This document shows, piece after piece, positions 1 through 64,000 of a stretch of DNA of 64,000 nucleotides. Each line of letters begins with the position of its first letter. The stretch's first letter is position 1. The translations under genes were made by a program, and so were the position numbers. Location: assembly GCA_002284855.1 (NCBI GenBank), contig CP015603.1, forward strand, positions 434,001 through 498,000. Reading direction: 5' to 3'. Under the pieces are notes generated by a model. It was not told where the DNA came from. It did no database searches and saw only the letters and a list, made by a program, of their open reading frames with translations. Origin of the DNA: Actinobacteria bacterium IMCC25003. GTDB lineage: Bacteria; Actinomycetota; Actinomycetes; Nanopelagicales; Nanopelagicaceae.

Positions 1-685
1 CAACGAAGTAGCAGCGAAGGTCATCAAGGACCACCTCTACACACCTCTTCAGGCAGTAACACTTGCTAAAGAGACAACAACAACTAAGTACGACTCAACA
101 ATTGATGTTGCGCTCGTTCTTGGCGTTGACCCAAAGAAGGCTGATCAAGCAATTCGCTCAACTGTTAACTTGCCACACGGCACAGGTAAGACAGCTCGCG
201 TATTGGTATTTGCAAACGGTGAGCGCGCTGAAGAAGCTCGCGCAGCTGGTGCAGATATCGTCGGTGGCGATGAATTGATCGATGAAGTTTCAAAGGGTCG
301 CCTCGACTTCGATGCAGTTGTTGCAACTCCAGATTTGATGGCCAAAGTTGGTCGTCTCGGTAAGGTCCTCGGAACACGTGGATTGATGCCAAATCCAAAG
401 ACAGGAACAGTGACAACAGATGTCACTAAGGCTGTTAACGACATCAAGGGCGGAAAGATTGAATTCCGCGTTGATAAGAACTCAAACCTTCACTTCATCA
501 TCGGCAAGGCATCATTTACTGCCGAACAGCTTGCAGAAAACTATGCAGCAGCTCTTGAAGAAGTACTTCGTGTGAAGCCAAACTCTTCAAAGGGTCGCTA
601 CATCGCGAAGGCTGTTGTCTCATCATCGATGGGACCTGGAATCGCTGTAGATCCAAACCTCACACGCGAACCAGCAGCTAACTAG
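1..685 (+). CDS. rplA: 50S ribosomal protein L1 (partial, 5' end missing)
   Basis: The window opens inside this gene; the frame is open from base 2 and ends at TAG 683-685. L1 forms the mobile L1 stalk near the ribosomal E site and in many bacteria represses its own operon. The visible part contains the L1 signature around [14 protein letters not shown] and the C-terminal stretch [20 protein letters not shown]. It should follow rplK outside the window, as in the usual rplK-rplA-rplJ-rplL order. A 10-bp hairpin follows its stop codon. The identification is secure; only the start is missing. Confidence 0.97.
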
Positions 686-692
686 TTCTATT

Positions 693-727
693 AAGCAGGG
701 GATTTGACCAGTTCAGGTCCCCTGCTT
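693..727 (+). terminator. Hairpin after rplA, possible terminator
   Basis: A perfect 10-bp stem (693-702 with 718-727, arms AAGCAGGGGA and TCCCCTGCTT) lies 8 nt after the rplA stop. The tract after it (TAGATTT) is only weakly T-rich, so termination may be partial. The 15-nt loop also contains the -35 box of the candidate rplJ promoter. Confidence 0.6.
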
Positions 728-733
728 TAGATT
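704..733 (+). promoter_or_regulatory. Candidate rplJ-rplL promoter
   Basis: TTGACC (704-709), an 18-nt spacer and TAGATT (728-733). Transcription would start near 740, just where the L10-type leader begins. The same -35 hexamer and spacing recur before rpsL and rplM, which supports the call. No experimental evidence is available. Confidence 0.5.
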
Positions 734-736
734 TAC

Positions 737-842
737 CCATAACCAAAGACCGCAGGTCTGATCTCGCAAGAGTGAAGATAATTGAGGAATCTCAGCCCGC
801 GTAGGTGTTCACATTGATCCGTGCGCATTTACGCGACACGGA
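737..842 (+). promoter_or_regulatory. L10-type autoregulatory leader of rplJ-rplL
   Basis: The block CCAAAGACCGCAGG (from 743) and the later CCCGCGTAGGTG (796-807) resemble actinobacterial rplJ leaders, which bind the L10-(L7/L12)4 complex. Several short stems lie between them (for example CTC-GCAA-GAG at 763-772). The leader runs straight into a terminator-like hairpin at 818-848, suggesting that free L10 complex favours early termination. The resemblance is recalled from family knowledge, not computed. Confidence 0.65.
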
Positions 843-848
843 TTTTTT
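818..848 (+). terminator. Attenuator hairpin before rplJ
   Basis: The stem TCCGTG/CACGGA (818-823 with 837-842) continues with CGC/GCG across a bulged A836 and a 6-nt loop, followed immediately by six T (843-848). This is a classic intrinsic terminator lying upstream of the gene it would control, 35 nt before the rplJ start. Confidence 0.75.
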
Positions 849-883
849 AATTCCTCCGGTCACTAACGAGGAAGGTGAACCGA

Positions 884-1567
884 ATGGCTCGCCCAGATAA
901 AGCAGCAGCAGTTGCTGAAATGACTGAAGACTTCAAGTCAGCTACTGCTACATACCTCACCGAATATCGCGGTCTCACCGTGACATCGATGAAGCAGCTA
1001 CGTCGCAGCCTTGGTGCAGATACCAAGTACAGCGTCGTAAAGAACACTCTTACAAAGATTGCAGCGAAGAATGCTGGCGTAGATCTCTCAGATGATCTTT
1101 TCGCTGGTCCATCAGCTGTTGCATTCATTAAGGGCGATGCAATCGATGCTGCTCGTAACCTCAAGAACTTCCAGAAGGAAAATCCACTTCTTATCATCAA
1201 GGGTGGAATTTACGAAGGAAAGTTCGTTACAACAGCAGAGATCATGAAGCTCGCAGACCTCGAGTCACGCGAAGTACTTCTTGCAAAGCTTGCTGGTGCT
1301 ATGAAGGGATCGCTTGCTAAGGCAGCGCGTACCTTCGATGCACTTCGCATCAAGATGGAGGCAGGCGCACCAGCGGCTGTGTCCGCACCAGCATCTAACG
1401 ATGCTGTGGCAGAGGTTCCAGCTCAGGCTGAGACCACAGACGCTGTGGTTGAAACCCCAGCAGCAGTAGAAGCGGAAGCACCAGTTGCTGAAGCAGTAGT
1501 TACAGAAGAAGTTGTCGCTGAAGTTGCTGCAGAAGCAACAGATGCAGCAGAAACTCCAGCGGAATAA
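884..1567 (+). CDS. rplJ: 50S ribosomal protein L10
   Basis: L10 anchors the L7/L12 dimers on the ribosomal stalk and represses rplJ-rplL translation or transcription when free. The ATG at 884 is chosen over the in-frame GTG at 875 because GGAAGG (870-875) sits 8 nt before it and the protein then begins MARPDK, as in relatives. Residues 1-160 form a normal L10. Residues 161-227 are an unusual Ala/Val/Glu low-complexity acidic tail, so the protein (227 aa) is about 50 residues longer than most homologues. rplL follows 17 nt downstream. Confidence 0.97.
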
Positions 1568-1584
1568 GAAAAGGAAAATAAAAA

Positions 1585-1968
1585 ATGGCAAAGCTCTCAC
1601 AAGCAGATTTGATGTCACAGTTCAAGGAAATGTCACTTGTTGAACTCTCAGAGTTCGTCAAGGCATTCGAAGAAGAATTCGATGTCACAGCAGCAGCTCC
1701 AGTAGCAGCAGCAGGTGGCGCAGCAGCAGCAGGCGGCGGCGCAGCTGAAGCTCAGGACGAGTTCACAGTTATCCTCGAAGATGCAGGCTCACAGAAGATT
1801 GCAGTCATCAAGGAAGTACGTAACCTCAATGGCTCACTCGGACTTAAGGAAGCTAAGGATCTCGTTGACGCGACTCCAGCAGTTCTCCTCGAGAAGGCAA
1901 ACAAGGAGACAGCAGACAAGGCAAAGGCAGCTCTCGAAGCAGCTGGCGCAAAGGTCACACTCAAGTAA
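1585..1968 (+). CDS. rplL: 50S ribosomal protein L7/L12
   Basis: L7/L12 dimers form the flexible stalk that recruits elongation and initiation factors and stimulates their GTPase activity. The 127-aa protein has an N-terminal dimerisation helix (about residues 1-30), an Ala/Gly-rich hinge (about 33-52) and the conserved C-terminal factor-binding domain around [12 protein letters not shown]. It lies 17 nt after rplJ with an AAGGAAAAT ribosome-binding region, and is followed by a strong terminator that separates it from rpoB. Confidence 0.98.
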
Positions 1969-1978
1969 GTTCCAGTCG

Positions 1979-2046
1979 AAAAGCCCCGGCGGGCTAGCCT
2001 TTCGAGATGCTCCTTAATCTCGATGCGGCTACCCACCGGGGCTTTT
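1979..2046 (+). terminator. Large three-tier terminator after rplL
   Basis: The outer stem AAAAGCCCCGG/CCGGGGCTTTT (1979-1989 with 2036-2046) encloses a GGGCTAGCC/GGCTACCC arm and an inner 7-bp stem TCGAGAT/ATCTCGA (2002-2008 with 2017-2023). The outer 3' arm ends in TTTT. This should end most rplJL transcripts and makes rpoBC depend on its own promoter. Confidence 0.85.
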
Positions 2047-2280
2047 CTCCTTCCCGCGGGGTTTTTCGCGCTCGGACGACTTACTTTCGTTCACAAATAT
2101 CTGGATTCTGAGGACAAAAGCCCTTGCTTGGGGGTATAAGTGGCCGGTTTGCCCCATAGGGGGGTGAGCCGATACCCTTTCCCTTCGCACAAAAAATCTG
2201 AGGGTCTTTGCATATAGCGGCGGCGACCTTCTAGATGTGCGTGTCCACATAAAAGTGAATTTTGTCTGGAAGGACATCTC
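2047..2280 (+). promoter_or_regulatory. rpoBC upstream control region
   Basis: The whole rplL-rpoB gap (1969-2280) is 312 nt and holds no convincing gene. After the terminator, the best promoter candidate is TTGCCC (2149-2154), 18 nt, TACCCT (2173-2178), which differs by one base in the -35 box from the rplJ, rpsL and rplM candidates. That would give a leader of roughly 95 nt. A second possible -10, TATAAG (2135-2140), lacks a good -35. The ribosome-binding site GGAAGGA (2268-2274) serves the TTG start of rpoB. Confidence 0.5.
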
Positions 2281-5200
2281 TTGGCCGCGAAAAAGAGTTC
2301 AACTGCCCCACGTCGTATTTCGTTCGCAAAGATCCGTGAACCCCTAGAAGTTCCAAACCTCCTCGCGCTGCAAGTTGAAAGCGTTGACTGGTTGCTTGGT
2401 AATGATCTATGGCGCTCACGTCTTGCTGAATCAACCAACACAAATCGAGGAGAACTTCCTGCGAAGTCCGGTTTGGAAGAAATCTTTGAAGAGATTTCAC
2501 CAATCGAAGATTTCCAAGGAACGATGTCGCTCTCATTCCGCGACCACCGCTTCGAGCCACCTAAGTATTCAATCGCAGAGTGCAAAGAACGCGACATGAC
2601 ATATGCGCAGCCACTCTTCGTAACAGCTGAATTCACTAACAACGAGACTGGCGAAATTAAGTCGCAGACAGTCTTCATGGGTGACTTCCCTGTAATGACT
2701 CCACGCGGAACTTTCGTTATTAACGGAACAGAGCGCGTTGTTGTTTCACAGATCGTTCGTTCACCTGGTGTGTACTTCGAACGTCAAATTGAAAAGACTT
2801 CAGATAAAGATGTATTCACTTCAAAGATCATCCCAAGCCGCGGTGCTTGGCTTGAATTCGAAGTTGATAAGAAGGATCTCGTCGGCGTTCGTATCGATCG
2901 CAAGCGTAAGCAATCCGTAACAGTATTCCTCAAGGCTCTCGGTTGGACCGACGAACAGATTCGTGAAGAATTTGGTGATTTCGCTTCAATGATGGCAACA
3001 CTTGAGAAGGACACTGTTAAGACACAGGATGAAGCGCTTCTCGATATCTATCGCAAGATGCGTCCTGGTGAGCCTCCAACTAAGGAAGCTGCACAGAACC
3101 TCATTGAAAACCTTTACTTCAACGCAAAGCGCTACGACTTGGCCAAGGTCGGTCGCTTTAAGGTAAATAAGAAGCTAGGTCTTGATCTTGAGCTCTCACA
3201 GAGCATGCTCACAATCTCAGATATCGTCGCAACACTTCGCTACCTCGTAGCGTTGCACCGCGGCGATCTCACAATGGATTACGGCCGCGAAGTTCGCGTT
3301 GAAAAGGACGATATCGATCACTTCGGTAACCGTCGTCTCCGTACCGTTGGTGAACTTATTCAGAACCAGGTTCGCATCGGACTCTCACGTATGGAACGTG
3401 TTGTTCGCGAACGTATGACTACACAAGATGTCGAAGCAATTACTCCACAGACATTGATCAACATCCGTCCAGTTGTTGCATCAATCAAGGAGTTCTTCGG
3501 AACATCTCAGTTGTCACAGTTCATGGATCAGACAAACCCACTTTCAGGTCTTACACACAAGCGTCGTCTTTCAGCGCTCGGACCTGGTGGTCTCTCACGT
3601 GACCGCGCGGGCTTCGAAGTTCGTGACGTTCACCCATCTCACTACGGACGTATGTGCCCAATCGAAACTCCTGAAGGTCCAAACATTGGTCTTATCGGTT
3701 CGCTTGCGACATATGCACGAGTAACTGCATTTGGATTTATCGAAACTCCTTATCGCAAGGTTGTTAAGGGCAAGGTCACCGATCAGGTTGATTACCTAAC
3801 AGCTGATGAAGAAGACGAGCACATTATTGCTCAGGCAAATGCTCCACTTACAGCAGATAACCACTTCGCAGAAGCACGCGTACTCGTACGTCGTCGCGGT
3901 GGCGAAGTTGAATACATCATTGCTGACGAAGTGGATTACATGGACGTCTCACCACGTCAGATGGTTTCTGTTGCAACAGCAATGATTCCGTTCCTCGAGC
4001 ACGATGATGCAAACCGCGCACTCATGGGTTCTAACATGATGCGCCAGTCAGTTCCTTTGATGCGTGCAGAAGCACCATTTATCGGTACTGGTATGGAATT
4101 CCGCGCAGCTGTCGATGCTGGTGACGTTGTCACAGCAACAAAGGCTGGCGTAGTTACTGAAGTCGCTGCTGACGAAGTTAAGGTCATGGGCGACGACGGC
4201 ACCTACCAAACATATTCACTCGCTAAGTTCACTCGTTCAAACCAGGGAACTTCGTACAACCAGAAGGTTGTTGTTACTGAAGGCCAGAAGCTAGAAGTTG
4301 GCTCAGTAATCGCAGATGGTCCATGTACACAAAACGGTGAAATGGCTCTTGGTAAGAACCTCCTCGTGGCATTTATGTCATGGGAAGGTCACAACTACGA
4401 AGATGCGATCATCCTTTCGCAGCGCCTCGTTCAGGACGATGTACTTACATCAATCCACATCGAAGAGTACGAAGTTGATGCACGCGACACCAAGCTTGGT
4501 GCCGAAGAAATCACTCGCGATATCCCTAACGTCTCTGAAGAAGTTCTTGCAGACCTCGACGAGCGCGGAATCATCCGCGTTGGCGCCGATGTTGTGCCAG
4601 GCGACATCTTGGTTGGAAAGGTAACTCCTAAGGGAGAAACTGAACTCACACCAGAAGAGCGTTTGCTCCGTGCAATCTTTGGTGAGAAGGCTCGCGAAGT
4701 TCGCGATACATCTCTCAAGGTTCCACACGGTGAATCAGGAAAGGTTATCGGCGTAAAGATCTTCGAATCTGAAGAAGGCTTCGAACTTCCAGCAGGCGTT
4801 AACCAATTGGTTCGCGTTTATGTTGCACAGAAGCGCAAGATTCAAGATGGTGACAAGCTCGCTGGTCGCCACGGTAACAAGGGTGTTATCTCAAAGATTC
4901 TTCCAGTTGAAGATATGCCATTCCTTGAAGACGGAACTCCAGTCGATGTTGTCTTGAACCCACTTGGTGTTCCAGGACGTATGAACGTCGGACAGGTTCT
5001 TGAAATGCACCTCGGTTGGGTTGCAAAGACTGGTTGGGATGTATCTGGAGTCTCTGAAGCGTGGGCAAACCACCTTAAGGAGATCGGCGCAGAAAAGGGC
5101 GCACCAGGAACCAACCTTGCAACTCCGGTCTTCGACGGTGCACTTGAAGATGAAGTTTCAGGACTTCTCTCATCAACACTCGCTAACCGCGATGGAAACC

Positions 5201-5733
5201 AACTTATTGGTCGTTCAGGAAAGGCTCGTCTATTCGACGGTCGTTCTGGCGAGCCATACCCAACTCCAATTTCAGTTGGATACATGTATATCTTGAAGCT
5301 CCACCACTTGGTAGACGACAAGATTCACGCACGTTCAACTGGTCCATACTCAATGATCACGCAGCAACCACTCGGTGGTAAGGCTCAATTCGGTGGTCAG
5401 CGATTTGGTGAAATGGAAGTGTGGGCACTTGAAGCTTACGGTGCTGCTTACACACTTCAAGAGTTGCTCACAATTAAATCTGACGATGTCCTCGGACGCG
5501 TCAAGGTTTACGAAGCCATTGTTAAGGGCGAAAACATCCCAGAACCAGGTATCCCTGAATCATTCAAGGTACTTATCAAAGAGATGCAGTCACTCTGTCT
5601 CAATGTCGAAGTTCTCTCTTCTGAAGGTGTCGCAATTGAAATGCGCGATAACGATGAAGAAATTTTCCGTGCCGCCGAAGAACTAGGTATCAACTTGTCA
5701 CGAGTTGAGCCAAGCTCAGTAGAAGAAATTTAA
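2281..5733 (+). CDS. rpoB: DNA-directed RNA polymerase subunit beta
   Basis: Beta forms one pincer of the RNA polymerase core and much of the active-site cleft. The start is TTG at 2281, fixed by GGAAGGA 6 nt upstream and by the N-terminus MAAKKSS before the conserved region around [15 protein letters not shown]. The protein (1150 aa) is of normal actinobacterial length. The rifampicin-binding cluster (about residues 407-435) keeps the sensitive-type Asp, His and Ser in [14 protein letters not shown] and LSALGPGG. rpoC follows after 14 nt in the same operon. Confidence 0.98.
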
Positions 5734-5747
5734 GGAGCGAATCAAAC

Positions 5748-8700
5748 ATGTTAGATGTCAACTTCTTTGATGAACTACGAATCGGTCTCGCATCGGCTCA
5801 AAATATTCGTGATTGGTCTTTCGGCGAAGTAAAGAAGCCAGAGACAATCAACTACCGCACACTCAAGCCAGAGAAGGACGGACTCTTCGACGAGAAGATC
5901 TTCGGACCAACTCGCGACTGGGAATGTTATTGCGGTAAGTACAAGCGCGTTCGATTCAAGGGAATCATCTGCGAGCGTTGCGGTGTTGAAGTGACACGCG
6001 CAAAGGTTCGTCGCGAACGCATGGGTCACATCGAGCTTGCTGCTCCTGTAACTCACATCTGGTACTTCAAGGGTGTGCCATCACGCCTTGGTTACCTTCT
6101 TGACCTTGCTCCAAAGGACCTCGAAAAGGTTATCTATTTCGCTGCTTACATGATCACAGAAGTTGATGCTGAAGCTCGCGAAGAAGATATGCCACAGCTC
6201 GAGAAGAAGCTTGCAAACGATCGCAAGAAGATCGAGACAAAGCGCGATGTAGATATCGACACACGCACAAAGAAGCTCGAGGCAGATATTGCTGAACTCG
6301 AATCTGAAGATGCGAAGTCAGATGTAAAGCGCAAGGTTCGTGAATCTGCAGAGCGCGAGCTCAAGGCAATCCGCGAGCGTGCAGAGCGCGAGCTCACACG
6401 TCTTGAAGATGTCTGGTCACGATTTAAGAACCTCAAGGTTCAAGATCTCGAAGGCGATGAAAACCTCTACCGCGAAATGCGTGACCGTTACGGCATGTAC
6501 TTCAAGGGAGATATGGGTGCTGCTGCAATTAAGCGTCGCCTCGAAACTTTCGACCTCGAAACTGAACACGCAATGCTCACCGATCTTTCTGAAAACGGAA
6601 AGGGTGCAAAGAAGACTCGTGCTATCAAGCGCCTTAAGGTCGTCAACGCATTCATGACAACAAGCAACCACCCAGCATCAATGGTTCTCGATTGTGTACC
6701 GGTTATCCCACCTGATCTGCGCCCAATGGTTCAGCTCGATGGTGGACGCTTTGCGACTTCAGATCTCAACGATCTCTATCGCCGCGTTATCAACCGTAAC
6801 AATCGTTTGAAGCGTCTTGCTGATCTCGGTGCTCCAGAAATTATCGTTAACAACGAAAAGCGTATGTTGCAGGAAGCTGTAGATGCGTTGTTCGACAACG
6901 GTCGTCGTGGTCGTCCAGTAACTGGCCCAGGAAACCGTGCACTGAAGTCACTTTCAGACATGCTCAAGGGTAAGCAGGGACGTTTCCGTCAGAACTTGCT
7001 CGGAAAGCGCGTTGACTACTCAGGTCGTTCAGTAATCGTTGTTGGTCCACAGTTGAAGTTGCACCAGTGCGGTCTGCCAAAGCAGATGGCTCTCGAGCTC
7101 TTCAAGCCATTCGTAATGAAGCGTCTTGTAGACCTTAACCACGCGCAGAACATTAAATCTGCAAAGCGCATGGTTGAACGTGCTCGTCCAGTTGTATGGG
7201 ATGTTCTTGAAGAAGTAATTGCAGAACATCCAGTGCTTCTGAACCGCGCTCCTACACTTCACCGTTTAGGTATCCAGGCATTCGAACCACAGTTAGTCGA
7301 AGGTAAGGCAATTCAGATTCACCCACTCGTATGTACAGCATTTAACGCTGACTTCGACGGTGACCAGATGGCTGTCCACCTTCCATTGTCTGCAGAAGCT
7401 CAGGCTGAAGCACGCATCTTGATGTTGTCTTCAAATAACATCTTGTCACCAGCTAACGGTCGTCCAATCACATCACCTACACAGGACATGGTTCTTGGTC
7501 TGTACTACATGACCATGGAACGTGAAGGCGAAATCGGCGAAGGTCGCGCATTCGGATCAATCTCTGAAGCGATCATGGCTCACGATCAGCACTCTGTTTC
7601 ACTACAGGCAAAGGTAAAGATTCGCGTTAAGGGAGAAACTCTTGAGACAACAATCGGCCGCGCACTCTTCAATGAGGCGCTACCTGCTGATTTCCCATTC
7701 GTTGATCACGATGTAACTAAGAAGGCTCTCGGCGCAATCGTCGACAAGCTCGCTGAGTTCTATCCAAAGGTCACAGTTGCACAGACTCTCGATGCGCTTA
7801 AGTCGCTCGGATTCCACTGGGCAACACGTGCCGGCGTAACAATCGGTATCGAAGATGTTGTTACACCTCCTCGTAAGCGTGAAATCCTCGACGGCTATGA
7901 AACACAAGCCGACAAGGTTCAATCACAGTACGAAAAGGGACTCATCACCGATGACGAGCGTCGCCAGGAACTCATTGAGATCTGGACCAAGGCAACAGCT
8001 GAAGTTGGAAAAGCGATGGAAGATAACTTCCCACGTCTCAACCCAGTCTGGATGATGGTCTTCTCTGGTGCTCGTGGAAATATGATGCAGATTCGTCAGA
8101 TCGCTGGTATGCGCGGACTTGTAGCGAACCCAAAGGGTGAAATTATTCCTCGCCCAATTAAGTCGAACTTCCGTGAAGGCTTGTCAGTTCTCGAGTACTT
8201 CATCTCAACTCACGGTGCACGTAAGGGACTTGCAGATACAGCGCTTCGTACCGCTGACTCTGGTTACCTCACACGTCGTCTCTGCGACGTTGCACAGGAC
8301 ATCATCATTCGCGAAGAAGATTGCGGAACCGATCGTGGTCTCGCACTTCCAATCGCTACACGTCAGCAAGCTGGCAACCTTGTAAAGCATGATCACGTCG
8401 AAACTTCTGTCTACGGCCGCACATTGGCTGAGGACATCGAAGTAAATGGCGAAGTTCTTGCAAAGGCTGGCTCAGATCTTGGTGACCGCGTCATCGATGC
8501 ACTTGTTGCTGCCGGTGTCGACGAAGTAAAGATTCGCTCAGTTCTTACTTGCGATAGCAAGGTCGGACAGTGCGCAGCTTGCTACGGTCGCTCACTTGCT
8601 GCAGGTCAACTCGTTGCAGTTGGTGAAGCAGTCGGAATTATCGCTGCACAGTCAATCGGTGAACCAGGTACACAGCTCACAATGCGTACCTTCCACACTG

Positions 8701-9554
8701 GTGGCGTTGCAGGTGATGACATCACTCACGGTCTTCCACGTATCGTCGAGCTCTTCGAGGCACGTACACCTAAGGGTGTTGCGCCAATCGCAGAAGCTGC
8801 AGGCGTCGTTTCATTCCGCGAAGATGCAAAGGGTAAGAAGATCATCGTTACACCTGATGATGGTGGCGAAGAAGTTGCTTACCCAATCACACGCCGTCAG
8901 AAGTTACTTGTAGAAGAAGGTTCACGTGTTGAAGTTGGCCAGAAGATGGTCGTCGGCGCAATTGATCCAAAGCAGGTACTTCGTATTCTCGGACCACGTG
9001 CAACTCAGGTTCACTTGGTTAACGAAATCCAATCTGTTTACCGCTCACAGGGCGTAGGCATTCACGATAAGCACATCGAAGTAATCGTTCGCCAGATGCT
9101 CAAGCGCATCACAGTTCTTGAAGCTGGCGATACTGAAATGCTTCCTGGCGAACTCGTTGAACGTGGTCGCTTTGAGGCTGAAAACCGTCGCGTTGTTACA
9201 ACCGGTGGCAAGGCTGCATCTGGTCGCCCAGAACTCTTGGGTATCACCAAGGCATCTCTTGCAACTGAATCATGGTTGTCAGCTGCTTCATTCCAGGAAA
9301 CAACTCGCGTACTTACAGATGCTGCGCTCTCTGAGAAGTCAGATCCACTCTTGGGTCTTAAGGAGAACGTCATCATCGGTAAGTTGATTCCAGCTGGTAC
9401 AGGCCTTGCCCGTTACCGCAACATCCGAGTTGAGCCAACAGAAGAGGCAAAGGCAGCGGTTTACGCAGCTTATGACGAGTACGACTTCACACCATTCGAT
9501 CAGGGTGGTTCAGGCGAAGCAGTTCGTCTGGATGAAGTCGAGATTCCTCGCTAA
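5748..9554 (+). CDS. rpoC: DNA-directed RNA polymerase subunit beta'
   Basis: Beta' supplies the catalytic Mg-binding loop and the DNA clamp. At 1268 aa it is slightly shorter than many actinobacterial versions. The N-terminal zinc ribbon is C60, C62, C75, C78. The catalytic motif NADFDGD lies at residues 533-539. The second zinc site ([13 protein letters not shown], preceded by an upstream Cys) is also present. The start ATG follows GGAGCG in the 14-nt gap after rpoB. A strong intrinsic terminator follows the stop codon. Confidence 0.98.
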
Positions 9555-9564
9555 TTCATTAATA

Positions 9565-9607
9565 AAAAATGCCCGTCGCGAATTAAGCGGCGGGCATTTT
9601 TATTTTT
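9565..9607 (+). terminator. Intrinsic terminator after rpoC
   Basis: The stem AATGCCCGtCGC/GCGgCGGGCATT has a GAATTAA-type loop, a 5' A-run and a 3' tract TTTTTATTTTT. It ends the rpoBC operon and begins 10 nt after the stop codon. Confidence 0.92.
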
Positions 9608-9610
9608 CAC

Positions 9611-9616
9611 TACAAT
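9611..9616 (+). promoter_or_regulatory. Candidate -10 box for a leaderless transcript
   Basis: TACAAT lies 6 nt before the ATG at 9623, and no Shine-Dalgarno sequence is visible. This spacing puts the transcription start at or next to the start codon, as for leaderless genes. No clear -35 is seen because the rpoC terminator occupies that place. Confidence 0.45.
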
Positions 9617-9622
9617 CTAAAG

Positions 9623-9982
9623 ATGGCGAAGGTCGTACAGGTGGGGGATGAACTCATCCTCGAGCTCTCTTTCTGGGAGAAGATGGGCGCACTCCATTCC
9701 AGCCCCCGAATTCCTGCGGGTTCGGTCGAAAAGGTCGAGTTCTTTGATGAGCTCTGGGGCTCAGATACCCTACGAGGAGTCCGGGCACCCGGAACTGCAC
9801 TTCCCTATGTGGTCCTTTTGGGGACTTTGCGGGGTCTGAAATATCGAGATTTCGTAGCTATGAAGGGCAGGGGAGAAGGCGTGGTTTTGACGCTCAAAGC
9901 CGGGCCTTTTGCCCGCTGGATCTTCACCTTAAAGCAGCCGAAGGCTGATTTTCGAGATTTTGGTGGAGCGCAGGGACTTTAA
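9623..9982 (+). CDS. Conserved hypothetical protein between rpoC and rpsL
   Basis: The 119-aa protein is not assigned a function. It is rich in beta-strand-like alternation, with a central motif RAPGTALPYVVLLGT and an N-terminal part LELSFWEKMGALHSS. The pattern resembles a small actinobacterial family I recall as having a PH-like fold, but that is a weak memory. It has no signal peptide, membrane segment or Cys. Its codon use is more mixed and richer in GGG and CGG than the flanking ribosomal genes, as for a weakly expressed gene. It appears to be its own transcription unit, with TACAAT 6 nt before the start and the rpoC terminator upstream. Confidence 0.75.
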   Translation: MAKVVQVGDELILELSFWEKMGALHSSPRIPAGSVEKVEFFDELWGSDTLRGVRAPGTALPYVVLLGTLRGLKYRDFVAMKGRGEGVVLTLKAGPFARWIFTLKQPKADFRDFGGAQGL

Positions 9983-10045
9983 GGAGCAAGTCCCAAGCCC
10001 GCCAAATCGAGGAAAGCTGGCAATGGGACGACACGCCCGAGCGTT

Positions 10046-10074
10046 AAAAAACCGCCAAAATACCGCTGTGGCGG
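10046..10074 (-). terminator. Terminator-like hairpin oriented to the minus strand
   Basis: The stem CCGCC/GGCGG (10052-10056 with 10070-10074) has a run of six A on its left (10046-10051). Read on the minus strand this is a short stem followed by TTTTTT. No minus-strand gene ends here, so its role is unclear; it could stop antisense transcription entering the preceding gene. Confidence 0.35.
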
Positions 10075-10099
10075 GGGTCTCAGGAGTAAAAGGGCCGTT

Positions 10100-10129
10100 T
10101 TGACCTTTAGTAGTGCCTGCAGATACCTT
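10100..10129 (+). promoter_or_regulatory. Candidate rpsL operon promoter
   Basis: TTGACC (10100-10105), an 18-nt spacer and TACCTT (10124-10129), matching the layout before rplJ and rplM. Transcription would begin near 10136, giving a leader of about 80 nt. Confidence 0.55.
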
Positions 10130-10140
10130 TCTCCTCTGCG

Positions 10141-10191
10141 CTTTTACAGGCAACACACCCGACCGCGTGGGTCGGACAGTGAGCGTAAAAG
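10141..10191 (+). promoter_or_regulatory. Structured leader hairpin of rpsL
   Basis: The outer arms CTTTTAC (10141-10147) and GTAAAAG (10185-10191) enclose an inner stem CCGACC/GGTCGG (10159-10164 with 10170-10175). The hairpin ends 24 nt before the rpsL start, just ahead of the AAGGAGA ribosome-binding site. It may be an autogenous control element for the str operon, but this is inference from position and pairing only. Confidence 0.4.
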
Positions 10192-10215
10192 TACGGATAC
10201 AAAAAGGAGAATGTA

Positions 10216-10596
10216 GTGCCAACTATTCAACAGTTAGTGCGTCGTGGTCGTGCAGAAAAGACTACGAAGACAAATACACCTGCGCTTAAGGGTTCACCTC
10301 AGCGTCGCGGTGTTTGCACACGTGTGTACACAACAACACCTAAGAAGCCTAACTCTGCGCTTCGTAAGGTCGCACGTGTTCGTCTTACTAGCGGCATGGA
10401 AGTTACTGCATACATTCCAGGTGAAGGTCACAACCTTCAAGAGCACTCAATCGTTCTTGTACGCGGAGGCCGCGTAAAGGATCTTCCAGGTGTTCGTTAC
10501 AAAATTATTCGTGGATCACTTGATACACAAGGTGTTAAGAACCGTAAGCAGTCACGCTCACGTTACGGTGCTAAGAGAGAGAAGAAGGCTAGCTAA
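10216..10596 (+). CDS. rpsL: 30S ribosomal protein S12
   Basis: S12 sits at the decoding centre and governs accuracy. The 126-aa protein has the conserved [13 protein letters not shown] and [12 protein letters not shown] blocks. Lys43 and Lys88, whose changes commonly give streptomycin resistance, are the sensitive type, and Asp89 (often methylthiolated) is present. The start is GTG at 10216, with AAGGAGA 4 nt upstream; the nearby ATG at 10212 runs straight into TAG. The stop codon overlaps the rpsG start by 1 nt. Confidence 0.98.
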
Positions 10597-11066
10597 TGCC
10601 ACGTAAAGGTCCTGTAGTAAAGACTCCTGTAGTTGCTGATCCTGTTTACAGCTCACCAATTGTTACAGCGCTAATCAACCGCGTACTCCTTCACGGTAAG
10701 CGCTCAACAGCAGAAGCAATTGTTTACGGTGCTCTCGAGGGCACACGTAAGAAGACTGACGTTGATCCACTCATCACATTGAAGCGCGCACTCGACAACA
10801 TCAAGCCTGCTGTTGAAGTTCGTTCACGTCGTGTTGGTGGAGCTACCTACCAGGTTCCAGTTGAAGTTAAAGCATCACGCTCTTCAACACTTGCACTTCG
10901 CTGGCTCGTCGACTACTCACGCGATCGTCGCGAAAAGTCAATGTCAGAGCGTCTTCAGAATGAATTGATTGATGCAGCAAACGGTCTCGGAGCAGCTGTA
11001 AAGCGTCGCGAAGATACCCACAAGATGGCAGAAGCAAATAAGGCATTTGCTCACTACCGCTGGTAA
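10596..11066 (+). CDS. rpsG: 30S ribosomal protein S7
   Basis: S7 nucleates assembly of the 30S head and contacts the E-site tRNA. It is 156 aa, the usual length, beginning MPRKGPVVK and containing the conserved [19 protein letters not shown] region and a C-terminal AHYRW. The ATG overlaps the rpsL stop in TAATG, so translation is probably coupled. Confidence 0.98.
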
Positions 11067-11117
11067 TTCAGAAAACTAATACGAGAACTTAAGAATCCGA
11101 CGAGAAGAGGAATATAA

Positions 11118-13223
11118 GTGTCAACAGTAGAGAAGATCGATCTAGCTACGGTTCGCAACATTGGAATCATGGCTCACATCGACGCGGGCAAAACCACGAC
11201 TACTGAGCGCATCCTTTTCTACACAGGTATCTCATACAAGATCGGTGAAGTGCACGAAGGTGCAGCAACGATGGACTGGATGGAGCAGGAACAAGAGCGC
11301 GGTATCACTATCACCTCTGCTGCAACCACATGTATGTGGAAGGGCAACCTCATCAACATCATCGATACACCGGGCCACGTTGACTTCACAGTTGAAGTAG
11401 AACGTTCACTCCGTGTTCTCGACGGTGCAGTTGCAGTCTTCGACGGCGTTGCTGGTGTTGAACCACAATCAGAAACAGTATGGCGCCAAGCAGATCGTTA
11501 CTCAGTTCCACGTATCTGTTTCGTTAACAAGCTTGACCGTACAGGTGCTTCATTCGACAAGTGCGTAGGCATGATCAAGGATCGCCTCAACGCAGTCGCT
11601 CTCGTTCTTCAGCTTCCAATCGGAAACGAATCAGATTTCATCGGTGTAGTCGACCTCATCGCAATGAAGGCGCTTGTATGGCGTGGCGAAACTAAAAAGG
11701 GCGAAGACTACGTAGTCGAAGAAATTCCAGCTGACATGGTGGACAAGTGCAAGCAAGCTCGTCACGACATGATCGAAACTCTTGCCGAAAATGATGATCA
11801 AATCATGGAGAAGTACCTAGGCGGAGAAGAACCAACAGAAGACGAAATCATTGCTGGTATCCGTCGCGCAACAATTTCTGCAAAGCTTTCACCAGTTCTT
11901 ACAGGTTCTGCCTTTAAGAACAAGGGTGTTCAGCCAATGCTCGATGCTGTAAACCGCTATCTTCCATCACCACTCGATATCGATGCAATCGTCGGTACAG
12001 ATATGAATGATCCAGAAGTTGAAATGAAGCGCCTTCCAAAGAACGAAGAGCCATTCTCAGCGCTTGCATTCAAGATCATGACAGATCCACACCTTGGAAA
12101 GCTCACATTTATCCGTGTTTACTCAGGCGTTCTTGAGACAGGATCAACAATCCTTAACTCAACAAAGAACCGCAAGGAGCGCATCGGAAAGATTTACCAG
12201 ATGCACGCTAACAAGCGCGAAGAACGCGACAACGTTGGTGCAGGCATGATCGTTGCTGTTATGGGTCTTAAGGACACAACAACAGGCGAAACACTTTGCG
12301 ATCCTGCAAAGCCAGTAATTCTCGAGTCAATGGACTTCCCAGCACCAGTTATCTCTGTTGCTATCGAGCCAAAGACAAAGGGCGACCAGGAAAAGCTTGG
12401 CGTTGCAATTCAGCGTCTCTCTGAAGAAGACCCAACATTCCACGTTGAAACTGATGAAGAAACAGGTCAGACAATCATCGCTGGTATGGGTGAACTTCAC
12501 CTCGAAATCCTCGTCGACCGTATGCGTCGCGAATTTAAGGTTGAAGCGAACGTCGGTAAGCCACAGGTTGCATACCGCGAAACACTTCGTAAGCCAGTTG
12601 CACGCCACGACTACACACACAAGAAGCAGACAGGTGGTTCTGGTCAGTTCGCAAAGATTCAGATCGCTATCGAGCCACTTCCAACAGGTGAAGTTGAAGG
12701 CGGATACGAATTCGTAAATAAGATCACTGGTGGTCGCGTTCCACGCGAGTACATCCCATCAGTTGATGCAGGTTGTAAGGAAGCGATGACAGCAGGACCA
12801 CTTGCTGGATATCCACTTACAGATGTACGAGTAACTCTTCTTGACGGCGCGTATCACGATGTTGACTCATCGGAACTCGCATTCAAGGTGGCTGGTATCG
12901 CAGCATTTAAGGAAGCAGCAAAGCTTGCTGATCCTGCAATTCTCGAACCAGTGATGAAAGTCGAAGTTGTTACCCCTGAAGACTTCATGGGTGATGTCAT
13001 CGGCGATCTCAATAGTCGTCGTGGCCAAATCCAGGCCATGGACGAGCGGTCAGGTGCCCGCGTTGTTAGGGCGCTAGTTCCGTTGTCAGAGATGTTCGGC
13101 TATGTCGGCGATCTCCGCTCCAGAACACAAGGTCGCGCGAGCTACAGCATGGAGTTCGACAGCTATGCCGAAGTTCCAGGCAACGTCGCAAAGGAAATCA
13201 TTGCGAAAGTTCGCGGCGAATAA
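11118..13223 (+). CDS. fusA: Elongation factor G
   Basis: EF-G is the GTPase that drives translocation and, with RRF, ribosome recycling. The 701-aa protein has the P-loop AHIDAGKT (residues 19-26), the DTPGH and NKLD motifs of the G domain, and the full domain II-V region. It begins with GTG at 11118, 51 nt after rpsG, with GAGG upstream. It is the normal str-operon copy. The downstream gap to tuf contains an imperfect tandem repeat. Confidence 0.98.
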
Positions 13224-13224
13224 T

Positions 13225-13271
13225 CCCTAATAAGCACAGATAAAACCCCTAATAACTAAGCACTAGATAAA
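13225..13271 (+). repeat. Imperfect tandem repeat between fusA and tuf
   Basis: CCCTAATAAGCACAGATAAA (13225-13244) is repeated as a longer version at 13247-13271, starting CCCTAATAA and ending CACTAGATAAA with a small insertion. It fills most of the 64-nt fusA-tuf gap. It may be a local duplication or a paired regulatory site. Confidence 0.6.
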
Positions 13272-13287
13272 CGAAAGAGGAACCAAA

Positions 13288-14481
13288 ATGGCAAAAGCCA
13301 AGTTCGAGCGTAACAAGCCACACGTAAACATCGGAACAATCGGCCACATTGACCACGGTAAGACAACTCTTACTGCTGCGATCTCAAAGGTGTTGCACGA
13401 CAAGTTCCCAGATGTAAACCCATTCACACCTTTTGATCAGATCGATAAGGCGCCAGAAGAGCGCCAGCGCGGTATCACGATCTCTATCGCACACATCGAA
13501 TACCAGACAGAGAAGCGTCACTACGCACACGTTGACTGCCCAGGCCACGCTGACTACATCAAGAACATGATCACTGGCGCTGCACAGATGGACGGAGCAA
13601 TCCTCGTTGTTGCAGCTACAGACGGCCCAATGCCACAGACTAAGGAGCACGTTCTCCTTGCTCGTCAGGTAGGCGTTCCATCAATCGTTGTTGCACTTAA
13701 CAAGTCAGACATGGTTGACGATGAAGAAATTCTTGAACTCGTTGAAATGGAAGTTCGCGAACTTCTCTCTAAGTACGAGTTCCCAGGCGATGACACTCCA
13801 ATCGTTCGCATCTCAGCACTTAAGGCACTCGAGGGTGACCAGAAGTGGGCAGATAAGTTGATGGAGCTCATGGATGCAGTAGATGCATTTATCCCACAGC
13901 CTGCTCGTGACATCGACAAGCCATTCCTTATGCCAGTTGAAGACGTTTTCACAATCACAGGTCGTGGAACAGTTATCACCGGTCGTATCGAGCGCGGAAT
14001 CGTTAAGGTTAACGAAGAAGTTGAAATCGTCGGTATCCGTCCAGATGCTCAGAAGACAACTGTTACAGGCGTTGAAATGTTCCGTAAGTTGCTCGACGAA
14101 GGTCAGGCTGGCGAGAACGTCGGTCTCCTCCTCCGTGGAACAAAGCGTGAAGATGTTGAGCGTGGACAGGTTGTCTGCAAGCCAGGATCAATCACACCTC
14201 ACACAGAGTTCGATGCATCTGCATACATCCTTTCAAAGGATGAAGGCGGTCGTCACACTCCATTCTTTAACAACTACCGTCCACAGTTCTACTTCCGTAC
14301 AACTGACGTGACTGGCGTTGTAACACTTCCAGAAGGCACAGAAATGGTTATGCCTGGCGATAACACTGAGATGTCAGTAACTCTCATCCAGCCAATCGCT
14401 ATGGAAGATGGTCTTCGCTTCGCAATCCGCGAAGGTGGCCGCACAGTAGGTGCAGGTCGCGTTACAAAGATCAAGAAGTAA
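13288..14481 (+). CDS. tuf: Elongation factor Tu
   Basis: EF-Tu delivers aminoacyl-tRNA to the ribosome as a GTP complex. The 397-aa protein has GHIDHGKT (19-26), [12 protein letters not shown] with the catalytic His, and NKSD. Domains II and III are complete and the protein ends RVTKIKK. Its codon use is strongly biased, as expected for one of the most abundant proteins. The ribosome-binding site GAGGAAC precedes the ATG. A GC-rich hairpin follows the stop. Confidence 0.98.
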
Positions 14482-14489
14482 TTGTGAAA

Positions 14490-14517
14490 GCGCCGGCGGC
14501 GTAAAAACCGCCGGCGC
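14490..14517 (+). terminator. GC-rich hairpin after tuf
   Basis: A perfect 10-bp stem GCGCCGGCGG/CCGCCGGCGC (14490-14499 with 14508-14517) with loop CGTAAAAA lies 8 nt after the tuf stop. No T-tract follows, as in the U-poor terminators described in actinobacteria. It separates tuf from the S10 operon. Confidence 0.7.
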
Positions 14518-14587
14518 AAACACAGCTCCACAAGTTTGAAAAGTACATATAAAAGTTTGAACTAACGAAAGTAAAGAGGAGAACGAC

Positions 14588-14896
14588 ATGGCGGGACAAA
14601 AGATCCGCATTCGACTCAAGGCGTACGACCATGAGGTAATCGACTCATCAGCGAAGAAGATCGTTGAGACAGTCGAGCGCACTGGTGCAACCGTCGCGGG
14701 TCCAGTGCCGCTACCAACAGAGAAGAACACCTATTGCGTGATTCGCTCTCCTCACAAATATAAGGACAGCCGCGAGCACTTCGAGATGCGCACACATAAG
14801 CGCCTCATCGACATCATCGACCCAACACCTAAGACTGTTGATTCATTGATGCGTCTCGACTTGCCAGCTGGCGTCGACATCGAGATTAAGCTCTAA
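14588..14896 (+). CDS. rpsJ: 30S ribosomal protein S10
   Basis: S10 is a 30S head protein and also the NusE partner of NusB in antitermination. The 102-aa protein carries [15 protein letters not shown] near the start and the conserved [19 protein letters not shown] segment. It is the first gene of the S10 operon and has a clear AAGAGGAGAA ribosome-binding site. The 106-nt gap before it contains the tuf hairpin and a short repeat AAGTTTGAA, but no promoter I can call with confidence. Confidence 0.98.
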
Positions 14897-14912
14897 GGAA
14901 AGGACGAAAACC

Positions 14913-15611
14913 ATGGCATCTACAGTTGTAACTCAGTCTTACGGTTCGTCCATCAAGGGCGTGCTCGGTAAGAAGCTTGGCATGACCCAAGTATTCGACT
15001 CAAATAACAAGATGATTCCTGTAACAGTAGTTTCAGTTGATTCATGCGTTGTTACATCGATTCGCACACCTGAGAAGGATGGCTACTCAGCTGTTCAGCT
15101 CGGCTTCGGTGCAATCGATCCAAAGAAGATTTCAAAGCCACTCGCTGGTCAGTATGCAAAGTCAGGCGTCACTCCTCGTCGCTCAATTGCAGAACTCCGC
15201 ACATTGTCAGCTGCTGATTACACAGTTGGACAAGAGATTGGCGCATCAACATTTGCTGTCGGCGATATCGTCGATGCAACCGGAACATCAACCGGTAAGG
15301 GAACTGCTGGCGTTATGAAGCGCCACGGCTTCGGTGGTCTTGGTTCTTCACACGGTGTAGATCGTAAGCACCGTATGCCAGGTTCAATCGGCGCATGTTC
15401 AACACCAGGTCGCGTTTTCAAGGGAATGCGCATGATGGGTCGTATGGGTAACGAGAAGGTCACTACACAGAACCTCACAGTTCAGGGTGTTGATCTCGAG
15501 CGCAACCTACTTCTTATCAAGGGCGCAGTTCCAGGTACCGATGGTGGTCTCGTCTTTATCCGCTCAGCTGCCAAGAAGGCAATTGTTGAAACTGTAAAGG
15601 CTGGTATGTAA
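14913..15611 (+). CDS. rplC: 50S ribosomal protein L3
   Basis: L3 is an early 50S assembly protein whose long loop reaches the peptidyl-transferase centre. The 232-aa protein includes [14 protein letters not shown] and the loop [13 protein letters not shown]. An N-terminal extension of about 14 residues ([14 protein letters not shown]) precedes the conserved start. It follows rpsJ by 16 nt with AAGGAAAGGA as ribosome-binding site. Confidence 0.98.
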
Positions 15612-15613
15612 CC

Positions 15614-16285
15614 ATGGCGCTTACACTCGAAGTTAAGAACGCAGAAGGAAAGAAAGTTGGCTCAGTTGATTTGCCAGCAGAAATCTTTGATGCGCAGACA
15701 AACATTCCTTTAATTCACCAAGTCGTAACAGCTCAGCTTGCAGCTGCACGTCAAGGTACACAGAAGGCTAAGAACCGTGGAGAAACTTCAGGTTCAGGTA
15801 AGAAGCCTTTTAAGCAGAAGGGAACAGGTCGTGCTCGTCAGGGTTCTGTCCGTGCTCCTCTTCAGCGCGGTGGCGGTGCTGCACACGCAGTTCGTCCACG
15901 TTCATACTTCCAGCGCACACCTAAGAAGATGATCGCAGCAGCACTTCGCGGCGTTCTCTCTGACCGTCAGCGCAACGAGCGTATTCACGTTCTTGACTCT
16001 GTAACAGCAGCTCCTTCAACAAAGGCAGCTCTTGCAGCAGTTCGTCAGTTCTCAACACGCAAGAACCTATTGGTTGTTGTCTCACGTAACGAAGACGCTG
16101 CATGGCGTTCACTTCGTAACGCTGATGACCTCCACCTTCTAGTACCAGATCAGCTCAATGCATATGACATCTTGAAGTCAGATGATGTTGTCTTCTCAGA
16201 AGCAGCAATCAAGGACTTTTTGAAGTTCAAGGCAACTGGCAAGTCTGTTAAGTCAGTAGCACGCGAGAGTGAGGTATCTGCATAA
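15614..16285 (+). CDS. rplD: 50S ribosomal protein L4
   Basis: L4 lines the nascent-peptide exit tunnel and in enterobacteria represses the S10 operon. The 223-aa protein shows the conserved tunnel loop region [19 protein letters not shown] followed by FQRTPKKM. It starts 2 nt after rplC and its stop overlaps the rplW start by 1 nt. No enterobacterial-type L4 leader is recognisable upstream of rpsJ. Confidence 0.98.
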
Positions 16286-16578
16286 TGAAGGATCATCGCG
16301 ACGTTTTGCTAGCACCAGTTGTCTCTGAAAAGAGCTACGGGTTGCTAGATGAAAACAAGTACACATTCCTGGTTGCACCAGATGCTAATAAGACAGAGAT
16401 CAAGATCGCTGTTGAAAAGGTATTCGGCGTAAAGGTCATTAGCGTCAACACAATGAACCGCCAAGGAAAGAATAAGCGCACACGTTTTGGTGATGGAAAG
16501 CGCAAAGACACAAAGCGAGCAATCGTTCATGTGGCCGCTGGCGACCGTATCGACATCTTCGGAGGCCCTGTTTCGTAA
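16285..16578 (+). CDS. rplW: 50S ribosomal protein L23
   Basis: L23 lies at the tunnel exit, where trigger factor and SRP dock. The 97-aa protein begins [18 protein letters not shown] and has the conserved [17 protein letters not shown] segment. The ATG overlaps the rplD stop. A hairpin (CCCTGTTTC with GAAACGGG, 16566-16588, one bulged T) spans its own stop codon just before rplB. Confidence 0.98.
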
Positions 16579-16609
16579 TTGAAACGGGACCTTAAAGAGA
16601 GGAAACCTC

Positions 16610-17443
16610 ATGGCACTTCGCAAACTTAAGCCGACTACACCAGGTCAGCGTGGAGCAACTGTTCCAGATTTCGCAGAAATCACTCGCTCAACACCTGAGA
16701 AGTCACTCATCCGTCCAATTCACTCAAAGGGTGGACGTAACAACCAAGGTCGCATCACTGTTCGTCACCAAGGTGGCGGTCACAAGCGTGCATACCGTCT
16801 TATCGATTTCGTACGTAACGATAAGGATGGTATTCCAGCAAAGGTTGCGCACATTGAATACGATCCAAACCGCACAGCGCGTATCGCACTTCTTCACTAT
16901 GCAGATGGAGAAAAGCGTTACATCATCGCTCCAAATAAGCTTGAGCAAGGTGCAACCATTGAAAACGGTCCAAAGGCCGATATCAAGCCAGGTAACAACT
17001 TGCCTCTTCGCAACATCCCAGTAGGTACAACTGTTCACGCAATCGAACTTCGCCCAGGTGGCGGAGCGAAGATCGCTCGTTCAGCTGGCGCATCAGTTCA
17101 GCTCGTTGCTAAAGATGGTCCATACGCACAACTTCGTATGCCATCTGGAGAAATCCGTAACGTAGATGTTCGTTGCCGCGCAACTGTTGGTGAAGTTGGA
17201 AACGCAGAACAAATCAACATTAACTACGGAAAGGCTGGACGTAAGCGCTGGTTAGGCGTTCGTCCATCTGTTCGTGGTGTTGTTATGAACCCTGTCGACC
17301 ACCCACACGGTGGTGGTGAAGGTAAGACCTCTGGTGGACGTCACCCAGTGACACCTTGGGGTAAGCCTGAAGCACGTACTCGTAAGAAGAAGGCTTCAGA
17401 TTCAATGATCGTCCGTCGTCGTAAGTCGAACAAGAAGCGCTAA
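16610..17443 (+). CDS. rplB: 50S ribosomal protein L2
   Basis: L2 is essential for subunit association and peptidyl transfer. The 277-aa protein carries [20 protein letters not shown] near the start and the C-terminal [14 protein letters not shown] segment with the functionally important His. It is preceded by GAGAGGAAA. It is the usual length and position in the S10 operon. Confidence 0.99.
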
Positions 17444-17452
17444 GGAGCCCTC

Positions 17453-17734
17453 ATGCCACGTAGTCTCAAGAAGGGCCCATTCATTGATGGGCATCTCACC
17501 AAAAAGGTGGATGCGCAAAATGAAGCCAATACAAAGAATGTCATTAAGACATGGTCTCGACGCTCGATGATCTCGCCTTCAATGATCGGACACACAATTG
17601 CGGTACACGACGGTCGCAAGCATGTCCCTGTATTTATTACCGACGCAATGATCGGTCACAAGCTTGGTGAGTTCGCACCAACACGTACATTCCGCGGACA
17701 CGTTAAAGATGATCGGAGAGCATCACGTGGCTAA
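17453..17734 (+). CDS. rpsS: 30S ribosomal protein S19
   Basis: S19 is a 30S head protein that pairs with S13 near the A site. The 93-aa protein starts [15 protein letters not shown] and has the conserved [19 protein letters not shown] segment. It lies 9 nt after rplB. Its 3' end overlaps the rplV coding region by 8 nt. Confidence 0.98.
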
Positions 17735-18188
17735 TACACAAGACGCACTCGTAGCTCGCGCAGTATTGCGCGACATTCGCCACACACCACAGAAGGCTCG
17801 TCGCGTTGTCGACTTGGTTCGTGGAATGCGTGCGGATGAAGCACTTAACGTTCTCAAGTTTGCACCACAGGCTGCAGGTTCAGATGTGTACACACTTCTT
17901 AACTCTGCAATCGCAAATGCGAAGCAGCAGAACCCAGCAATCCGTGATGCTTCAGAGCTCTGGGTTGTAGAAGCACTCGTTGACGAGGGACGCACAATGA
18001 AGCGTTTCCGCCCACGTGCACAGGGTCGCGGTTTCCGTATCCTCAAGCGCTCAAGCCACATCTCAGTAGCTGTCAGCGATACAAAGGCGACTTCAAAGTC
18101 AATCTCACGCACATCAAACCGTGCGCAGACTCGCAATCCAAAGCGTTCTGACAAGTCACCACTAGCAGCGAAGGGAGCGTCCAACTAA
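17727..18188 (+). CDS. rplV: 50S ribosomal protein L22
   Basis: L22 spans the 50S and its hairpin narrows the exit tunnel where macrolides act. I choose GTG at 17727, not an upstream in-frame start, because GGAGAG (17715-17720) is 6 nt before it and the protein then begins [16 protein letters not shown] as expected. The 153-aa protein includes [16 protein letters not shown] and the tunnel loop region [16 protein letters not shown] Ser/Lys/Arg-rich C-terminal tail of about 35 residues follows. Confidence 0.95.
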
Positions 18189-18985
18189 TGGGTCAAAAAG
18201 TAAACCCACACGGCTTCCGCCTCGGCATCACAACTGAATTTAAGTCACGTTGGTATGCAGATAAGTTGTACAAGGATTACGTCAAGGAAGATGTCGAAAT
18301 CCGCCGACTTATGCAGAAGGGTATGGAGCGCGCAGGCGTTTCACGCATCGAAATCGAGCGCACACGTGATCGTGTACGTATCGACCTTCACACTGCTCGT
18401 CCAGGAATCGTTATCGGTCGTCGCGGACAAGAAGCTGACGTTCTTCGTCAGAAGCTTGAGAAGCTCACCGGCAAGCAGGTTCAGCTCAACATTCTCGAAG
18501 TTAAGAATCCAGAAATTGATGCACAGCTTGTTGCACAAGGAATCGCCGAGCAGCTCGCTGCACGTGTCTCATTCCGTCGCGCAATGAAGAAGTCAATGCA
18601 GTCAGCGATGAAGGCAGGAGCGCAGGGCATTCGTGTTCAGTGCGGTGGTCGTCTCGGTGGTGCAGAAATGTCACGTTCTGAGTTCTACCGTGAAGGACGC
18701 GTTCCACTACACACACTTCGCGCTGATATTGATTACGGTTTCTACGAAGCTGCAACAACATTCGGTCGCTTGGGTGTAAAGGTTTGGATCTACAAGGGTG
18801 AAGTTATTGGTTCACGTGCAGAGCGTGCTGAAAAGGCACTTGCTGAAGCACGCGCACCAAAGCCAGAACGCCGCGGACCACGTACACCACGTGCTCCACG
18901 CGCAGAAGTTACAACTTCACAGGTATCTGAAGCAGCAGCACCAGCTACAGAAGCACCAGTAGTTACAGAAGGAGGCGCTGAATAA
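18188..18985 (+). CDS. rpsC: 30S ribosomal protein S3
   Basis: S3 lines the mRNA entry tunnel and has helicase activity. The 265-aa protein has the type-II KH domain with [10 protein letters not shown] (about 76-85) and the C-terminal domain ending in VWIYKGEV. The tail after about residue 217 is Ala/Pro/Glu-rich, as is common in actinobacteria. Its ATG overlaps the rplV stop and its stop overlaps the rplP start, each by 1 nt. Confidence 0.98.
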
Positions 18986-19398
18986 TGTTGATTCCTCGCA
19001 AGGTTAAGCACCGTAAGCAGCACCACCCATCACGTTCAGGCGCATCAAAGGGTGGAACACAGGTTGCATTTGGAGACTTCGGTATCCAGGCACTTGCTCC
19101 TGCATATGTCACTAACCGTCAGATCGAAGCAGCGCGTATCGCGATGACTCGTTACATCAAGCGTGGTGGAAAGGTTTGGATCAACATCTATCCAGATCGT
19201 CCACTGACAAAGAAGCCAGCTGAAACTCGTATGGGTTCCGGTAAGGGTTCTCCAGAATGGTGGATCGCAAACGTGAAGCCAGGTCGCATTATGTTTGAAA
19301 TTTCAGGCGTAACAGAGGCAGTAGCTACTGAAGCTATGCGCCTTGCGATTCACAAGCTCCCAATGAAGTGCCGCGTTGTAAAGCGTGAGGAGGCATAA
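18985..19398 (+). CDS. rplP: 50S ribosomal protein L16
   Basis: L16 helps position A-site tRNA. The 137-aa protein begins [17 protein letters not shown] and contains the conserved [19 protein letters not shown] motif, which includes the Arg often hydroxylated in other bacteria. GGAGG (18970-18974) precedes the ATG inside the end of rpsC. Confidence 0.98.
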
Positions 19399-19400
19399 CC

Positions 19401-19613
19401 ATGGCGATTACTAATGAAGAACTTCGTCAGCTAACTGCTGAAGAGTTAACTGCAAAGCTTCGTGAAGGTAAGGAAGAACTCTTCAACCTTCGCTTCCAGG
19501 CTGCAACAGGTCAGCTCGAATCACATGGTCGTCTCGGTGCAGTTCGCAAAGAGATTGCTCGTATTTACACAATTATTCGTGAACGCGAATTAGGAATTGG
19601 AGGCGCTGCGTAA
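19401..19613 (+). CDS. rpmC: 50S ribosomal protein L29
   Basis: L29 is a small two-helix protein at the tunnel exit next to L23. The 70-aa sequence shows the family pattern [20 protein letters not shown] followed by [12 protein letters not shown]. It starts 2 nt after rplP with a GAGGAGG ribosome-binding site, and its stop overlaps rpsQ. Confidence 0.97.
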
Positions 19614-19882
19614 TGGCTACTAATACCGAAGATCGCGGATCTCGTAAGACTCGTGAAGGCATTGTTGTCTCAGACAAGATGGATAAGACCATCACCGTTG
19701 AGGTATCAAATCGTGTTGCACACGGTATGTACTCAAAGGTCATGAGCCGCACACACAAGCTCAAGGCACATGATGAGACAAACTCAGCAGGCACTGGTGA
19801 CCGCGTATTGATCATGGAAACACGACCAATCTCAGCATCAAAGCGCTGGCGTTTAGTTCAAATCATCGAGAAAGCTAAGTAA
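19613..19882 (+). CDS. rpsQ: 30S ribosomal protein S17
   Basis: S17 is a primary 16S rRNA binder with an OB fold. The 89-aa protein has the conserved [16 protein letters not shown] and [17 protein letters not shown] segments. It has a short N-terminal extension ([15 protein letters not shown]). It is translationally coupled to rpmC by a 1-nt overlap. Confidence 0.98.
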
Positions 19883-19896
19883 GGGGCGAATAAAGA

Positions 19897-20265
19897 ATGA
19901 TTCAACAAGAATCCCGCCTACGCGTTGCGGATAACACAGGAGCTAAAGAGCTTCTCTGTATCCGTGTACTCGGAGGATCAAAGCGCCGTTACGCAGGCAT
20001 CGGTGACATCATCGTCTGTTCAGTCAAGGATGCAATTCCTGGTGGACAGGTTAAGAAGGGTGAAGTCGTCAAGGCTGTCATCGTTCGTACAGTTAAAGAA
20101 CGTCGTCGTCCAGACGGTTCTTACATCAAGTTTGACGAGAACGCAGCTGTCATCCTCAAGGCTGATGGCGAACCACGCGGAACTCGTATCTTCGGACCAG
20201 TTGCTCGCGAACTCCGCGACAAGAAGTTCATGAAGATCATTTCACTCGCTCCGGAGGTGCTCTAA
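19897..20265 (+). CDS. rplN: 50S ribosomal protein L14
   Basis: L14 forms an intersubunit bridge with 16S rRNA helix 14. The 122-aa protein starts [19 protein letters not shown] and has the conserved [17 protein letters not shown] segment. It is one of the best conserved proteins of the spc operon. It lies 14 nt after rpsQ, with AAGGGGCGA upstream of the ATG. Confidence 0.99.
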
Positions 20266-20267
20266 CC

Positions 20268-20579
20268 ATGGCGAAGATTAAGAAAGATGACGAAGTCTTG
20301 GTTATCGCTGGCAAGAACAAGGGCGTAACCGGCAAGGTCCTTCATGTAGATGGAGATCGCGTAACTGTTGAAGGCGTAAACCGCATTCAGCGCCACACAA
20401 AGGAATCAACAACCGAACGTGGCGTCAAGGTCGGCGGAATCATCACACAGGAAGCATCAATCCATATTTCAAACGTCATGATCGTTGATGGAGATGGCAA
20501 GGCAACACGTCTTGGCGTTCGCACAACTGAAGACGGTTCCAATGTTCGTATCTCACGTCGCACAGGAAAGGACATCTAA
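20268..20579 (+). CDS. rplX: 50S ribosomal protein L24
   Basis: L24 initiates 50S assembly and lies near the tunnel exit. The 103-aa protein has the KOW motif around [18 protein letters not shown] near its start. GGAGG in the end of rplN serves as ribosome-binding site. Its stop overlaps the rplE start by 1 nt. Confidence 0.98.
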
Positions 20580-21136
20580 TGAGCACAACTACAGATGTTC
20601 GTCTCAAGGCTCGCTATAAGAGCGAAATCCAGTCAACGCTGAAGAGCGAATTTGGATATTCAAATCCAATGCAGATTCCTACACTCGTAAAGATTGTCGT
20701 CAATATGGGTGTCGGCGAAGCTGCTCGTGATTCAAAGTTGATCGAAGGCGCAATCAAGGACCTCGCAATCATCACCGGTCAGAAGCCACAGGTCACCAAG
20801 TCACGCAAGTCAATCGCGCAGTTCAAGCTTCGCGAAGGCATGCCAATTGGTGCACACGTAACGCTTCGCGGAGATCGCATGTGGGAGTTCGCAGATCGTC
20901 TTCTCTCAATCTCTCTTCCACGTATCCGTGACTTCCGCGGCTTGTCACCAAAGCAATTTGATGGAAAGGGCAACTACACCTTCGGTCTTACCGAGCAGGT
21001 TGTATTCCCAGAAATCGAACAAGACAAGATCGACCGCACACGCGGTATGGATATCACGATCGTAACTACAGCTAAGAACGACGCTGAAGGTCGCGCACTA
21101 CTTAAGGCGCTCGGCTTTCCTTTCAAGGAGGCATAA
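20579..21136 (+). CDS. rplE: 50S ribosomal protein L5
   Basis: L5 binds 5S rRNA and contacts P-site tRNA. The 185-aa protein has the L5 signature around [16 protein letters not shown] and the conserved [15 protein letters not shown] segment. Its start lies in TAATG at the end of rplX. Confidence 0.98.
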
Positions 21137-21138
21137 GA

Positions 21139-21324
21139 ATGGCTAAAACATCACTCAAGGTTAAAGCTGCTCGCAAGCCAAAGTTCAAGGTTCGCGGTTA
21201 CACACGTTGCCAGCGTTGCGGTCGTCCGCACTCTGTCTACCAAAAGTTTGGAATTTGTCGCATCTGCTTCCGTGAAATGGCGCACCGCGGCGAACTTCCT
21301 GGCATCAGCAAGGCATCTTGGTAA
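21139..21324 (+). CDS. rpsZ: 30S ribosomal protein S14, zinc-binding type Z
   Basis: S14 completes the 30S head. This is the short 61-aa form with a zinc ribbon formed by C24, C27, C40 and C43, rather than the longer zinc-free form used under zinc limitation. AAGGAGG (21124-21130) in the end of rplE is its ribosome-binding site. Confidence 0.98.
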
Positions 21325-21343
21325 TAACTACAAACGAATAAAG

Positions 21344-21362
21344 TCCTGAAAGATTTTCAGGA
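21344..21362 (+). promoter_or_regulatory. Hairpin in the rpsZ-rpsH gap
   Basis: The stem TCCTGAAA/TTTCAGGA (21344-21351 with 21355-21362) has a 3-nt loop and sits in one of the few real gaps of the spc operon (68 nt). It has no T-tract. Possible roles are an RNA-processing or stability element, or an S8 control site, but it does not show the known S8-binding internal loop. Confidence 0.4.
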
Positions 21363-21392
21363 AACTAATTTGAGAAAGGCCACAGGCCACGT

Positions 21393-21797
21393 ATGACAAT
21401 GACAGATCCAATCGCAGACATGCTTTCACGTCTGCGCAATGCGAACTCTGCCTACCATGACACGGTTTCAATGCCGTCATCATCGGTCAAGGTACGAATT
21501 GCAGAGATCCTCAAGCAAGAGGGTTTCATTGCAGATCACCGCGTTGAAGCAGCATCAACAGGAGTGGGAAAGAATCTCGTTCTTGATCTTAAGTTCGGTG
21601 CAAACCGTGAACGCTCAATCGCTGGCCTTCGCCGCGTGAGCAAGCCAGGACTTCGCGTTTACGCAAAGTCAACTGCGCTCCCAAAGGTTCTCGGCGGACT
21701 TGGAGTTGCAATCATTTCAACTTCATCAGGTCTCTTGACTGATAAGCAGGCAAATAAGAAGGGTGTAGGCGGAGAAGTTCTCGCTTACGTATGGTAA
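21393..21797 (+). CDS. rpsH: 30S ribosomal protein S8
   Basis: S8 is a primary binder of the central domain of 16S rRNA and represses the spc operon in E. coli. The 134-aa protein begins [20 protein letters not shown], and its C-terminal half contains the conserved [12 protein letters not shown] segment. The ATG at 21393 is preferred over the one at 21399 from homology; the ribosome-binding site (GAGAAAGG) is weak. Confidence 0.97.
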
Positions 21798-21804
21798 CCA
21801 TCTA

Positions 21805-22344
21805 ATGTCACGTATCGGTCGTATGCCTATCGCCGTTCCAAGCGGTGTAGAAGTTTCAATCACAGGTCAGAACGTTGCAGTGAAGGGACCTAAGGGTTCA
21901 CTCGCAATTGCAGTTCCTGCACCAATCCAGGTTTCACAAGCAGAAGGTGTTATCACCGTTGCTCGTCCAAATGAAGAGCGCGTAACACGTTCACTTCACG
22001 GCCTATCACGCACACTTGTTGCGAATATGGTCGAAGGTGTAACAAATGGTTACTCACTCACAATCAACATCGTTGGTGTTGGTTACCGTGTTGCTGAAAA
22101 GGGCAAGGATCTTGAATTCCAGCTCGGCTACAGCCACCCAATTACATTCCCAGCTCCAGAAGGAATCACCTACAAGGTTGAATCACCAACTAAGTTGATT
22201 ATCAGCGGAATTGATAAGCAGCTCGTTGGAGAAACCGCAGCGAAGGTTAAGAAGCTTCGCAAGGCAGATCCATACAAGGGCAAGGGCTTGCGTCTTGAAG
22301 GTGAAGTTATTCGTCGCAAGGCAGGAAAGGCAGGTAAGAAGTAA
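21805..22344 (+). CDS. rplF: 50S ribosomal protein L6
   Basis: L6 supports the factor-binding region near the sarcin-ricin loop. The 179-aa protein begins [17 protein letters not shown] and has the two-domain L6 layout, with the C-terminal signature around [15 protein letters not shown]. It lies 7 nt after rpsH with no strong ribosome-binding site, so it is probably coupled to rpsH translation. Confidence 0.98.
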
Positions 22345-22721
22345 TGGCAATCGGAGTTAAGGTCCGCAAGGGCTCAGCGCAGAACGCGCGTGCTCGTCGT
22401 GCTTTCCGTCTTCGTAAGAAGATCTCAGGCACACCATCACGTCCACGCCTCGTCGTTTCACGTTCATCACGCCACCTGTTCGTTCAGGTCATTGATGACA
22501 CACAGAGCAAGACAATTGCTTACGCATCAACAATGGAAGCAGATCTTCGTAAGGCATCTGGCGATAAGACAGATAAGTCGAAGCAGGTCGGAGCACTCAT
22601 TGCTGAACGCGCTAAGAAGGCTGGAATTTCTACAGTTGTCTTTGACCGCGCAGGTAACAAGTACCACGGTCGCATTGCAGCAGTTGCAGATTCTGCACGA
22701 GAGAACGGATTGGAGTTCTAA
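22344..22721 (+). CDS. rplR: 50S ribosomal protein L18
   Basis: L18 binds 5S rRNA together with L5. The 125-aa protein has the conserved [20 protein letters not shown] segment and the C-terminal [17 protein letters not shown] region. Both ends overlap neighbours by 1 nt (rplF stop, rpsE start). Confidence 0.98.
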
Positions 22722-23344
22722 TGGCTGTTAATCCAACTAACGATGCAGCGCCAGCTACAACTGGTGCACCTGCTAACAAGGGTCGTGGCGAACGCCGCGA
22801 ACGTCGTGATGATCGCGAGAAGGAGAAGTCTCCTTACACCGAGCGCGTTGTTTTCATTAACCGCGTATCAAAGGTTGTAAAGGGCGGACGTCGCTTCTCA
22901 TTCACAGCACTAGTTGTTGTGGGCGATGAAAACGGCACAGTCGGTATCGGCTACGGAAAGTCCAAGGAAGTTCCACAAGCAATTGCTAAGGCAGTTGAAG
23001 AAGCTAAGAAGTCATTCTTCACAGTCCCACGCGTTCAAGGAACTATTCCTCACCCAGTTCAGGGTGAGACAGCAGCGGGCGTAGTTCTTCTTCGCCCAGC
23101 AAGTCCAGGTACCGGAGTTATCGCTGGTGGTCCTGTTCGTGCCGTACTTGAGTGCGCTGGTGTTAAGGATGTTCTTACTAAGTCTCTCGGTTCTTCAAAT
23201 GCAATCAATATGGTTCACGCAACCGTTGCTGCACTGAAGATGCTCGAGTCACCTGCACAGATTGCAACTCGTCGCGGTCGTCCGCTCGAAGATGTAGCTC
23301 CTGCAGCAATTATCCGCGCTTCACAGATGACAGTTGGTGCCTAA
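22721..23344 (+). CDS. rpsE: 30S ribosomal protein S5
   Basis: S5 contributes to decoding accuracy and mRNA helicase activity. The 207-aa protein has a charged N-terminal extension (about 1-40), then the S5 double-stranded RNA-binding domain with [20 protein letters not shown], and a C-terminal alpha/beta domain ending near ASQMTVGA. It overlaps both rplR and rpmD by 1 nt. Confidence 0.98.
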
Positions 23345-23526
23345 TGCCACGTTTGAAAATCACTCAGGTTAAGTCAACCGTTGGCAACAAGCCAGAGATT
23401 CGTAACACCGTTCGTTCACTCGGACTCAAGCGAATCAACGATGTTGTCGTTAAAGAAGACCGTCCAGAAATTCGTGGCATGGCAGTAGCTGCTCGCCACT
23501 TGATCAAGGTAGAGGAGGTCGAATAA
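23344..23526 (+). CDS. rpmD: 50S ribosomal protein L30
   Basis: L30 is a small, non-universal 50S protein. The 60-aa sequence fits the family, with [20 protein letters not shown] followed by [12 protein letters not shown]. It is coupled to rpsE through a 1-nt overlap. Confidence 0.97.
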
Positions 23527-23528
23527 AG

Positions 23529-23969
23529 ATGACTCTCAAACTTCATCATCTTCGTCCAGCTCCAGGTACTAAGAAAGCTAAGACTCGTAAGGGTCGCGGT
23601 GAAGCATCAAAGGGTAAGACCGCAGGTCGCGGTGGCAAAGGTACTCACGCTCGTAACACGGTTCGTCCAGGTTTCGAAGGTGGTCAGCTTCCACTCGTAA
23701 TGCGTTTGCCAAAGCTTCGTGGTTTTAAGAACCCAGCTCGCATTGAATACCAGGCAGTGAATGTCTCAACAATCAACGCACTCTTCCCAAAGGGTGGCGA
23801 TGTCACTGTTGCTGATCTCATTGCAAAGGGTGCAGTTCGCGATTCCTTGCCTGTAAAGGTTCTTGGAAATGGCGATATCGCAGTCAAGGTTTCAGTTACA
23901 GCACATGCATTCTCAGCATCAGCGGTCGAAAAGATCTCTGCAGCTGGCGGATCAACAGCAACACTGTAA
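23529..23969 (+). CDS. rplO: 50S ribosomal protein L15
   Basis: L15 is a late 50S assembly protein. The 146-aa protein has the Gly/Lys-rich N-terminus with [20 protein letters not shown] and the C-terminal domain with [20 protein letters not shown]. It starts 2 nt after rpmD with GAGGAGG as ribosome-binding site. A 38-nt gap then leads to secY. Confidence 0.98.
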
Positions 23970-24010
23970 TAAAGCAATACAAACATTATTGAGCTAGAGG
24001 GAGAAGATTG

Positions 24011-25306
24011 ATGCTTTCAGCATTTGGAATGGCCTTTAAGACGCCAGAACTTCGTAAGAAAATCTTCTTCACTCTCTCAATCATGGCCTTGTTCCGTTTT
24101 GGGTCAGTAATCCCAACTCCAGGTGTCTCATATACAAACGTCAAGCAATGTATCGATCAGGCACAAGGTGGCGGACTCTTCGGTCTCATTAACTTGTTCT
24201 CTGGTGGAGCCCTTCTTCACCTCTCAGTATTTGCGCTTGGCATCATGCCTTACATCACCAGCTCGATCATCATTCAGCTGCTCACCGTGGTTATCCCACG
24301 TTTCGAAGCGCTTAAGAATGAGGGCCAGTCAGGCACAGCAACTCTTACTCAGTACACACGTTACTTAACTATCGGTCTTGCAATCTTGCAGTCAACAGGT
24401 TTGATTGCAGTTGCACGTACACCAGGTCGTTTGATCTCAGGATGTTCACTTCCCATCATTCCTGATGCTTCATGGCAACGTATCCTCACAATGATCGTCG
24501 TGATGACAGCCGGAACATCAGTAATCATGTGGCTCGGCGAACTCATCACAGATCGCGGCGTTGGTAACGGTATGTCAATCTTGATCTTCACATCTATCGC
24601 TGCAGGATTCCCAAGCCAGCTCTGGTCAATCAAGCTCCAGAAGGGCTTGTTCGCATTCCTCTTCGTCTGCGCAGTTGGAATCCTCGTTGTTGCCGCTGTT
24701 GTATTCGTTGAGCAAGCTCAACGTCGTATTCCAGTGCAGTACGCAAAGCGCATGGTCGGACGTCAGGCATATGGCGGAACTTCAACTTATATTCCAATCA
24801 AGGTAAACCAGGCTGGTGTTATCCCGGTTATCTTCGCTTCATCACTTTTGTACATCCCATCACTTCTCGTGAACTTCACCAATAGCCAGGCTGGTTGGGC
24901 TGTATGGATTTCACGTAACTTGGTTCGTGGTGATCACCCTATTTACATGGCTGCATATGCAACTTTGATCGTCTTCTTCACCTACTTCTATGTAGCAATC
25001 ACATTTAATCCTGATGAGGTTGCAGATAATATGAAGAAGTACGGTGGATTTATTCCAGGTATCCGTGCCGGACGCCCAACATCTGAATACCTTCAGTATG
25101 TACTCTCTCGCATCACAGCTCCAGGTGCTCTCTACCTCGCACTCGTTGCCATCATTCCAATCCTTGCTCTTATCGTCTTCGGTGCATCACAGAACTTCCC
25201 ATTCGGTGGAACTGCGATCCTCATCGTTGTCGGTGTTGGTCTCGATACTGCAAAGCAGATCGAAAGCCAGTTGCAGCAACGTTCATATGAAGGTTTCTTG
25301 AAGTAA
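24011..25306 (+). CDS. secY: Protein translocase subunit SecY
   Basis: SecY is the channel of the Sec translocon. The 431-aa protein has ten predicted membrane helices, a plug region and the cytosolic loops with RRIPVQYAKRMVGRQ. I choose ATG 24011 over the adjacent TTG 24008 because the resulting start MLSAFGMAFKTPELR matches actinobacterial homologues; GAGGGAGA upstream serves either. Its stop overlaps adk by 1 nt. Confidence 0.97.
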   Translation: MLSAFGMAFKTPELRKKIFFTLSIMALFRFGSVIPTPGVSYTNVKQCIDQAQGGGLFGLINLFSGGALLHLSVFALGIMPYITSSIIIQLLTVVIPRFEALKNEGQSGTATLTQYTRYLTIGLAILQSTGLIAVARTPGRLISGCSLPIIPDASWQRILTMIVVMTAGTSVIMWLGELITDRGVGNGMSILIFTSIAAGFPSQLWSIKLQKGLFAFLFVCAVGILVVAAVVFVEQAQRRIPVQYAKRMVGRQAYGGTSTYIPIKVNQAGVIPVIFASSLLYIPSLLVNFTNSQAGWAVWISRNLVRGDHPIYMAAYATLIVFFTYFYVAITFNPDEVADNMKKYGGFIPGIRAGRPTSEYLQYVLSRITAPGALYLALVAIIPILALIVFGASQNFPFGGTAILIVVGVGLDTAKQIESQLQQRSYEGFLK

Positions 25307-25941
25307 TGCGTTTAGTCCTGGTAGGTCCACCAGGTGCTGGTAAGGGAACACAAGCTCAGTTTCTAGCCGCGCACTATTCAATTCCACATATCTCTACTGG
25401 CGATATTTTCCGCGCCAACCTCAAGGCAAGCACACCACTTGGTCTGCAGGCAAAGGGTTATATGGATGCAGGTCAGCTCGTACCTGACGAAGTCACCAAC
25501 GAGATGGTTAAAGATCGCCTCACTCATGACGACACTGCTAATGGTTTTCTCCTCGATGGATTCCCACGCAATACAGTTCAAGCTGAAGTCTTACGTGCAT
25601 TCCTTGCTGAAAAGCGCACTCCACTCGATGCAGTTCTTGAACTCGCAATCGAGAACGAAATCATCATTAAGCGCCTCTGTTCACGTCTTACCTGCAAAGG
25701 CTGTGGAGCACCTGCTTCACCTGAAGCTACTGCGTGTCCATCATGTGGCGGCGAGCTCTACCAGCGCGAAGATGACAAGGAAGAAGTCATCGCAAAGCGC
25801 CTAGCTGTCTATGAAGAACAGACCGCTCCAATCGTGCATTTCTACCGCACCGAAGGTTTACTCATCACAATCTCTGCAGATGGTGAAGTCTCTGAGATTA
25901 CAGATCGCGCAATTACAGCGCTCAGCCGCGTTCACGGCTAA
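25306..25941 (+). CDS. adk: Adenylate kinase
   Basis: Adk interconverts AMP and ATP with ADP, balancing the adenylate pool. The 211-aa protein has the P-loop GPPGAGKGT (7-15), FLLDGFPRN, and a long LID domain. The LID carries four Cys (C130, C133, C144, C147), so it should bind structural zinc, unlike the short zinc-free form typical of many high-GC actinobacteria. It is coupled to secY. Confidence 0.97.
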   Translation: MRLVLVGPPGAGKGTQAQFLAAHYSIPHISTGDIFRANLKASTPLGLQAKGYMDAGQLVPDEVTNEMVKDRLTHDDTANGFLLDGFPRNTVQAEVLRAFLAEKRTPLDAVLELAIENEIIIKRLCSRLTCKGCGAPASPEATACPSCGGELYQREDDKEEVIAKRLAVYEEQTAPIVHFYRTEGLLITISADGEVSEITDRAITALSRVHG

Positions 25942-25949
25942 ATTTCACT

Positions 25950-26762
25950 ATGGCAATCCAGATTAAAGACCTTGATCAAATCAAGGTCATGCGTCGCGCT
26001 GGTTTAGTTGTCGCAGAAATTCATCAGCTTATCCGCGAAGCAATCAAGCCCGGAATGACAACGAGCGCTCTCGATGCAATCTCTGCCGCACACATTAAGC
26101 GCAGTGGAGCGACGTCAAACTTCTTCAATTACCACGGCTTCCCAGCAACAATCTGCGTATCAATAAACGATGAAATCGTCCACGGAATTCCTGGTCCTAA
26201 GATCATCAACGAAGGTGACGTTGTCTCGATCGACTGCGGTGCAATCGTCGATGGATGGCATGGAGATGCAGCATTCTCAATCGGTATCGGAAAAGTAGAT
26301 CCTGAAGATCAGAAGTTGATGGATGTCTGCGAAGAATCGATGTGGGTTGGAATTGCTGCCGGCAAGAACGGCGGCAAGCTTTCCGATATTGGTTATGCAA
26401 TTGAGCAGTACATCAATTCGCAAGGTAAGTATGGAATTCTTCAAGAGTACGGTGGCCACGGAATCGGCACCGAGATGCATCAAGAGCCACATGTCCTTAA
26501 CTTTGGTAAGGCCGGCAATGGTCCCCAAATTGTTCCTGGCATGGCACTTGCAATCGAGCCCATGATTACTCGCGGCACACATAAGACCAAAGTCCTCGGT
26601 GACGATTGGACCGTCGTCTCAAACGATAAATCCCGTGGTGCTCACTTCGAACATACCTACGTCATCTGCCCAGACGGCAAACCCTTTGTCCTCACCGCGC
26701 TCGATGGGGGCAAGGCTGAACTTGCTCGCTTCGGAATTGAGACCTCCGACACACTTTCGTAG
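25950..26762 (+). CDS. map: Methionine aminopeptidase type I
   Basis: MetAP removes the initiator Met from nascent proteins. The 270-aa pita-bread fold has the metal ligands in SIDCGAIVDGWHGDA, the GGHGIGTEMHQEP loop with the catalytic His, and the Glu of LAIEPMI. It follows adk by 8 nt with no clear ribosome-binding site. It lacks the N-terminal zinc-finger extension seen in some actinobacterial copies. In most actinobacteria infA follows; here a transporter cluster intervenes. Confidence 0.97.
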   Translation: MAIQIKDLDQIKVMRRAGLVVAEIHQLIREAIKPGMTTSALDAISAAHIKRSGATSNFFNYHGFPATICVSINDEIVHGIPGPKIINEGDVVSIDCGAIVDGWHGDAAFSIGIGKVDPEDQKLMDVCEESMWVGIAAGKNGGKLSDIGYAIEQYINSQGKYGILQEYGGHGIGTEMHQEPHVLNFGKAGNGPQIVPGMALAIEPMITRGTHKTKVLGDDWTVVSNDKSRGAHFEHTYVICPDGKPFVLTALDGGKAELARFGIETSDTLS

Positions 26763-26853
26763 GCGCGAATTCCGTAGCCTTCTTCCGATACCAATTCGTT
26801 ACCAAAAATCTATTCAGCATCTTCACAGTTTCACCTAACCTCTCATGCAATGG

Positions 26854-26870
26854 CCCTGAATTCCAGGGCG
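26854..26870 (+). promoter_or_regulatory. Small hairpin upstream of tctC
   Basis: The stem GCCCTG/CAGGGC (26854-26859 with 26865-26870) has a 5-nt loop and ends just before the AAAGGAGA ribosome-binding site of tctC. The 123-nt map-tctC gap shows no convincing promoter. The hairpin may modulate access to the start or mark an RNA 5' end. Confidence 0.35.
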
Positions 26871-26885
26871 TCTAAAGGAGAGCCC

Positions 26886-28004
26886 ATGATTAAGAAGAAA
26901 GTTATTGCGCTCGGTGTTGTAGCAATCGCTGCCTCACTTTTGGCAGCGCCATCAGCAAACGCTGGTGCAAAGCCTGCTGCAAAGGCAAACGTTGGAGATG
27001 AATGTCTTCGCGAAGGCACAAAGGCTGCAGGTCGTGGCGTAAACGGAACTGATCTCACATGTACCAAGGTTGCAACCGGTACTTTCGCTGGATCACTTCG
27101 TTGGTGGTACCCAGAGATGAAGCCATTTGGCTCACTCGAGTGGGTTGCATCATCTGCAATCGGTGGTGGTTACGGAACCACTGCAATTGCAATTGGTGAT
27201 GCCATGAAGAAGGAAGGCCTTCTTAAGGATTACACAGTCACATATAAGACAAATGCACCTCTTGGCCTTGGATATTTCTATGATCAAAAGGGTCGCAACG
27301 ACATTCTTCTTATAACTGGCTTTGCAATGCCTGGTGGACTTGCAACAAACGGTTCTAAGCTCACCATCACAACTGCAAATGCAGTAGCTGGCATTATGCG
27401 TGAGGCAGAAGCTTTCGCAGTTCCAACTTCATCAAAGTACCGCACAATCAATGACTTGCTTACAGATATCAAGGCTAATCCAAAGGCAGTTGCAATCGGT
27501 GGCGGTAACTATGGTGGAGTTGACCACGTAACTGTGGCGACTCTCGCTGCGACAGTTGGAGTGAAAGCAACTGACCTCAATTACATCCCATACTCAGGTG
27601 GTGGAACTCTCACACCTGATGTAATCGGTGGACGTGTTGCAGTTGGTATCTCAGGAACATCTGAATTCGCTTCTTACGTTTCAGCCGGAAAGATGCGTCT
27701 ACTCGCAGTGACTTCACCAAAGCCACTCAAGGTCGTTAAAGGTAAGACTCTCGTACAGCAGGGTGTGGATCTCACATTCGGTAACTGGCGCGGGATCCTT
27801 GCCCCATCAGACCTTTCACCAGCTGATTACCTCAACACATTGAAGGTAATCGATGCGCTTCACTCAACACAGTCTTGGAAGGACACATTGGTCGCTAAAT
27901 CATGGATCGATGAATACCGCGCTGGAGATGCATTCTCTAAGTGGATCAAGACAGAGAACACTGCAATCATCAACGTTCTCACCGATTTCAAGTTGATCAA
28001 GTAA
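26886..28004 (+). CDS. tctC: Tripartite tricarboxylate transporter, substrate-binding protein
   Basis: TctC-type proteins capture carboxylates (citrate or other organic acids) outside the cell for a TctAB permease. The start is ATG 26886 with AAAGGAGA upstream; an in-frame ATG at 26850 has no ribosome-binding site and would spoil the signal peptide. Residues 1-26 form a signal peptide (KKK, hydrophobic core, SANA). The 372-aa protein then has the Bug/TctC fold pattern, with IPYSGGGTLTPDVIGGRV in the middle. The substrate cannot be read from the sequence. tctB and tctA follow. Confidence 0.9.
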   Translation: MIKKKVIALGVVAIAASLLAAPSANAGAKPAAKANVGDECLREGTKAAGRGVNGTDLTCTKVATGTFAGSLRWWYPEMKPFGSLEWVASSAIGGGYGTTAIAIGDAMKKEGLLKDYTVTYKTNAPLGLGYFYDQKGRNDILLITGFAMPGGLATNGSKLTITTANAVAGIMREAEAFAVPTSSKYRTINDLLTDIKANPKAVAIGGGNYGGVDHVTVATLAATVGVKATDLNYIPYSGGGTLTPDVIGGRVAVGISGTSEFASYVSAGKMRLLAVTSPKPLKVVKGKTLVQQGVDLTFGNWRGILAPSDLSPADYLNTLKVIDALHSTQSWKDTLVAKSWIDEYRAGDAFSKWIKTENTAIINVLTDFKLIK

Positions 28005-28061
28005 GGTCAATTTAAAATCAACGTTAAATCGCCTCAAGGCGGAAAGAGTGAGCTCACATTT

Positions 28062-28511
28062 GTGGGCTCACTCTTTCTCCTTGGTCTCATCGTCTTCTGG
28101 GATACCGCTCGCACAGAGCTACCCGCCTTTAACTTAACTGTCAGTCCTAAGGTCTTTCCCTTTGCAATAGCTCTTCTCTTGATGGGGCTTAGCGCTCTGC
28201 TCTTTATCAACGTCCTGCGAGGCGATACAGCAATACCTGAAGGCCTTGAAGCAGGGGACCCAGTCGAGAAATCAGATTACAAGACTTTTGCTTTAGTCCT
28301 AGCTTCACTCTTTGCATTCCTGCTTCTTATCGAGCGTGCAGGTTTCATCATCGCCGCTTCAATCACATTCTTTGGAATTACCGTCGCTTTCGATAATAAG
28401 AAGCATCTTCGTGCTGCTGTATTTGGCACACTCTTTATTACCGTCATCTACTTCTCATTTACCCATTTCCTCCACGTTCAGCTACCGGCCGGAATTTTGA
28501 AGGGTATCTAA
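28062..28511 (+). CDS. tctB: Tripartite tricarboxylate transporter, small membrane subunit (start uncertain)
   Basis: TctB is the small membrane partner of TctA, here about 149 aa with four hydrophobic segments. The only canonical start is GTG 28062, which has no suitably spaced ribosome-binding site and begins inside the first membrane helix. The same frame is open from directly after the tctC stop (28004) and encodes a plausible N-terminus INVKSPQGGKSELTF. An ATC at 28017, with AAGG (28003-28006) 10 nt upstream, is a possible non-canonical start. The stop overlaps the tctA start by 1 nt. Confidence 0.75.
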
Positions 28512-30013
28512 TGAATAGCTTTAACTCACTGATCGATGGTTTCGCCAGCGCACTCACTTTGAGCAACCTCGGCTTCGGACTTCTCGGCACATTCCTTGGA
28601 ACTCTTGTTGGAGTTCTTCCAGGAATTGGACCTGCTCTCGCGATTGCACTCCTTCTTCCCATCACCTACACAGTGAGCCCCGCATCTGCGCTGATTATGT
28701 TTGCCGCTATCTATTACGGCGCTATGTATGGTGGATCAACAACATCGATCTTGCTCAATACCCCTGGAGAATCAGGGTCAGTTATTACCGCTCTCGAAGG
28801 TAACAAGATGGCGCGCAATGGTCGCGCTGGAGCAGCACTTGCAACAGCTGCAATTGGCTCATTCGTTGCTGGAACTATCGCCACATTGATCTTGGCATTT
28901 ACCGCTCCGACGATTGCAGATTTAGCCATCAAAGTAGGTGCTGCAGACTATGTAGCGCTCATGCTCGTTGCATTCACAACAGTATCTTCACTTCTTGGAG
29001 CCTCACAGATTCGTGGATTTATCTCACTAGCAGTGGGTCTCGTTCTCGGACTTGTGGGCGCAGATCTTCAATCAGGCCTCTCTCGCCTTACCTTTGGCAA
29101 CCAAGCTGCAGTTGAAGGAATCGAAACAGTTCCTGTCATCGTTTCAATCTTCGCTCTCGGCGAAGCGCTCTACATCGCAAGCCGATTTAAAGAACTGGGT
29201 TGGAACATTATTCCCATGAAGGGCAAAGCCCTCATGACTCGCGATGATTGGAAGCGTTCATGGAAGCCGTGGCTTCGCGGAACAGCTTTAGGTTTCCCAC
29301 TTGGAGTTATTCCTGCTGGTGGCTCTGAAGTTCCTACATTCTTAAGTTACGCAACTGAGAAGAAGTTATCGAAAAACCCAGAAGAATTCGGCCATGGCGC
29401 AATTGAAGGTGTTGCGGGGCCAGAGGCTGCCAACAATGCAAATGCTGCTGGCGCACTCGTTCCACTCTTAGCGTTGGGTCTACCGACATCTGCAACTGCA
29501 GCGGTAATTCTTGTGGCTTTCCAGACATATCAAATTCAACCCGGGCCAACGCTTTTCCTCACAAATGGTGCGCTGATCTGGACCTTGATCGCATCACTCT
29601 TTATTGGAAACACACTTCTCTTGGTGCTAAACCTTCCACTTGTACGTGTGTGGGTTCAATTGCTAAAGGTTCCACGCCCATACCTCTTTGCGGGCATCGT
29701 GACCTTTGCAATGTTGGGCGCTTACGCTCTCAATACATCGACCTTCGATGTCGAAGTGGCCATTGCAATCGGAATAGTTGGATTCTTATTCCGCCGATTT
29801 GGAATGCCAATCACTCCGCTTATTCTCGGTTTAATTCTTGGACCAAACCTTGAACTTCAATTCCGACGCGCACTCCAAATCAGCGCGGGGGATTACGGAA
29901 CTCTGTGGGCATCACCGCTCTCAAAGGTCCTCTACGCAGTGCTATTGCTTGCTCTCTTCACGCCAATTATTACTCGCGTAATGAAGAAGGTTCGTAAGGA
30001 CGCTCACGCGTAA
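28511..30013 (+). CDS. tctA: Tripartite tricarboxylate transporter, large permease subunit
   Basis: TctA is the main permease of a sodium- or proton-driven carboxylate uptake system that works with TctB and the binding protein TctC. The 500-aa protein is very hydrophobic, with about 11-12 membrane segments. The two family motifs are visible: [19 protein letters not shown] near residue 36 and [15 protein letters not shown] near residue 73. It is coupled to tctB through TAATG. An MFS gene follows 5 nt downstream. Confidence 0.93.
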
Positions 30014-30018
30014 TCGCG

Positions 30019-31170
30019 ATGTCTCAATCTCGATGGGCGACAAAATTACTTTATAGCTCTGCAATCACCCAAGGCGCGATCTATGTCATCAGACCGATGA
30101 TCACTTATCGCGCACTTGAGTTAGATGCTTCGCCATCAACGATTGGATACATCGCTGCGGTCTATGCGCTCTTTCCAGTTCTCCTCGCTCTCACTTTTGG
30201 AAAGATGGTGGGGCAGATTGGTGAGGGCCGTTTCGTCATTATTGGAACTTTCTTCATCGGAGTATCGGCTGCGCTTCTACTTACTGCACACTCACTCTTT
30301 CTCTTAGCCATTGCGGCCGCGCTCTCAGGCCTTGCACATCTTGCGTGCATGGTGGGTGGACAGACCATGGTTGCGCTCAAAAGCCCAACGGATCAATATG
30401 AAGAACACTTTGGACGGTACACATTTAGCGCATCTCTTGGACAGATGGTTGGGCCAATTCTGGCAACGCTCGTTGCTGGCTCATCTGGAGTAATGCCTAA
30501 ATCCACAAGCGCAGCATTTGCACTCGCACTCGCCTTAGCTGCAATCGCGATGGTTCCGGTAATTTCCTGGCGAAATGAGCCACCCACTGTCCGTGGCCGT
30601 AAAGAAGATTCAGGTGCACTGCGTGCAGCAGGAGTGCTACTCAAGAAACCCGGAATGTTCGCTGCAATCTTTATGTCACTCGCTATCTCCTCCACCGGAG
30701 ATATCTTGGTTGTCTTTCTTCCTCTCTATGGCAATGAAAATCAATTCTCTGCGCTCTCTATTGGAATTATTATTTCGATTCGGGCAGCAACATCGATGGC
30801 ATCTCGCTACTTCTTAGGTCGCCTCAGTGCGCGATTTACTCCGCGCCAATTGCTCACAACGAGTAATGCAGTTTCGATTGCAATGTGCGTTGCGATGGCA
30901 TTTGCACCCAACCCGTGGGTGCTCGGCGCAGTTGTATTTATTGCAGGTTTCTCACTTGGAGTTGGCCAACCACTGACGATGACCCTAATTTCTCAATTGA
31001 CCGTCCCAGATGAGAGAGCCCTCGCCGTCTCAACTCGCTTGACCGGCAATCGCCTCGGCCAATTCCTTATCCCGGCAGCAGCTGGCTTGCTCGCCGCCTC
31101 GGCTGGAACGAGCGCCGTCTTTATAGGCTTGGCGATCCTGGTTTCGACCACATTTCTGCCTCGCCAGTAG
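30019..31170 (+). CDS. Major facilitator superfamily transporter
   Basis: The 383-aa protein has about 12 hydrophobic segments in two halves separated by a charged cytosolic loop (WRNEPPTVRGRKEDSG, about residues 189-204). The N-half contains a loop GKMVGQIGEGRFVIIG, corresponding to the MFS motif between helices 2 and 3. The substrate is unknown; the context with tctCBA suggests organic-acid or drug-type transport, but nothing in the sequence decides it. The start ATG lies 5 nt after tctA, so it is probably co-transcribed. Confidence 0.85.
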   Translation: MSQSRWATKLLYSSAITQGAIYVIRPMITYRALELDASPSTIGYIAAVYALFPVLLALTFGKMVGQIGEGRFVIIGTFFIGVSAALLLTAHSLFLLAIAAALSGLAHLACMVGGQTMVALKSPTDQYEEHFGRYTFSASLGQMVGPILATLVAGSSGVMPKSTSAAFALALALAAIAMVPVISWRNEPPTVRGRKEDSGALRAAGVLLKKPGMFAAIFMSLAISSTGDILVVFLPLYGNENQFSALSIGIIISIRAATSMASRYFLGRLSARFTPRQLLTTSNAVSIAMCVAMAFAPNPWVLGAVVFIAGFSLGVGQPLTMTLISQLTVPDERALAVSTRLTGNRLGQFLIPAAAGLLAASAGTSAVFIGLAILVSTTFLPRQ

Positions 31171-31196
31171 AGGTCAATCCATCCTTTTTAGCCAAT

Positions 31197-31226
31197 TTCC
31201 CTTATAAGGGGGGTCGGCCATAGAAT
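31197..31226 (+). promoter_or_regulatory. Candidate infA promoter with a palindrome
   Basis: TAGAAT (31221-31226) is a good -10 box; 18 nt upstream is TTCCCT (31197-31202), a weaker version of the TTGACC/TTGCCC boxes of other ribosomal operons. A perfect 12-bp palindrome CCCTTATAAGGG (31199-31210) overlaps the -35 region and could be an operator. A promoter is expected here because the transporter genes separate infA from the spc operon. Confidence 0.4.
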
Positions 31227-31313
31227 CTCCCTTCGCGCTCCAAGAAATCCACAAGGTTTCAAGGGGTTCGACCCTGTTCGTTCAATTCGAAAAAGAGAAG
31301 AAGGTATTCATCC

Positions 31314-31535
31314 TTGGCTAGTAAAGATGGTGCGATCGAAATCGAAGGCACCGTTGCTGAGGCGTTACCTAACGCAATGTTTCGTGTTGAGCTAACAAAT
31401 GGACATAAGGTCTTGGCACATATCAGTGGAAAGATGCGAAAGAACTACATTCGTATCTTGCCTGCTGACCGTGTGATCGTAGAGCTCAGTCCATACGACC
31501 TTACAAAGGGTCGAATTATTTACCGTTACAAGTAA
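31314..31535 (+). CDS. infA: Translation initiation factor IF-1
   Basis: IF-1 binds the A site of the 30S during initiation. The 73-aa OB-fold protein is highly conserved, with [20 protein letters not shown] and the C-terminal [11 protein letters not shown]. The start is TTG 31314, giving the expected N-terminus [21 protein letters not shown] upstream is a moderate ribosome-binding site. It begins the alpha-operon block with rpmJ. Confidence 0.97.
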
Positions 31536-31565
31536 TTAATTCGCCACAAAGAAAAGGAAAATCGC

Positions 31566-31679
31566 GTGAAGGTTAATCCAAGCGTGAAGAAGATTTGTGA
31601 CAAGTGCAAAGTCATTCGTCGCAAAGGTCGCGTAATGGTGATCTGCGAAAATCTTCGTCACAAGCAGCGTCAGGGCTAA
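31566..31679 (+). CDS. rpmJ: 50S ribosomal protein L36, zinc-binding form
   Basis: This 37-aa protein is the zinc-ribbon form of L36, with C11, C14, C27 and H32 as ligands. It starts with GTG 31566 ([14 protein letters not shown]) and ends RHKQRQG before TAA. AAGGAAAA lies upstream. It occupies its standard place between infA and rpsM. It is the smallest protein gene in the window. Confidence 0.97.
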
Positions 31680-31708
31680 TACCCAGGCAATAAGTACGCG
31701 TGATGCGA

Positions 31709-31790
31709 CTTAACTAGAAATAGTTAAGACCCCCGGACCGGTAGGCCAGGGCTCAACAAAATGTTGAGGAGCATTGCGGAGGACCTCCGG
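31709..31790 (+). promoter_or_regulatory. Structured leader before rpsM
   Basis: The 130-nt rpmJ-rpsM gap holds three hairpins: CTTAACTA-GAAA-TAGTTAAG (31709-31728, GNRA loop), CTCAAC/GTTGAG (31752-31757 with 31763-31768) and a near-palindrome CGGAGG-A-CCTCCG (31777-31789). None is followed by a T-tract. Its position suggests autogenous control of the alpha operon, for example by S4 or S13, but it does not resemble the E. coli S4 pseudoknot in any way I can confirm. Confidence 0.5.
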
Positions 31791-31809
31791 ATACAGAATG
31801 GTTGAATAA

Positions 31810-32187
31810 ATGGCACGTCTAGTCGGTGTCGATCTTCCACGCGAAAAGCGTGTTGAGATTGCACTCACCTATATTTTTGGAATGGGTCTAACCCGTTCCC
31901 ACGAAACGCTTAAGGCAACTGGGATTTCTCCAGATACCCGCGTTAAAGATTTGCAAGAATCAGAGCTTGCTCAGCTTCGTGAATACATCGAAGCTAACTA
32001 CAAAATCGAAGGTGATCTCCGCCGCGAAATCGCAGGCGATATCCGTCGTAAAGTCGAAATCCAGAGCTACCAAGGTATTCGTCACCGCAAGGGACTTCCT
32101 GTACGTGGTCAGCGCACACATACAAACGCTCGTACTCGTAAGGGTCCACGTAAGGCAATTGCCGGTAAGAAGAAGGTGACTAAGTAA
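31810..32187 (+). CDS. rpsM: 30S ribosomal protein S13
   Basis: S13 forms intersubunit bridges from the 30S head. The 125-aa protein begins [20 protein letters not shown] and has the C-terminal signature [20 protein letters not shown]. The basic tail is KKVTK. Its stop overlaps rpsK by 1 nt. No good ribosome-binding site is seen directly before the ATG. Confidence 0.98.
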
Positions 32188-32606
32188 TGGCCGCTCTTAA
32201 GTCAAAGTCCGCAGCTCCTGCAAAGGGCAAAGTAAAGCTTCGTAAGAAAGAGAAGAAGAACGTTGCGGTAGGTAAGGCTTTCATCAAGTCAACCTTCAAC
32301 AACACAATCATCTCTATTACAGATCCAACCGGGGCTGTTATCTCTTGGGCATCATCTGGCCAAGTAGGTTTCAAGGGCTCACGTAAGTCGACTCCATTCG
32401 CAGCACAGCTTGCAGCAGAAGCAGCAGCTCGTCGCGCACAGGAGCACGGCCTCAAGAAGGTAGATGTATTCGTAAAGGGACCTGGTTCCGGACGCGAAAC
32501 TGCAATCCGTTCATTGCAAGCAGCAGGCCTAGAAGTTGGAGCTATCTCAGATACAACTCCAGCTCCACACAATGGCTGCCGCCCACCGAAACCTCGTCGA
32601 GTTTAA
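32187..32606 (+). CDS. rpsK: 30S ribosomal protein S11
   Basis: S11 lies on the 30S platform near the mRNA exit. The 139-aa protein has a Lys-rich N-terminal tail, then [16 protein letters not shown] and the conserved [20 protein letters not shown] region, ending [18 protein letters not shown]. It is coupled to rpsM by TAATG. Confidence 0.98.
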
Positions 32607-32622
32607 GGAAGGAAGAGAATAA

Positions 32623-33249
32623 ATGGCTCGTTATACCGGAGCAGACTGCAAGCGTTGCCGTCGCGAAAAAGTAAAGCTCTTCCTCAAGGGCTCAAAGTGC
32701 GATGGACCAAAGTGTCCGATCGAATCACGTCCTTATCCACCAGGACAGCACGGCCGTGGCCGTTCAAAGGAATCTGAATACCTATTGCAGATGCGTGAAA
32801 AGCAGAAGTGCGCACGCATCTACGGTGTTCTCGAGAAGCAGTTCCGTGGTTACTACGAAGAGGCAAACCGCAAGCAGGGCAAGACTGGTGAAAACCTTCT
32901 CGTCATCCTTGAGACACGTCTCGACAACGTTGTATTCCGCGCAGGCTTTGCAAAGTCACGTGACATGGCACGCCAGTTGGTTCGCCACGGTCACTTCGTT
33001 GTAAATGGTAAGAAGGTAAACATTCCTTCATTCCGTGTCTCTCCAATGGACATCATCGATGTTCTTCCAAAGTCACACGACCTCACACCATTTATCGTCG
33101 CAAGCGCAGAGTTCGGTGAGAAATCTGTTCCAGCATGGATGGAAGTTGTTGCATCGCAGATGCGCATCATCATCCACGGTGTACCTGCTCGATCAGTGAT
33201 CGATACACAGGTTCAAGAACAGCTCATTGTTGAGCTCTACAGCAAGTAA
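32623..33249 (+). CDS. rpsD: 30S ribosomal protein S4, zinc-binding form
   Basis: S4 starts 30S assembly and in E. coli represses the alpha operon. The 208-aa protein is the zinc form, with C9, C12, C26 and C31 in the N-terminal extension, and has the S4 RNA-binding domain around RLDNVVFRAGFAKSRDMARQ. AAGGAAGGAAG precedes the ATG. A 62-nt gap with a hairpin separates it from rpoA. Confidence 0.98.
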   Translation: MARYTGADCKRCRREKVKLFLKGSKCDGPKCPIESRPYPPGQHGRGRSKESEYLLQMREKQKCARIYGVLEKQFRGYYEEANRKQGKTGENLLVILETRLDNVVFRAGFAKSRDMARQLVRHGHFVVNGKKVNIPSFRVSPMDIIDVLPKSHDLTPFIVASAEFGEKSVPAWMEVVASQMRIIIHGVPARSVIDTQVQEQLIVELYSK

Positions 33250-33267
33250 TTTTTTCGACCCCCTAGA

Positions 33268-33289
33268 GGAAATCAAATAGTGGATTTCC
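33268..33289 (+). promoter_or_regulatory. Hairpin in the rpsD-rpoA gap
   Basis: The 7-bp stem GGAAATC/GATTTCC (33268-33274 with 33283-33289) has an 8-nt loop and sits 22 nt before the rpoA start. It is not followed by a T-tract. It may be an RNA-processing site that sets the RpoA level relative to ribosomal proteins. Confidence 0.35.
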
Positions 33290-33311
33290 GCGAGAAGAAA
33301 GAGGAGCACAA

Positions 33312-34322
33312 GTGCTAATTGCACAACGCCCAACGCTTAGCGAAGAAGTAATTTCCGAGAACCGCTCACGTTTCATCATTGAACCGCTTGAGCCAGGTTT
33401 CGGCTACACACTCGGCAACTCAATGCGCCGTACGCTGCTTTCATCTATTCCAGGTGCAGCAGTCACAAGCATTCGCGTTGCTGGAGCTCTCCACGAGTTC
33501 ACAACACTTGAAGGTGTAAAGGAAGATCTCACAGATATCGTCTTGAACATTAAGAACCTTGTTCTTTCAAGCGATAACGATGAACCTTCAGTTATCTACA
33601 TCCGCAAGTCAGGTGCAGGCGCAGTTACAGGTGCTGATATTGCTGTTCCAAGTGGCGTAGAAGTTCACAACCCTGAACTCCACATCGCAACACTTAACGG
33701 CAAGGCAAACCTCGAAATCGAACTTACTGTCGAGCGCGGCCGTGGCTACGTCACAGCCGTGCAGAACAAGCAAGCTGGAGCAGAGATTGGTCGCATTCCT
33801 GTTGACTCAATCTATTCACCAGTTTTGAAGGTTACATACAAGGTTGAAGCAACTCGCGTTGAACAGCGCACAGACTTCGATCGTCTTGTTGTTGATGTCG
33901 AGACAAAGCCATCAATGAAGCCACGCGATGCTGTTGCATCAGCTGGTAAGACACTTGTTGAACTCTTCGGTCTTGCACGCGAACTCAATCTTGATGCTGA
34001 AGGTATCGAGATGGGGCCATCTGTAATGGATGCGGCTCTTGCTGCTGATCTTGCTCTTCCAATCGAAGATCTCGATCTCACAGTTCGTTCATACAACTGC
34101 TTGAAGCGCGAAGGCATTCACACAGTCGGCGAGCTCGTCAACCGTTCAGAGGCTGACCTACTCGACATCCGTAACTTTGGATCAAAGTCAATCGACGAGA
34201 TCAAGGCGAAGCTTGTATCAATGGGAATGTCTCTCAAGGACAGCCCAGCAGGCTTCGATCCATCACAACACCAGAACTACAACGTGTCAGATGAAGACTT
34301 CGCTGACGCAGATCAGGCATAA
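33312..34322 (+). CDS. rpoA: DNA-directed RNA polymerase subunit alpha
   Basis: Alpha dimerises to start RNA polymerase assembly and its C-terminal domain contacts activators and UP elements. The 336-aa protein has the N-terminal domain with [26 protein letters not shown] and the C-terminal domain with [20 protein letters not shown]. The start is GTG 33312 with AGAGGAG upstream. An acidic C-terminal tail (EDFADADQA) is typical of actinobacteria. Confidence 0.98.
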
Positions 34323-34333
34323 GGGAGAAGACA

Positions 34334-34693
34334 ATGCCAAAGCCAACTAAAGGCCCACGTTTGGGTTCAGGCCCATCACACGAGCGCTTGATTCTTCGTA
34401 CTCTTGCTGAGCAGTTGTTCGAGCACGGAAAGATCACAACTACAGAAGCAAAGGCGAAGCGTCTTCGTCCACTCGCTGAAAAGTTGATCACCTTCGGTAA
34501 GAAGGGCGACCTACCTGCTCGTCGTGAAGTAATGGCGCGTATCGCTAACAAGAGCGTTGTACATCAGCTCTTCACAGTTATCGCACCAACATTTGCTAAC
34601 CGCGAAGGTGGATACACACGTATTACAAAGATCGGTCCACGTAAGGGCGACAACGCTCCTATGGCAGTGATCGAACTCGTAACAGATAAGTAA
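34334..34693 (+). CDS. rplQ: 50S ribosomal protein L17
   Basis: L17 lies near the tunnel exit. The 119-aa protein has the conserved segments [20 protein letters not shown] and [19 protein letters not shown]. It is the last ribosomal gene of the alpha operon, 11 nt after rpoA. A terminator-like hairpin appears 27 nt after its stop, inside the start of truA. Confidence 0.98.
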
Positions 34694-34711
34694 AACTAAG
34701 TAACTCTTACG

Positions 34712-35560
34712 ATGGCGCAGCCCACTCTCTTTCCTGAGAGTGGGTTTCGTCGTTTAAGGATCGATATCGCCTACGACGGCACCAATTTCTATGGTTGGGG
34801 CGCACAACCTGACCGCCGCACAATCCAAGATCTCGTTGAAGAAGCAATTTCGCGCATCTCTCGAGTAGATACAGAATCTATCGTCGCCGGTCGCACCGAC
34901 GCAGGGGTGCACGCCACAGGCCAGGTCATCCATGTCGATGTTCCTGACGCAATGTTTGCAGGAGATCTGACCTATGTAGATTTCAGATACAAACTCAATC
35001 GCATCCTCGATGAAGATGTACGCATCATGAATATCACCGATGCACCCGAAGGATTCCACGCACGTTTTTCCGCCCTACGCCGATACTACGTTTACAAGAT
35101 CATCGACAATAACGATGTTATTCCGCCTCTCTCTCGCTACGACGTAGCATCTTGGTATCGCCCACTCGATGTCGACCGCATGAATGAGGCGAGCAAACTT
35201 GTTCTCGGCCACCATGATTTCGCAGCTTTCTGCAAATTCCGCCAAGGTGGAACAACTATCCGCACCCTTGAAAAATATGAGTGGAAGCGCACAGAAGACG
35301 GACTTCTCGTTGCCGATGTCGTTGCAGATGCATTCTGCTATTCGATGGTTCGTAACTTAGTAGGCGCTGTCGTTTGCGTCGCAGACGGTCGCAAAGAACC
35401 GAGCTGGATGGCAGAACTTCTCGCAAATAAAGAGCGCGTCTCTGATTCACTCGTCTTTCCCGCTCGCGGGCTAACGTTGTATCGGGTTGATTACCCAACC
35501 AATGATCAACTTCTTGAACGCGCCAAAGTAACAATTGGCAAGAGAGATGGCAGCGGCTAG
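34712..35560 (+). CDS. truA: tRNA pseudouridine synthase A
   Basis: TruA makes pseudouridine at positions 38-40 of tRNAs. The 282-aa protein has the catalytic Asp63 in AGRTDAGVHATGQV, RRYYVYKI and the C-terminal FCYSMVRNLVGAVV. The only in-frame start is ATG 34712, which has no ribosome-binding site and puts a perfect 9-bp hairpin in codons 4-11. Family homology begins at about residue 12 (FRRLRIDIAYDGT). The stop overlaps the next gene by 1 nt. Confidence 0.93.
   Translation: MAQPTLFPESGFRRLRIDIAYDGTNFYGWGAQPDRRTIQDLVEEAISRISRVDTESIVAGRTDAGVHATGQVIHVDVPDAMFAGDLTYVDFRYKLNRILDEDVRIMNITDAPEGFHARFSALRRYYVYKIIDNNDVIPPLSRYDVASWYRPLDVDRMNEASKLVLGHHDFAAFCKFRQGGTTIRTLEKYEWKRTEDGLLVADVVADAFCYSMVRNLVGAVVCVADGRKEPSWMAELLANKERVSDSLVFPARGLTLYRVDYPTNDQLLERAKVTIGKRDGSG
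34721..34744 (+). terminator. Terminator-like hairpin inside the 5' end of truA
   Basis: The perfect stem CCCACTCTC/GAGAGTGGG (34721-34729 with 34736-34744) has loop TTTCCT and is followed by TTTCGTCGTTT. It looks like the end of the rplQ transcript, yet it lies within the truA reading frame, so it may attenuate truA. Confidence 0.6.
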
Positions 35561-37161
35561 TGGGCCATATTGATGTTTCAGCTGTCGAGTACTCGCTCTC
35601 CGATGGTCGCGTATTACTCAATGATGTCTCATTCCGTGTAGGTGATGGTGCAAAGGTCGCACTCATTGGTCCCAACGGATCCGGTAAGACGACACTTATT
35701 CGCATGATCTGCGGTGATATTTCGCCTGATCAAGGAAGCGTTGCAATTACTGGCGGGCTTGGAGTCATGCGCCAATTCATCGGATCTGTGCGCGATGAAA
35801 CAACAGTGCGCGAAATTCTTATTTCTGTAGCTCCTGCACGAATTCGCGATGCTGCAGCAAAGATTATTGAGACTGAAAAGGTCATGAATGAAGATGGTTC
35901 TGAAAAAAGTCAGATGGCATATGCCCAAGCAATTATCGATTGGGGCGATTGCGGTGGGTATGACTTCGAAGTTATCTGGGATAAGTGCTGCACAGAGATG
36001 CTCGGTAAATCATTTGATGAAGTTGCCGAACGCAAGGTAAATACCTTGTCTGGGGGAGAGCAGAAGAAGTTGGTTCTGCGCGCGCTCCTTGAAGGTCCTG
36101 AAGAAGTGTTACTTCTCGATGAGCCGGATAACTACCTCGATGTTCCATCAAAGCGATGGCTTGAAAAAGTTGTGAGTGAGACGAAGAAATCAGTTCTATT
36201 TGTCAGCCACGATCGTGAACTTTTGCAGAACACAGCAACGCGCATCGTTGCGCTCGAACAAGGCGTCAATGGAAATACTGCATGGGTCCACGGCGCAAAG
36301 TTCGATACCTGGCATGAAGCGCGCAAGGCCCGCAACGAACGTTTTGCAGAGTTACTTCTTCGCTGGGAGCAAGAGCATCAGCGCCTCATAGATTTAGTAC
36401 GCACATTGCAGGTACAAGCTGCAAGCTCGCCAGATATGGCAAATAAATATCATGCAATGCAGACTCGATTGCGTAAATTTGAAGAAGCGGGTGCACCAGA
36501 AGCGCCTCCCGTTGAACAAGATGTGAAGGTGGGCTTGCGTGGTGGACGCACAGGTTTACGTGCGCTGACCTTTGAAAATGTAGCAATCGCCAATCTGACT
36601 GAGCCATTTAACTTCGAAGTCTTCTTCGGCGACCGCATTGCAGTGTTAGGTAAGAACGGAACTGGTAAGTCTCACTTCTTCCGCATGATCTCAGGCGATC
36701 CAACTGTGAAATATGCAGGTAATTTCAAAGTAGGCGCACGCGTTGAGATTGGTTACTTCGCACAGACTCATTCGCATCCAGAGTTTGAAGGGAAAACCTT
36801 GCTCGAAATCCTCTGGGAGACATATTCCTTGCAGCTAGGGCCAGCAAAGAGTGTCTTGCGTAAATACGAGATTGATAAACAAGCGGAGCAGAAGTTCACA
36901 TCTCTATCAGGGGGACAGCAAGCGCGATTCCAAATCTTGCTGCTCGAACTCTCTGGTTCAACTCTGCTCTTGCTTGATGAACCAACAGATAACTTAGATT
37001 TGGCGAGCGCCGAATCGCTCGAACATGCACTCGATCAATATGAAGGCACCGTTCTATCTGTGACCCACGACCGCTGGTTTACCCGTGGATTTAATCGATT
37101 CTTGGTCTTTGGGGCCGAGGGCCAGGTCTATGAATCTCCAGAGCCGGTCTTTGATTTTTAG
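35560..37161 (+). CDS. ABC-F family ATPase
   Basis: ABC-F proteins are soluble twin-ATPase factors, many of which act on ribosomes. The 533-aa protein has two nucleotide-binding domains: Walker A at 37-44 (GPNGSGKT) and 364-371 (GKNGTGKS), signatures LSGGEQ and LSGGQQ, and Walker B LLLDEP in both. A charged helical linker of about 70-80 residues joins them. There are no membrane segments. The GTG start overlaps the truA stop. The exact ABC-F subgroup cannot be decided here; resistance and housekeeping roles are both possible. Confidence 0.9.
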   Translation: MGHIDVSAVEYSLSDGRVLLNDVSFRVGDGAKVALIGPNGSGKTTLIRMICGDISPDQGSVAITGGLGVMRQFIGSVRDETTVREILISVAPARIRDAAAKIIETEKVMNEDGSEKSQMAYAQAIIDWGDCGGYDFEVIWDKCCTEMLGKSFDEVAERKVNTLSGGEQKKLVLRALLEGPEEVLLLDEPDNYLDVPSKRWLEKVVSETKKSVLFVSHDRELLQNTATRIVALEQGVNGNTAWVHGAKFDTWHEARKARNERFAELLLRWEQEHQRLIDLVRTLQVQAASSPDMANKYHAMQTRLRKFEEAGAPEAPPVEQDVKVGLRGGRTGLRALTFENVAIANLTEPFNFEVFFGDRIAVLGKNGTGKSHFFRMISGDPTVKYAGNFKVGARVEIGYFAQTHSHPEFEGKTLLEILWETYSLQLGPAKSVLRKYEIDKQAEQKFTSLSGGQQARFQILLLELSGSTLLLLDEPTDNLDLASAESLEHALDQYEGTVLSVTHDRWFTRGFNRFLVFGAEGQVYESPEPVFDF

Positions 37162-37203
37162 AGGATTTCTAACCCCCTGGCTACGCGGGGCTTTTGGGCC
37201 ATT

Positions 37204-37233
37204 TTGACCCACCCCCCGCATGAAAGGTAAAGT
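37204..37233 (+). promoter_or_regulatory. Candidate rplM-rpsI promoter
   Basis: TTGACC (37204-37209), an 18-nt spacer and TAAAGT (37228-37233), the same design as before rplJ and rpsL. The start would be near 37240, leaving a leader of about 65 nt. A weak GC hairpin (CCCC/GGGG then CTTTT, 37174-37195) lies upstream and may end the ABC-F transcript. Confidence 0.55.
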
Positions 37234-37304
37234 TCCCCTCCTGCGCCAGCGAGGCGCTACACGTAAGTCCCAAAGCTCAACTGAAAAGAAGAAGGTAATA
37301 AAGC

Positions 37305-37757
37305 ATGCGTACATATAGCCCTAAGGCAGGAGACGTCGTCCGTAAGTGGCACGTCATCGATGCACAAGATGTTGTGCTCGGTCGTCTTGCAACTCATGCT
37401 GCAGTTCTTCTTCGCGGTAAGCACAAGGCAACATTCGCGCCACACATGGATATGGGTGACTTCGTCATCATCATCAATGCAGAGAAGATCGCACTCTCTG
37501 GCAACAAGGCGCTTACAAAGTTTGCACACCACCACTCAGGTTTCCCAGGCGGTCTCACATCGACTGTGTACGGCGAACTCATCGAGAAGCACCCAACACG
37601 TGCTGTAGAAAAGGCGATCAAGGGAATGCTTCCTAAGAACCGTCTTGGCGCACAGGTTGCATCAAAGCTCAAGGTTTACGCAGGTCCAGAGCATCCACAT
37701 GCTGCACAGGCACCAACACCATATGTATTCAACCAAGTTTCACAGATCGCTAAGTAA
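37305..37757 (+). CDS. rplM: 50S ribosomal protein L13
   Basis: L13 is an early 50S assembly protein. The 150-aa sequence has [16 protein letters not shown] near the start and the conserved [16 protein letters not shown] segment. AGAAGAAGG precedes the ATG. rpsI follows after 14 nt, the universal pair. Confidence 0.98.
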
Positions 37758-37771
37758 GGGATAAAGAAGAT

Positions 37772-38257
37772 ATGTCAGATACAACTTTCAACGAGCTAGA
37801 CGAGACAGAGACACCTACTTCTTACTCTTCTTCAACTCCTGCAGCTGCAACTAACCGCAAGGCAATCACAGCACCAGGTGCTGGTACAGGTCGCCGCAAG
37901 GAAGCAGTTGCTCGCGTTCGTCTCGTACCAGGTACAGGTCGTTGGGTTGTTAACGGCAAGACACTCGAAGCATATTTCCCAAACAAGGTTCACCAGCAGC
38001 TCGTCTCTGAACCATTCCGCACAGTAGGCGCAGAAAATACATACGATGTATTTGCACGCATCAACGGTGGTGGAGTTTCAGGTCAGGCTGGCGCACTTCG
38101 TCTTGGTGTTGCTCGTTCACTCAACGAGATCGACACAGAGGCAAACCGCCCAGCTCTCAAGAAGGCTGGCTTCCTCAAGCGCGATGCACGTGTTATCGAA
38201 CGTAAGAAGTACGGTCTCAAGAAGGCACGTAAGCGTTCACAGTACTCAAAGCGTTAA
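37772..38257 (+). CDS. rpsI: 30S ribosomal protein S9
   Basis: S9 reaches the P-site tRNA with its C-terminal tail. The 161-aa protein has an actinobacterial N-terminal extension of about 38 residues rich in Thr/Ser/Ala, then [17 protein letters not shown], and the C-terminal ending [12 protein letters not shown] required for tRNA contact. It is the second gene of the rplM operon. Confidence 0.98.
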
Positions 38258-38305
38258 TTCTTTTTATCTCGATATCCCGTTTGTTCCTGCAGTAAAGGAG
38301 TTCAG

Positions 38306-39652
38306 ATGACTCTCTTTGGAACAGACGGGATTCGTGGTTTAGCAAACGGTGAAACCCTCACAGCAGAGATTGCTGTTGATGTCGCAGTAGCTGCAGCTCA
38401 TATCCTTGTTGAATCATCAAGCAATAAGGGCAAGCGTCCTCGCGCCATTGTTGGTCAAGATTCACGTGCGTCAGGTGAATTCCTCGAAGCCGCGGTATCT
38501 GCAGGTCTTGCCAGTGCAGGTATCGATGTTTATCGCGTAGGTGTTCTACCAACCCCAGCCATTGCTTATCTCGTGGGCGAATCCGGTGCCGACCTCGGCG
38601 TCATGATCTCGGCATCCCACAACCCAATGCCTGATAACGGAATTAAGTTGTTCTCGCGCGGTGGCGGAAAGCTCGACGATGCCATCGAAGCAGCAATCGA
38701 AAAGCGGATGGGCGAGCCATGGACACGACCAACTGGTCGCGGCGTTGGTCGCATTACCTTTGAAGCCACAGCAAGTGATCGCTACCTCGACCACTTGCTC
38801 GCATCTGTTTCAACTCCACTTAACGGCTTGAAGATTGTTGTCGATTGCGCAAATGGCGCATCCTCTGTCGTTGGGCCTCAAGCATATGAAAAGGCAGGAG
38901 CAACGGTTGTTGCAATCCATCACTTACCTGATGGTTGGAATATCAACGAGAATTGCGGATCTACTCACCTCGAAGATTTGCAGGCGCGCGTCGTTGCAGA
39001 AGGCGCTGACTTTGGAATTGCCCACGATGGAGATGCGGATCGCTGCCTTGCAGTAGATGCACAAGGAAATGTCATTGATGGCGATGCCATCATGACAATC
39101 TTGGGTCGCGGATTTAAAGAACGTGGCGCTCTCAAATCCAACACAATCGTCGGAACAGTGATGAGCAACCTTGGATTTATGCAAGCAATGAAAGAAGCTG
39201 GCATTGAAGTCATCACCACCGCGGTTGGCGATCGCTATGTGCTCGAGAAGATGCTGGAAGGCGATTTCTCATTAGGTGGCGAACAATCTGGCCACCTCAT
39301 TATGCGCGAGTTCGCAAATACCGGTGATGGAATCCTTACCGCTCTTCAATTAGCTCAAGAAGTTGTTCGTACCAAGAAATCGTTGGCAGATCTCGCTGCA
39401 ACGATGAAGCGCTTTCCTCAAGTATTGATAAACGTTCCTAACGTTGCGAAAGAGAAGCTCAGCACTTCCAAGGCAATTACAGATGCTGTCGCAAAGGCAG
39501 AATCAACTCTGGGCGATGCTGGCAGAGTTCTTCTTCGCGCCTCAGGTACTGAACCGCTCATTAGAGTGATGGTCGAAGCCTCGAGTGATAACCTTGCACA
39601 AGAAATCGCAGCATCACTTGCTGCAGTTGTTAAGGCAGAACTGGGGAACTAA
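38306..39652 (+). CDS. glmM: Phosphoglucosamine mutase
   Basis: GlmM converts glucosamine-6-phosphate to glucosamine-1-phosphate for UDP-GlcNAc and peptidoglycan. The 448-aa protein has the phosphoserine S104 in SASHNPM, the metal loop DGDADRC, the sugar-binding GGEQSGH and the C-terminal phosphate site RASGTEPLIRV. AAAGGAG precedes the ATG. glmS follows after 3 nt, so two successive steps of the pathway are made together. Confidence 0.97.
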   Translation: MTLFGTDGIRGLANGETLTAEIAVDVAVAAAHILVESSSNKGKRPRAIVGQDSRASGEFLEAAVSAGLASAGIDVYRVGVLPTPAIAYLVGESGADLGVMISASHNPMPDNGIKLFSRGGGKLDDAIEAAIEKRMGEPWTRPTGRGVGRITFEATASDRYLDHLLASVSTPLNGLKIVVDCANGASSVVGPQAYEKAGATVVAIHHLPDGWNINENCGSTHLEDLQARVVAEGADFGIAHDGDADRCLAVDAQGNVIDGDAIMTILGRGFKERGALKSNTIVGTVMSNLGFMQAMKEAGIEVITTAVGDRYVLEKMLEGDFSLGGEQSGHLIMREFANTGDGILTALQLAQEVVRTKKSLADLAATMKRFPQVLINVPNVAKEKLSTSKAITDAVAKAESTLGDAGRVLLRASGTEPLIRVMVEASSDNLAQEIAASLAAVVKAELGN

Positions 39653-39655
39653 TTC

Positions 39656-41494
39656 GTGTGCGGAATCGTGGGTTACACAGGACCACAATCTGCATTCACT
39701 CCCATCGTCGAAGGCTTACGCCGACTCGAATACCGCGGTTATGACTCAGCAGGTATCGCACTCGGTACCGGCACATCTCTCTTTGTAGAAAAGCGTGCGG
39801 GCAAGCTCGCCAACCTGGAAGGTGCACTTCCAGCAAATCTCCCCACTGTTCACTCCGGAATCGGACACACGCGTTGGGCAACCCATGGTGGACCAACTGA
39901 TCGCAATGCGCATCCGCATCTCGACAATGAGGGCAAGCTCGCTGTTATTCACAATGGCATCATCGAAAATTACTCAGAACTCAAAGCAGAACTCCAAAAG
40001 CGCGGACATACATTTGCATCTGAAACAGATACCGAATCTGTAGCGCACCTACTCTCTGAACTTCGCAAAGAACATAATGGCGATCTCACAGCGGCTATGC
40101 GCGCTGCTGTAAAGCGACTTCGTGGTTCTTTCACGCTTCTTGCAATACACGCAGATGCACCGCAAACCATTGTCGGTGTGCGCCGCAACTCACCACTCGT
40201 TGCAGGTCTTGGTAAGGGTGAGAACTTCCTGGCTTCTGATGTTGCAGCATTTATCGATTACACCAAGCGCGCAGTTGAGCTTGGACAGGATGAAGTCGTC
40301 ACCATTAGCCCTGAAGGCATCGCGATCTGCGACCTCGATGGCAAGGCACTTCCACTCAAAGAGTACGAAATCACCTGGGATGCAGCAGCTGCGCAAAAGG
40401 GCGGATTCGCACACTTCATGCTCAAAGAGATTTTCGACCAACCTAAGGCAATCGCTGACACGCTGATTGGTCGCTTGAGCGATAACAATCAAGTTCTGCT
40501 CGATGAGCTTCATATGAGCGATGATGAAATCAAGAAGATTAAGCGCATCTCAGTCATTGCATGCGGAACTGCGTATCACGCAGGAATGGTTGCTAAGTAT
40601 GCAATCGAGAAGTGGGCGAAGGTACCGGTCGATGTAGAGATTGCTTCTGAGTATCGCTACCGCGATCCAATCGTTGATAAAGATTCACTCGTCATCGCTA
40701 TTTCACAATCAGGCGAGACCATGGATCTACTTATGGCAGTTCGCCATGCAAAGGCAGCAGGTGCTCGCGTTCTTGCTGTCTGCAATACCAACTCGTCAAC
40801 TATTCCGCGTGAATCCGATGCAGTTCTCTACACACATGCAGGACCTGAAATAGCTGTTGCATCTACAAAGGCGTTCCTCACACAAATCGTTGCTGTTTAT
40901 CTCATCGGCCTCAAGCTCGCACAGGTGCGCGGAACGCTCACCGATGCGCAGGTAAAGAGCCTCTACAACGAGATGCTTGAACTTCCAGGCCAGGTCGAAC
41001 AAATTCTCGAAACCATCGAGCCACTACGCGAACTCACTCGTAAATTCGTTAAGAACAACACCGTTCTCTTCTTGGGTCGTGGCATTGAATATCCAGTGGC
41101 TCTTGAAGGTGCTCTCAAACTTAAAGAACTCGCATATATCCATGCCGAAGGATTTGCAGGTGGCGAGCTCAAGCACGGGCCGATCGCACTTATTGAAGAG
41201 GGTACTGCAGTGATTGCAATTCTTCCTACCAAAGATGAGCACGCACTCGATGAGAAGATGCTCAGCAATATTCAGGAAGTAAAGGCACGTGGTGCTCGCG
41301 TTGTGGTCATTGCGCCAGAGGGTGCAGAAGTTGTCGGCGCCGAACACATCATCCGCATTCCTGTTGCATCACCGTTATTCCAACCAGTTCTTGCCACTGT
41401 TCCACTTCAAGTATTTGCCTACGAAATCGCAGTAGCTCGTGGAACTGATGTCGATCAGCCACGAAATCTCGCTAAATCAGTCACCGTCGAATAA
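39656..41494 (+). CDS. glmS: Glutamine-fructose-6-phosphate aminotransferase
   Basis: GlmS makes glucosamine-6-phosphate from fructose-6-phosphate and glutamine, the first committed step to amino sugars. The start is GTG 39656, placing the catalytic Cys directly after Met (MCGIVGYTG). The 612-aa protein has an N-terminal glutaminase domain and two SIS sugar-isomerase domains (ISQSGETMD in the first), ending PRNLAKSVTVE. With only 3 nt after glmM there is no room for a glmS ribozyme. Confidence 0.98.
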   Translation: MCGIVGYTGPQSAFTPIVEGLRRLEYRGYDSAGIALGTGTSLFVEKRAGKLANLEGALPANLPTVHSGIGHTRWATHGGPTDRNAHPHLDNEGKLAVIHNGIIENYSELKAELQKRGHTFASETDTESVAHLLSELRKEHNGDLTAAMRAAVKRLRGSFTLLAIHADAPQTIVGVRRNSPLVAGLGKGENFLASDVAAFIDYTKRAVELGQDEVVTISPEGIAICDLDGKALPLKEYEITWDAAAAQKGGFAHFMLKEIFDQPKAIADTLIGRLSDNNQVLLDELHMSDDEIKKIKRISVIACGTAYHAGMVAKYAIEKWAKVPVDVEIASEYRYRDPIVDKDSLVIAISQSGETMDLLMAVRHAKAAGARVLAVCNTNSSTIPRESDAVLYTHAGPEIAVASTKAFLTQIVAVYLIGLKLAQVRGTLTDAQVKSLYNEMLELPGQVEQILETIEPLRELTRKFVKNNTVLFLGRGIEYPVALEGALKLKELAYIHAEGFAGGELKHGPIALIEEGTAVIAILPTKDEHALDEKMLSNIQEVKARGARVVVIAPEGAEVVGAEHIIRIPVASPLFQPVLATVPLQVFAYEIAVARGTDVDQPRNLAKSVTVE

Positions 41495-41496
41495 CC

Positions 41497-42165
41497 ATGC
41501 CAACGATTCTGGATCAACGCCATCGCCAGATGCGCCGCGCGCTGAACTGGTCTGCCTGGCTCTTTGCTGGTTACCTCTTTACAACGTACATCGTCCTCAC
41601 AGATGGATTCTTAGTTCGCATCGATCGCGAACTCAACAATTGGCACCACCCTAAATTTCATGGGCTATCAAATTTCCTTATTCGACGTTTAGACGATCTA
41701 GGTCTTCGTAGCGTTTCTGGAATAGCGCTCATCATCGTTGGTTCATATATCGCATATCGCTTTAAGACGTGGCGACCAATCAATTTAGGATTACTTGCAT
41801 TTATCGCGCTCAATGTTGTGGTCGGCGCCTTTAAATATGCTCTCGGTCGCACTAAGCCACGTATGGGTCTTGATATCTTGCATGCAGGGGGAATGTCATA
41901 TCCAAGTGGCCATGCCTCGAATGCGATTCTCATATGGGGCGTCATCGCATATTTGATTTATCGCTATGCGCACGTTGATAGATATAACGGTCGTCTTGCA
42001 AGTGCAGCAGTCGGCGTTCTGGCGCTGACCGTCTGCACCGTTTCTCTCATCCGCAATACGCACTGGTTCTCAGATCTATTTGGTGGACTACTTCTTGGAG
42101 GAGCGCTCCTAGTCCTCATCATTGCAATTGATCGCTTCTTCCCATCTGATAGCCAACTCCACTAG
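41497..42165 (+). CDS. PAP2-family membrane phosphatase
   Basis: The 222-aa integral membrane protein has about six hydrophobic segments and the three PAP2 motifs: [14 protein letters not shown] with the catalytic His, and the RNTHWFSD segment with the second His and Asp. Such enzymes dephosphorylate lipid phosphates, including undecaprenyl pyrophosphate. Its place after glmM-glmS, genes for cell-wall precursors, makes a lipid-carrier phosphatase role plausible but unproven. It lies 2 nt after glmS with no clear ribosome-binding site. Confidence 0.88.
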
Positions 42166-42172
42166 CTCCTAA

Positions 42173-42178
42173 TACACT
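42173..42178 (+). promoter_or_regulatory. Candidate -10 box for leaderless acpS
   Basis: TACACT lies 7 nt before the acpS ATG and no Shine-Dalgarno sequence is present, consistent with a leaderless transcript. It may also start the acpS-alr-liv unit. No clear -35 is visible. Confidence 0.45.
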
Positions 42179-42185
42179 CGCTCCC

Positions 42186-42527
42186 ATGATTGATGGAGTC
42201 GGCATTGATGTCGTGGATATAGCCCGATTCATCGAATCCCTCGAGCGCACACCAGGTCTGCGCGAAAAACTCTTTACTGAATCCGAACGCACCAAATCTG
42301 CACAATCACTTGCGGCACGGTTTGCCGCAAAAGAGGCTCTCTATAAAGCGCTAAGCCCAACTCATGGATTGCATTGGCACGATGCTGAAGTCATCAATCA
42401 GCCCAACGGCAAACCTGAATTTCTCTTCCGCGGCGAAATCGCAGATCTCGTCGATGGCGCGCAGGTGCACCTTTCGCTCTCACATGATGCAGGTATTGCA
42501 TCGGCCATGGTGGTGGTCGAACGATGA
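42186..42527 (+). CDS. acpS: Holo-[acyl-carrier-protein] synthase
   Basis: AcpS attaches 4'-phosphopantetheine to acyl carrier protein. The 113-aa protein has the Mg-binding Asp8 in GIDVVDI and the Glu of [12 protein letters not shown], the two AcpS signatures. The stop overlaps the alr start by 4 nt (ATGA). The NAD(P)HX repair gene that commonly follows acpS in actinobacteria is absent here. Confidence 0.96.
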
Positions 42528-43627
42528 GAGCTGAAGCAATAGTTGATCTCAGCGCTATCAAGCACAACGTTGAGCTATTAAAGAAGACTGCCGGAACAAA
42601 GCTGCTCGCGGTTGTAAAGGCTGATGCCTACGGGCACGGGCTTGTCCCTGTTGCAAAGGCGGCAATATCTGCAGGTGCTGATTACTTGGGCGTTGCACTC
42701 CTTGAAGAAGCTATTGCACTTCGTGAGGCAGGAATTGAAACTCCTATCCTTGCTTGGTTAGTGCAGCCAGGCTCAGATTTTGCCAAGGCGATCGAACTCG
42801 ATATCGAATTAGCTGCGGCATCACTTGCTGCGCTGAAAGAAATTTCAGATGCTTCGACTTCAAAGAAGGCGCGCGTTCACCTTGAAGTAGATACCGGCAT
42901 GACTCGCGGGGGATTCCTTGCAGAGTGGGATCAACTGGCCGCAGAGCATCTCAAGAATATTGAGATTGTTGGAATCTTCTCTCACTTTGCCCGTGCAGAT
43001 GAACCAGGTGAAAAGCAGAATCAAGAGCAGCTAGCGCGCTTCAACGAGATGGTTTCTAGGCTGCACTCACTTGGCTTTACCAATGTAATTCGCCATCTCT
43101 CAAATTCTGCAGCAACTCTCAAAGATCATTCCGCTGCATTCGACATGGTGCGCACAGGCATTGCTATGTATGGACTTTCTCCTGATGTGAAAACTCTAGG
43201 AACTTCACAGTCGCTTGGCTTACGACCAGCTATGCAACTACGCGCTGCTTTGTATCTTGTAAAGGATGTTCCCGCCAATACACCTGTTGGATACGGTGCA
43301 ACAGAGAACACATCTGCTGATACCAAACTTGGTGTTGTAGCGATGGGTTATGCAGATGGAATTCCACGAATCGCTCACGATGCTGGCACTTGGTTTTCAG
43401 GCAAGCGAGCACCGATTATTGGTCGCGTATCCATGGACCAATTCGTTGTTGATCTCGGCGCTGCATCGAAGGCAAAGTCAGGGGATTGGGTCGTTATCTT
43501 CGGTAATGGTTCGCACTCTGAATACACAGCCGATGACTGGGGTGGCGCATCTGGCTCAATTAATTACGAGATAGTGACACGAATCGGTCCTCGTGTGCCT
43601 AGAATCTATTCAGCTCATGTCTACTAA
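42524..43627 (+). CDS. alr: Alanine racemase
   Basis: Alr makes D-alanine for peptidoglycan with PLP. The 367-aa protein has the PLP-binding Lys32 in [11 protein letters not shown] and the second catalytic base Tyr257 in PVGYGAT. It overlaps acpS by 4 nt and runs 11 nt past the start of livG. In related genomes it is followed by tsaE; here a transporter cluster is inserted. Confidence 0.97.
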
Positions 43628-44381
43628 TACGCCGCTTCTACACGCCCAGGGAGTCTCTGTCTCCTTCGGCGGACTTCGCGCATTGCATGATGTTCATCTT
43701 CAACTCAATAAAAATGAAGTAGTGGGAGTTATCGGCCCCAACGGAGCTGGCAAGACAACTCTCTTTAATGCGATCTGTGGTCTGGTCACTCCCGATGCCG
43801 GTTCTTTCTCATTTGAGGGAAAAGAGCGTTCCTGGCCACGCACCGATCAATTAGCTGATCTTGGAATTGCACGCACTCTTCAAGGTGTTGGATTATTCCC
43901 AGATCTCACCGTTCTTGAAAACGTCATGATTGGCGCCCAGAAATTTGCAAAGACCGGATTAATTTCAGCAAGCTTTGGACGAAACACAAAAGATGAAGCT
44001 GAGTTAGCAGAACGTTCAATGACTGCGCTCGAGCGCGTCTATGCCGGAGCCCTTGCCAACCGTCGCGCAAATACACTTTCTTATCCCGATACAAAGCGCG
44101 TTGCCATTGCACGTGCGCTGGTAAGCGAACCTAAAGTCTTAATGCTCGATGAACCAGCGGGTGGTCTTGGCCCACAAGATATCGAGTGGATGAACGGCCT
44201 TATCCGTAACCTCACAGCCCAGATGTCTGTGCTCATCGTTGAACATCATATGGATGTTGTGATGTCTGTCTGCGATCGTCTCTACGTTCTCAACTTCGGT
44301 GAAGTCATTTCTAGCGGATCATCTGATGTAGTTCGTCGCGATCCGGCAGTTATTGCCGCCTATCTCGGAACGGGGGCATAA
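43617..44381 (+). CDS. livG: Branched-chain amino acid-type ABC transporter, ATPase LivG
   Basis: One of two ATPases of a LivFGHM importer. The 254-aa protein has Walker A GPNGAGKT (40-47), Walker B LMLDEP (about 176-181) and the H-loop Val-Glu-His-His. The ABC signature is unusual: LSYPDTKR (154-161) where LivG proteins normally have LSYGQQ/LSYGEQ, losing the key Gly. I place the start at ATG 43617, not at the upstream GTG 43593, from homology (SVSFGGLRAL follows closely). It overlaps alr by 11 nt. Confidence 0.9.
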   Translation: MSTNTPLLHAQGVSVSFGGLRALHDVHLQLNKNEVVGVIGPNGAGKTTLFNAICGLVTPDAGSFSFEGKERSWPRTDQLADLGIARTLQGVGLFPDLTVLENVMIGAQKFAKTGLISASFGRNTKDEAELAERSMTALERVYAGALANRRANTLSYPDTKRVAIARALVSEPKVLMLDEPAGGLGPQDIEWMNGLIRNLTAQMSVLIVEHHMDVVMSVCDRLYVLNFGEVISSGSSDVVRRDPAVIAAYLGTGA

Positions 44382-45092
44382 ATGAGCCTCGTCGTTCAGA
44401 ACTTAACCGTTGATCACGGTGCAATCCGCGCCATCAATGGAGTCTCATTCACAGTAGAAACTGGCAAGCTCTCTGCAGTCATCGGCGCTAACGGCGCCGG
44501 TAAGTCCACGCTACTGCGCACACTTTCAGGGCTCAATAAGGCCACTGAAGGTTCTGCGCAGTGGGGCGAACACAATCTCTTGAGTGGTAAACCAGAATCG
44601 CATGTGCGCAGCGGTGTCTCACATGTCTCTGAAGGAAAGTCAGTCGTTGCCGAACTTACCGTTGAAGAAAACCTGGATTTAGGTGCGCTCTGGCGTCGCA
44701 ATAAGAAGGAAGCGACAGAAACTAAGCAGCAAGTTATCGAGCTCTTTCCACGACTCGGCGAACGCCTTGGCCAACGCGCAGATACCTTGTCAGGTGGCGA
44801 ACGTCAGATGCTTGCAATCGGTCGCGCGCTGATGTCGAAGCCAAACCTCCTTCTCTTGGATGAACCATCACTCGGTCTTGCTCCACTTGTCATCGAACAG
44901 ATCTTCCAAACTATTCGCGGCATCGTAGATTCCATGAACCTCACTGTTGTTTTGGTAGAACAGAATGCAATGGGCGCACTCAAGATTGCCGATACTGCAG
45001 TCGTTCTCAATCTTGGCCACGTCGCAACTTCCGGAAGCGCAGCAGACCTAATCGCCGATCCAGCAGTGCGCGCAGCTTACTTGGGGTACTAA
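44382..45092 (+). CDS. livF: Branched-chain amino acid-type ABC transporter, ATPase LivF
   Basis: The second ATPase of the importer, 236 aa. It has Walker A GANGAGKS (35-42), the normal signature LSGGERQ, Walker B LLLLDEPSLGLAP and the LivF-type VVLVEQNA switch region. It starts directly after the livG stop codon and overlaps livH by 1 nt. With a degenerate signature in LivG, this subunit would supply the intact signature of the pair. Confidence 0.95.
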   Translation: MSLVVQNLTVDHGAIRAINGVSFTVETGKLSAVIGANGAGKSTLLRTLSGLNKATEGSAQWGEHNLLSGKPESHVRSGVSHVSEGKSVVAELTVEENLDLGALWRRNKKEATETKQQVIELFPRLGERLGQRADTLSGGERQMLAIGRALMSKPNLLLLDEPSLGLAPLVIEQIFQTIRGIVDSMNLTVVLVEQNAMGALKIADTAVVLNLGHVATSGSAADLIADPAVRAAYLGY

Positions 45093-46000
45093 TGGTCCAA
45101 TTTATAAATATGCTGCTCATCGGAATCGGTGCCGGTTCAATCTATGCACTGATGGCAATCGCCATGGTGTTGGTATGGCGTTCGACTCGAGTCATTAACT
45201 TTGCTCAAGCCGGAATGGCGCTGCTCTCGACCTATATCGGATTTGAACTTGTTCAGAAGACCGGAAATTTCTGGATTGCGCTTCCTTTAGCGATGATCCT
45301 CGGAGCGCTCTTCAGCGCTCTTGTAGAAATACTTCTTATCCGCACACTTATTAAGCACAGCACATCTGGCCCTGTCGCAGGAATCGTTCCGATCATTGCA
45401 ACCTTGGGTCTACTTGGATTCATTCGCGCAATGATCGGATTTATCTGGGGTAATCAAGATATTCAAATTCAGCCACCGCTCTCTAAAGTTGGGTTTAAAT
45501 TCGGTGAAGAGACCATTTCGCTCTCGCCGATGAATTTATTGGTCCTTCTTTCTGTTCTCGCAATGGTGTTAGTTCTCGGATTTATCTTCCAGAAGACCAG
45601 CTTGGGACTTTCGCTTCGCGCATCTGCTTACTCGCCTGAGATCGCACAACTAGCCGGAATCCGAGTTGGCGCAATCCGCACTATTGGATGGGCGATTGCC
45701 GGTGCTGCAGGTGCGGCTGCTGGGTTACTTCAAACTGTCAACGGAACTGGAGCGGTCTCACCTGACTCTCTCGAATTTAGCTTGCTGCTTACCTTTGGAT
45801 TTATTGCTGCAGTTATCGGGGGGCTCGAATCGTTGCCCGGTGCAGTTCTTGGTGCAGTCGTGCTGGGATTAGTGCTTGCAGCTGTTCAGATCTATATCAG
45901 CGGAACACTCGTCTTCATTGTTGCCTTTGCGCTACTGCTTCTGGTCCTGTTGGTTCGCCCACAAGGATTTATCGGAACAAAGGCGGGTCGCCGTGCTTAA
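45092..46000 (+). CDS. livH: Branched-chain amino acid-type ABC transporter, permease LivH
   Basis: A 302-aa membrane protein with about eight hydrophobic segments. The N-terminus LLIGIGAGSIYALMAIAMVL and the motif RVINFAQAGMALLSTY are typical of LivH, as is LRASAYSPEIAQLAGI, the coupling-helix region that contacts the ATPases. It pairs with LivM. Coupled to livF by TAATG. Confidence 0.95.
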   Translation: MVQFINMLLIGIGAGSIYALMAIAMVLVWRSTRVINFAQAGMALLSTYIGFELVQKTGNFWIALPLAMILGALFSALVEILLIRTLIKHSTSGPVAGIVPIIATLGLLGFIRAMIGFIWGNQDIQIQPPLSKVGFKFGEETISLSPMNLLVLLSVLAMVLVLGFIFQKTSLGLSLRASAYSPEIAQLAGIRVGAIRTIGWAIAGAAGAAAGLLQTVNGTGAVSPDSLEFSLLLTFGFIAAVIGGLESLPGAVLGAVVLGLVLAAVQIYISGTLVFIVAFALLLLVLLVRPQGFIGTKAGRRA

Positions 46001-46970
46001 GAAACATCCACTCATCGGTTTCACGCTTTTCGGGATCCTACTTTTCCTTTTGAGTAATCGAGTTGATGAACTTCGAGTATTCCAAGGTGCAACCGTTGCA
46101 ATCTATGTCATTGCCATTGCCTCAATCATTCTGCTCACTGGTTACTCAGGGCAGGTTTCTCTAGGGCATGGTGCGCTTCTTGCTATAGGTGGATATGCCG
46201 CAGCACTTGCACGTAACCATTGGGGCGCACCAGTCTGGCTTACCTTTGTTATTGCAGTTCTTGCCGCCGCACTTGGTGGTTACTTACTTGGATTAGCTGC
46301 AGCGCGATTAAGTGGACCGTATTTAGCTGGAACAACCCTTGCACTCGCAATCGGGCTGCCATCAATTGCAAACCAATTCCCAATCTTTGGTGGTGAACAA
46401 GGTCTTCTTTATGACATCGGCATGCCACCTGCATCACTGGGCGAAGATTTCACTCAATACAAGTGGTATTTCTGGATCGCTTCCCTTGCAGCGCTTCTAG
46501 CTATCTACTGGTTACGAAATGTTATGGCTTCTCGTTATGGCCGAAATTGGAAGGCTGTCCGCGGTAACGATGTTGCCGCTGAACTCGCTGGAATCAACGT
46601 CGGCCGCAACAAGGTCTTAGCCTTCACGGTCAGCGCAGGGCTAGCTGGCCTTGCCGGAGCCCTTTTGGCGATGACAATCAGCACCGTTTCTCCCGGCGCC
46701 TTCCCGCTGGCCCTCTCATTTTCCCTTGCGACAGGCGCGGTCCTATCTGGCGTAACTACCCTCGGAGGCGTAATGATTGGGGCAGTGACATTGGTAGCGA
46801 TACCTGAAATCGTCGATACGGTTGTAAGCCGCTTCGAGAGTTCAGATGCTGTTGCCAATAACTTGCCTGGTTTACTCGTAAGTACGTTACTGATTTTGAC
46901 AGTGTTGTTTGTCCCGAACGGACCTGTTGAACAGTTGCGTGCGCGTCGGGAACATCGGGTGAATAAATAA
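45993..46970 (+). CDS. livM: Branched-chain amino acid-type ABC transporter, permease LivM
   Basis: The second permease, 325 aa from GTG 45993. I prefer this start to the in-frame ATG at 45876 because AAGGCGGG is correctly spaced and the upstream part lies wholly within livH. LivM motifs are LLTGYSGQVSLGHGALLAIGGY and WKAVRGNDVAAELAGINVGR, the second being the coupling helix. The overlap with livH is 8 nt. A 45-nt gap leads to livK. Confidence 0.93.
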   Translation: MLKKHPLIGFTLFGILLFLLSNRVDELRVFQGATVAIYVIAIASIILLTGYSGQVSLGHGALLAIGGYAAALARNHWGAPVWLTFVIAVLAAALGGYLLGLAAARLSGPYLAGTTLALAIGLPSIANQFPIFGGEQGLLYDIGMPPASLGEDFTQYKWYFWIASLAALLAIYWLRNVMASRYGRNWKAVRGNDVAAELAGINVGRNKVLAFTVSAGLAGLAGALLAMTISTVSPGAFPLALSFSLATGAVLSGVTTLGGVMIGAVTLVAIPEIVDTVVSRFESSDAVANNLPGLLVSTLLILTVLFVPNGPVEQLRARREHRVNK

Positions 46971-47015
46971 TCTCTTTGGTACAACTACCTAAGAACCCTC
47001 GATGGAAGGAATGAC

Positions 47016-48314
47016 ATGATCCGAACAAATCGTCGGAAGTTAGCTCTAACTTCTGCGGTGCTAGCAGTTGCTGCAATGACAGCTAGCTCGTTACCTGCAC
47101 AAGCAGCCTCAGACCCAGGTGTAACTTCTACCTCAATCAAGTTGGGTATTACAGTCCCAATGACAGGTATCGCATCACCTGGCTACAACAAGATTCCAGG
47201 CGCAATGAAGGCGTACTTCGATTACGTCAATGCAAATGGTGGAGTAAATGGTCGCAAGATTACTTTGGTAATCAAGGACGATCAGTACATCCCAACTACT
47301 GCTGTCGCTAAAGCGAACGAGCTCATCCTCAAGGATAAAGTCTTTGCACTAGTTGGAACTCTTGGAACCGCTAGCACTAAAGCGATTTCAGCTTCAACAC
47401 AGCTTGCTAAGCGTGGAATTCCATCACTCTTCGTCAATACAGGATTTAGCGGATTCGCAGATGCGAAGGCATACCCAACAACATTCTCAATCCTTCCTTC
47501 ATACCAAATGGAAGCGAAGATTATGGGTAAGTTCCTTAAGGATAAGTACGCAGATAAGAAGCTCGCACTGATCTACCAGGATGATGACTTTGGTCGCGAC
47601 GCACTCGCTGGCTTCAAGCAGGCAGGCATCACATTCACTACAGCTATTCCTTATGCATCAGGCTCACAGTCACTTCCTGCAACAGGTGCTGGCTGGATCT
47701 CAAAGCTCAAGGCGGCAGGTACTGATGTAACTGTTCTCTTCGGTGTCTCATCAGCTTCAACTGCAGCGCTCGCAAATGCGTATGCAGCTGGCTACAAGAC
47801 TCAGTGGGTTCTCGGATCTGTTGGTGGCGATGCAACAACAATCGCAGCAACTAATAAGGCATATGTCCCACTTCTCTACGGTGCAAAGGGCTTCTCATTC
47901 GCTCCAGCCCCAACTGATGCAACTGATGAATACATCAAGTTGTTCCAGTCAATTTATGCATCTGCTCAGCCAACACAGACCTTCGACAACAACGTTGTCG
48001 CAGGTATGTCTAACGCATTCCTCGCAGTGCAGGCTCTTCAGGCAACTGGTTCAAATCTCACTCGTGCAGGTTTGATCAAGACCATCGAAACCAAGGGCGC
48101 AACATTTGCTAGCCCATTCCTTACTCCACTCGGATATTCAGCCTCATCTCACGTAGGTGCAACTGGATACTGGATTGGTACATACGATCCAACTGGCGCT
48201 CTTAAGCCAGATGGTGGCAAGTACACCGTCTACACAACAGACTCAGGTAACGGACCGGTTGTTGAATCTTCATACAAGCGTCCTGCAATGCCTGCGAAGG
48301 GATTACCTAACTAA
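47016..48314 (+). CDS. livK: ABC transporter substrate-binding protein, LivK type
   Basis: A 432-aa secreted type-I periplasmic-binding-fold protein with a signal peptide (about residues 1-30, ending PAQA). It has the family features TSTSIKLGITVPMTG at the start of the mature protein, VNANGGVNGRKI and LIYQDDDFGRD. There is no lipobox Cys at the cleavage site. Substrates of this family include branched-chain amino acids, amides, urea and other organics; the sequence does not decide. The GGAAGG ribosome-binding site is clear. The stop overlaps the hydrolase start. Confidence 0.93.
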   Translation: MIRTNRRKLALTSAVLAVAAMTASSLPAQAASDPGVTSTSIKLGITVPMTGIASPGYNKIPGAMKAYFDYVNANGGVNGRKITLVIKDDQYIPTTAVAKANELILKDKVFALVGTLGTASTKAISASTQLAKRGIPSLFVNTGFSGFADAKAYPTTFSILPSYQMEAKIMGKFLKDKYADKKLALIYQDDDFGRDALAGFKQAGITFTTAIPYASGSQSLPATGAGWISKLKAAGTDVTVLFGVSSASTAALANAYAAGYKTQWVLGSVGGDATTIAATNKAYVPLLYGAKGFSFAPAPTDATDEYIKLFQSIYASAQPTQTFDNNVVAGMSNAFLAVQALQATGSNLTRAGLIKTIETKGATFASPFLTPLGYSASSHVGATGYWIGTYDPTGALKPDGGKYTVYTTDSGNGPVVESSYKRPAMPAKGLPN

Positions 48315-49948
48315 TGAAAATCTCATCAAAATCACGCTTCCTTACAACTCTTGCATCAGCTGCGCTGGTCGCAACTGCTGTAGTAGCTATCCCTTCAACT
48401 GCACAAGCAGCTGATCCACAGTGCGCAACTGTTAAGTATGTAACCCAGTGCGCAGGTGCAGGTGCCGACGGCGCCCCTTACCTCATGATCGCAGCAGCGA
48501 ACTTCAACGGAACAGTATTTGTCTGGTCCCACGGAATTCGCCCAGCTATCAATATCCCAGCAACTCTTGCTCCAGTTGGTCCTTACACAATCACCAACGC
48601 TGCAGAGCCAGGACCCGGAGCATCTGAAGGTGACATGACAGTCATCAACGCACTCGTTGCAGCTGGTTACGGTGTTGCTGGTTCAGGTTATTCACGTCAG
48701 AGCCTGAACGTCACGGAGGCGCTCAATGCGAACATCGAACTTATCGGAGCTTTCAAGAAGAAGTTCCCAACAACCAAGAAGGTCATCGCTTGGGGTAAGT
48801 CACTTGGTGCAATGCACAGTCAGAAGCTTGCAGAAACACATCCAGAACTCGTTGATGGAACCGTTCTTGCATGCCCAGCTGCTAACCCAAGCAACGCAAT
48901 GATTAGCTACTTCGGCGATGCTCTCTATGGATTTAAGGCTTACTTCGATCCAAGCATCAAGGTTGGTGGCTATTCAACAGATCCTGTTGTCCGCCAAACA
49001 GAACAGCTTGCCAATATCGGCAAGGTGCTCACTGTCATCGGCAAGCTATCTGCTGGACTTTCATCTGGCGCATGGCCTGATACATCAAGCCCGGCAGGCA
49101 AGGCGCTTGAAAAAGCTGGAATCCCATCACGTTCTGCACTCCTTGCAGTTGGATTGATGGCGGGAATTCCTACACGAAGCAAGCACGTTGATGGAACTTC
49201 AGGACCAGCTGGTGCTGCAGAGACATATCCATTGGCAGTTGCTCCAGCAGTCGCAATCCTTGAAAACATGGGAACTGTCGGCGTTGCCGGAACTCTCTTG
49301 ATGGCAGATGGCGAATTGCTTACAGGTGGAAAGGTCTTCGATAACTCAAAGACTGATTACGCTGCACGTATCTCAGCAGATCGTGACATCTTCTCCTTCG
49401 CACTCAGTGGCAACACTGCAGTCGACGGAATTCTCGCAGCTCTTGCTGCAACACCACGTGAGACTGCAGATGCTGCAGCTCTTGCAAAGGTTCCTAGCAT
49501 CATCGGACTCAAGGGCGAAATCACAAAGCCAACAGTGATGATCGCTGCAGAATCAGATGAATACACACCTGCATCGATTGCACAGTGGTTTATTGATGGC
49601 TACGGCGATCAATTCGCAGCAGCAAAGGATGCTGCAATTGCAGCCGCAAAGAGCTCACGTAACTACCAGGCACCAGTGAATAAGTTGGTCATGCTTTGGG
49701 CAAAGACTGCTCCTAAGTACTCCAAATTCACTGCAGCTGGTTCACCTGATCTCAATGGTCCTGTCGGTGCTGGTACAGGCCACTGCTACTACACATCCGA
49801 TCAGTGGCTTGCTGCTGCAAAGATGGTTGCTGGTGCAGTCAACACAGGTAAGTTCCCTAACCAGGGTCCAATCGTTACCGCTGCAAAGAAGGTCGGCTTG
49901 TCTTACGACAAGAAGTTCCGCGTTCCGACATTCAAATCACTCGCGTAA
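48314..49948 (+). CDS. Secreted alpha/beta-hydrolase
   Basis: A 544-aa exported protein: signal peptide about residues 1-32 (SSKSR, hydrophobic core, AQA) and no lipobox. The nucleophile elbow is GKSLG with Ser163; HGI at 73-75 fits an oxyanion position; likely acid and His are Asp415 (AAESDEYTP) and His490 (GHCYY). Cys37, Cys46, Cys187 and Cys491 may form disulfides. It resembles esterase or peptidase families by fold only, and the substrate is unknown. Its ATG overlaps the livK stop, so it is made with the transporter and may release the imported compound. Confidence 0.85.
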   Translation: MKISSKSRFLTTLASAALVATAVVAIPSTAQAADPQCATVKYVTQCAGAGADGAPYLMIAAANFNGTVFVWSHGIRPAINIPATLAPVGPYTITNAAEPGPGASEGDMTVINALVAAGYGVAGSGYSRQSLNVTEALNANIELIGAFKKKFPTTKKVIAWGKSLGAMHSQKLAETHPELVDGTVLACPAANPSNAMISYFGDALYGFKAYFDPSIKVGGYSTDPVVRQTEQLANIGKVLTVIGKLSAGLSSGAWPDTSSPAGKALEKAGIPSRSALLAVGLMAGIPTRSKHVDGTSGPAGAAETYPLAVAPAVAILENMGTVGVAGTLLMADGELLTGGKVFDNSKTDYAARISADRDIFSFALSGNTAVDGILAALAATPRETADAAALAKVPSIIGLKGEITKPTVMIAAESDEYTPASIAQWFIDGYGDQFAAAKDAAIAAAKSSRNYQAPVNKLVMLWAKTAPKYSKFTAAGSPDLNGPVGAGTGHCYYTSDQWLAAAKMVAGAVNTGKFPNQGPIVTAAKKVGLSYDKKFRVPTFKSLA

Positions 49949-49964
49949 CACATAAGTAAGTAAG

Positions 49965-50003
49965 GAAGGGCCTCAGGTATTCCTGGGGCCCTTCTTCTTT
50001 TTC
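49965..50003 (+). terminator. Terminator after the liv-hydrolase unit
   Basis: The stem GAAGGGCC/GGCCCTTC (49965-49972 with 49987-49994) is extended inward by CAGG/CCTG and followed by TTCTTTTTC. It ends the acpS-alr-liv-hydrolase unit before tsaE. Confidence 0.9.
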
Positions 50004-50009
50004 TTCAAC

Positions 50010-50015
50010 TATCCT
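50010..50015 (+). promoter_or_regulatory. Candidate -10 box for leaderless tsaE
   Basis: TATCCT lies 6 nt before the GTG start of tsaE, immediately after the upstream terminator, with no Shine-Dalgarno sequence between. This fits a leaderless start for the tsaE-tsaB-rimI-tsaD unit. Confidence 0.45.
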
Positions 50016-50021
50016 TCACGA

Positions 50022-50459
50022 GTGAAGATTGCTACAGCAGCCGATATGCATGCACTCGGTATGCGCATTGGTGCGCAGTGTGTAGCTGGCGATCTCATCC
50101 TTCTCAATGGTCCACTGGGCGCAGGCAAAACAGTTCTAGTTCAGGGAATTGGTGAGGCGCTGGGAATCACTGATGTCACATCTCCTACCTTTGTCATCTC
50201 TCGCATTCATAAAGCCCCATTGCCTCTGATTCACGTGGATGCTTACCGATTGCTCGAGGGTGGAAATGCTGCACTCTACTTAGATGACCTTGATTTAGAT
50301 TCACCGCGAGAAGGTGCTGTCACTGTTATCGAGTGGGGTGGGCAAGAGTCTGCGCGATTGAGCGAAGAGCGCCTTGAAATACTTATCGACCGGACAGATG
50401 AAGTCCGTGAAGTCACACTGACTCCAGTGGGTGCTCGTTGGCAGGGGTTTAACGCATGA
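50022..50459 (+). CDS. tsaE: tRNA threonylcarbamoyladenosine biosynthesis ATPase TsaE
   Basis: TsaE is the ATPase of the complex that makes t6A37 on ANN-decoding tRNAs. The 145-aa protein has Walker A GPLGAGKT (30-37), the SPTFVI switch segment and VIEWGG near the C-terminus. It starts with GTG 50022. The 4-nt overlap with tsaB fits their joint function. Confidence 0.95.
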   Translation: MKIATAADMHALGMRIGAQCVAGDLILLNGPLGAGKTVLVQGIGEALGITDVTSPTFVISRIHKAPLPLIHVDAYRLLEGGNAALYLDDLDLDSPREGAVTVIEWGGQESARLSEERLEILIDRTDEVREVTLTPVGARWQGFNA

Positions 50460-50989
50460 CACTCACCCTGGCTATTGATACATCTACTTCGCGCACCATC
50501 GTTGGAATTATCGATGGCGACGAAGTTATCTTCGAAAAGTTCCATGAAGGTGCAACTGATCACGGTCGTGCGCTCTCTCAACTCGTTGCAGAGGCGCTGA
50601 AAGTTTCTCGTCCTCCCAAGCAGGTAGTTGTGGGAATGGGGCCCGGTCCATTTACTGGACTTCGCGTTGGTATTTCATTTGCGCACACATTCGGGCTGGC
50701 TCGCAATATTCCAGTCATTGGCGTCTGTTCGCTCGATGCGATTGCGATTGATGCGAATGAATACACCGTTGCCATTGATGCGCGCCGTAAAGAGATTTAC
50801 TGGGCGCGCTATAAGGATGGAGTTCGCATTGAAGGGCCATCGGTCAATAAGCCTGCAGAGGTTGATGGATTCATCCTCGACCAATATCCAGATATGAAGA
50901 AGTTGGTTTCCTTAAGCACTTCACAGAATGTGACTGAGCCGATGTACCTGCGCCGTCCTGATGCAGTGCCAACGGCGGAGCGCACATGA
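50456..50989 (+). CDS. tsaB: tRNA t6A biosynthesis protein TsaB (short form)
   Basis: TsaB is the inactive ASKHA-fold partner that scaffolds TsaD and TsaE. Conserved motifs are LAIDTSTSRTIVGI and GMGPGPFTGLRVGISFA. At 177 aa it is clearly shorter than the usual 210-230 residues; the N-terminal lobe used for the TsaD contact is complete and the reduction is in the C-terminal lobe. It overlaps both tsaE and rimI by 4 nt. Confidence 0.93.
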   Translation: MTLTLAIDTSTSRTIVGIIDGDEVIFEKFHEGATDHGRALSQLVAEALKVSRPPKQVVVGMGPGPFTGLRVGISFAHTFGLARNIPVIGVCSLDAIAIDANEYTVAIDARRKEIYWARYKDGVRIEGPSVNKPAEVDGFILDQYPDMKKLVSLSTSQNVTEPMYLRRPDAVPTAERT

Positions 50990-51438
50990 TTTCCTATCGC
51001 CAACCGATTGCTTTAGATATTCCTGTTCTCGTCTCTTACGAGAAACTTCTCTTTCCTTATTCGCCCTGGAACTCTGCACAATTTAAAGAAGAGTTTGCTG
51101 GCATCCCATCAACACGCTTTATGTCAGTGGCTGAATCAGAGAACACCATCATTGGTTATTGCGGAGTATTTCTGCCGGCTCCGGGTGTTGAAGCTGATGT
51201 CCTTACCGTTGCAGTACTGCCCGAATATCGCAGACAAGGGATTGCTAAGGAATTTATTCGCCAGATTGAAGACTGGTCGAAAGAGCGCGGGGCAAGCGCC
51301 ATGATGCTTGAAGTCGAGCACACCAATGAATCTGCAATCGAGCTCTATAAATCGCTGGGCTATATGAAGATCTCGGTACGCATGGATTACTACGGTCCAG
51401 GTAAAGATGCCTTCGTGATGCGAAAGGACTTTGCCTAA
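50986..51438 (+). CDS. rimI: Ribosomal-protein-alanine N-acetyltransferase RimI-like
   Basis: A GNAT-fold acetyltransferase of 150 aa. The acetyl-CoA-binding segment [15 protein letters not shown] and the C-terminal [16 protein letters not shown] pattern are typical of RimI, which acetylates the N-terminus of S18 in E. coli. The gene sits between tsaB and tsaD, the usual actinobacterial position. Specificity for S18 is inferred from context. Confidence 0.9.
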
Positions 51439-52466
51439 TGCAGCCCATAGTCCTTGGAATTGAAACTTCATGCGATGAGACCGCAATCGGCATCGTCCGT
51501 GGCCGCACATTGCTTGCCAATGTCATTGCTTCAAGCGTTGATGAACATGCCCGGTTCGGGGGAGTAGTTCCTGAAATTGCATCGCGTGCACATTTAGAGG
51601 CGATGTTGCCAAGCATTGAACGAGCGCTGAAGGATTCGCAGATTTCGCTTTCGGATATCGATGCCGTTGCAGTCACCGCAGGTCCTGGATTAGTAGGTGC
51701 ACTCCTTGTCGGTGTTGCATCAGCAAGCGGATTAGCTCAAGGTCTTGGTCGCCCTCTTTACGGCGTAAACCATTTAGCTGCACACGTTTCAGTGGATTAC
51801 TTAACCCATGATCAACCGACAGATCCAACAATTGCGCTGTTGGTCAGCGGTGGACACTCATCGCTTCTTCAAGTTGATGACATCACAGGTTCGATTACAA
51901 AACTTGGCGCAACGATGGATGATGCAGCCGGCGAAGCATTCGACAAGATTGCGCGCATTCTCAATTTAGGTTTTCCCGGTGGACCTGCGATTGATCGCGA
52001 AGCGGTAAGCGGTTCTGCGAGCGCCATCGATTTCCCACGAGGACTGACTACAACGAACGACTGGGCAACTCGTCCTTACGATTTCTCATTCTCAGGTCTT
52101 AAGACAGCAGTTGCTCGTTACCTTGAAAGCACTCCATCCTTCGTTCGCGCCGATGTTGCTGCCTCATTCCAAGAAGCGGTCGTTGATGTACTTCTTCTTA
52201 AAGCGCTCGCGGCCTGTAAATCTTCAGGAATTGAATCACTTGTGATCGCAGGGGGAGTTGCTGCTAATTCGCGCCTTCGCGCCGTGGCAACAGAAAGATG
52301 CGAGAAGGCTGGCATCCAGCTTCGGATCCCAAGTCCAGCCCTGTGCACCGATAACGGGGCGATGGTCGCCTCCCTAGGCAGCCTCATGGTCAGCGCCGGC
52401 AGACCTGCCACCCAAGGCGCCTTCGATGCCGATTCGAGCCTGAAGGTCGAGCAAGTCAGCCTCTAG
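51438..52466 (+). CDS. tsaD: tRNA N6-adenosine threonylcarbamoyltransferase TsaD
   Basis: TsaD transfers the threonylcarbamoyl group to A37 of tRNA. The 342-aa protein has the metal ligands His112 and His116 in NHLAAH, the ATP motifs [11 protein letters not shown] and [11 protein letters not shown], and [10 protein letters not shown] near the C-terminus. It ends the tsaE-tsaB-rimI-tsaD unit; its ATG overlaps the rimI stop. Confidence 0.97.
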
Positions 52467-52485
52467 CCCTTGGCTTTAACTCAAT

Positions 52486-52514
52486 TTGCCCCTGGGAATA
52501 AGCGCCCATAGGCT
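52486..52514 (+). promoter_or_regulatory. Candidate groES-groEL promoter
   Basis: TTGCCC (52486-52491), a 17-nt spacer and TAGGCT (52509-52514). The predicted start falls at about 52521, the first bases of the CIRCE-like operator. The leader would be about 90 nt. Confidence 0.5.
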
Positions 52515-52519
52515 TGGCG

Positions 52520-52546
52520 TTAGCACTCTAGGGTCGACACTGCTAA
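52520..52546 (+). promoter_or_regulatory. CIRCE operator (HrcA site) upstream of groES
   Basis: TTAGCACTC (52520-52528), 9 nt, CACTGCTAA (52538-52546). The CIRCE consensus is TTAGCACTC-N9-GAGTGCTAA; the left arm is perfect and the right arm matches 7 of 9. HrcA repression of groES-groEL is therefore expected. The hrcA gene is not in the window. Confidence 0.85.
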
Positions 52547-52613
52547 GGCAGGTGAGCCCCGAACACAGTGGATATATATCGAAGTTAAACCTCGAATAAG
52601 AAGGAGTACAACC

Positions 52614-52907
52614 ATGGCAGTAGCCATTAAGCCGCTCGAAGATCGCATCGTTGTAAAGGCTCTCGAAGCTGAGACAACAACTGCATCAGGTCTCGTTATC
52701 CCAGATACCGCGAAGGAAAAGCCACAGGAAGGCACAGTTGTTGCAGTAGGCCCAGGCCGCTTCGATGATGGCGCTCGCGTACCGATGGATGTAAAGGTCG
52801 GCGATGTCGTTCTCTACAGCAAGTACGGCGGAACAGAAGTTAAGTACAACAACGAGGAGTACCTCGTTCTATCTGCTCGCGACATTCTCGCGATCATCGA
52901 GAAGTAA
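52614..52907 (+). CDS. groES: Co-chaperonin GroES
   Basis: GroES caps the GroEL cavity. The 97-aa protein has [22 protein letters not shown] with the mobile loop and ends ILAIIEK. The ribosome-binding site AGAAGGAG is strong. groEL follows after 3 nt. The pair is under the CIRCE-type operator upstream. Confidence 0.98.
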
Positions 52908-54545
<1,638 letters not shown>

Positions 54546-54565
54546 TTAGTAATAATTAGAAAAGA

Positions 54566-54602
54566 AAAATCCCCCGTCTCTCTGGTGAGAGCGGGGGATT
54601 TT
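54566..54602. terminator. Bidirectional terminator between groEL and whiB
   Basis: The stem AAAATCCCCCG/CGGGGGATTTT (54566-54576 with 54592-54602) continues as CTCTC/GAGAG around a TGGT loop, with one bulged T. A-rich and T-rich flanks on both sides let it act for groEL (+) and whiB (-), which converge here. Confidence 0.9.
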
Positions 54603-54624
54603 CTATTTCCCTTAGGAGGAAAAA

Positions 54625-54927
54625 TTAGGATGCGTGTGAAATAACTGGAATGCCGCGGCGTTCCAAGATCACTGCGCGATCATCTTCGGAGAGGCCTCCC
54701 CAAATTCCGTAAGGCTCTTGCACTGCAAGTGCGTGTGCGCGGCAAGCTTGAATGACTGGGCATGAAGCGCAGACAGCCTTCGCTGCATTCTCGCGATTAC
54801 GACGACGTGGTCCACGTTCGCCATCAGGGTGGAAGAACATCTCTGAGTCCATCGAACGGCATGATCCTTCGTACTGCCATTCCCATTGCTCAGCAATTGG
54901 TTGCGGTAGACGTGATAGTTCAGCCAT
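54625..54927 (-). CDS. whiB3: WhiB-family iron-sulfur transcription factor (WhiB3-like)
   Basis: WhiB proteins bind a 4Fe-4S cluster and the sigma factor region 4. The 100-aa protein has the four cluster Cys (C23, C53, C56, C62), the conserved FFHPDGERG segment and the GIWGG turn (74-78) followed by a basic patch. The pattern FFHPDGERG and neighbourhood with groEL and guaB resemble WhiB3 of mycobacteria. AAAGGAGAAC precedes the ATG on the minus strand. It is divergent from the cobalamin-domain regulator. Confidence 0.92.
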   Translation of the reverse strand: MAELSRLPQPIAEQWEWQYEGSCRSMDSEMFFHPDGERGPRRRNRENAAKAVCASCPVIQACRAHALAVQEPYGIWGGLSEDDRAVILERRGIPVISHAS

Positions 54928-54955
54928 GTGGTTCTCCTTTGTGCGTGTTATGGAT

Positions 54956-54984
54956 AAGGTACAACCGATTCATAAGTTGTTCAA
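54956..54984 (-). promoter_or_regulatory. Candidate whiB promoter
   Basis: On the minus strand: TTGAAC (54984-54979), a 17-nt spacer and TACCTT (54961-54956), about 29 nt before the whiB start. The -35 box lies inside the first TTGTTCAA repeat of the divergent region, so a repressor bound there would block it. Confidence 0.45.
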
Positions 54985-55011
54985 GTACGTATCGCGCCAC
55001 GCCTTGTTCAA
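54977..55011. repeat. TTGTTCAA repeats in the divergent whiB control region
   Basis: TTGTTCAA occurs at 54977-54984 and again at 55004-55011, with a related TTTTTCAAGT at 55027-55036. ACAAC and GTTGT (54961-54965 and 54976-54980) also form an inverted pair next to the first copy. Such repeated short sites fit a MerR-family operator array. Confidence 0.45.
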
Positions 55012-55032
55012 TGGGCGAAATGTCCGTTTTTC

Positions 55033-55053
55033 AAGTGGTGAGTTACCCCACTT
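55033..55053. promoter_or_regulatory. Inverted repeat upstream of the MerR-type regulator
   Basis: AAGTGG (55033-55038) and CCACTT (55048-55053) are separated by 9 nt and lie 17 nt before the regulator's ATG, where an autoregulatory operator would be expected. No clear promoter hexamers are visible for this gene. Confidence 0.4.
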
Positions 55054-55070
55054 CACGCCACGATAGCGCC

Positions 55071-55967
55071 ATGGCACAGAGCGCACAGGCACCTCAAGAG
55101 AAGCTCACAGTCGCCGCCGTAGCCCGCCGTATCGGCGTAGCACCTGCCACTCTGCGCACTTGGGATCGCCGTTATGGTCTCGGTCCTTCGGAGCATCAAG
55201 AGGGCGAACACCGTCGCTACTGCCCCAACGATTTAGCGAAGCTCACCATGATGCGCCGCCTCATTGTCGCCGGCGTTTCGCCAGCAGAGGCTGCTGCAGA
55301 GGCAAAGGCGTGCAAGACAACGGTGCCACTTACCAAGATAGTGAAAGAGTTTGAAGTTCGCGAGGATGTAGTTGATGCGCTCTATAAAGCGCTACAAGGA
55401 TTTGATCGTGATTTTGTTGAAACCACACTTGCCCATGAAATAGAGACATATGGCATCGAGAGCGCATGGGCTGATGTCATTGTTCCAACTCTCTTTTTGA
55501 TTGGCGAAGAGTGGGAGAACAATCAAAAAGGAATTGAAGTCGAACACCTCTTCTCTGAAATTCTCACACGCACCATGCATCAACGCGTTGTTGAATTGAA
55601 GAAGCCGATCAATCCCCGCCCTGTACTGATTGCAGCAGTTGGCGAAGAGCTCCACTCCATTCCGCTCTATGCATTGGCTGCAGCACTCTGCGAACGCAAT
55701 ATCCAGACCTATGTCCTGGGCGCTCGCACCCCGGTCGAAGCACTTTCTGCGATGGTGACACGATGTGCACCTCCTGCAATCTTCTTGTGGGCCCAGCTTC
55801 CAAAGAATGCAGAGCAGAAGTACTGGAATGAGTTGCCCGCAATTCGCCCAGCTCCTCGCATTGTGGTCGGGGGAGCCGGATGGGATTCCATCGAATGTGG
55901 CGATGTCGTCAGGGCCGAGGGTCTTGAGCACGCATGTGAGGAAATTGCGCAGGCTTTAGGCGCGTAA
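55071..55967 (+). CDS. MerR-type regulator with cobalamin-binding domain (CarH/LitR-like)
   Basis: The 298-aa protein has an N-terminal MerR helix-turn-helix (about 11-75: LTVAAVARRIGVAPATLRTWDRR) and a C-terminal B12-binding fold. It carries W148-x9-E158-H159, the motif that contacts adenosylcobalamin in CarH, and His195 in GEELHSIPL at the spacing of the CarH lower axial ligand, plus a VVGGAGW glycine turn. This predicts a light-sensitive B12 repressor. ATG 55071 is chosen since upstream in-frame starts run into whiB antisense. It is divergent from whiB; guaB follows. Confidence 0.85.
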   Translation: MAQSAQAPQEKLTVAAVARRIGVAPATLRTWDRRYGLGPSEHQEGEHRRYCPNDLAKLTMMRRLIVAGVSPAEAAAEAKACKTTVPLTKIVKEFEVREDVVDALYKALQGFDRDFVETTLAHEIETYGIESAWADVIVPTLFLIGEEWENNQKGIEVEHLFSEILTRTMHQRVVELKKPINPRPVLIAAVGEELHSIPLYALAAALCERNIQTYVLGARTPVEALSAMVTRCAPPAIFLWAQLPKNAEQKYWNELPAIRPAPRIVVGGAGWDSIECGDVVRAEGLEHACEEIAQALGA

Positions 55968-55979
55968 TTGAGCAGGTAG

Positions 55980-57125
<1,146 letters not shown>

Positions 57126-57127
57126 CC

Positions 57128-58240
57128 ATGGATTACGAAATCGCTCCCGGAAAACGTGCCCGCCAGGCCTATTCATTTGACGATATCGCTATCGTCCCAA
57201 GCCGCCGTACTCGCACTCCTGAAGATGTCAGCACCTCATGGCAGATCGATGCCTACAAGTTTGATCTCCCTCTCATTGCAGCGCCTATGGATTCAGTTGT
57301 CTCACCCGAAACAGCGATAGCTATCGGAAAGTTGGGTGGCCTCGGCGTTCTTAACCTTGAAGGCCTCTGGACTCGCTATGACGATCCTCGAATTCCACTG
57401 GGCGAAATCGCATCGATGCCAGATAAGCATGCAACCCGTCGTATGCAAGAAATTTATGCAGCGCCTATCCGTCCAGAATTGATCAAAGAACGTATCAAAC
57501 AGATTCGCGATTCCGGCGTCACGGTTGCAGCTTCACTTTCACCGCAGCGCACAGCCGAACTTCATAAAGCTGTTATCGATGCCGGTGTAGATATCTTCGT
57601 GATTCGCGGAACAACAGTTTCAGCAGAACACGTTGCAGCAGAGAATGAAGCTCTCAACTTGAAGAAATTTATCTACGAACTTGATGTCCCTGTCATCGTT
57701 GGTGGAGTAGCAACAACTACTGGCGCACTTCACCTCATGCGCGCCGGGGCCGCAGGTGTTCTCGTCGGTTTCGGTGGGGGAGCAGCGCACACAACACAGA
57801 CAGTTCTTGGAATTCAGGTACCGATGGCAACAGCAGTTGCAGATGTTGCAGCAGCACGCCGCGAATACCTTGATGAATCAGGTGGACGTTATGTTCACGT
57901 CATCGCCGATGGATCTGTTGGAAAGTCTGGCGATATCGCTAAAGCAATTGCATGTGGAGCCGATGCAGTCATGATGGGTTCAGCGCTTGCAAAGGCAGTT
58001 GAGTCACCCGGTCTTGGATGGCACTGGGGTTCAGAGGCTTATCACCAAGATGTTCCACGCGGTCAGCGCGTTAATGTCGGAACAGTCGGCACTCTTGAAG
58101 AAGTTCTCAACGGCCCATCACATACATCTGATGGCTCTATGAACCTCTTTGGCGCACTACGTCGCGCAATGGCTACCTGCGGATACTCTGATGTGAAGTC
58201 ATTCCAGCGCGTAGAAATCATTATGCAGCATGGCCGCTAA
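57128..58240 (+). CDS. guaB3: GuaB3-family IMP dehydrogenase-related protein
   Basis: A 370-aa TIM-barrel relative of IMPDH found beside guaB in actinobacteria. It keeps the phosphate-binding [20 protein letters not shown] region but has His221 (GGGAAHTTQ) where IMPDH has its catalytic Cys, so a normal IMPDH reaction is unlikely. The function of the actinobacterial branch is, to my knowledge, unsettled. It starts 2 nt after guaB and overlaps guaA by 11 nt, indicating tight co-expression with GMP synthesis. Confidence 0.92.
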
Positions 58241-59780
58241 GCACGGCGTTCTTGTCGTCGACTTCGGCGCACAGTATGCACAGCTCATTGCGCGCCGCGT
58301 TCGCGAAGCCAATGTCTATTCTGAAATCGTTCCATCTTCCATTACTGCAGCAGAAGTAAGTGCCAAAAACCCTGAAGCAATTATCTTGTCGGGCGGTCCT
58401 TCATCGGTCTATGCAGATCATGCACCGAAAGTTGATCCCGCAATCTTTGCTCTCAATATTCCCGTCTTTGGAATTTGTTATGGCTTTCAAACAATGGCAG
58501 CAGCTCTTGCTGGCGTTGTTGCGCAGACCGGTAAATCAGAATTCGGTCGCACCCCGCTTGAAGTAAAAGCTGGTTCCAAGATGTTTGCTGGCCTTCCTGC
58601 CACACAATCAGTTTGGATGTCACATGGCGATGCTGTCTCTGAAGTTCCATGCGGATTTAGCGTTACCGCCTCAACATCAGATACACCGATTGCAGCATTT
58701 GAAGATGCATCCGGAAAGTTAGCGGGAGTTCAATTCCACCCTGAAGTGCTTCACTCCGAACATGGCCAAGCAATCTTGAAGAATTGGCTGATCAATATCG
58801 CAGGATGTAAGCCATCGTGGACAACGCAGAATATTGCTGAAGATGAAGTGGCAAAGGCCAAGGCGGTTATCGGCGACAAGCGCGTTATCTGCGGCCTCTC
58901 CGGTGGCGTCGATTCAGCAGTTGCAGCGGCCATTGTGCAGCGCGCGGTAGGAAAGCAACTCACCTGTGTCTTCGTAGATCACGGGCTATTGCGTAGCGGT
59001 GAATCTGAACAAGTACAGCGCGACTTTGTTGCATCCACTGGAGTCGAACTCGTCGTGGTTGATGCTGTTCATCAATTCCTCAACGCACTCGCTGGAGTCA
59101 CAGACCCAGAAGAGAAGCGAAAGATTATTGGCCGCGAATTCATTCGCTCCTTTGAAGCAGCAGCACGCGATATCGCAGCCGGGGGAGATGTTGAATTCCT
59201 AGTACAGGGCACCTTGTATCCCGATGTTGTTGAATCCGGTGGAGGCACAGGTACTGCCAACATTAAGTCACACCACAATGTGGGTGGATTGCCCGATGAT
59301 CTGAAATTTAAATTAGTCGAACCGTTGCGCACACTCTTTAAAGATGAGGTCCGCCAAGTGGGTATCGAACTCGGTCTGCCTGAAGAAATCGTCTGGCGCC
59401 AACCATTTCCAGGTCCTGGCCTTGGTATCCGCATCATCGGTGAAGTCACCGCTGAGCGACTCGATATCTTGCGCCATGCCGATTTGATTGCACGCACCGA
59501 ACTTAAAGCCGCTGGCCTTGATCGCGATATCTGGCAATGTCCTGTTGTTCTTCTTGCAGATGTACGAAGCGTTGGTGTGCAGGGCGATGGTCGCACCTAT
59601 GGCCATCCAATCGTCTTGCGTCCCGTCTCAAGTGAAGATGCGATGACGGCAGATTGGTCACGCGTTCCGTACGAAGTTCTCGAAAAGATTTCAACACGTA
59701 TTACCAACGAGGTCCGCGAAGTCAATCGCGTGGTCCTCGATGTCACAAGTAAGCCACCTGGAACTATCGAGTGGGAATAG
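58230..59780 (+). CDS. guaA: GMP synthase (glutamine-hydrolysing)
   Basis: GuaA converts XMP to GMP with glutamine and ATP. The 516-aa protein has the class-I amidotransferase domain with nucleophile Cys83 (GICYG) and FHPEVLHSE, the ATP pyrophosphatase loop SGGVDS (224-229) and the C-terminal dimerisation domain ending PPGTIEWE. It completes a guaB-guaB3-guaA unit. Confidence 0.98.
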
Positions 59781-59790
59781 GAAGAGAGAA

Positions 59791-60465
59791 ATGAAGAAGC
59801 TACTTACGGTCGCAGCAGTTGTTGCACTGGCATCAATTTCACTGACAGCCCCTGCACAGTCTGCAGATCGCCCAACATCGGTGCCAGGATGCGCCAAGAG
59901 CACCGCTAAGGGACACGCACCTGCAAAGGTAAAGCAGCCAACAGTTGCCGCCAAGAGTCCAGCAAAGACTCTCACTTTCACCACTAACTGCGGTGACATT
60001 GTTATCTCACTTCTCGGTGCAAAGGCACCCATCACCGTTACTTCGATTGCAACCCTTGCCAACGCCGGTTACTACAACAAATCTCTCTGCCACCGTTTAA
60101 CGACGGAAGGAATTTACGTTCTGCAATGTGGCGATCCCACTGCAAGTGGAAGCGGATCACCAACAGGGTGGACCGGCTACATCGATGAAAATCTTCCGAA
60201 GGCTGCGGGCATCAATTACCCAGCGGGAACAGTGGCTATGGCTAACTCTGGCCCTAAGACCAATGGTTCTCAGTTCTTCTTGGTCTATAAGGACACAACC
60301 CTTGGCCCTGATTACACAATCTGGGGAAAGATCACCAAAGGCTTAGATCTGGTTCAGAAAGTGGGCGCAGTTGGCGCCTATCAAATGAGCGGAACACAGG
60401 CGATGTATGCCGGTGACGGATATCCGATTCAGACTGTTGAGATTGTAAAAGCGTCAGCTAAGTAA
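59791..60465 (+). CDS. Secreted cyclophilin-type peptidyl-prolyl isomerase
   Basis: The 224-aa protein has a signal peptide (1-25, ending APAQSA) and a cyclophilin domain from about residue 58. The catalytic Arg lies in CHRLTTEGIYVLQCGDP and the FFLVYKDTTLGPDYTIWG segment is typical. There is no lipobox. ATG 59791 with GAAGAGAG upstream is preferred to a start inside guaA. It likely aids folding of exported proteins. It ends the gua unit, converging on the PIG-L gene 4 nt away. Confidence 0.92.
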   Translation: MKKLLTVAAVVALASISLTAPAQSADRPTSVPGCAKSTAKGHAPAKVKQPTVAAKSPAKTLTFTTNCGDIVISLLGAKAPITVTSIATLANAGYYNKSLCHRLTTEGIYVLQCGDPTASGSGSPTGWTGYIDENLPKAAGINYPAGTVAMANSGPKTNGSQFFLVYKDTTLGPDYTIWGKITKGLDLVQKVGAVGAYQMSGTQAMYAGDGYPIQTVEIVKASAK

Positions 60466-60473
60466 AAACTTAG
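60458..60473. other. Hairpin spanning two converging stop codons
   Basis: CTAAGT/ACTTAG (60458-60463 with 60468-60473), loop AAAA, covers the cyclophilin stop (60463-60465) and reaches the end of the PIG-L gene. It is AT-rich and short, so it is at best a weak bidirectional terminator. Confidence 0.35.
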
Positions 60474-61195
60474 TTTGTATTAACAATCTTAAATCCTTCA
60501 GCTAAACGACCTTCAGGCAATCCACCAAGTCCTGCTGTGCGCTGACCCCATTCGCGGAGCATCTCTTCGAGATTTTCTACATGCCCTGTCTGCGATGCAT
60601 GCTCTTTCAGCGCTGCAATCTTGTAGTGAAAAGTATCTGTTGTATCGACGAAGTGATCTGGAGCAGGATGACCCTGCATCCATACCTCTTTCGTTCTCCA
60701 TGGCTGTAAACCTTCAGCTTCGAGCAAATCGGTAAATGCAAAGGGATTTCGCGCATCGGGATAGACAGCTTGGATTGTTGCCTCGCCTGCAGCTAAGTGA
60801 TCGGGATGGCTTGCACCAATACGTTCCCAGTTTCGCTCAGGTGATTGGCAGAGAATGCGATCAGGTTGTACGCGACGAATCTGGCGGACGATATCTTTAC
60901 GTAGAGCGATAGTTGGCTCGAGATGGCCATCGACATAATTTAAGAAAGTTACATCGCTAATTCCAAGAGCTGCACATGCAGCGCGTTGTTCGCGTTGACG
61001 CACTGCTGGCATCTCTTCCTTTGTATAGCCTGACTCTTCGCCACCTTGGTCACCGTTGGTGCAGAGGACGTATGAGACCTCGATGCCCTTTTGAACCCAC
61101 TGAGCGATAGTTCCTGATGCGCCGAAATCTGAATCATCGGGATGGGCATTGACGACTAAAACGCGCTTGATCTCTGAATCTGCTAAAGGCTCCAT
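60470..61195 (-). CDS. PIG-L family deacetylase
   Basis: A zinc-dependent LmbE/PIG-L de-N-acetylase fold of 241 aa. Zinc motifs are AHPDD (17-21) and the later SHPDH. Family members include MshB and Mca of mycothiol metabolism; this sequence lacks features that let me assign either, so the substrate is open. I choose the start at 61195 (MEPLADSEIKRVLVVNAHPDD); longer frames run into pcrA. The transcript is probably leaderless. Confidence 0.85.
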   Translation of the reverse strand: MEPLADSEIKRVLVVNAHPDDSDFGASGTIAQWVQKGIEVSYVLCTNGDQGGEESGYTKEEMPAVRQREQRAACAALGISDVTFLNYVDGHLEPTIALRKDIVRQIRRVQPDRILCQSPERNWERIGASHPDHLAAGEATIQAVYPDARNPFAFTDLLEAEGLQPWRTKEVWMQGHPAPDHFVDTTDTFHYKIAALKEHASQTGHVENLEEMLREWGQRTAGLGGLPEGRLAEGFKIVNTN

Positions 61196-61203
61196 GACGG
61201 TCA

Positions 61204-61216
61204 AGCCTAATAGACT
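61204..61216. promoter_or_regulatory. Back-to-back -10 boxes of two divergent leaderless genes
   Basis: On the minus strand TAGGCT (61209-61204) lies 8 nt before the PIG-L start; on the plus strand TAGACT (61211-61216) lies 7 nt before the pcrA ATG. The whole intergenic space is 28 nt and has no ribosome-binding site on either side. Confidence 0.5.
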
Positions 61217-61223
61217 CCGCGCC

Positions 61224-63467
61224 ATGACAACGACCGACCCATTGCTCGACGGACTCAATCCGCAGCAACAGAAGGCCGTTGCCCATGCTGGCTCTCCACT
61301 CCTCGTAGTTGCTGGCGCAGGCTCTGGAAAGACCCGTGTACTAACACGTCGCATCGCCTACATCATGGCTCGCCGCGAAGTGCGCCCCTACGAAATCTTG
61401 GCAATTACCTTTACCAATAAGGCCGCTGGCGAAATGAAAGAACGCGTTACCGAACTCGTCGGGCCCGTTGCAAAATCAATGTGGGTCTCAACTTTTCACT
61501 CTTCATGTGTGCGCATGCTCCGTCAAGAAGTCGAACGCCTGGGGTATAGCAGCACTTTTAGTATCTATGACTCTGCCGATTCTCAGAAACTTATCTCACG
61601 CGTCATGGAGACTCTCAATATCGATCCCAAGCGATATCCAGCGCGCCAATTCCAAAACTTGATTTCTAATGCAAAGAACGAGCTACAGACACCGTATGAA
61701 TATCTAAGCCACGCCACCAATCAATTTGAAACTATCGTTGCCGACGTCTACACCCTGTACGAGAAGCGTCTGCAACAAGCCAACGCTATGGATTTCGATG
61801 ATCTCATTATGAAGACCGTGCAGGTCTTGCAGAAATTCCCAGAAGCTAAAGCACGTTTTCGTTCTCGTTTCCGCCATATCTTGGTCGATGAATATCAGGA
61901 CACCAACCATGCCCAGTATCAGTTAGTAAAAGAGCTCACCGGCGTTGAAGGCGATGGCTTCCCACTTGCCGAACTCTGCGTCGTAGGCGATGCCGATCAA
62001 TCTATCTACGGCTTCCGCGGCGCAACAATTCGCAATATCTTGCAATTCGAAGTCGATTACCCCAACGCCGCAACAGTTCTCCTCGAACAGAATTATCGTT
62101 CAACTCAAAATATTCTCAACGCAGCTAACGCTGTCATAACCAAGAATGAATCGCGTAAAGAGAAGAACCTCTGGTCCGATGCGGGCTCTGGTGCACCGCT
62201 TGTTGGTTATGTCGCTGAATCCGAATATGACGAAGCTGAATTTATTAAATCTGAAATCCGCTCACTGCAAGATATGGGCTACTCCAATCCAGGCGATACT
62301 GCGGTCTTCTATCGCACTAATGCCCAGTCACGTATCTTTGAAGAAATCTTTATGCGCGCTGCTATTCCTTATAAAGTCGTTGGCGGCCTTCGATTCTACG
62401 AACGTAAAGAGGTCAAGGATTTACTCGCCTATCTCCGCGTTTTGGCCAACCCCGATGATGAAGTCTCTATCCGACGCATCATCAACTTGCCGAAGCGCGG
62501 CATCGGCGATCGTGCGCTAGAAGAAGTAGAAATCTTCGCCCAAGCACAAGGCATCTCATTCTGGAACGCACTTTTACGAGTATCTGAAGCAACCTCTGTT
62601 CCCAACAAAGCGGCGCAGTCGATTGCGACCTTTACCTCTATGTTGGTTGCGCTTCAAACTCTCGTTGAAGCAAAGACAAAGCCATCAGTCATCATTGAAG
62701 CGGTACTCGAACAATCTGGTCTGCTGACCGAGCTCGAAGCCAGCAAAGATCCACAAGATGAAGTCCGCGTAGAAAACCTTAAGGAACTCGTCTCTGCATC
62801 GATGGAATATGAAGAACGCCCCTTCGAAGAACTCGGCGAAGATGAAGAGATTTCACTCTCTGGCTTCCTCGAAAAGGTTTCGTTGGTTGCAGATGCCGAT
62901 GAGATTCCAGATGGTGAAGACCACGGGGGAGTCGTTACTTTGATGACACTTCATACTGCAAAGGGACTCGAGTTCCCCACAGTATTTCTCACCGGTATGG
63001 AAGATGGAATCTTTCCTCATGCTCGAACACTCGATGATCCCAAAGAGATCGAAGAAGAACGTCGCCTTGCCTATGTTGGTTTAACGCGCGCCGAAAAACG
63101 TCTCTACATTTCGCGCGCTGAATATCGTTTAACTTTTGGAACACCAAAGTACAACCCAGGCTCTCGCTTCCTCGATGAAATCCCATCCGAACTCATCGAG
63201 TGGAAAAATGAAGGTCGCAGCACATTCACAACATCATCTGCAGTTCGTAAATCTCGACTTCCATCTGGTCCACCACCGCGCGCCACCGGTAAGAAATCAA
63301 CAGCCATGGTTCTCGAAGTTGGGCAGCGTGTGTCACATGACACATTCGGTTTAGGAACCGTTGTAGCCCTTGCCGGCGAAGGAGATAAGTCTGAGGCGAC
63401 CATCAACTTCGGCCAGTACGGCGATAAGCGCCTGCTACTGCGCTATGCCCCTGTAACAGCACTCTAA
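61224..63467 (+). CDS. pcrA: ATP-dependent DNA helicase PcrA/UvrD
   Basis: A superfamily-1A 3'-5' helicase for repair and clearing of stalled complexes. The 747-aa protein has motif I GAGSGKT (31-37), the DEYQDTN Walker B, GDADQSIYGFRGA and LTRAEKRLYISRA near the C-terminus. The C-terminal part after about residue 680 contains the RNA-polymerase-interacting region (VGQRVSHDTFGLGTVV). ATG 61224 gives MTTTDPLLDGLNPQQQ, matching homologues; the in-frame start at 61149 lies inside the divergent gene. Confidence 0.96.
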   Translation: MTTTDPLLDGLNPQQQKAVAHAGSPLLVVAGAGSGKTRVLTRRIAYIMARREVRPYEILAITFTNKAAGEMKERVTELVGPVAKSMWVSTFHSSCVRMLRQEVERLGYSSTFSIYDSADSQKLISRVMETLNIDPKRYPARQFQNLISNAKNELQTPYEYLSHATNQFETIVADVYTLYEKRLQQANAMDFDDLIMKTVQVLQKFPEAKARFRSRFRHILVDEYQDTNHAQYQLVKELTGVEGDGFPLAELCVVGDADQSIYGFRGATIRNILQFEVDYPNAATVLLEQNYRSTQNILNAANAVITKNESRKEKNLWSDAGSGAPLVGYVAESEYDEAEFIKSEIRSLQDMGYSNPGDTAVFYRTNAQSRIFEEIFMRAAIPYKVVGGLRFYERKEVKDLLAYLRVLANPDDEVSIRRIINLPKRGIGDRALEEVEIFAQAQGISFWNALLRVSEATSVPNKAAQSIATFTSMLVALQTLVEAKTKPSVIIEAVLEQSGLLTELEASKDPQDEVRVENLKELVSASMEYEERPFEELGEDEEISLSGFLEKVSLVADADEIPDGEDHGGVVTLMTLHTAKGLEFPTVFLTGMEDGIFPHARTLDDPKEIEEERRLAYVGLTRAEKRLYISRAEYRLTFGTPKYNPGSRFLDEIPSELIEWKNEGRSTFTTSSAVRKSRLPSGPPPRATGKKSTAMVLEVGQRVSHDTFGLGTVVALAGEGDKSEATINFGQYGDKRLLLRYAPVTAL

Positions 63468-63518
63468 ATAAGCACTTAGGATTGGGCTCTATTCGCCCCT
63501 CACTCTTAAGGAGCCTAC

Positions 63519-64000
63519 GTGGATCTCTACGAATACCAAGCCCGCGATCTTTTTGAAAAGCACACTGTCCCTGTTCTTCAGGGCGCTGTTGCAACTACCC
63601 CCGAGCAGGCACGTGATGCTGCTGCAAAGATGGGTAGCAAGGTCGTCGTTAAGGCGCAGGTAAAAGTTGGTGGCCGTGGAAAGGCAGGCGGAGTAAAGCT
63701 TGCAGTAGATCCAGCAGATACATTTGAAAAGGCCAGCGCCATTCTCGGAATGGATATTAAGGGCCACACAGTTCACAAAGTGATGATTGCCCAAGCAGCA
63801 CCTATCGTTGATGAGTATTACGTTTCGATTCTTCTCGATCGCTCAAACCGCACATTCCTTGTTATGGCATCGGTTGCCGGCGGAATGGATATCGAAGAAG
63901 TTGCACGCACTGCACCAGAAAAGCTTGCCAAGGTTCCTGTAAATGCAGTTGATGGAATCTCACTTGCCAAGGCGAAAGAGATTGTTGCTCAGGCACAGTT
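63519..64000 (+). CDS. sucC: Succinyl-CoA synthetase subunit beta (partial, 3' end missing)
   Basis: The beta subunit of the TCA-cycle enzyme that makes ATP or GTP from succinyl-CoA. The start is GTG 63519 with AAGGAG 5 nt upstream. The visible 160 residues show [19 protein letters not shown], the ATP-grasp segment [18 protein letters not shown] and [21 protein letters not shown]. The gene runs past the window edge; sucD would be expected next. Confidence 0.96.

Follow-up and report, generated by a model that had tools for sequence, protein, structure and literature searches.

The locus analysed here raises two linked questions: which signal is read by a cobalamin-type MerR regulator of an actinobacterium related to common lake plankton, and which gene answers to it. 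The regulator is encoded at 55071–55967 (+) of the window, by which is meant the whole 64,000-nucleotide stretch of Actinobacteria bacterium IMCC25003 DNA. The initial annotation had proposed a light switch of the CarH kind in an acI-like lineage, and the lineage is supported by the relatives recovered, which include Candidatus Planktophila and Candidatus Nanopelagicaceae (order Nanopelagicales).

The open reading frame has no internal stops and yields a product of 298 amino acids, whose assignment as a MerR-B12 regulator of the LitR/CarH type draws on Pfam and on alignments to CarH. Its MerR helix-turn-helix domain (residues 13–75, 55107–55295, +; PF13411, MerR_1, 50.7 bits against a cut-off of 21.6, E 1.9e-13) is followed by a four-helix B12-binding_2 domain (residues 101–169, 55371–55577, +; PF02607, 31.7 bits, above the cut-off of 23, E 1.8e-7) and by a weaker Rossmann B12-binding domain (residues 185–284, 55623–55922, +). 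The last of these matches PF02310 at E 1e-5 with 25.8 bits, under the cut-off of 32.1, although the CarH alignment runs through it to residue 273–275. Thermus CarH (TtCarH) is the best match among solved structures, covering residues 12–275 with E 4.7e-18 in a single-sequence search; it matches a 32-row profile of the regulator at E 5.1e-22, and hhalign pairs the two across 243 columns, with a probability of 99.4% and an identity of 29%. W148, E158, H159 and H195 of the regulator (codons at 55512–55514, 55542–55547 and 55653–55655, +) align with TtCarH W131, E141, H142 and H177, the last being the lower axial ligand, and 30 of 30 congeneric loci, a figure that includes the own locus, encode all four unchanged. 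The MerR domain and the residues first proposed as cobalamin contacts are thus borne out, and the four residue positions and the Trp-to-His distance of 47 are confirmed in the translation; the 46 residues quoted for Thermus CarH match the published numbering W131/H177 (PMC11796333). In our reading of the alignment, the extra residue would fall in the stretch that joins the helical bundle to the Rossmann domain, outside the pocket loop. In a wider alignment all four pocket residues are intact in 47 of 53 whiB-linked homologs (at least one is missing in the other 6) versus 11 of 21 unlinked ones.

The pocket departs from that of CarH at several points. The light-response signature published for these proteins is GxxW, EH, GxxH and GxxxP (PMC11796333). 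The regulator has GxxW, EH and GxxxP and lacks GxxH, as the Gly position is E192, with a Gly one residue earlier. At the Gly position of HxxG, most relatives carry Pro or Ala, and Gly is found there in 0 of 74 aligned homologs; CtMerR is light-responsive yet also lacks this Gly, so that its loss alone is no argument against AdoCbl. The second His of TtCarH (H132) corresponds to E149, and His is outside the five commonest residues at this position of the homolog alignment. Because Glu directly follows the Trp, the bis-His light state would not be able to form as it does in TtCarH. In CtMerR, the Glu lies on the adenosyl group and an Arg occupies the second-His position, according to the same source. 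The NCBIfam CarH equivalog NF052513 scores 102.6 bits against a cut-off of 400, and this result and the signature shortfalls place the regulator in the wide CarH/LitR family rather than in CarH itself. The original light-switch reading is supported in part, by the architecture and the pocket residues, and not by the equivalog score, the GxxH motif or the second His; light sensing itself is plausible. PMC11796333 singles out the Trp and the Glu as crucial to the binding of AdoCbl by CarH. The regulator is quite likely to bind AdoCbl.

The supply of this cofactor can be read from the genome, which encodes a PduO-type adenosyltransferase (TIGR00636) and the AdoCbl-dependent ribonucleotide reductase NrdJ; a search of the same genome for CobA/BtuR found none, and its two PF02310 matches are MetH and the regulator. 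As PduO and an AdoCbl-dependent reductase are encoded, AdoCbl should exist in the cell, and a missing cofactor was rejected as an objection on this ground. PduO and a large ribonucleotide reductase are also retained in a genus without the regulator, so that by themselves they are no evidence for light sensing.

The gene that diverges from the regulator (54625–54927, −) is a whiB3 ortholog and the proposed target. It matches the Pfam Whib family at 1.4e-25 and is nearest to WhiB3 among solved WhiB proteins (structure 8cyf, 3.2e-35, versus 1.1e-13 for WhiB1). WhiB3 of M. tuberculosis is the orthologue of WhiD, according to PMC4255298. The other neighbours are groES/groEL and guaB2/guaB3/guaA. 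The surroundings of WhiB, chaperonin and purine genes described earlier are confirmed from the open reading frames, with the identities of whiB and guaB2 checked by profile and the remaining names taken from translations and tblastn matches. The IMP dehydrogenase gene at 56010–57125 encodes 371 amino acids with a catalytic domain, and the CBS family gave no match in its Pfam scan; tblastn matches to this protein in other families break at residues 92–111, with a few hundred extra bases, which is presumably where a CBS pair would sit.

The linkage to whiB is tight. A divergent whiB adjoins the regulator in 26 of 26 congeneric loci and in 70 of 70 loci of a second acI set (at least 600 bp upstream in each case), and guaB2 lies 3′ of it in 28 of 30 and 71 of 78 loci, respectively, the sets being overlapping. 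The second set consists of 80 relatives kept, a few of whose titles look mislabelled (Bifidobacterium breve, Streptomyces griseus, Streptomycetaceae). In the wider sample of the family and class, whiB adjoins the regulator in 49 of 70 loci; these 49 span 21 families, and most of them also have groEL and guaB nearby. The 70 loci are ten class relatives and sixty chosen from 150 genomes with a match, and are not a random draw. A whiB-linked arrangement in 21 families argues that the arrangement is old and no oddity of acI. As candidate targets, guaB and groEL were rejected, as the whiB linkage is tighter and the operator described below sits on the whiB promoter; because of that tighter linkage, they look like bystanders.

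The regulator is present (E 1e-20 or better) in 28 of 31 genomes of the window's family and in 150 of 296 genomes of the class sample. Three genomes of one sister genus (G137, G166 and G236; 1.2 Mb, 99–100% complete) lack the regulator, a close whiB3 ortholog and a perfect operator site together: their best whiB3 match has 43–45% identity, versus 69–77% in 11 of 11 regulator-bearing relatives. The regulator and whiB3 are thus lost, or missing, together in this genus.

The region between the two genes (54928–55070), which had been named at the outset as the DNA target, is strongly supported as such by footprinting of the sequence across families. It contains a near-invariant element, the predicted operator, TACAACCG-N3-CATARG-TTGTTCAAG (54960–54985). 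The gap matches TACAA[CT]CG-N3-C[AG]TA[AG][AG]TTGTTCA in every one of the 29 congeneric loci for which upstream DNA is available. In the second acI set, reduced from 80 to 77 loci by the exclusion of three with less than 200 bp upstream, the full element is found in 68 loci, TTGTTCA in 76 and TTGAMC-N17-TANNNT, on the whiB strand, in 74. The two counts are not independent, as 15 of the 29 congeneric loci recur among the 77. Shuffles of the same 77 loci give TTGTTCA in a mean of 2.8 (maximum 7) and the promoter pattern in a mean of 0.16 (maximum 1). In the window, the corresponding putative −35 box of whiB3, TTGAAC (54979–54984, −), lies within the operator, and the putative −10 box is TACCTT (54956–54961, −). 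The far T of this −10 box, the last of TANNNT, falls outside the pattern used to search for the element and is kept in 68 of 68 element-bearing loci. Conservation of the promoter pattern and of this T suggests that the element combines the promoter of whiB3 with a conserved spacer. A scan of the own locus for consensus promoters found nothing for either whiB3 or the regulator, and the whiB3 promoter rests on conservation.

The scan for further boxes places them at 54977, 55004 and, weaker, 55027 of the window. The second box, TTGTTCAA (55004–55011), is 27 bp from the first, and the third is TTTTTCAA (55027–55034). A second TTGTTC is found in 34 loci of the second acI set, at an offset of 26 bp in 18 and of 27 bp in 16. 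Nearer to the regulator start there is an inverted repeat, AAGTGG-N9-CCACTT (55033–55053), which might conceivably be an autoregulatory site. It was rejected as a second operator, since exact copies of AGTGG-N9-CCACT are confined to 8 of the 29 congeneric loci and 12 of the 77 loci of the second set, with 0 among 38 loci from outside the family. The repeat may belong to the promoter of the regulator gene or have arisen by chance. The congeneric alignment also points to a possible −10 box, CACGAT (55059–55064, +), of a leaderless regulator transcript.

The box is shared well beyond acI. TTGTTCA is the commonest 7-mer of the whiB–regulator gaps, present in at least half of the loci in 14 of 21 families, while in 100 shuffles of the gaps it reaches this level in 0.27 families on average and in no more than 2, and no 7-mer does so in more than 6; the longer operator pattern given above becomes visible in many families once the gaps are aligned. 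Within 300 bp upstream of whiB3, TTGTTCA or TGAACAA is found in 35 of 49 loci with an adjoining regulator versus 0 of 31 scored without it (Fisher 1.8e-11, uncorrected for kinship and with the negatives mostly from three families, f18, f4 and f19). A looser pattern gives 41 of 49 regulator–whiB pairs, the box being missing in 8, versus 4 of 31 controls. Absence of the regulator was scored at E 1e-20, and 80 of the 126 genomes outside the regulator listing were searched; 33 control loci were examined and 31 counted (E under 1e-22). Separately, L231 and L244, which have 48% identity, are probably paralogs and lack TTGTTCA/TGAACAA, were left out. In one counted control, L258, a regulator below the threshold adjoins whiB, which makes 0 of 30 the cleaner figure, and the counted controls L284 and L285 (47–49% identity) may be paralogs. 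Of the 21 regulator genes without an adjoining whiB, 3 have a loose-pattern box in the 400 bp upstream of them.

The reverse complement core of TTGTTCA, TGAACA, fits the CarH repeat core TnnACA, which in the known cases overlaps the −35 or the −10 box (PMC9304148). The spacing of the boxes varies. Same-strand pairs of the loose pattern occur in 12 of 49 whiB-linked loci, at 11 bp in four (three families), at 22 bp in three (two families) and, in the remaining five, at 9, 25, 25, 37 and 56 bp; the acI spacing of 26–27 bp does not fit an 11-bp array (11 or 22). The gaps of L196 and L197 (f26) have three TTGTTCA-type boxes: two in direct orientation, spaced by 22 bp, and a third, inverted, after another 21 bp. 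In L121, L213 and L216 (f9), the regulator is next to groEL, whiB does not adjoin, and a TTGTTCA box was not found in 400 bp upstream.

Genome-wide scans point to a single target. When up to three mismatches are allowed, the 24-mer is found at one place in the own genome; the 41 genomes scanned contain four off-locus matches, in three genomes and with two or three mismatches, versus three matches of the reversed control. Of the 13 complete congeneric genomes, 12 have a single perfect 14-mer, at the regulator locus, and the remaining one has a copy with one mismatch; the three regulator-free genomes have no perfect copy. Away from the locus, 9 one-mismatch copies were counted over these 16 genomes, versus 25 for the reversed-pattern control. 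A large regulon was rejected, given the single 24-mer site of the own genome and the lack of a second perfect 14-mer site in the genomes scanned. The regulator very probably binds the conserved element.

The model that best accounts for these observations is a LitR/CarH-type repressor dedicated to the divergent whiB3 and probably released by light, to which we assign a probability of about 60%. In the dark, the AdoCbl-loaded regulator would oligomerise and bind the TGAACA-type boxes, and as these overlap the −35 box and the spacer of whiB3, RNA polymerase would be blocked. Light would break the Co–C bond of AdoCbl, so that the oligomer dissociates, the DNA is released and WhiB3, an Fe–S redox regulator, is produced; the regulator may repress its own gene too. 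The steps of this model differ in strength. The DNA target is the best-supported of them, a strong inference from comparison of the loci. That the regulator represses whiB3 rather than activating it is probable, because of the overlap of the boxes with the −35 box and spacer and because this is the known mode of LitR and CarH. Release by light, which is suggested by the residues and the family, is held with moderate confidence. The conserved unit of regulator, operator and whiB3 is, on the sequence evidence, a stronger and newer result than light sensing.

Three other explanations have to be set against this model. The regulator could be a sensor of the cobalamin level, through which AdoCbl or another corrinoid reports B12 supply to whiB3, any loss through light being incidental; MetH and NrdJ use B12, so that supply matters to the cell, and a pocket with a non-CarH GxxH loop and without the second His would suit such a role. 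The Trp and Glu described as key for AdoCbl in CarH (PMC11796333) are, however, invariant in the window's genus. We consider a level sensor unlikely.

It is also conceivable that the element is a site of WhiB3 or another factor, or simply a strong promoter, while the MerR-B12 protein acts elsewhere. The element does coincide with the putative whiB3 promoter, and WhiB proteins work at sigma-A promoters. Yet the motif occurs in 0 of the 31 whiB3 upstream regions scored without the regulator, a second perfect site in 0 of the 13 complete congeneric genomes searched, and its core fits the known CarH repeat (PMC9304148), all of which makes this explanation quite improbable. The same source describes CarA of Myxococcus as a B12-independent paralogue of CarH, and the present repressor might likewise be no longer dependent on B12 and answer to another signal or partner. 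The pocket Trp is indeed lost in some homologs, but the pocket residues are intact in 30 of 30 loci of the window's genus, and independence from B12 is very improbable here.

A CarH/LitR protein controlling a whiB gene did not come up among the titles and abstract openings listed in searches of an open-access library, from which subscription journals are largely missing, and a term search of the main text of an RNA-seq study of light in freshwater actinobacteria (PMC8591293) showed CarH, LitR, cobalamin and WhiB to be absent from it. Regulator, operator and whiB3 occur together in many families, and this looks like an unstudied input to a redox regulator, one that would extend B12 photoregulation past carotenoid genes. 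WhiB3 has been described mainly in mycobacteria and, under the name WhiD, in Streptomyces development. We know of no clear account of light sensing for gene control in such plankton bacteria, and a single-target B12 switch on WhiB3 would come down to one promoter, one protein and one predicted wavelength range.

It can be proposed, tentatively and with some doubt, that a circuit from a B12 photoreceptor to WhiB3 is ancestral in much of the Actinomycetes, and that the better-known LitR of streptomycetes, which serves carotenoid genes, arose later, when the same protein was switched from WhiB3 to an ECF sigma factor. If so, light read through AdoCbl would set the level of an Fe–S redox regulator both in plankton of sunlit waters and in soil bacteria. 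On a tree that leaves out three broken or aberrant sequences (L122, L226 and L199), whiB linkage is clustered, with 5 changes versus a shuffled mean of 17.5, two of the changes being forced; this is compatible with an ancestral whiB linkage but proves neither that nor a single origin. The backbone of this tree is unresolved and TtCarH forms a very long branch in it, and a sister-clade reading was rejected.

Known systems resemble the locus in different parts. The groEL–whiB3–guaB surroundings of WhiB3/WhiD loci are the same as here, and in genomes scored without a MerR-B12 protein, whiB3 is without the operator. LitR in general is treated in PMC6739363 and its classes in PMC9758184; the Streptomyces arrangement is litR-litS-crt, and LitR is experimentally light-responsive with B12 (PMC12705666). 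The homologs that resemble LitR of Streptomyces coelicolor (class I; litR-litS) do so by motifs and neighbours: those of families f19 and f17 that lie beside ECF sigma genes (3 of 4 f19 loci, 4 of 5 f17 loci) mostly have EHL[LF], HxL[PA] and GPGW, and none is beside whiB in the fetched loci. A crtI-family gene is present in one f17 locus, and weaker crtI-like matches in two more. Few genes were used from these GC-rich loci, and ECF sigma, crtI and CMAS-type genes were confirmed by profile. The f19 homologs L194, L198 and L227 keep the pocket Trp, while in L118, L206, L218 and L221 (f17) and L220, L223 and L224 (f4) it is replaced by Gln or another residue, with EH and the axial His kept. AdoCbl binding may differ in these Trp-less homologs, and as the f17 homologs beside ECF or crtI genes lack the Trp, the parallel with LitR is weaker for f17.

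CtMerR (PDB 8jbs), a light-responsive cobalamin protein, shares the pocket residues with the regulator and, like it, lacks the HxxG Gly (HEIA) and the second His, which is Arg in CtMerR (PMC11796333) and Glu in the regulator; it differs in keeping GxxH, which is replaced in the regulator. Thermus CarH (PDB 5c8d, 3whp) has the same order of MerR domain, helix bundle and Rossmann domain, the same W, EH, H and GxxxP residues, and an operator core, TnnACA, that overlaps the −35 box of the target promoter, as is proposed here. In Thermus and Bacillus, the CarH operator is built from 11-bp repeats, nnnnTnnACAn, that follow one another in tandem across promoter elements, whereas the acI boxes are not an 11-bp tandem. 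The regulator differs from Thermus CarH, to which it is 29% identical, in that the Gly of GxxH and the Gly of HxxG are replaced and that W148 is followed by E149, so that the second His is missing. The target proposed here is whiB3 rather than carotenoid genes.
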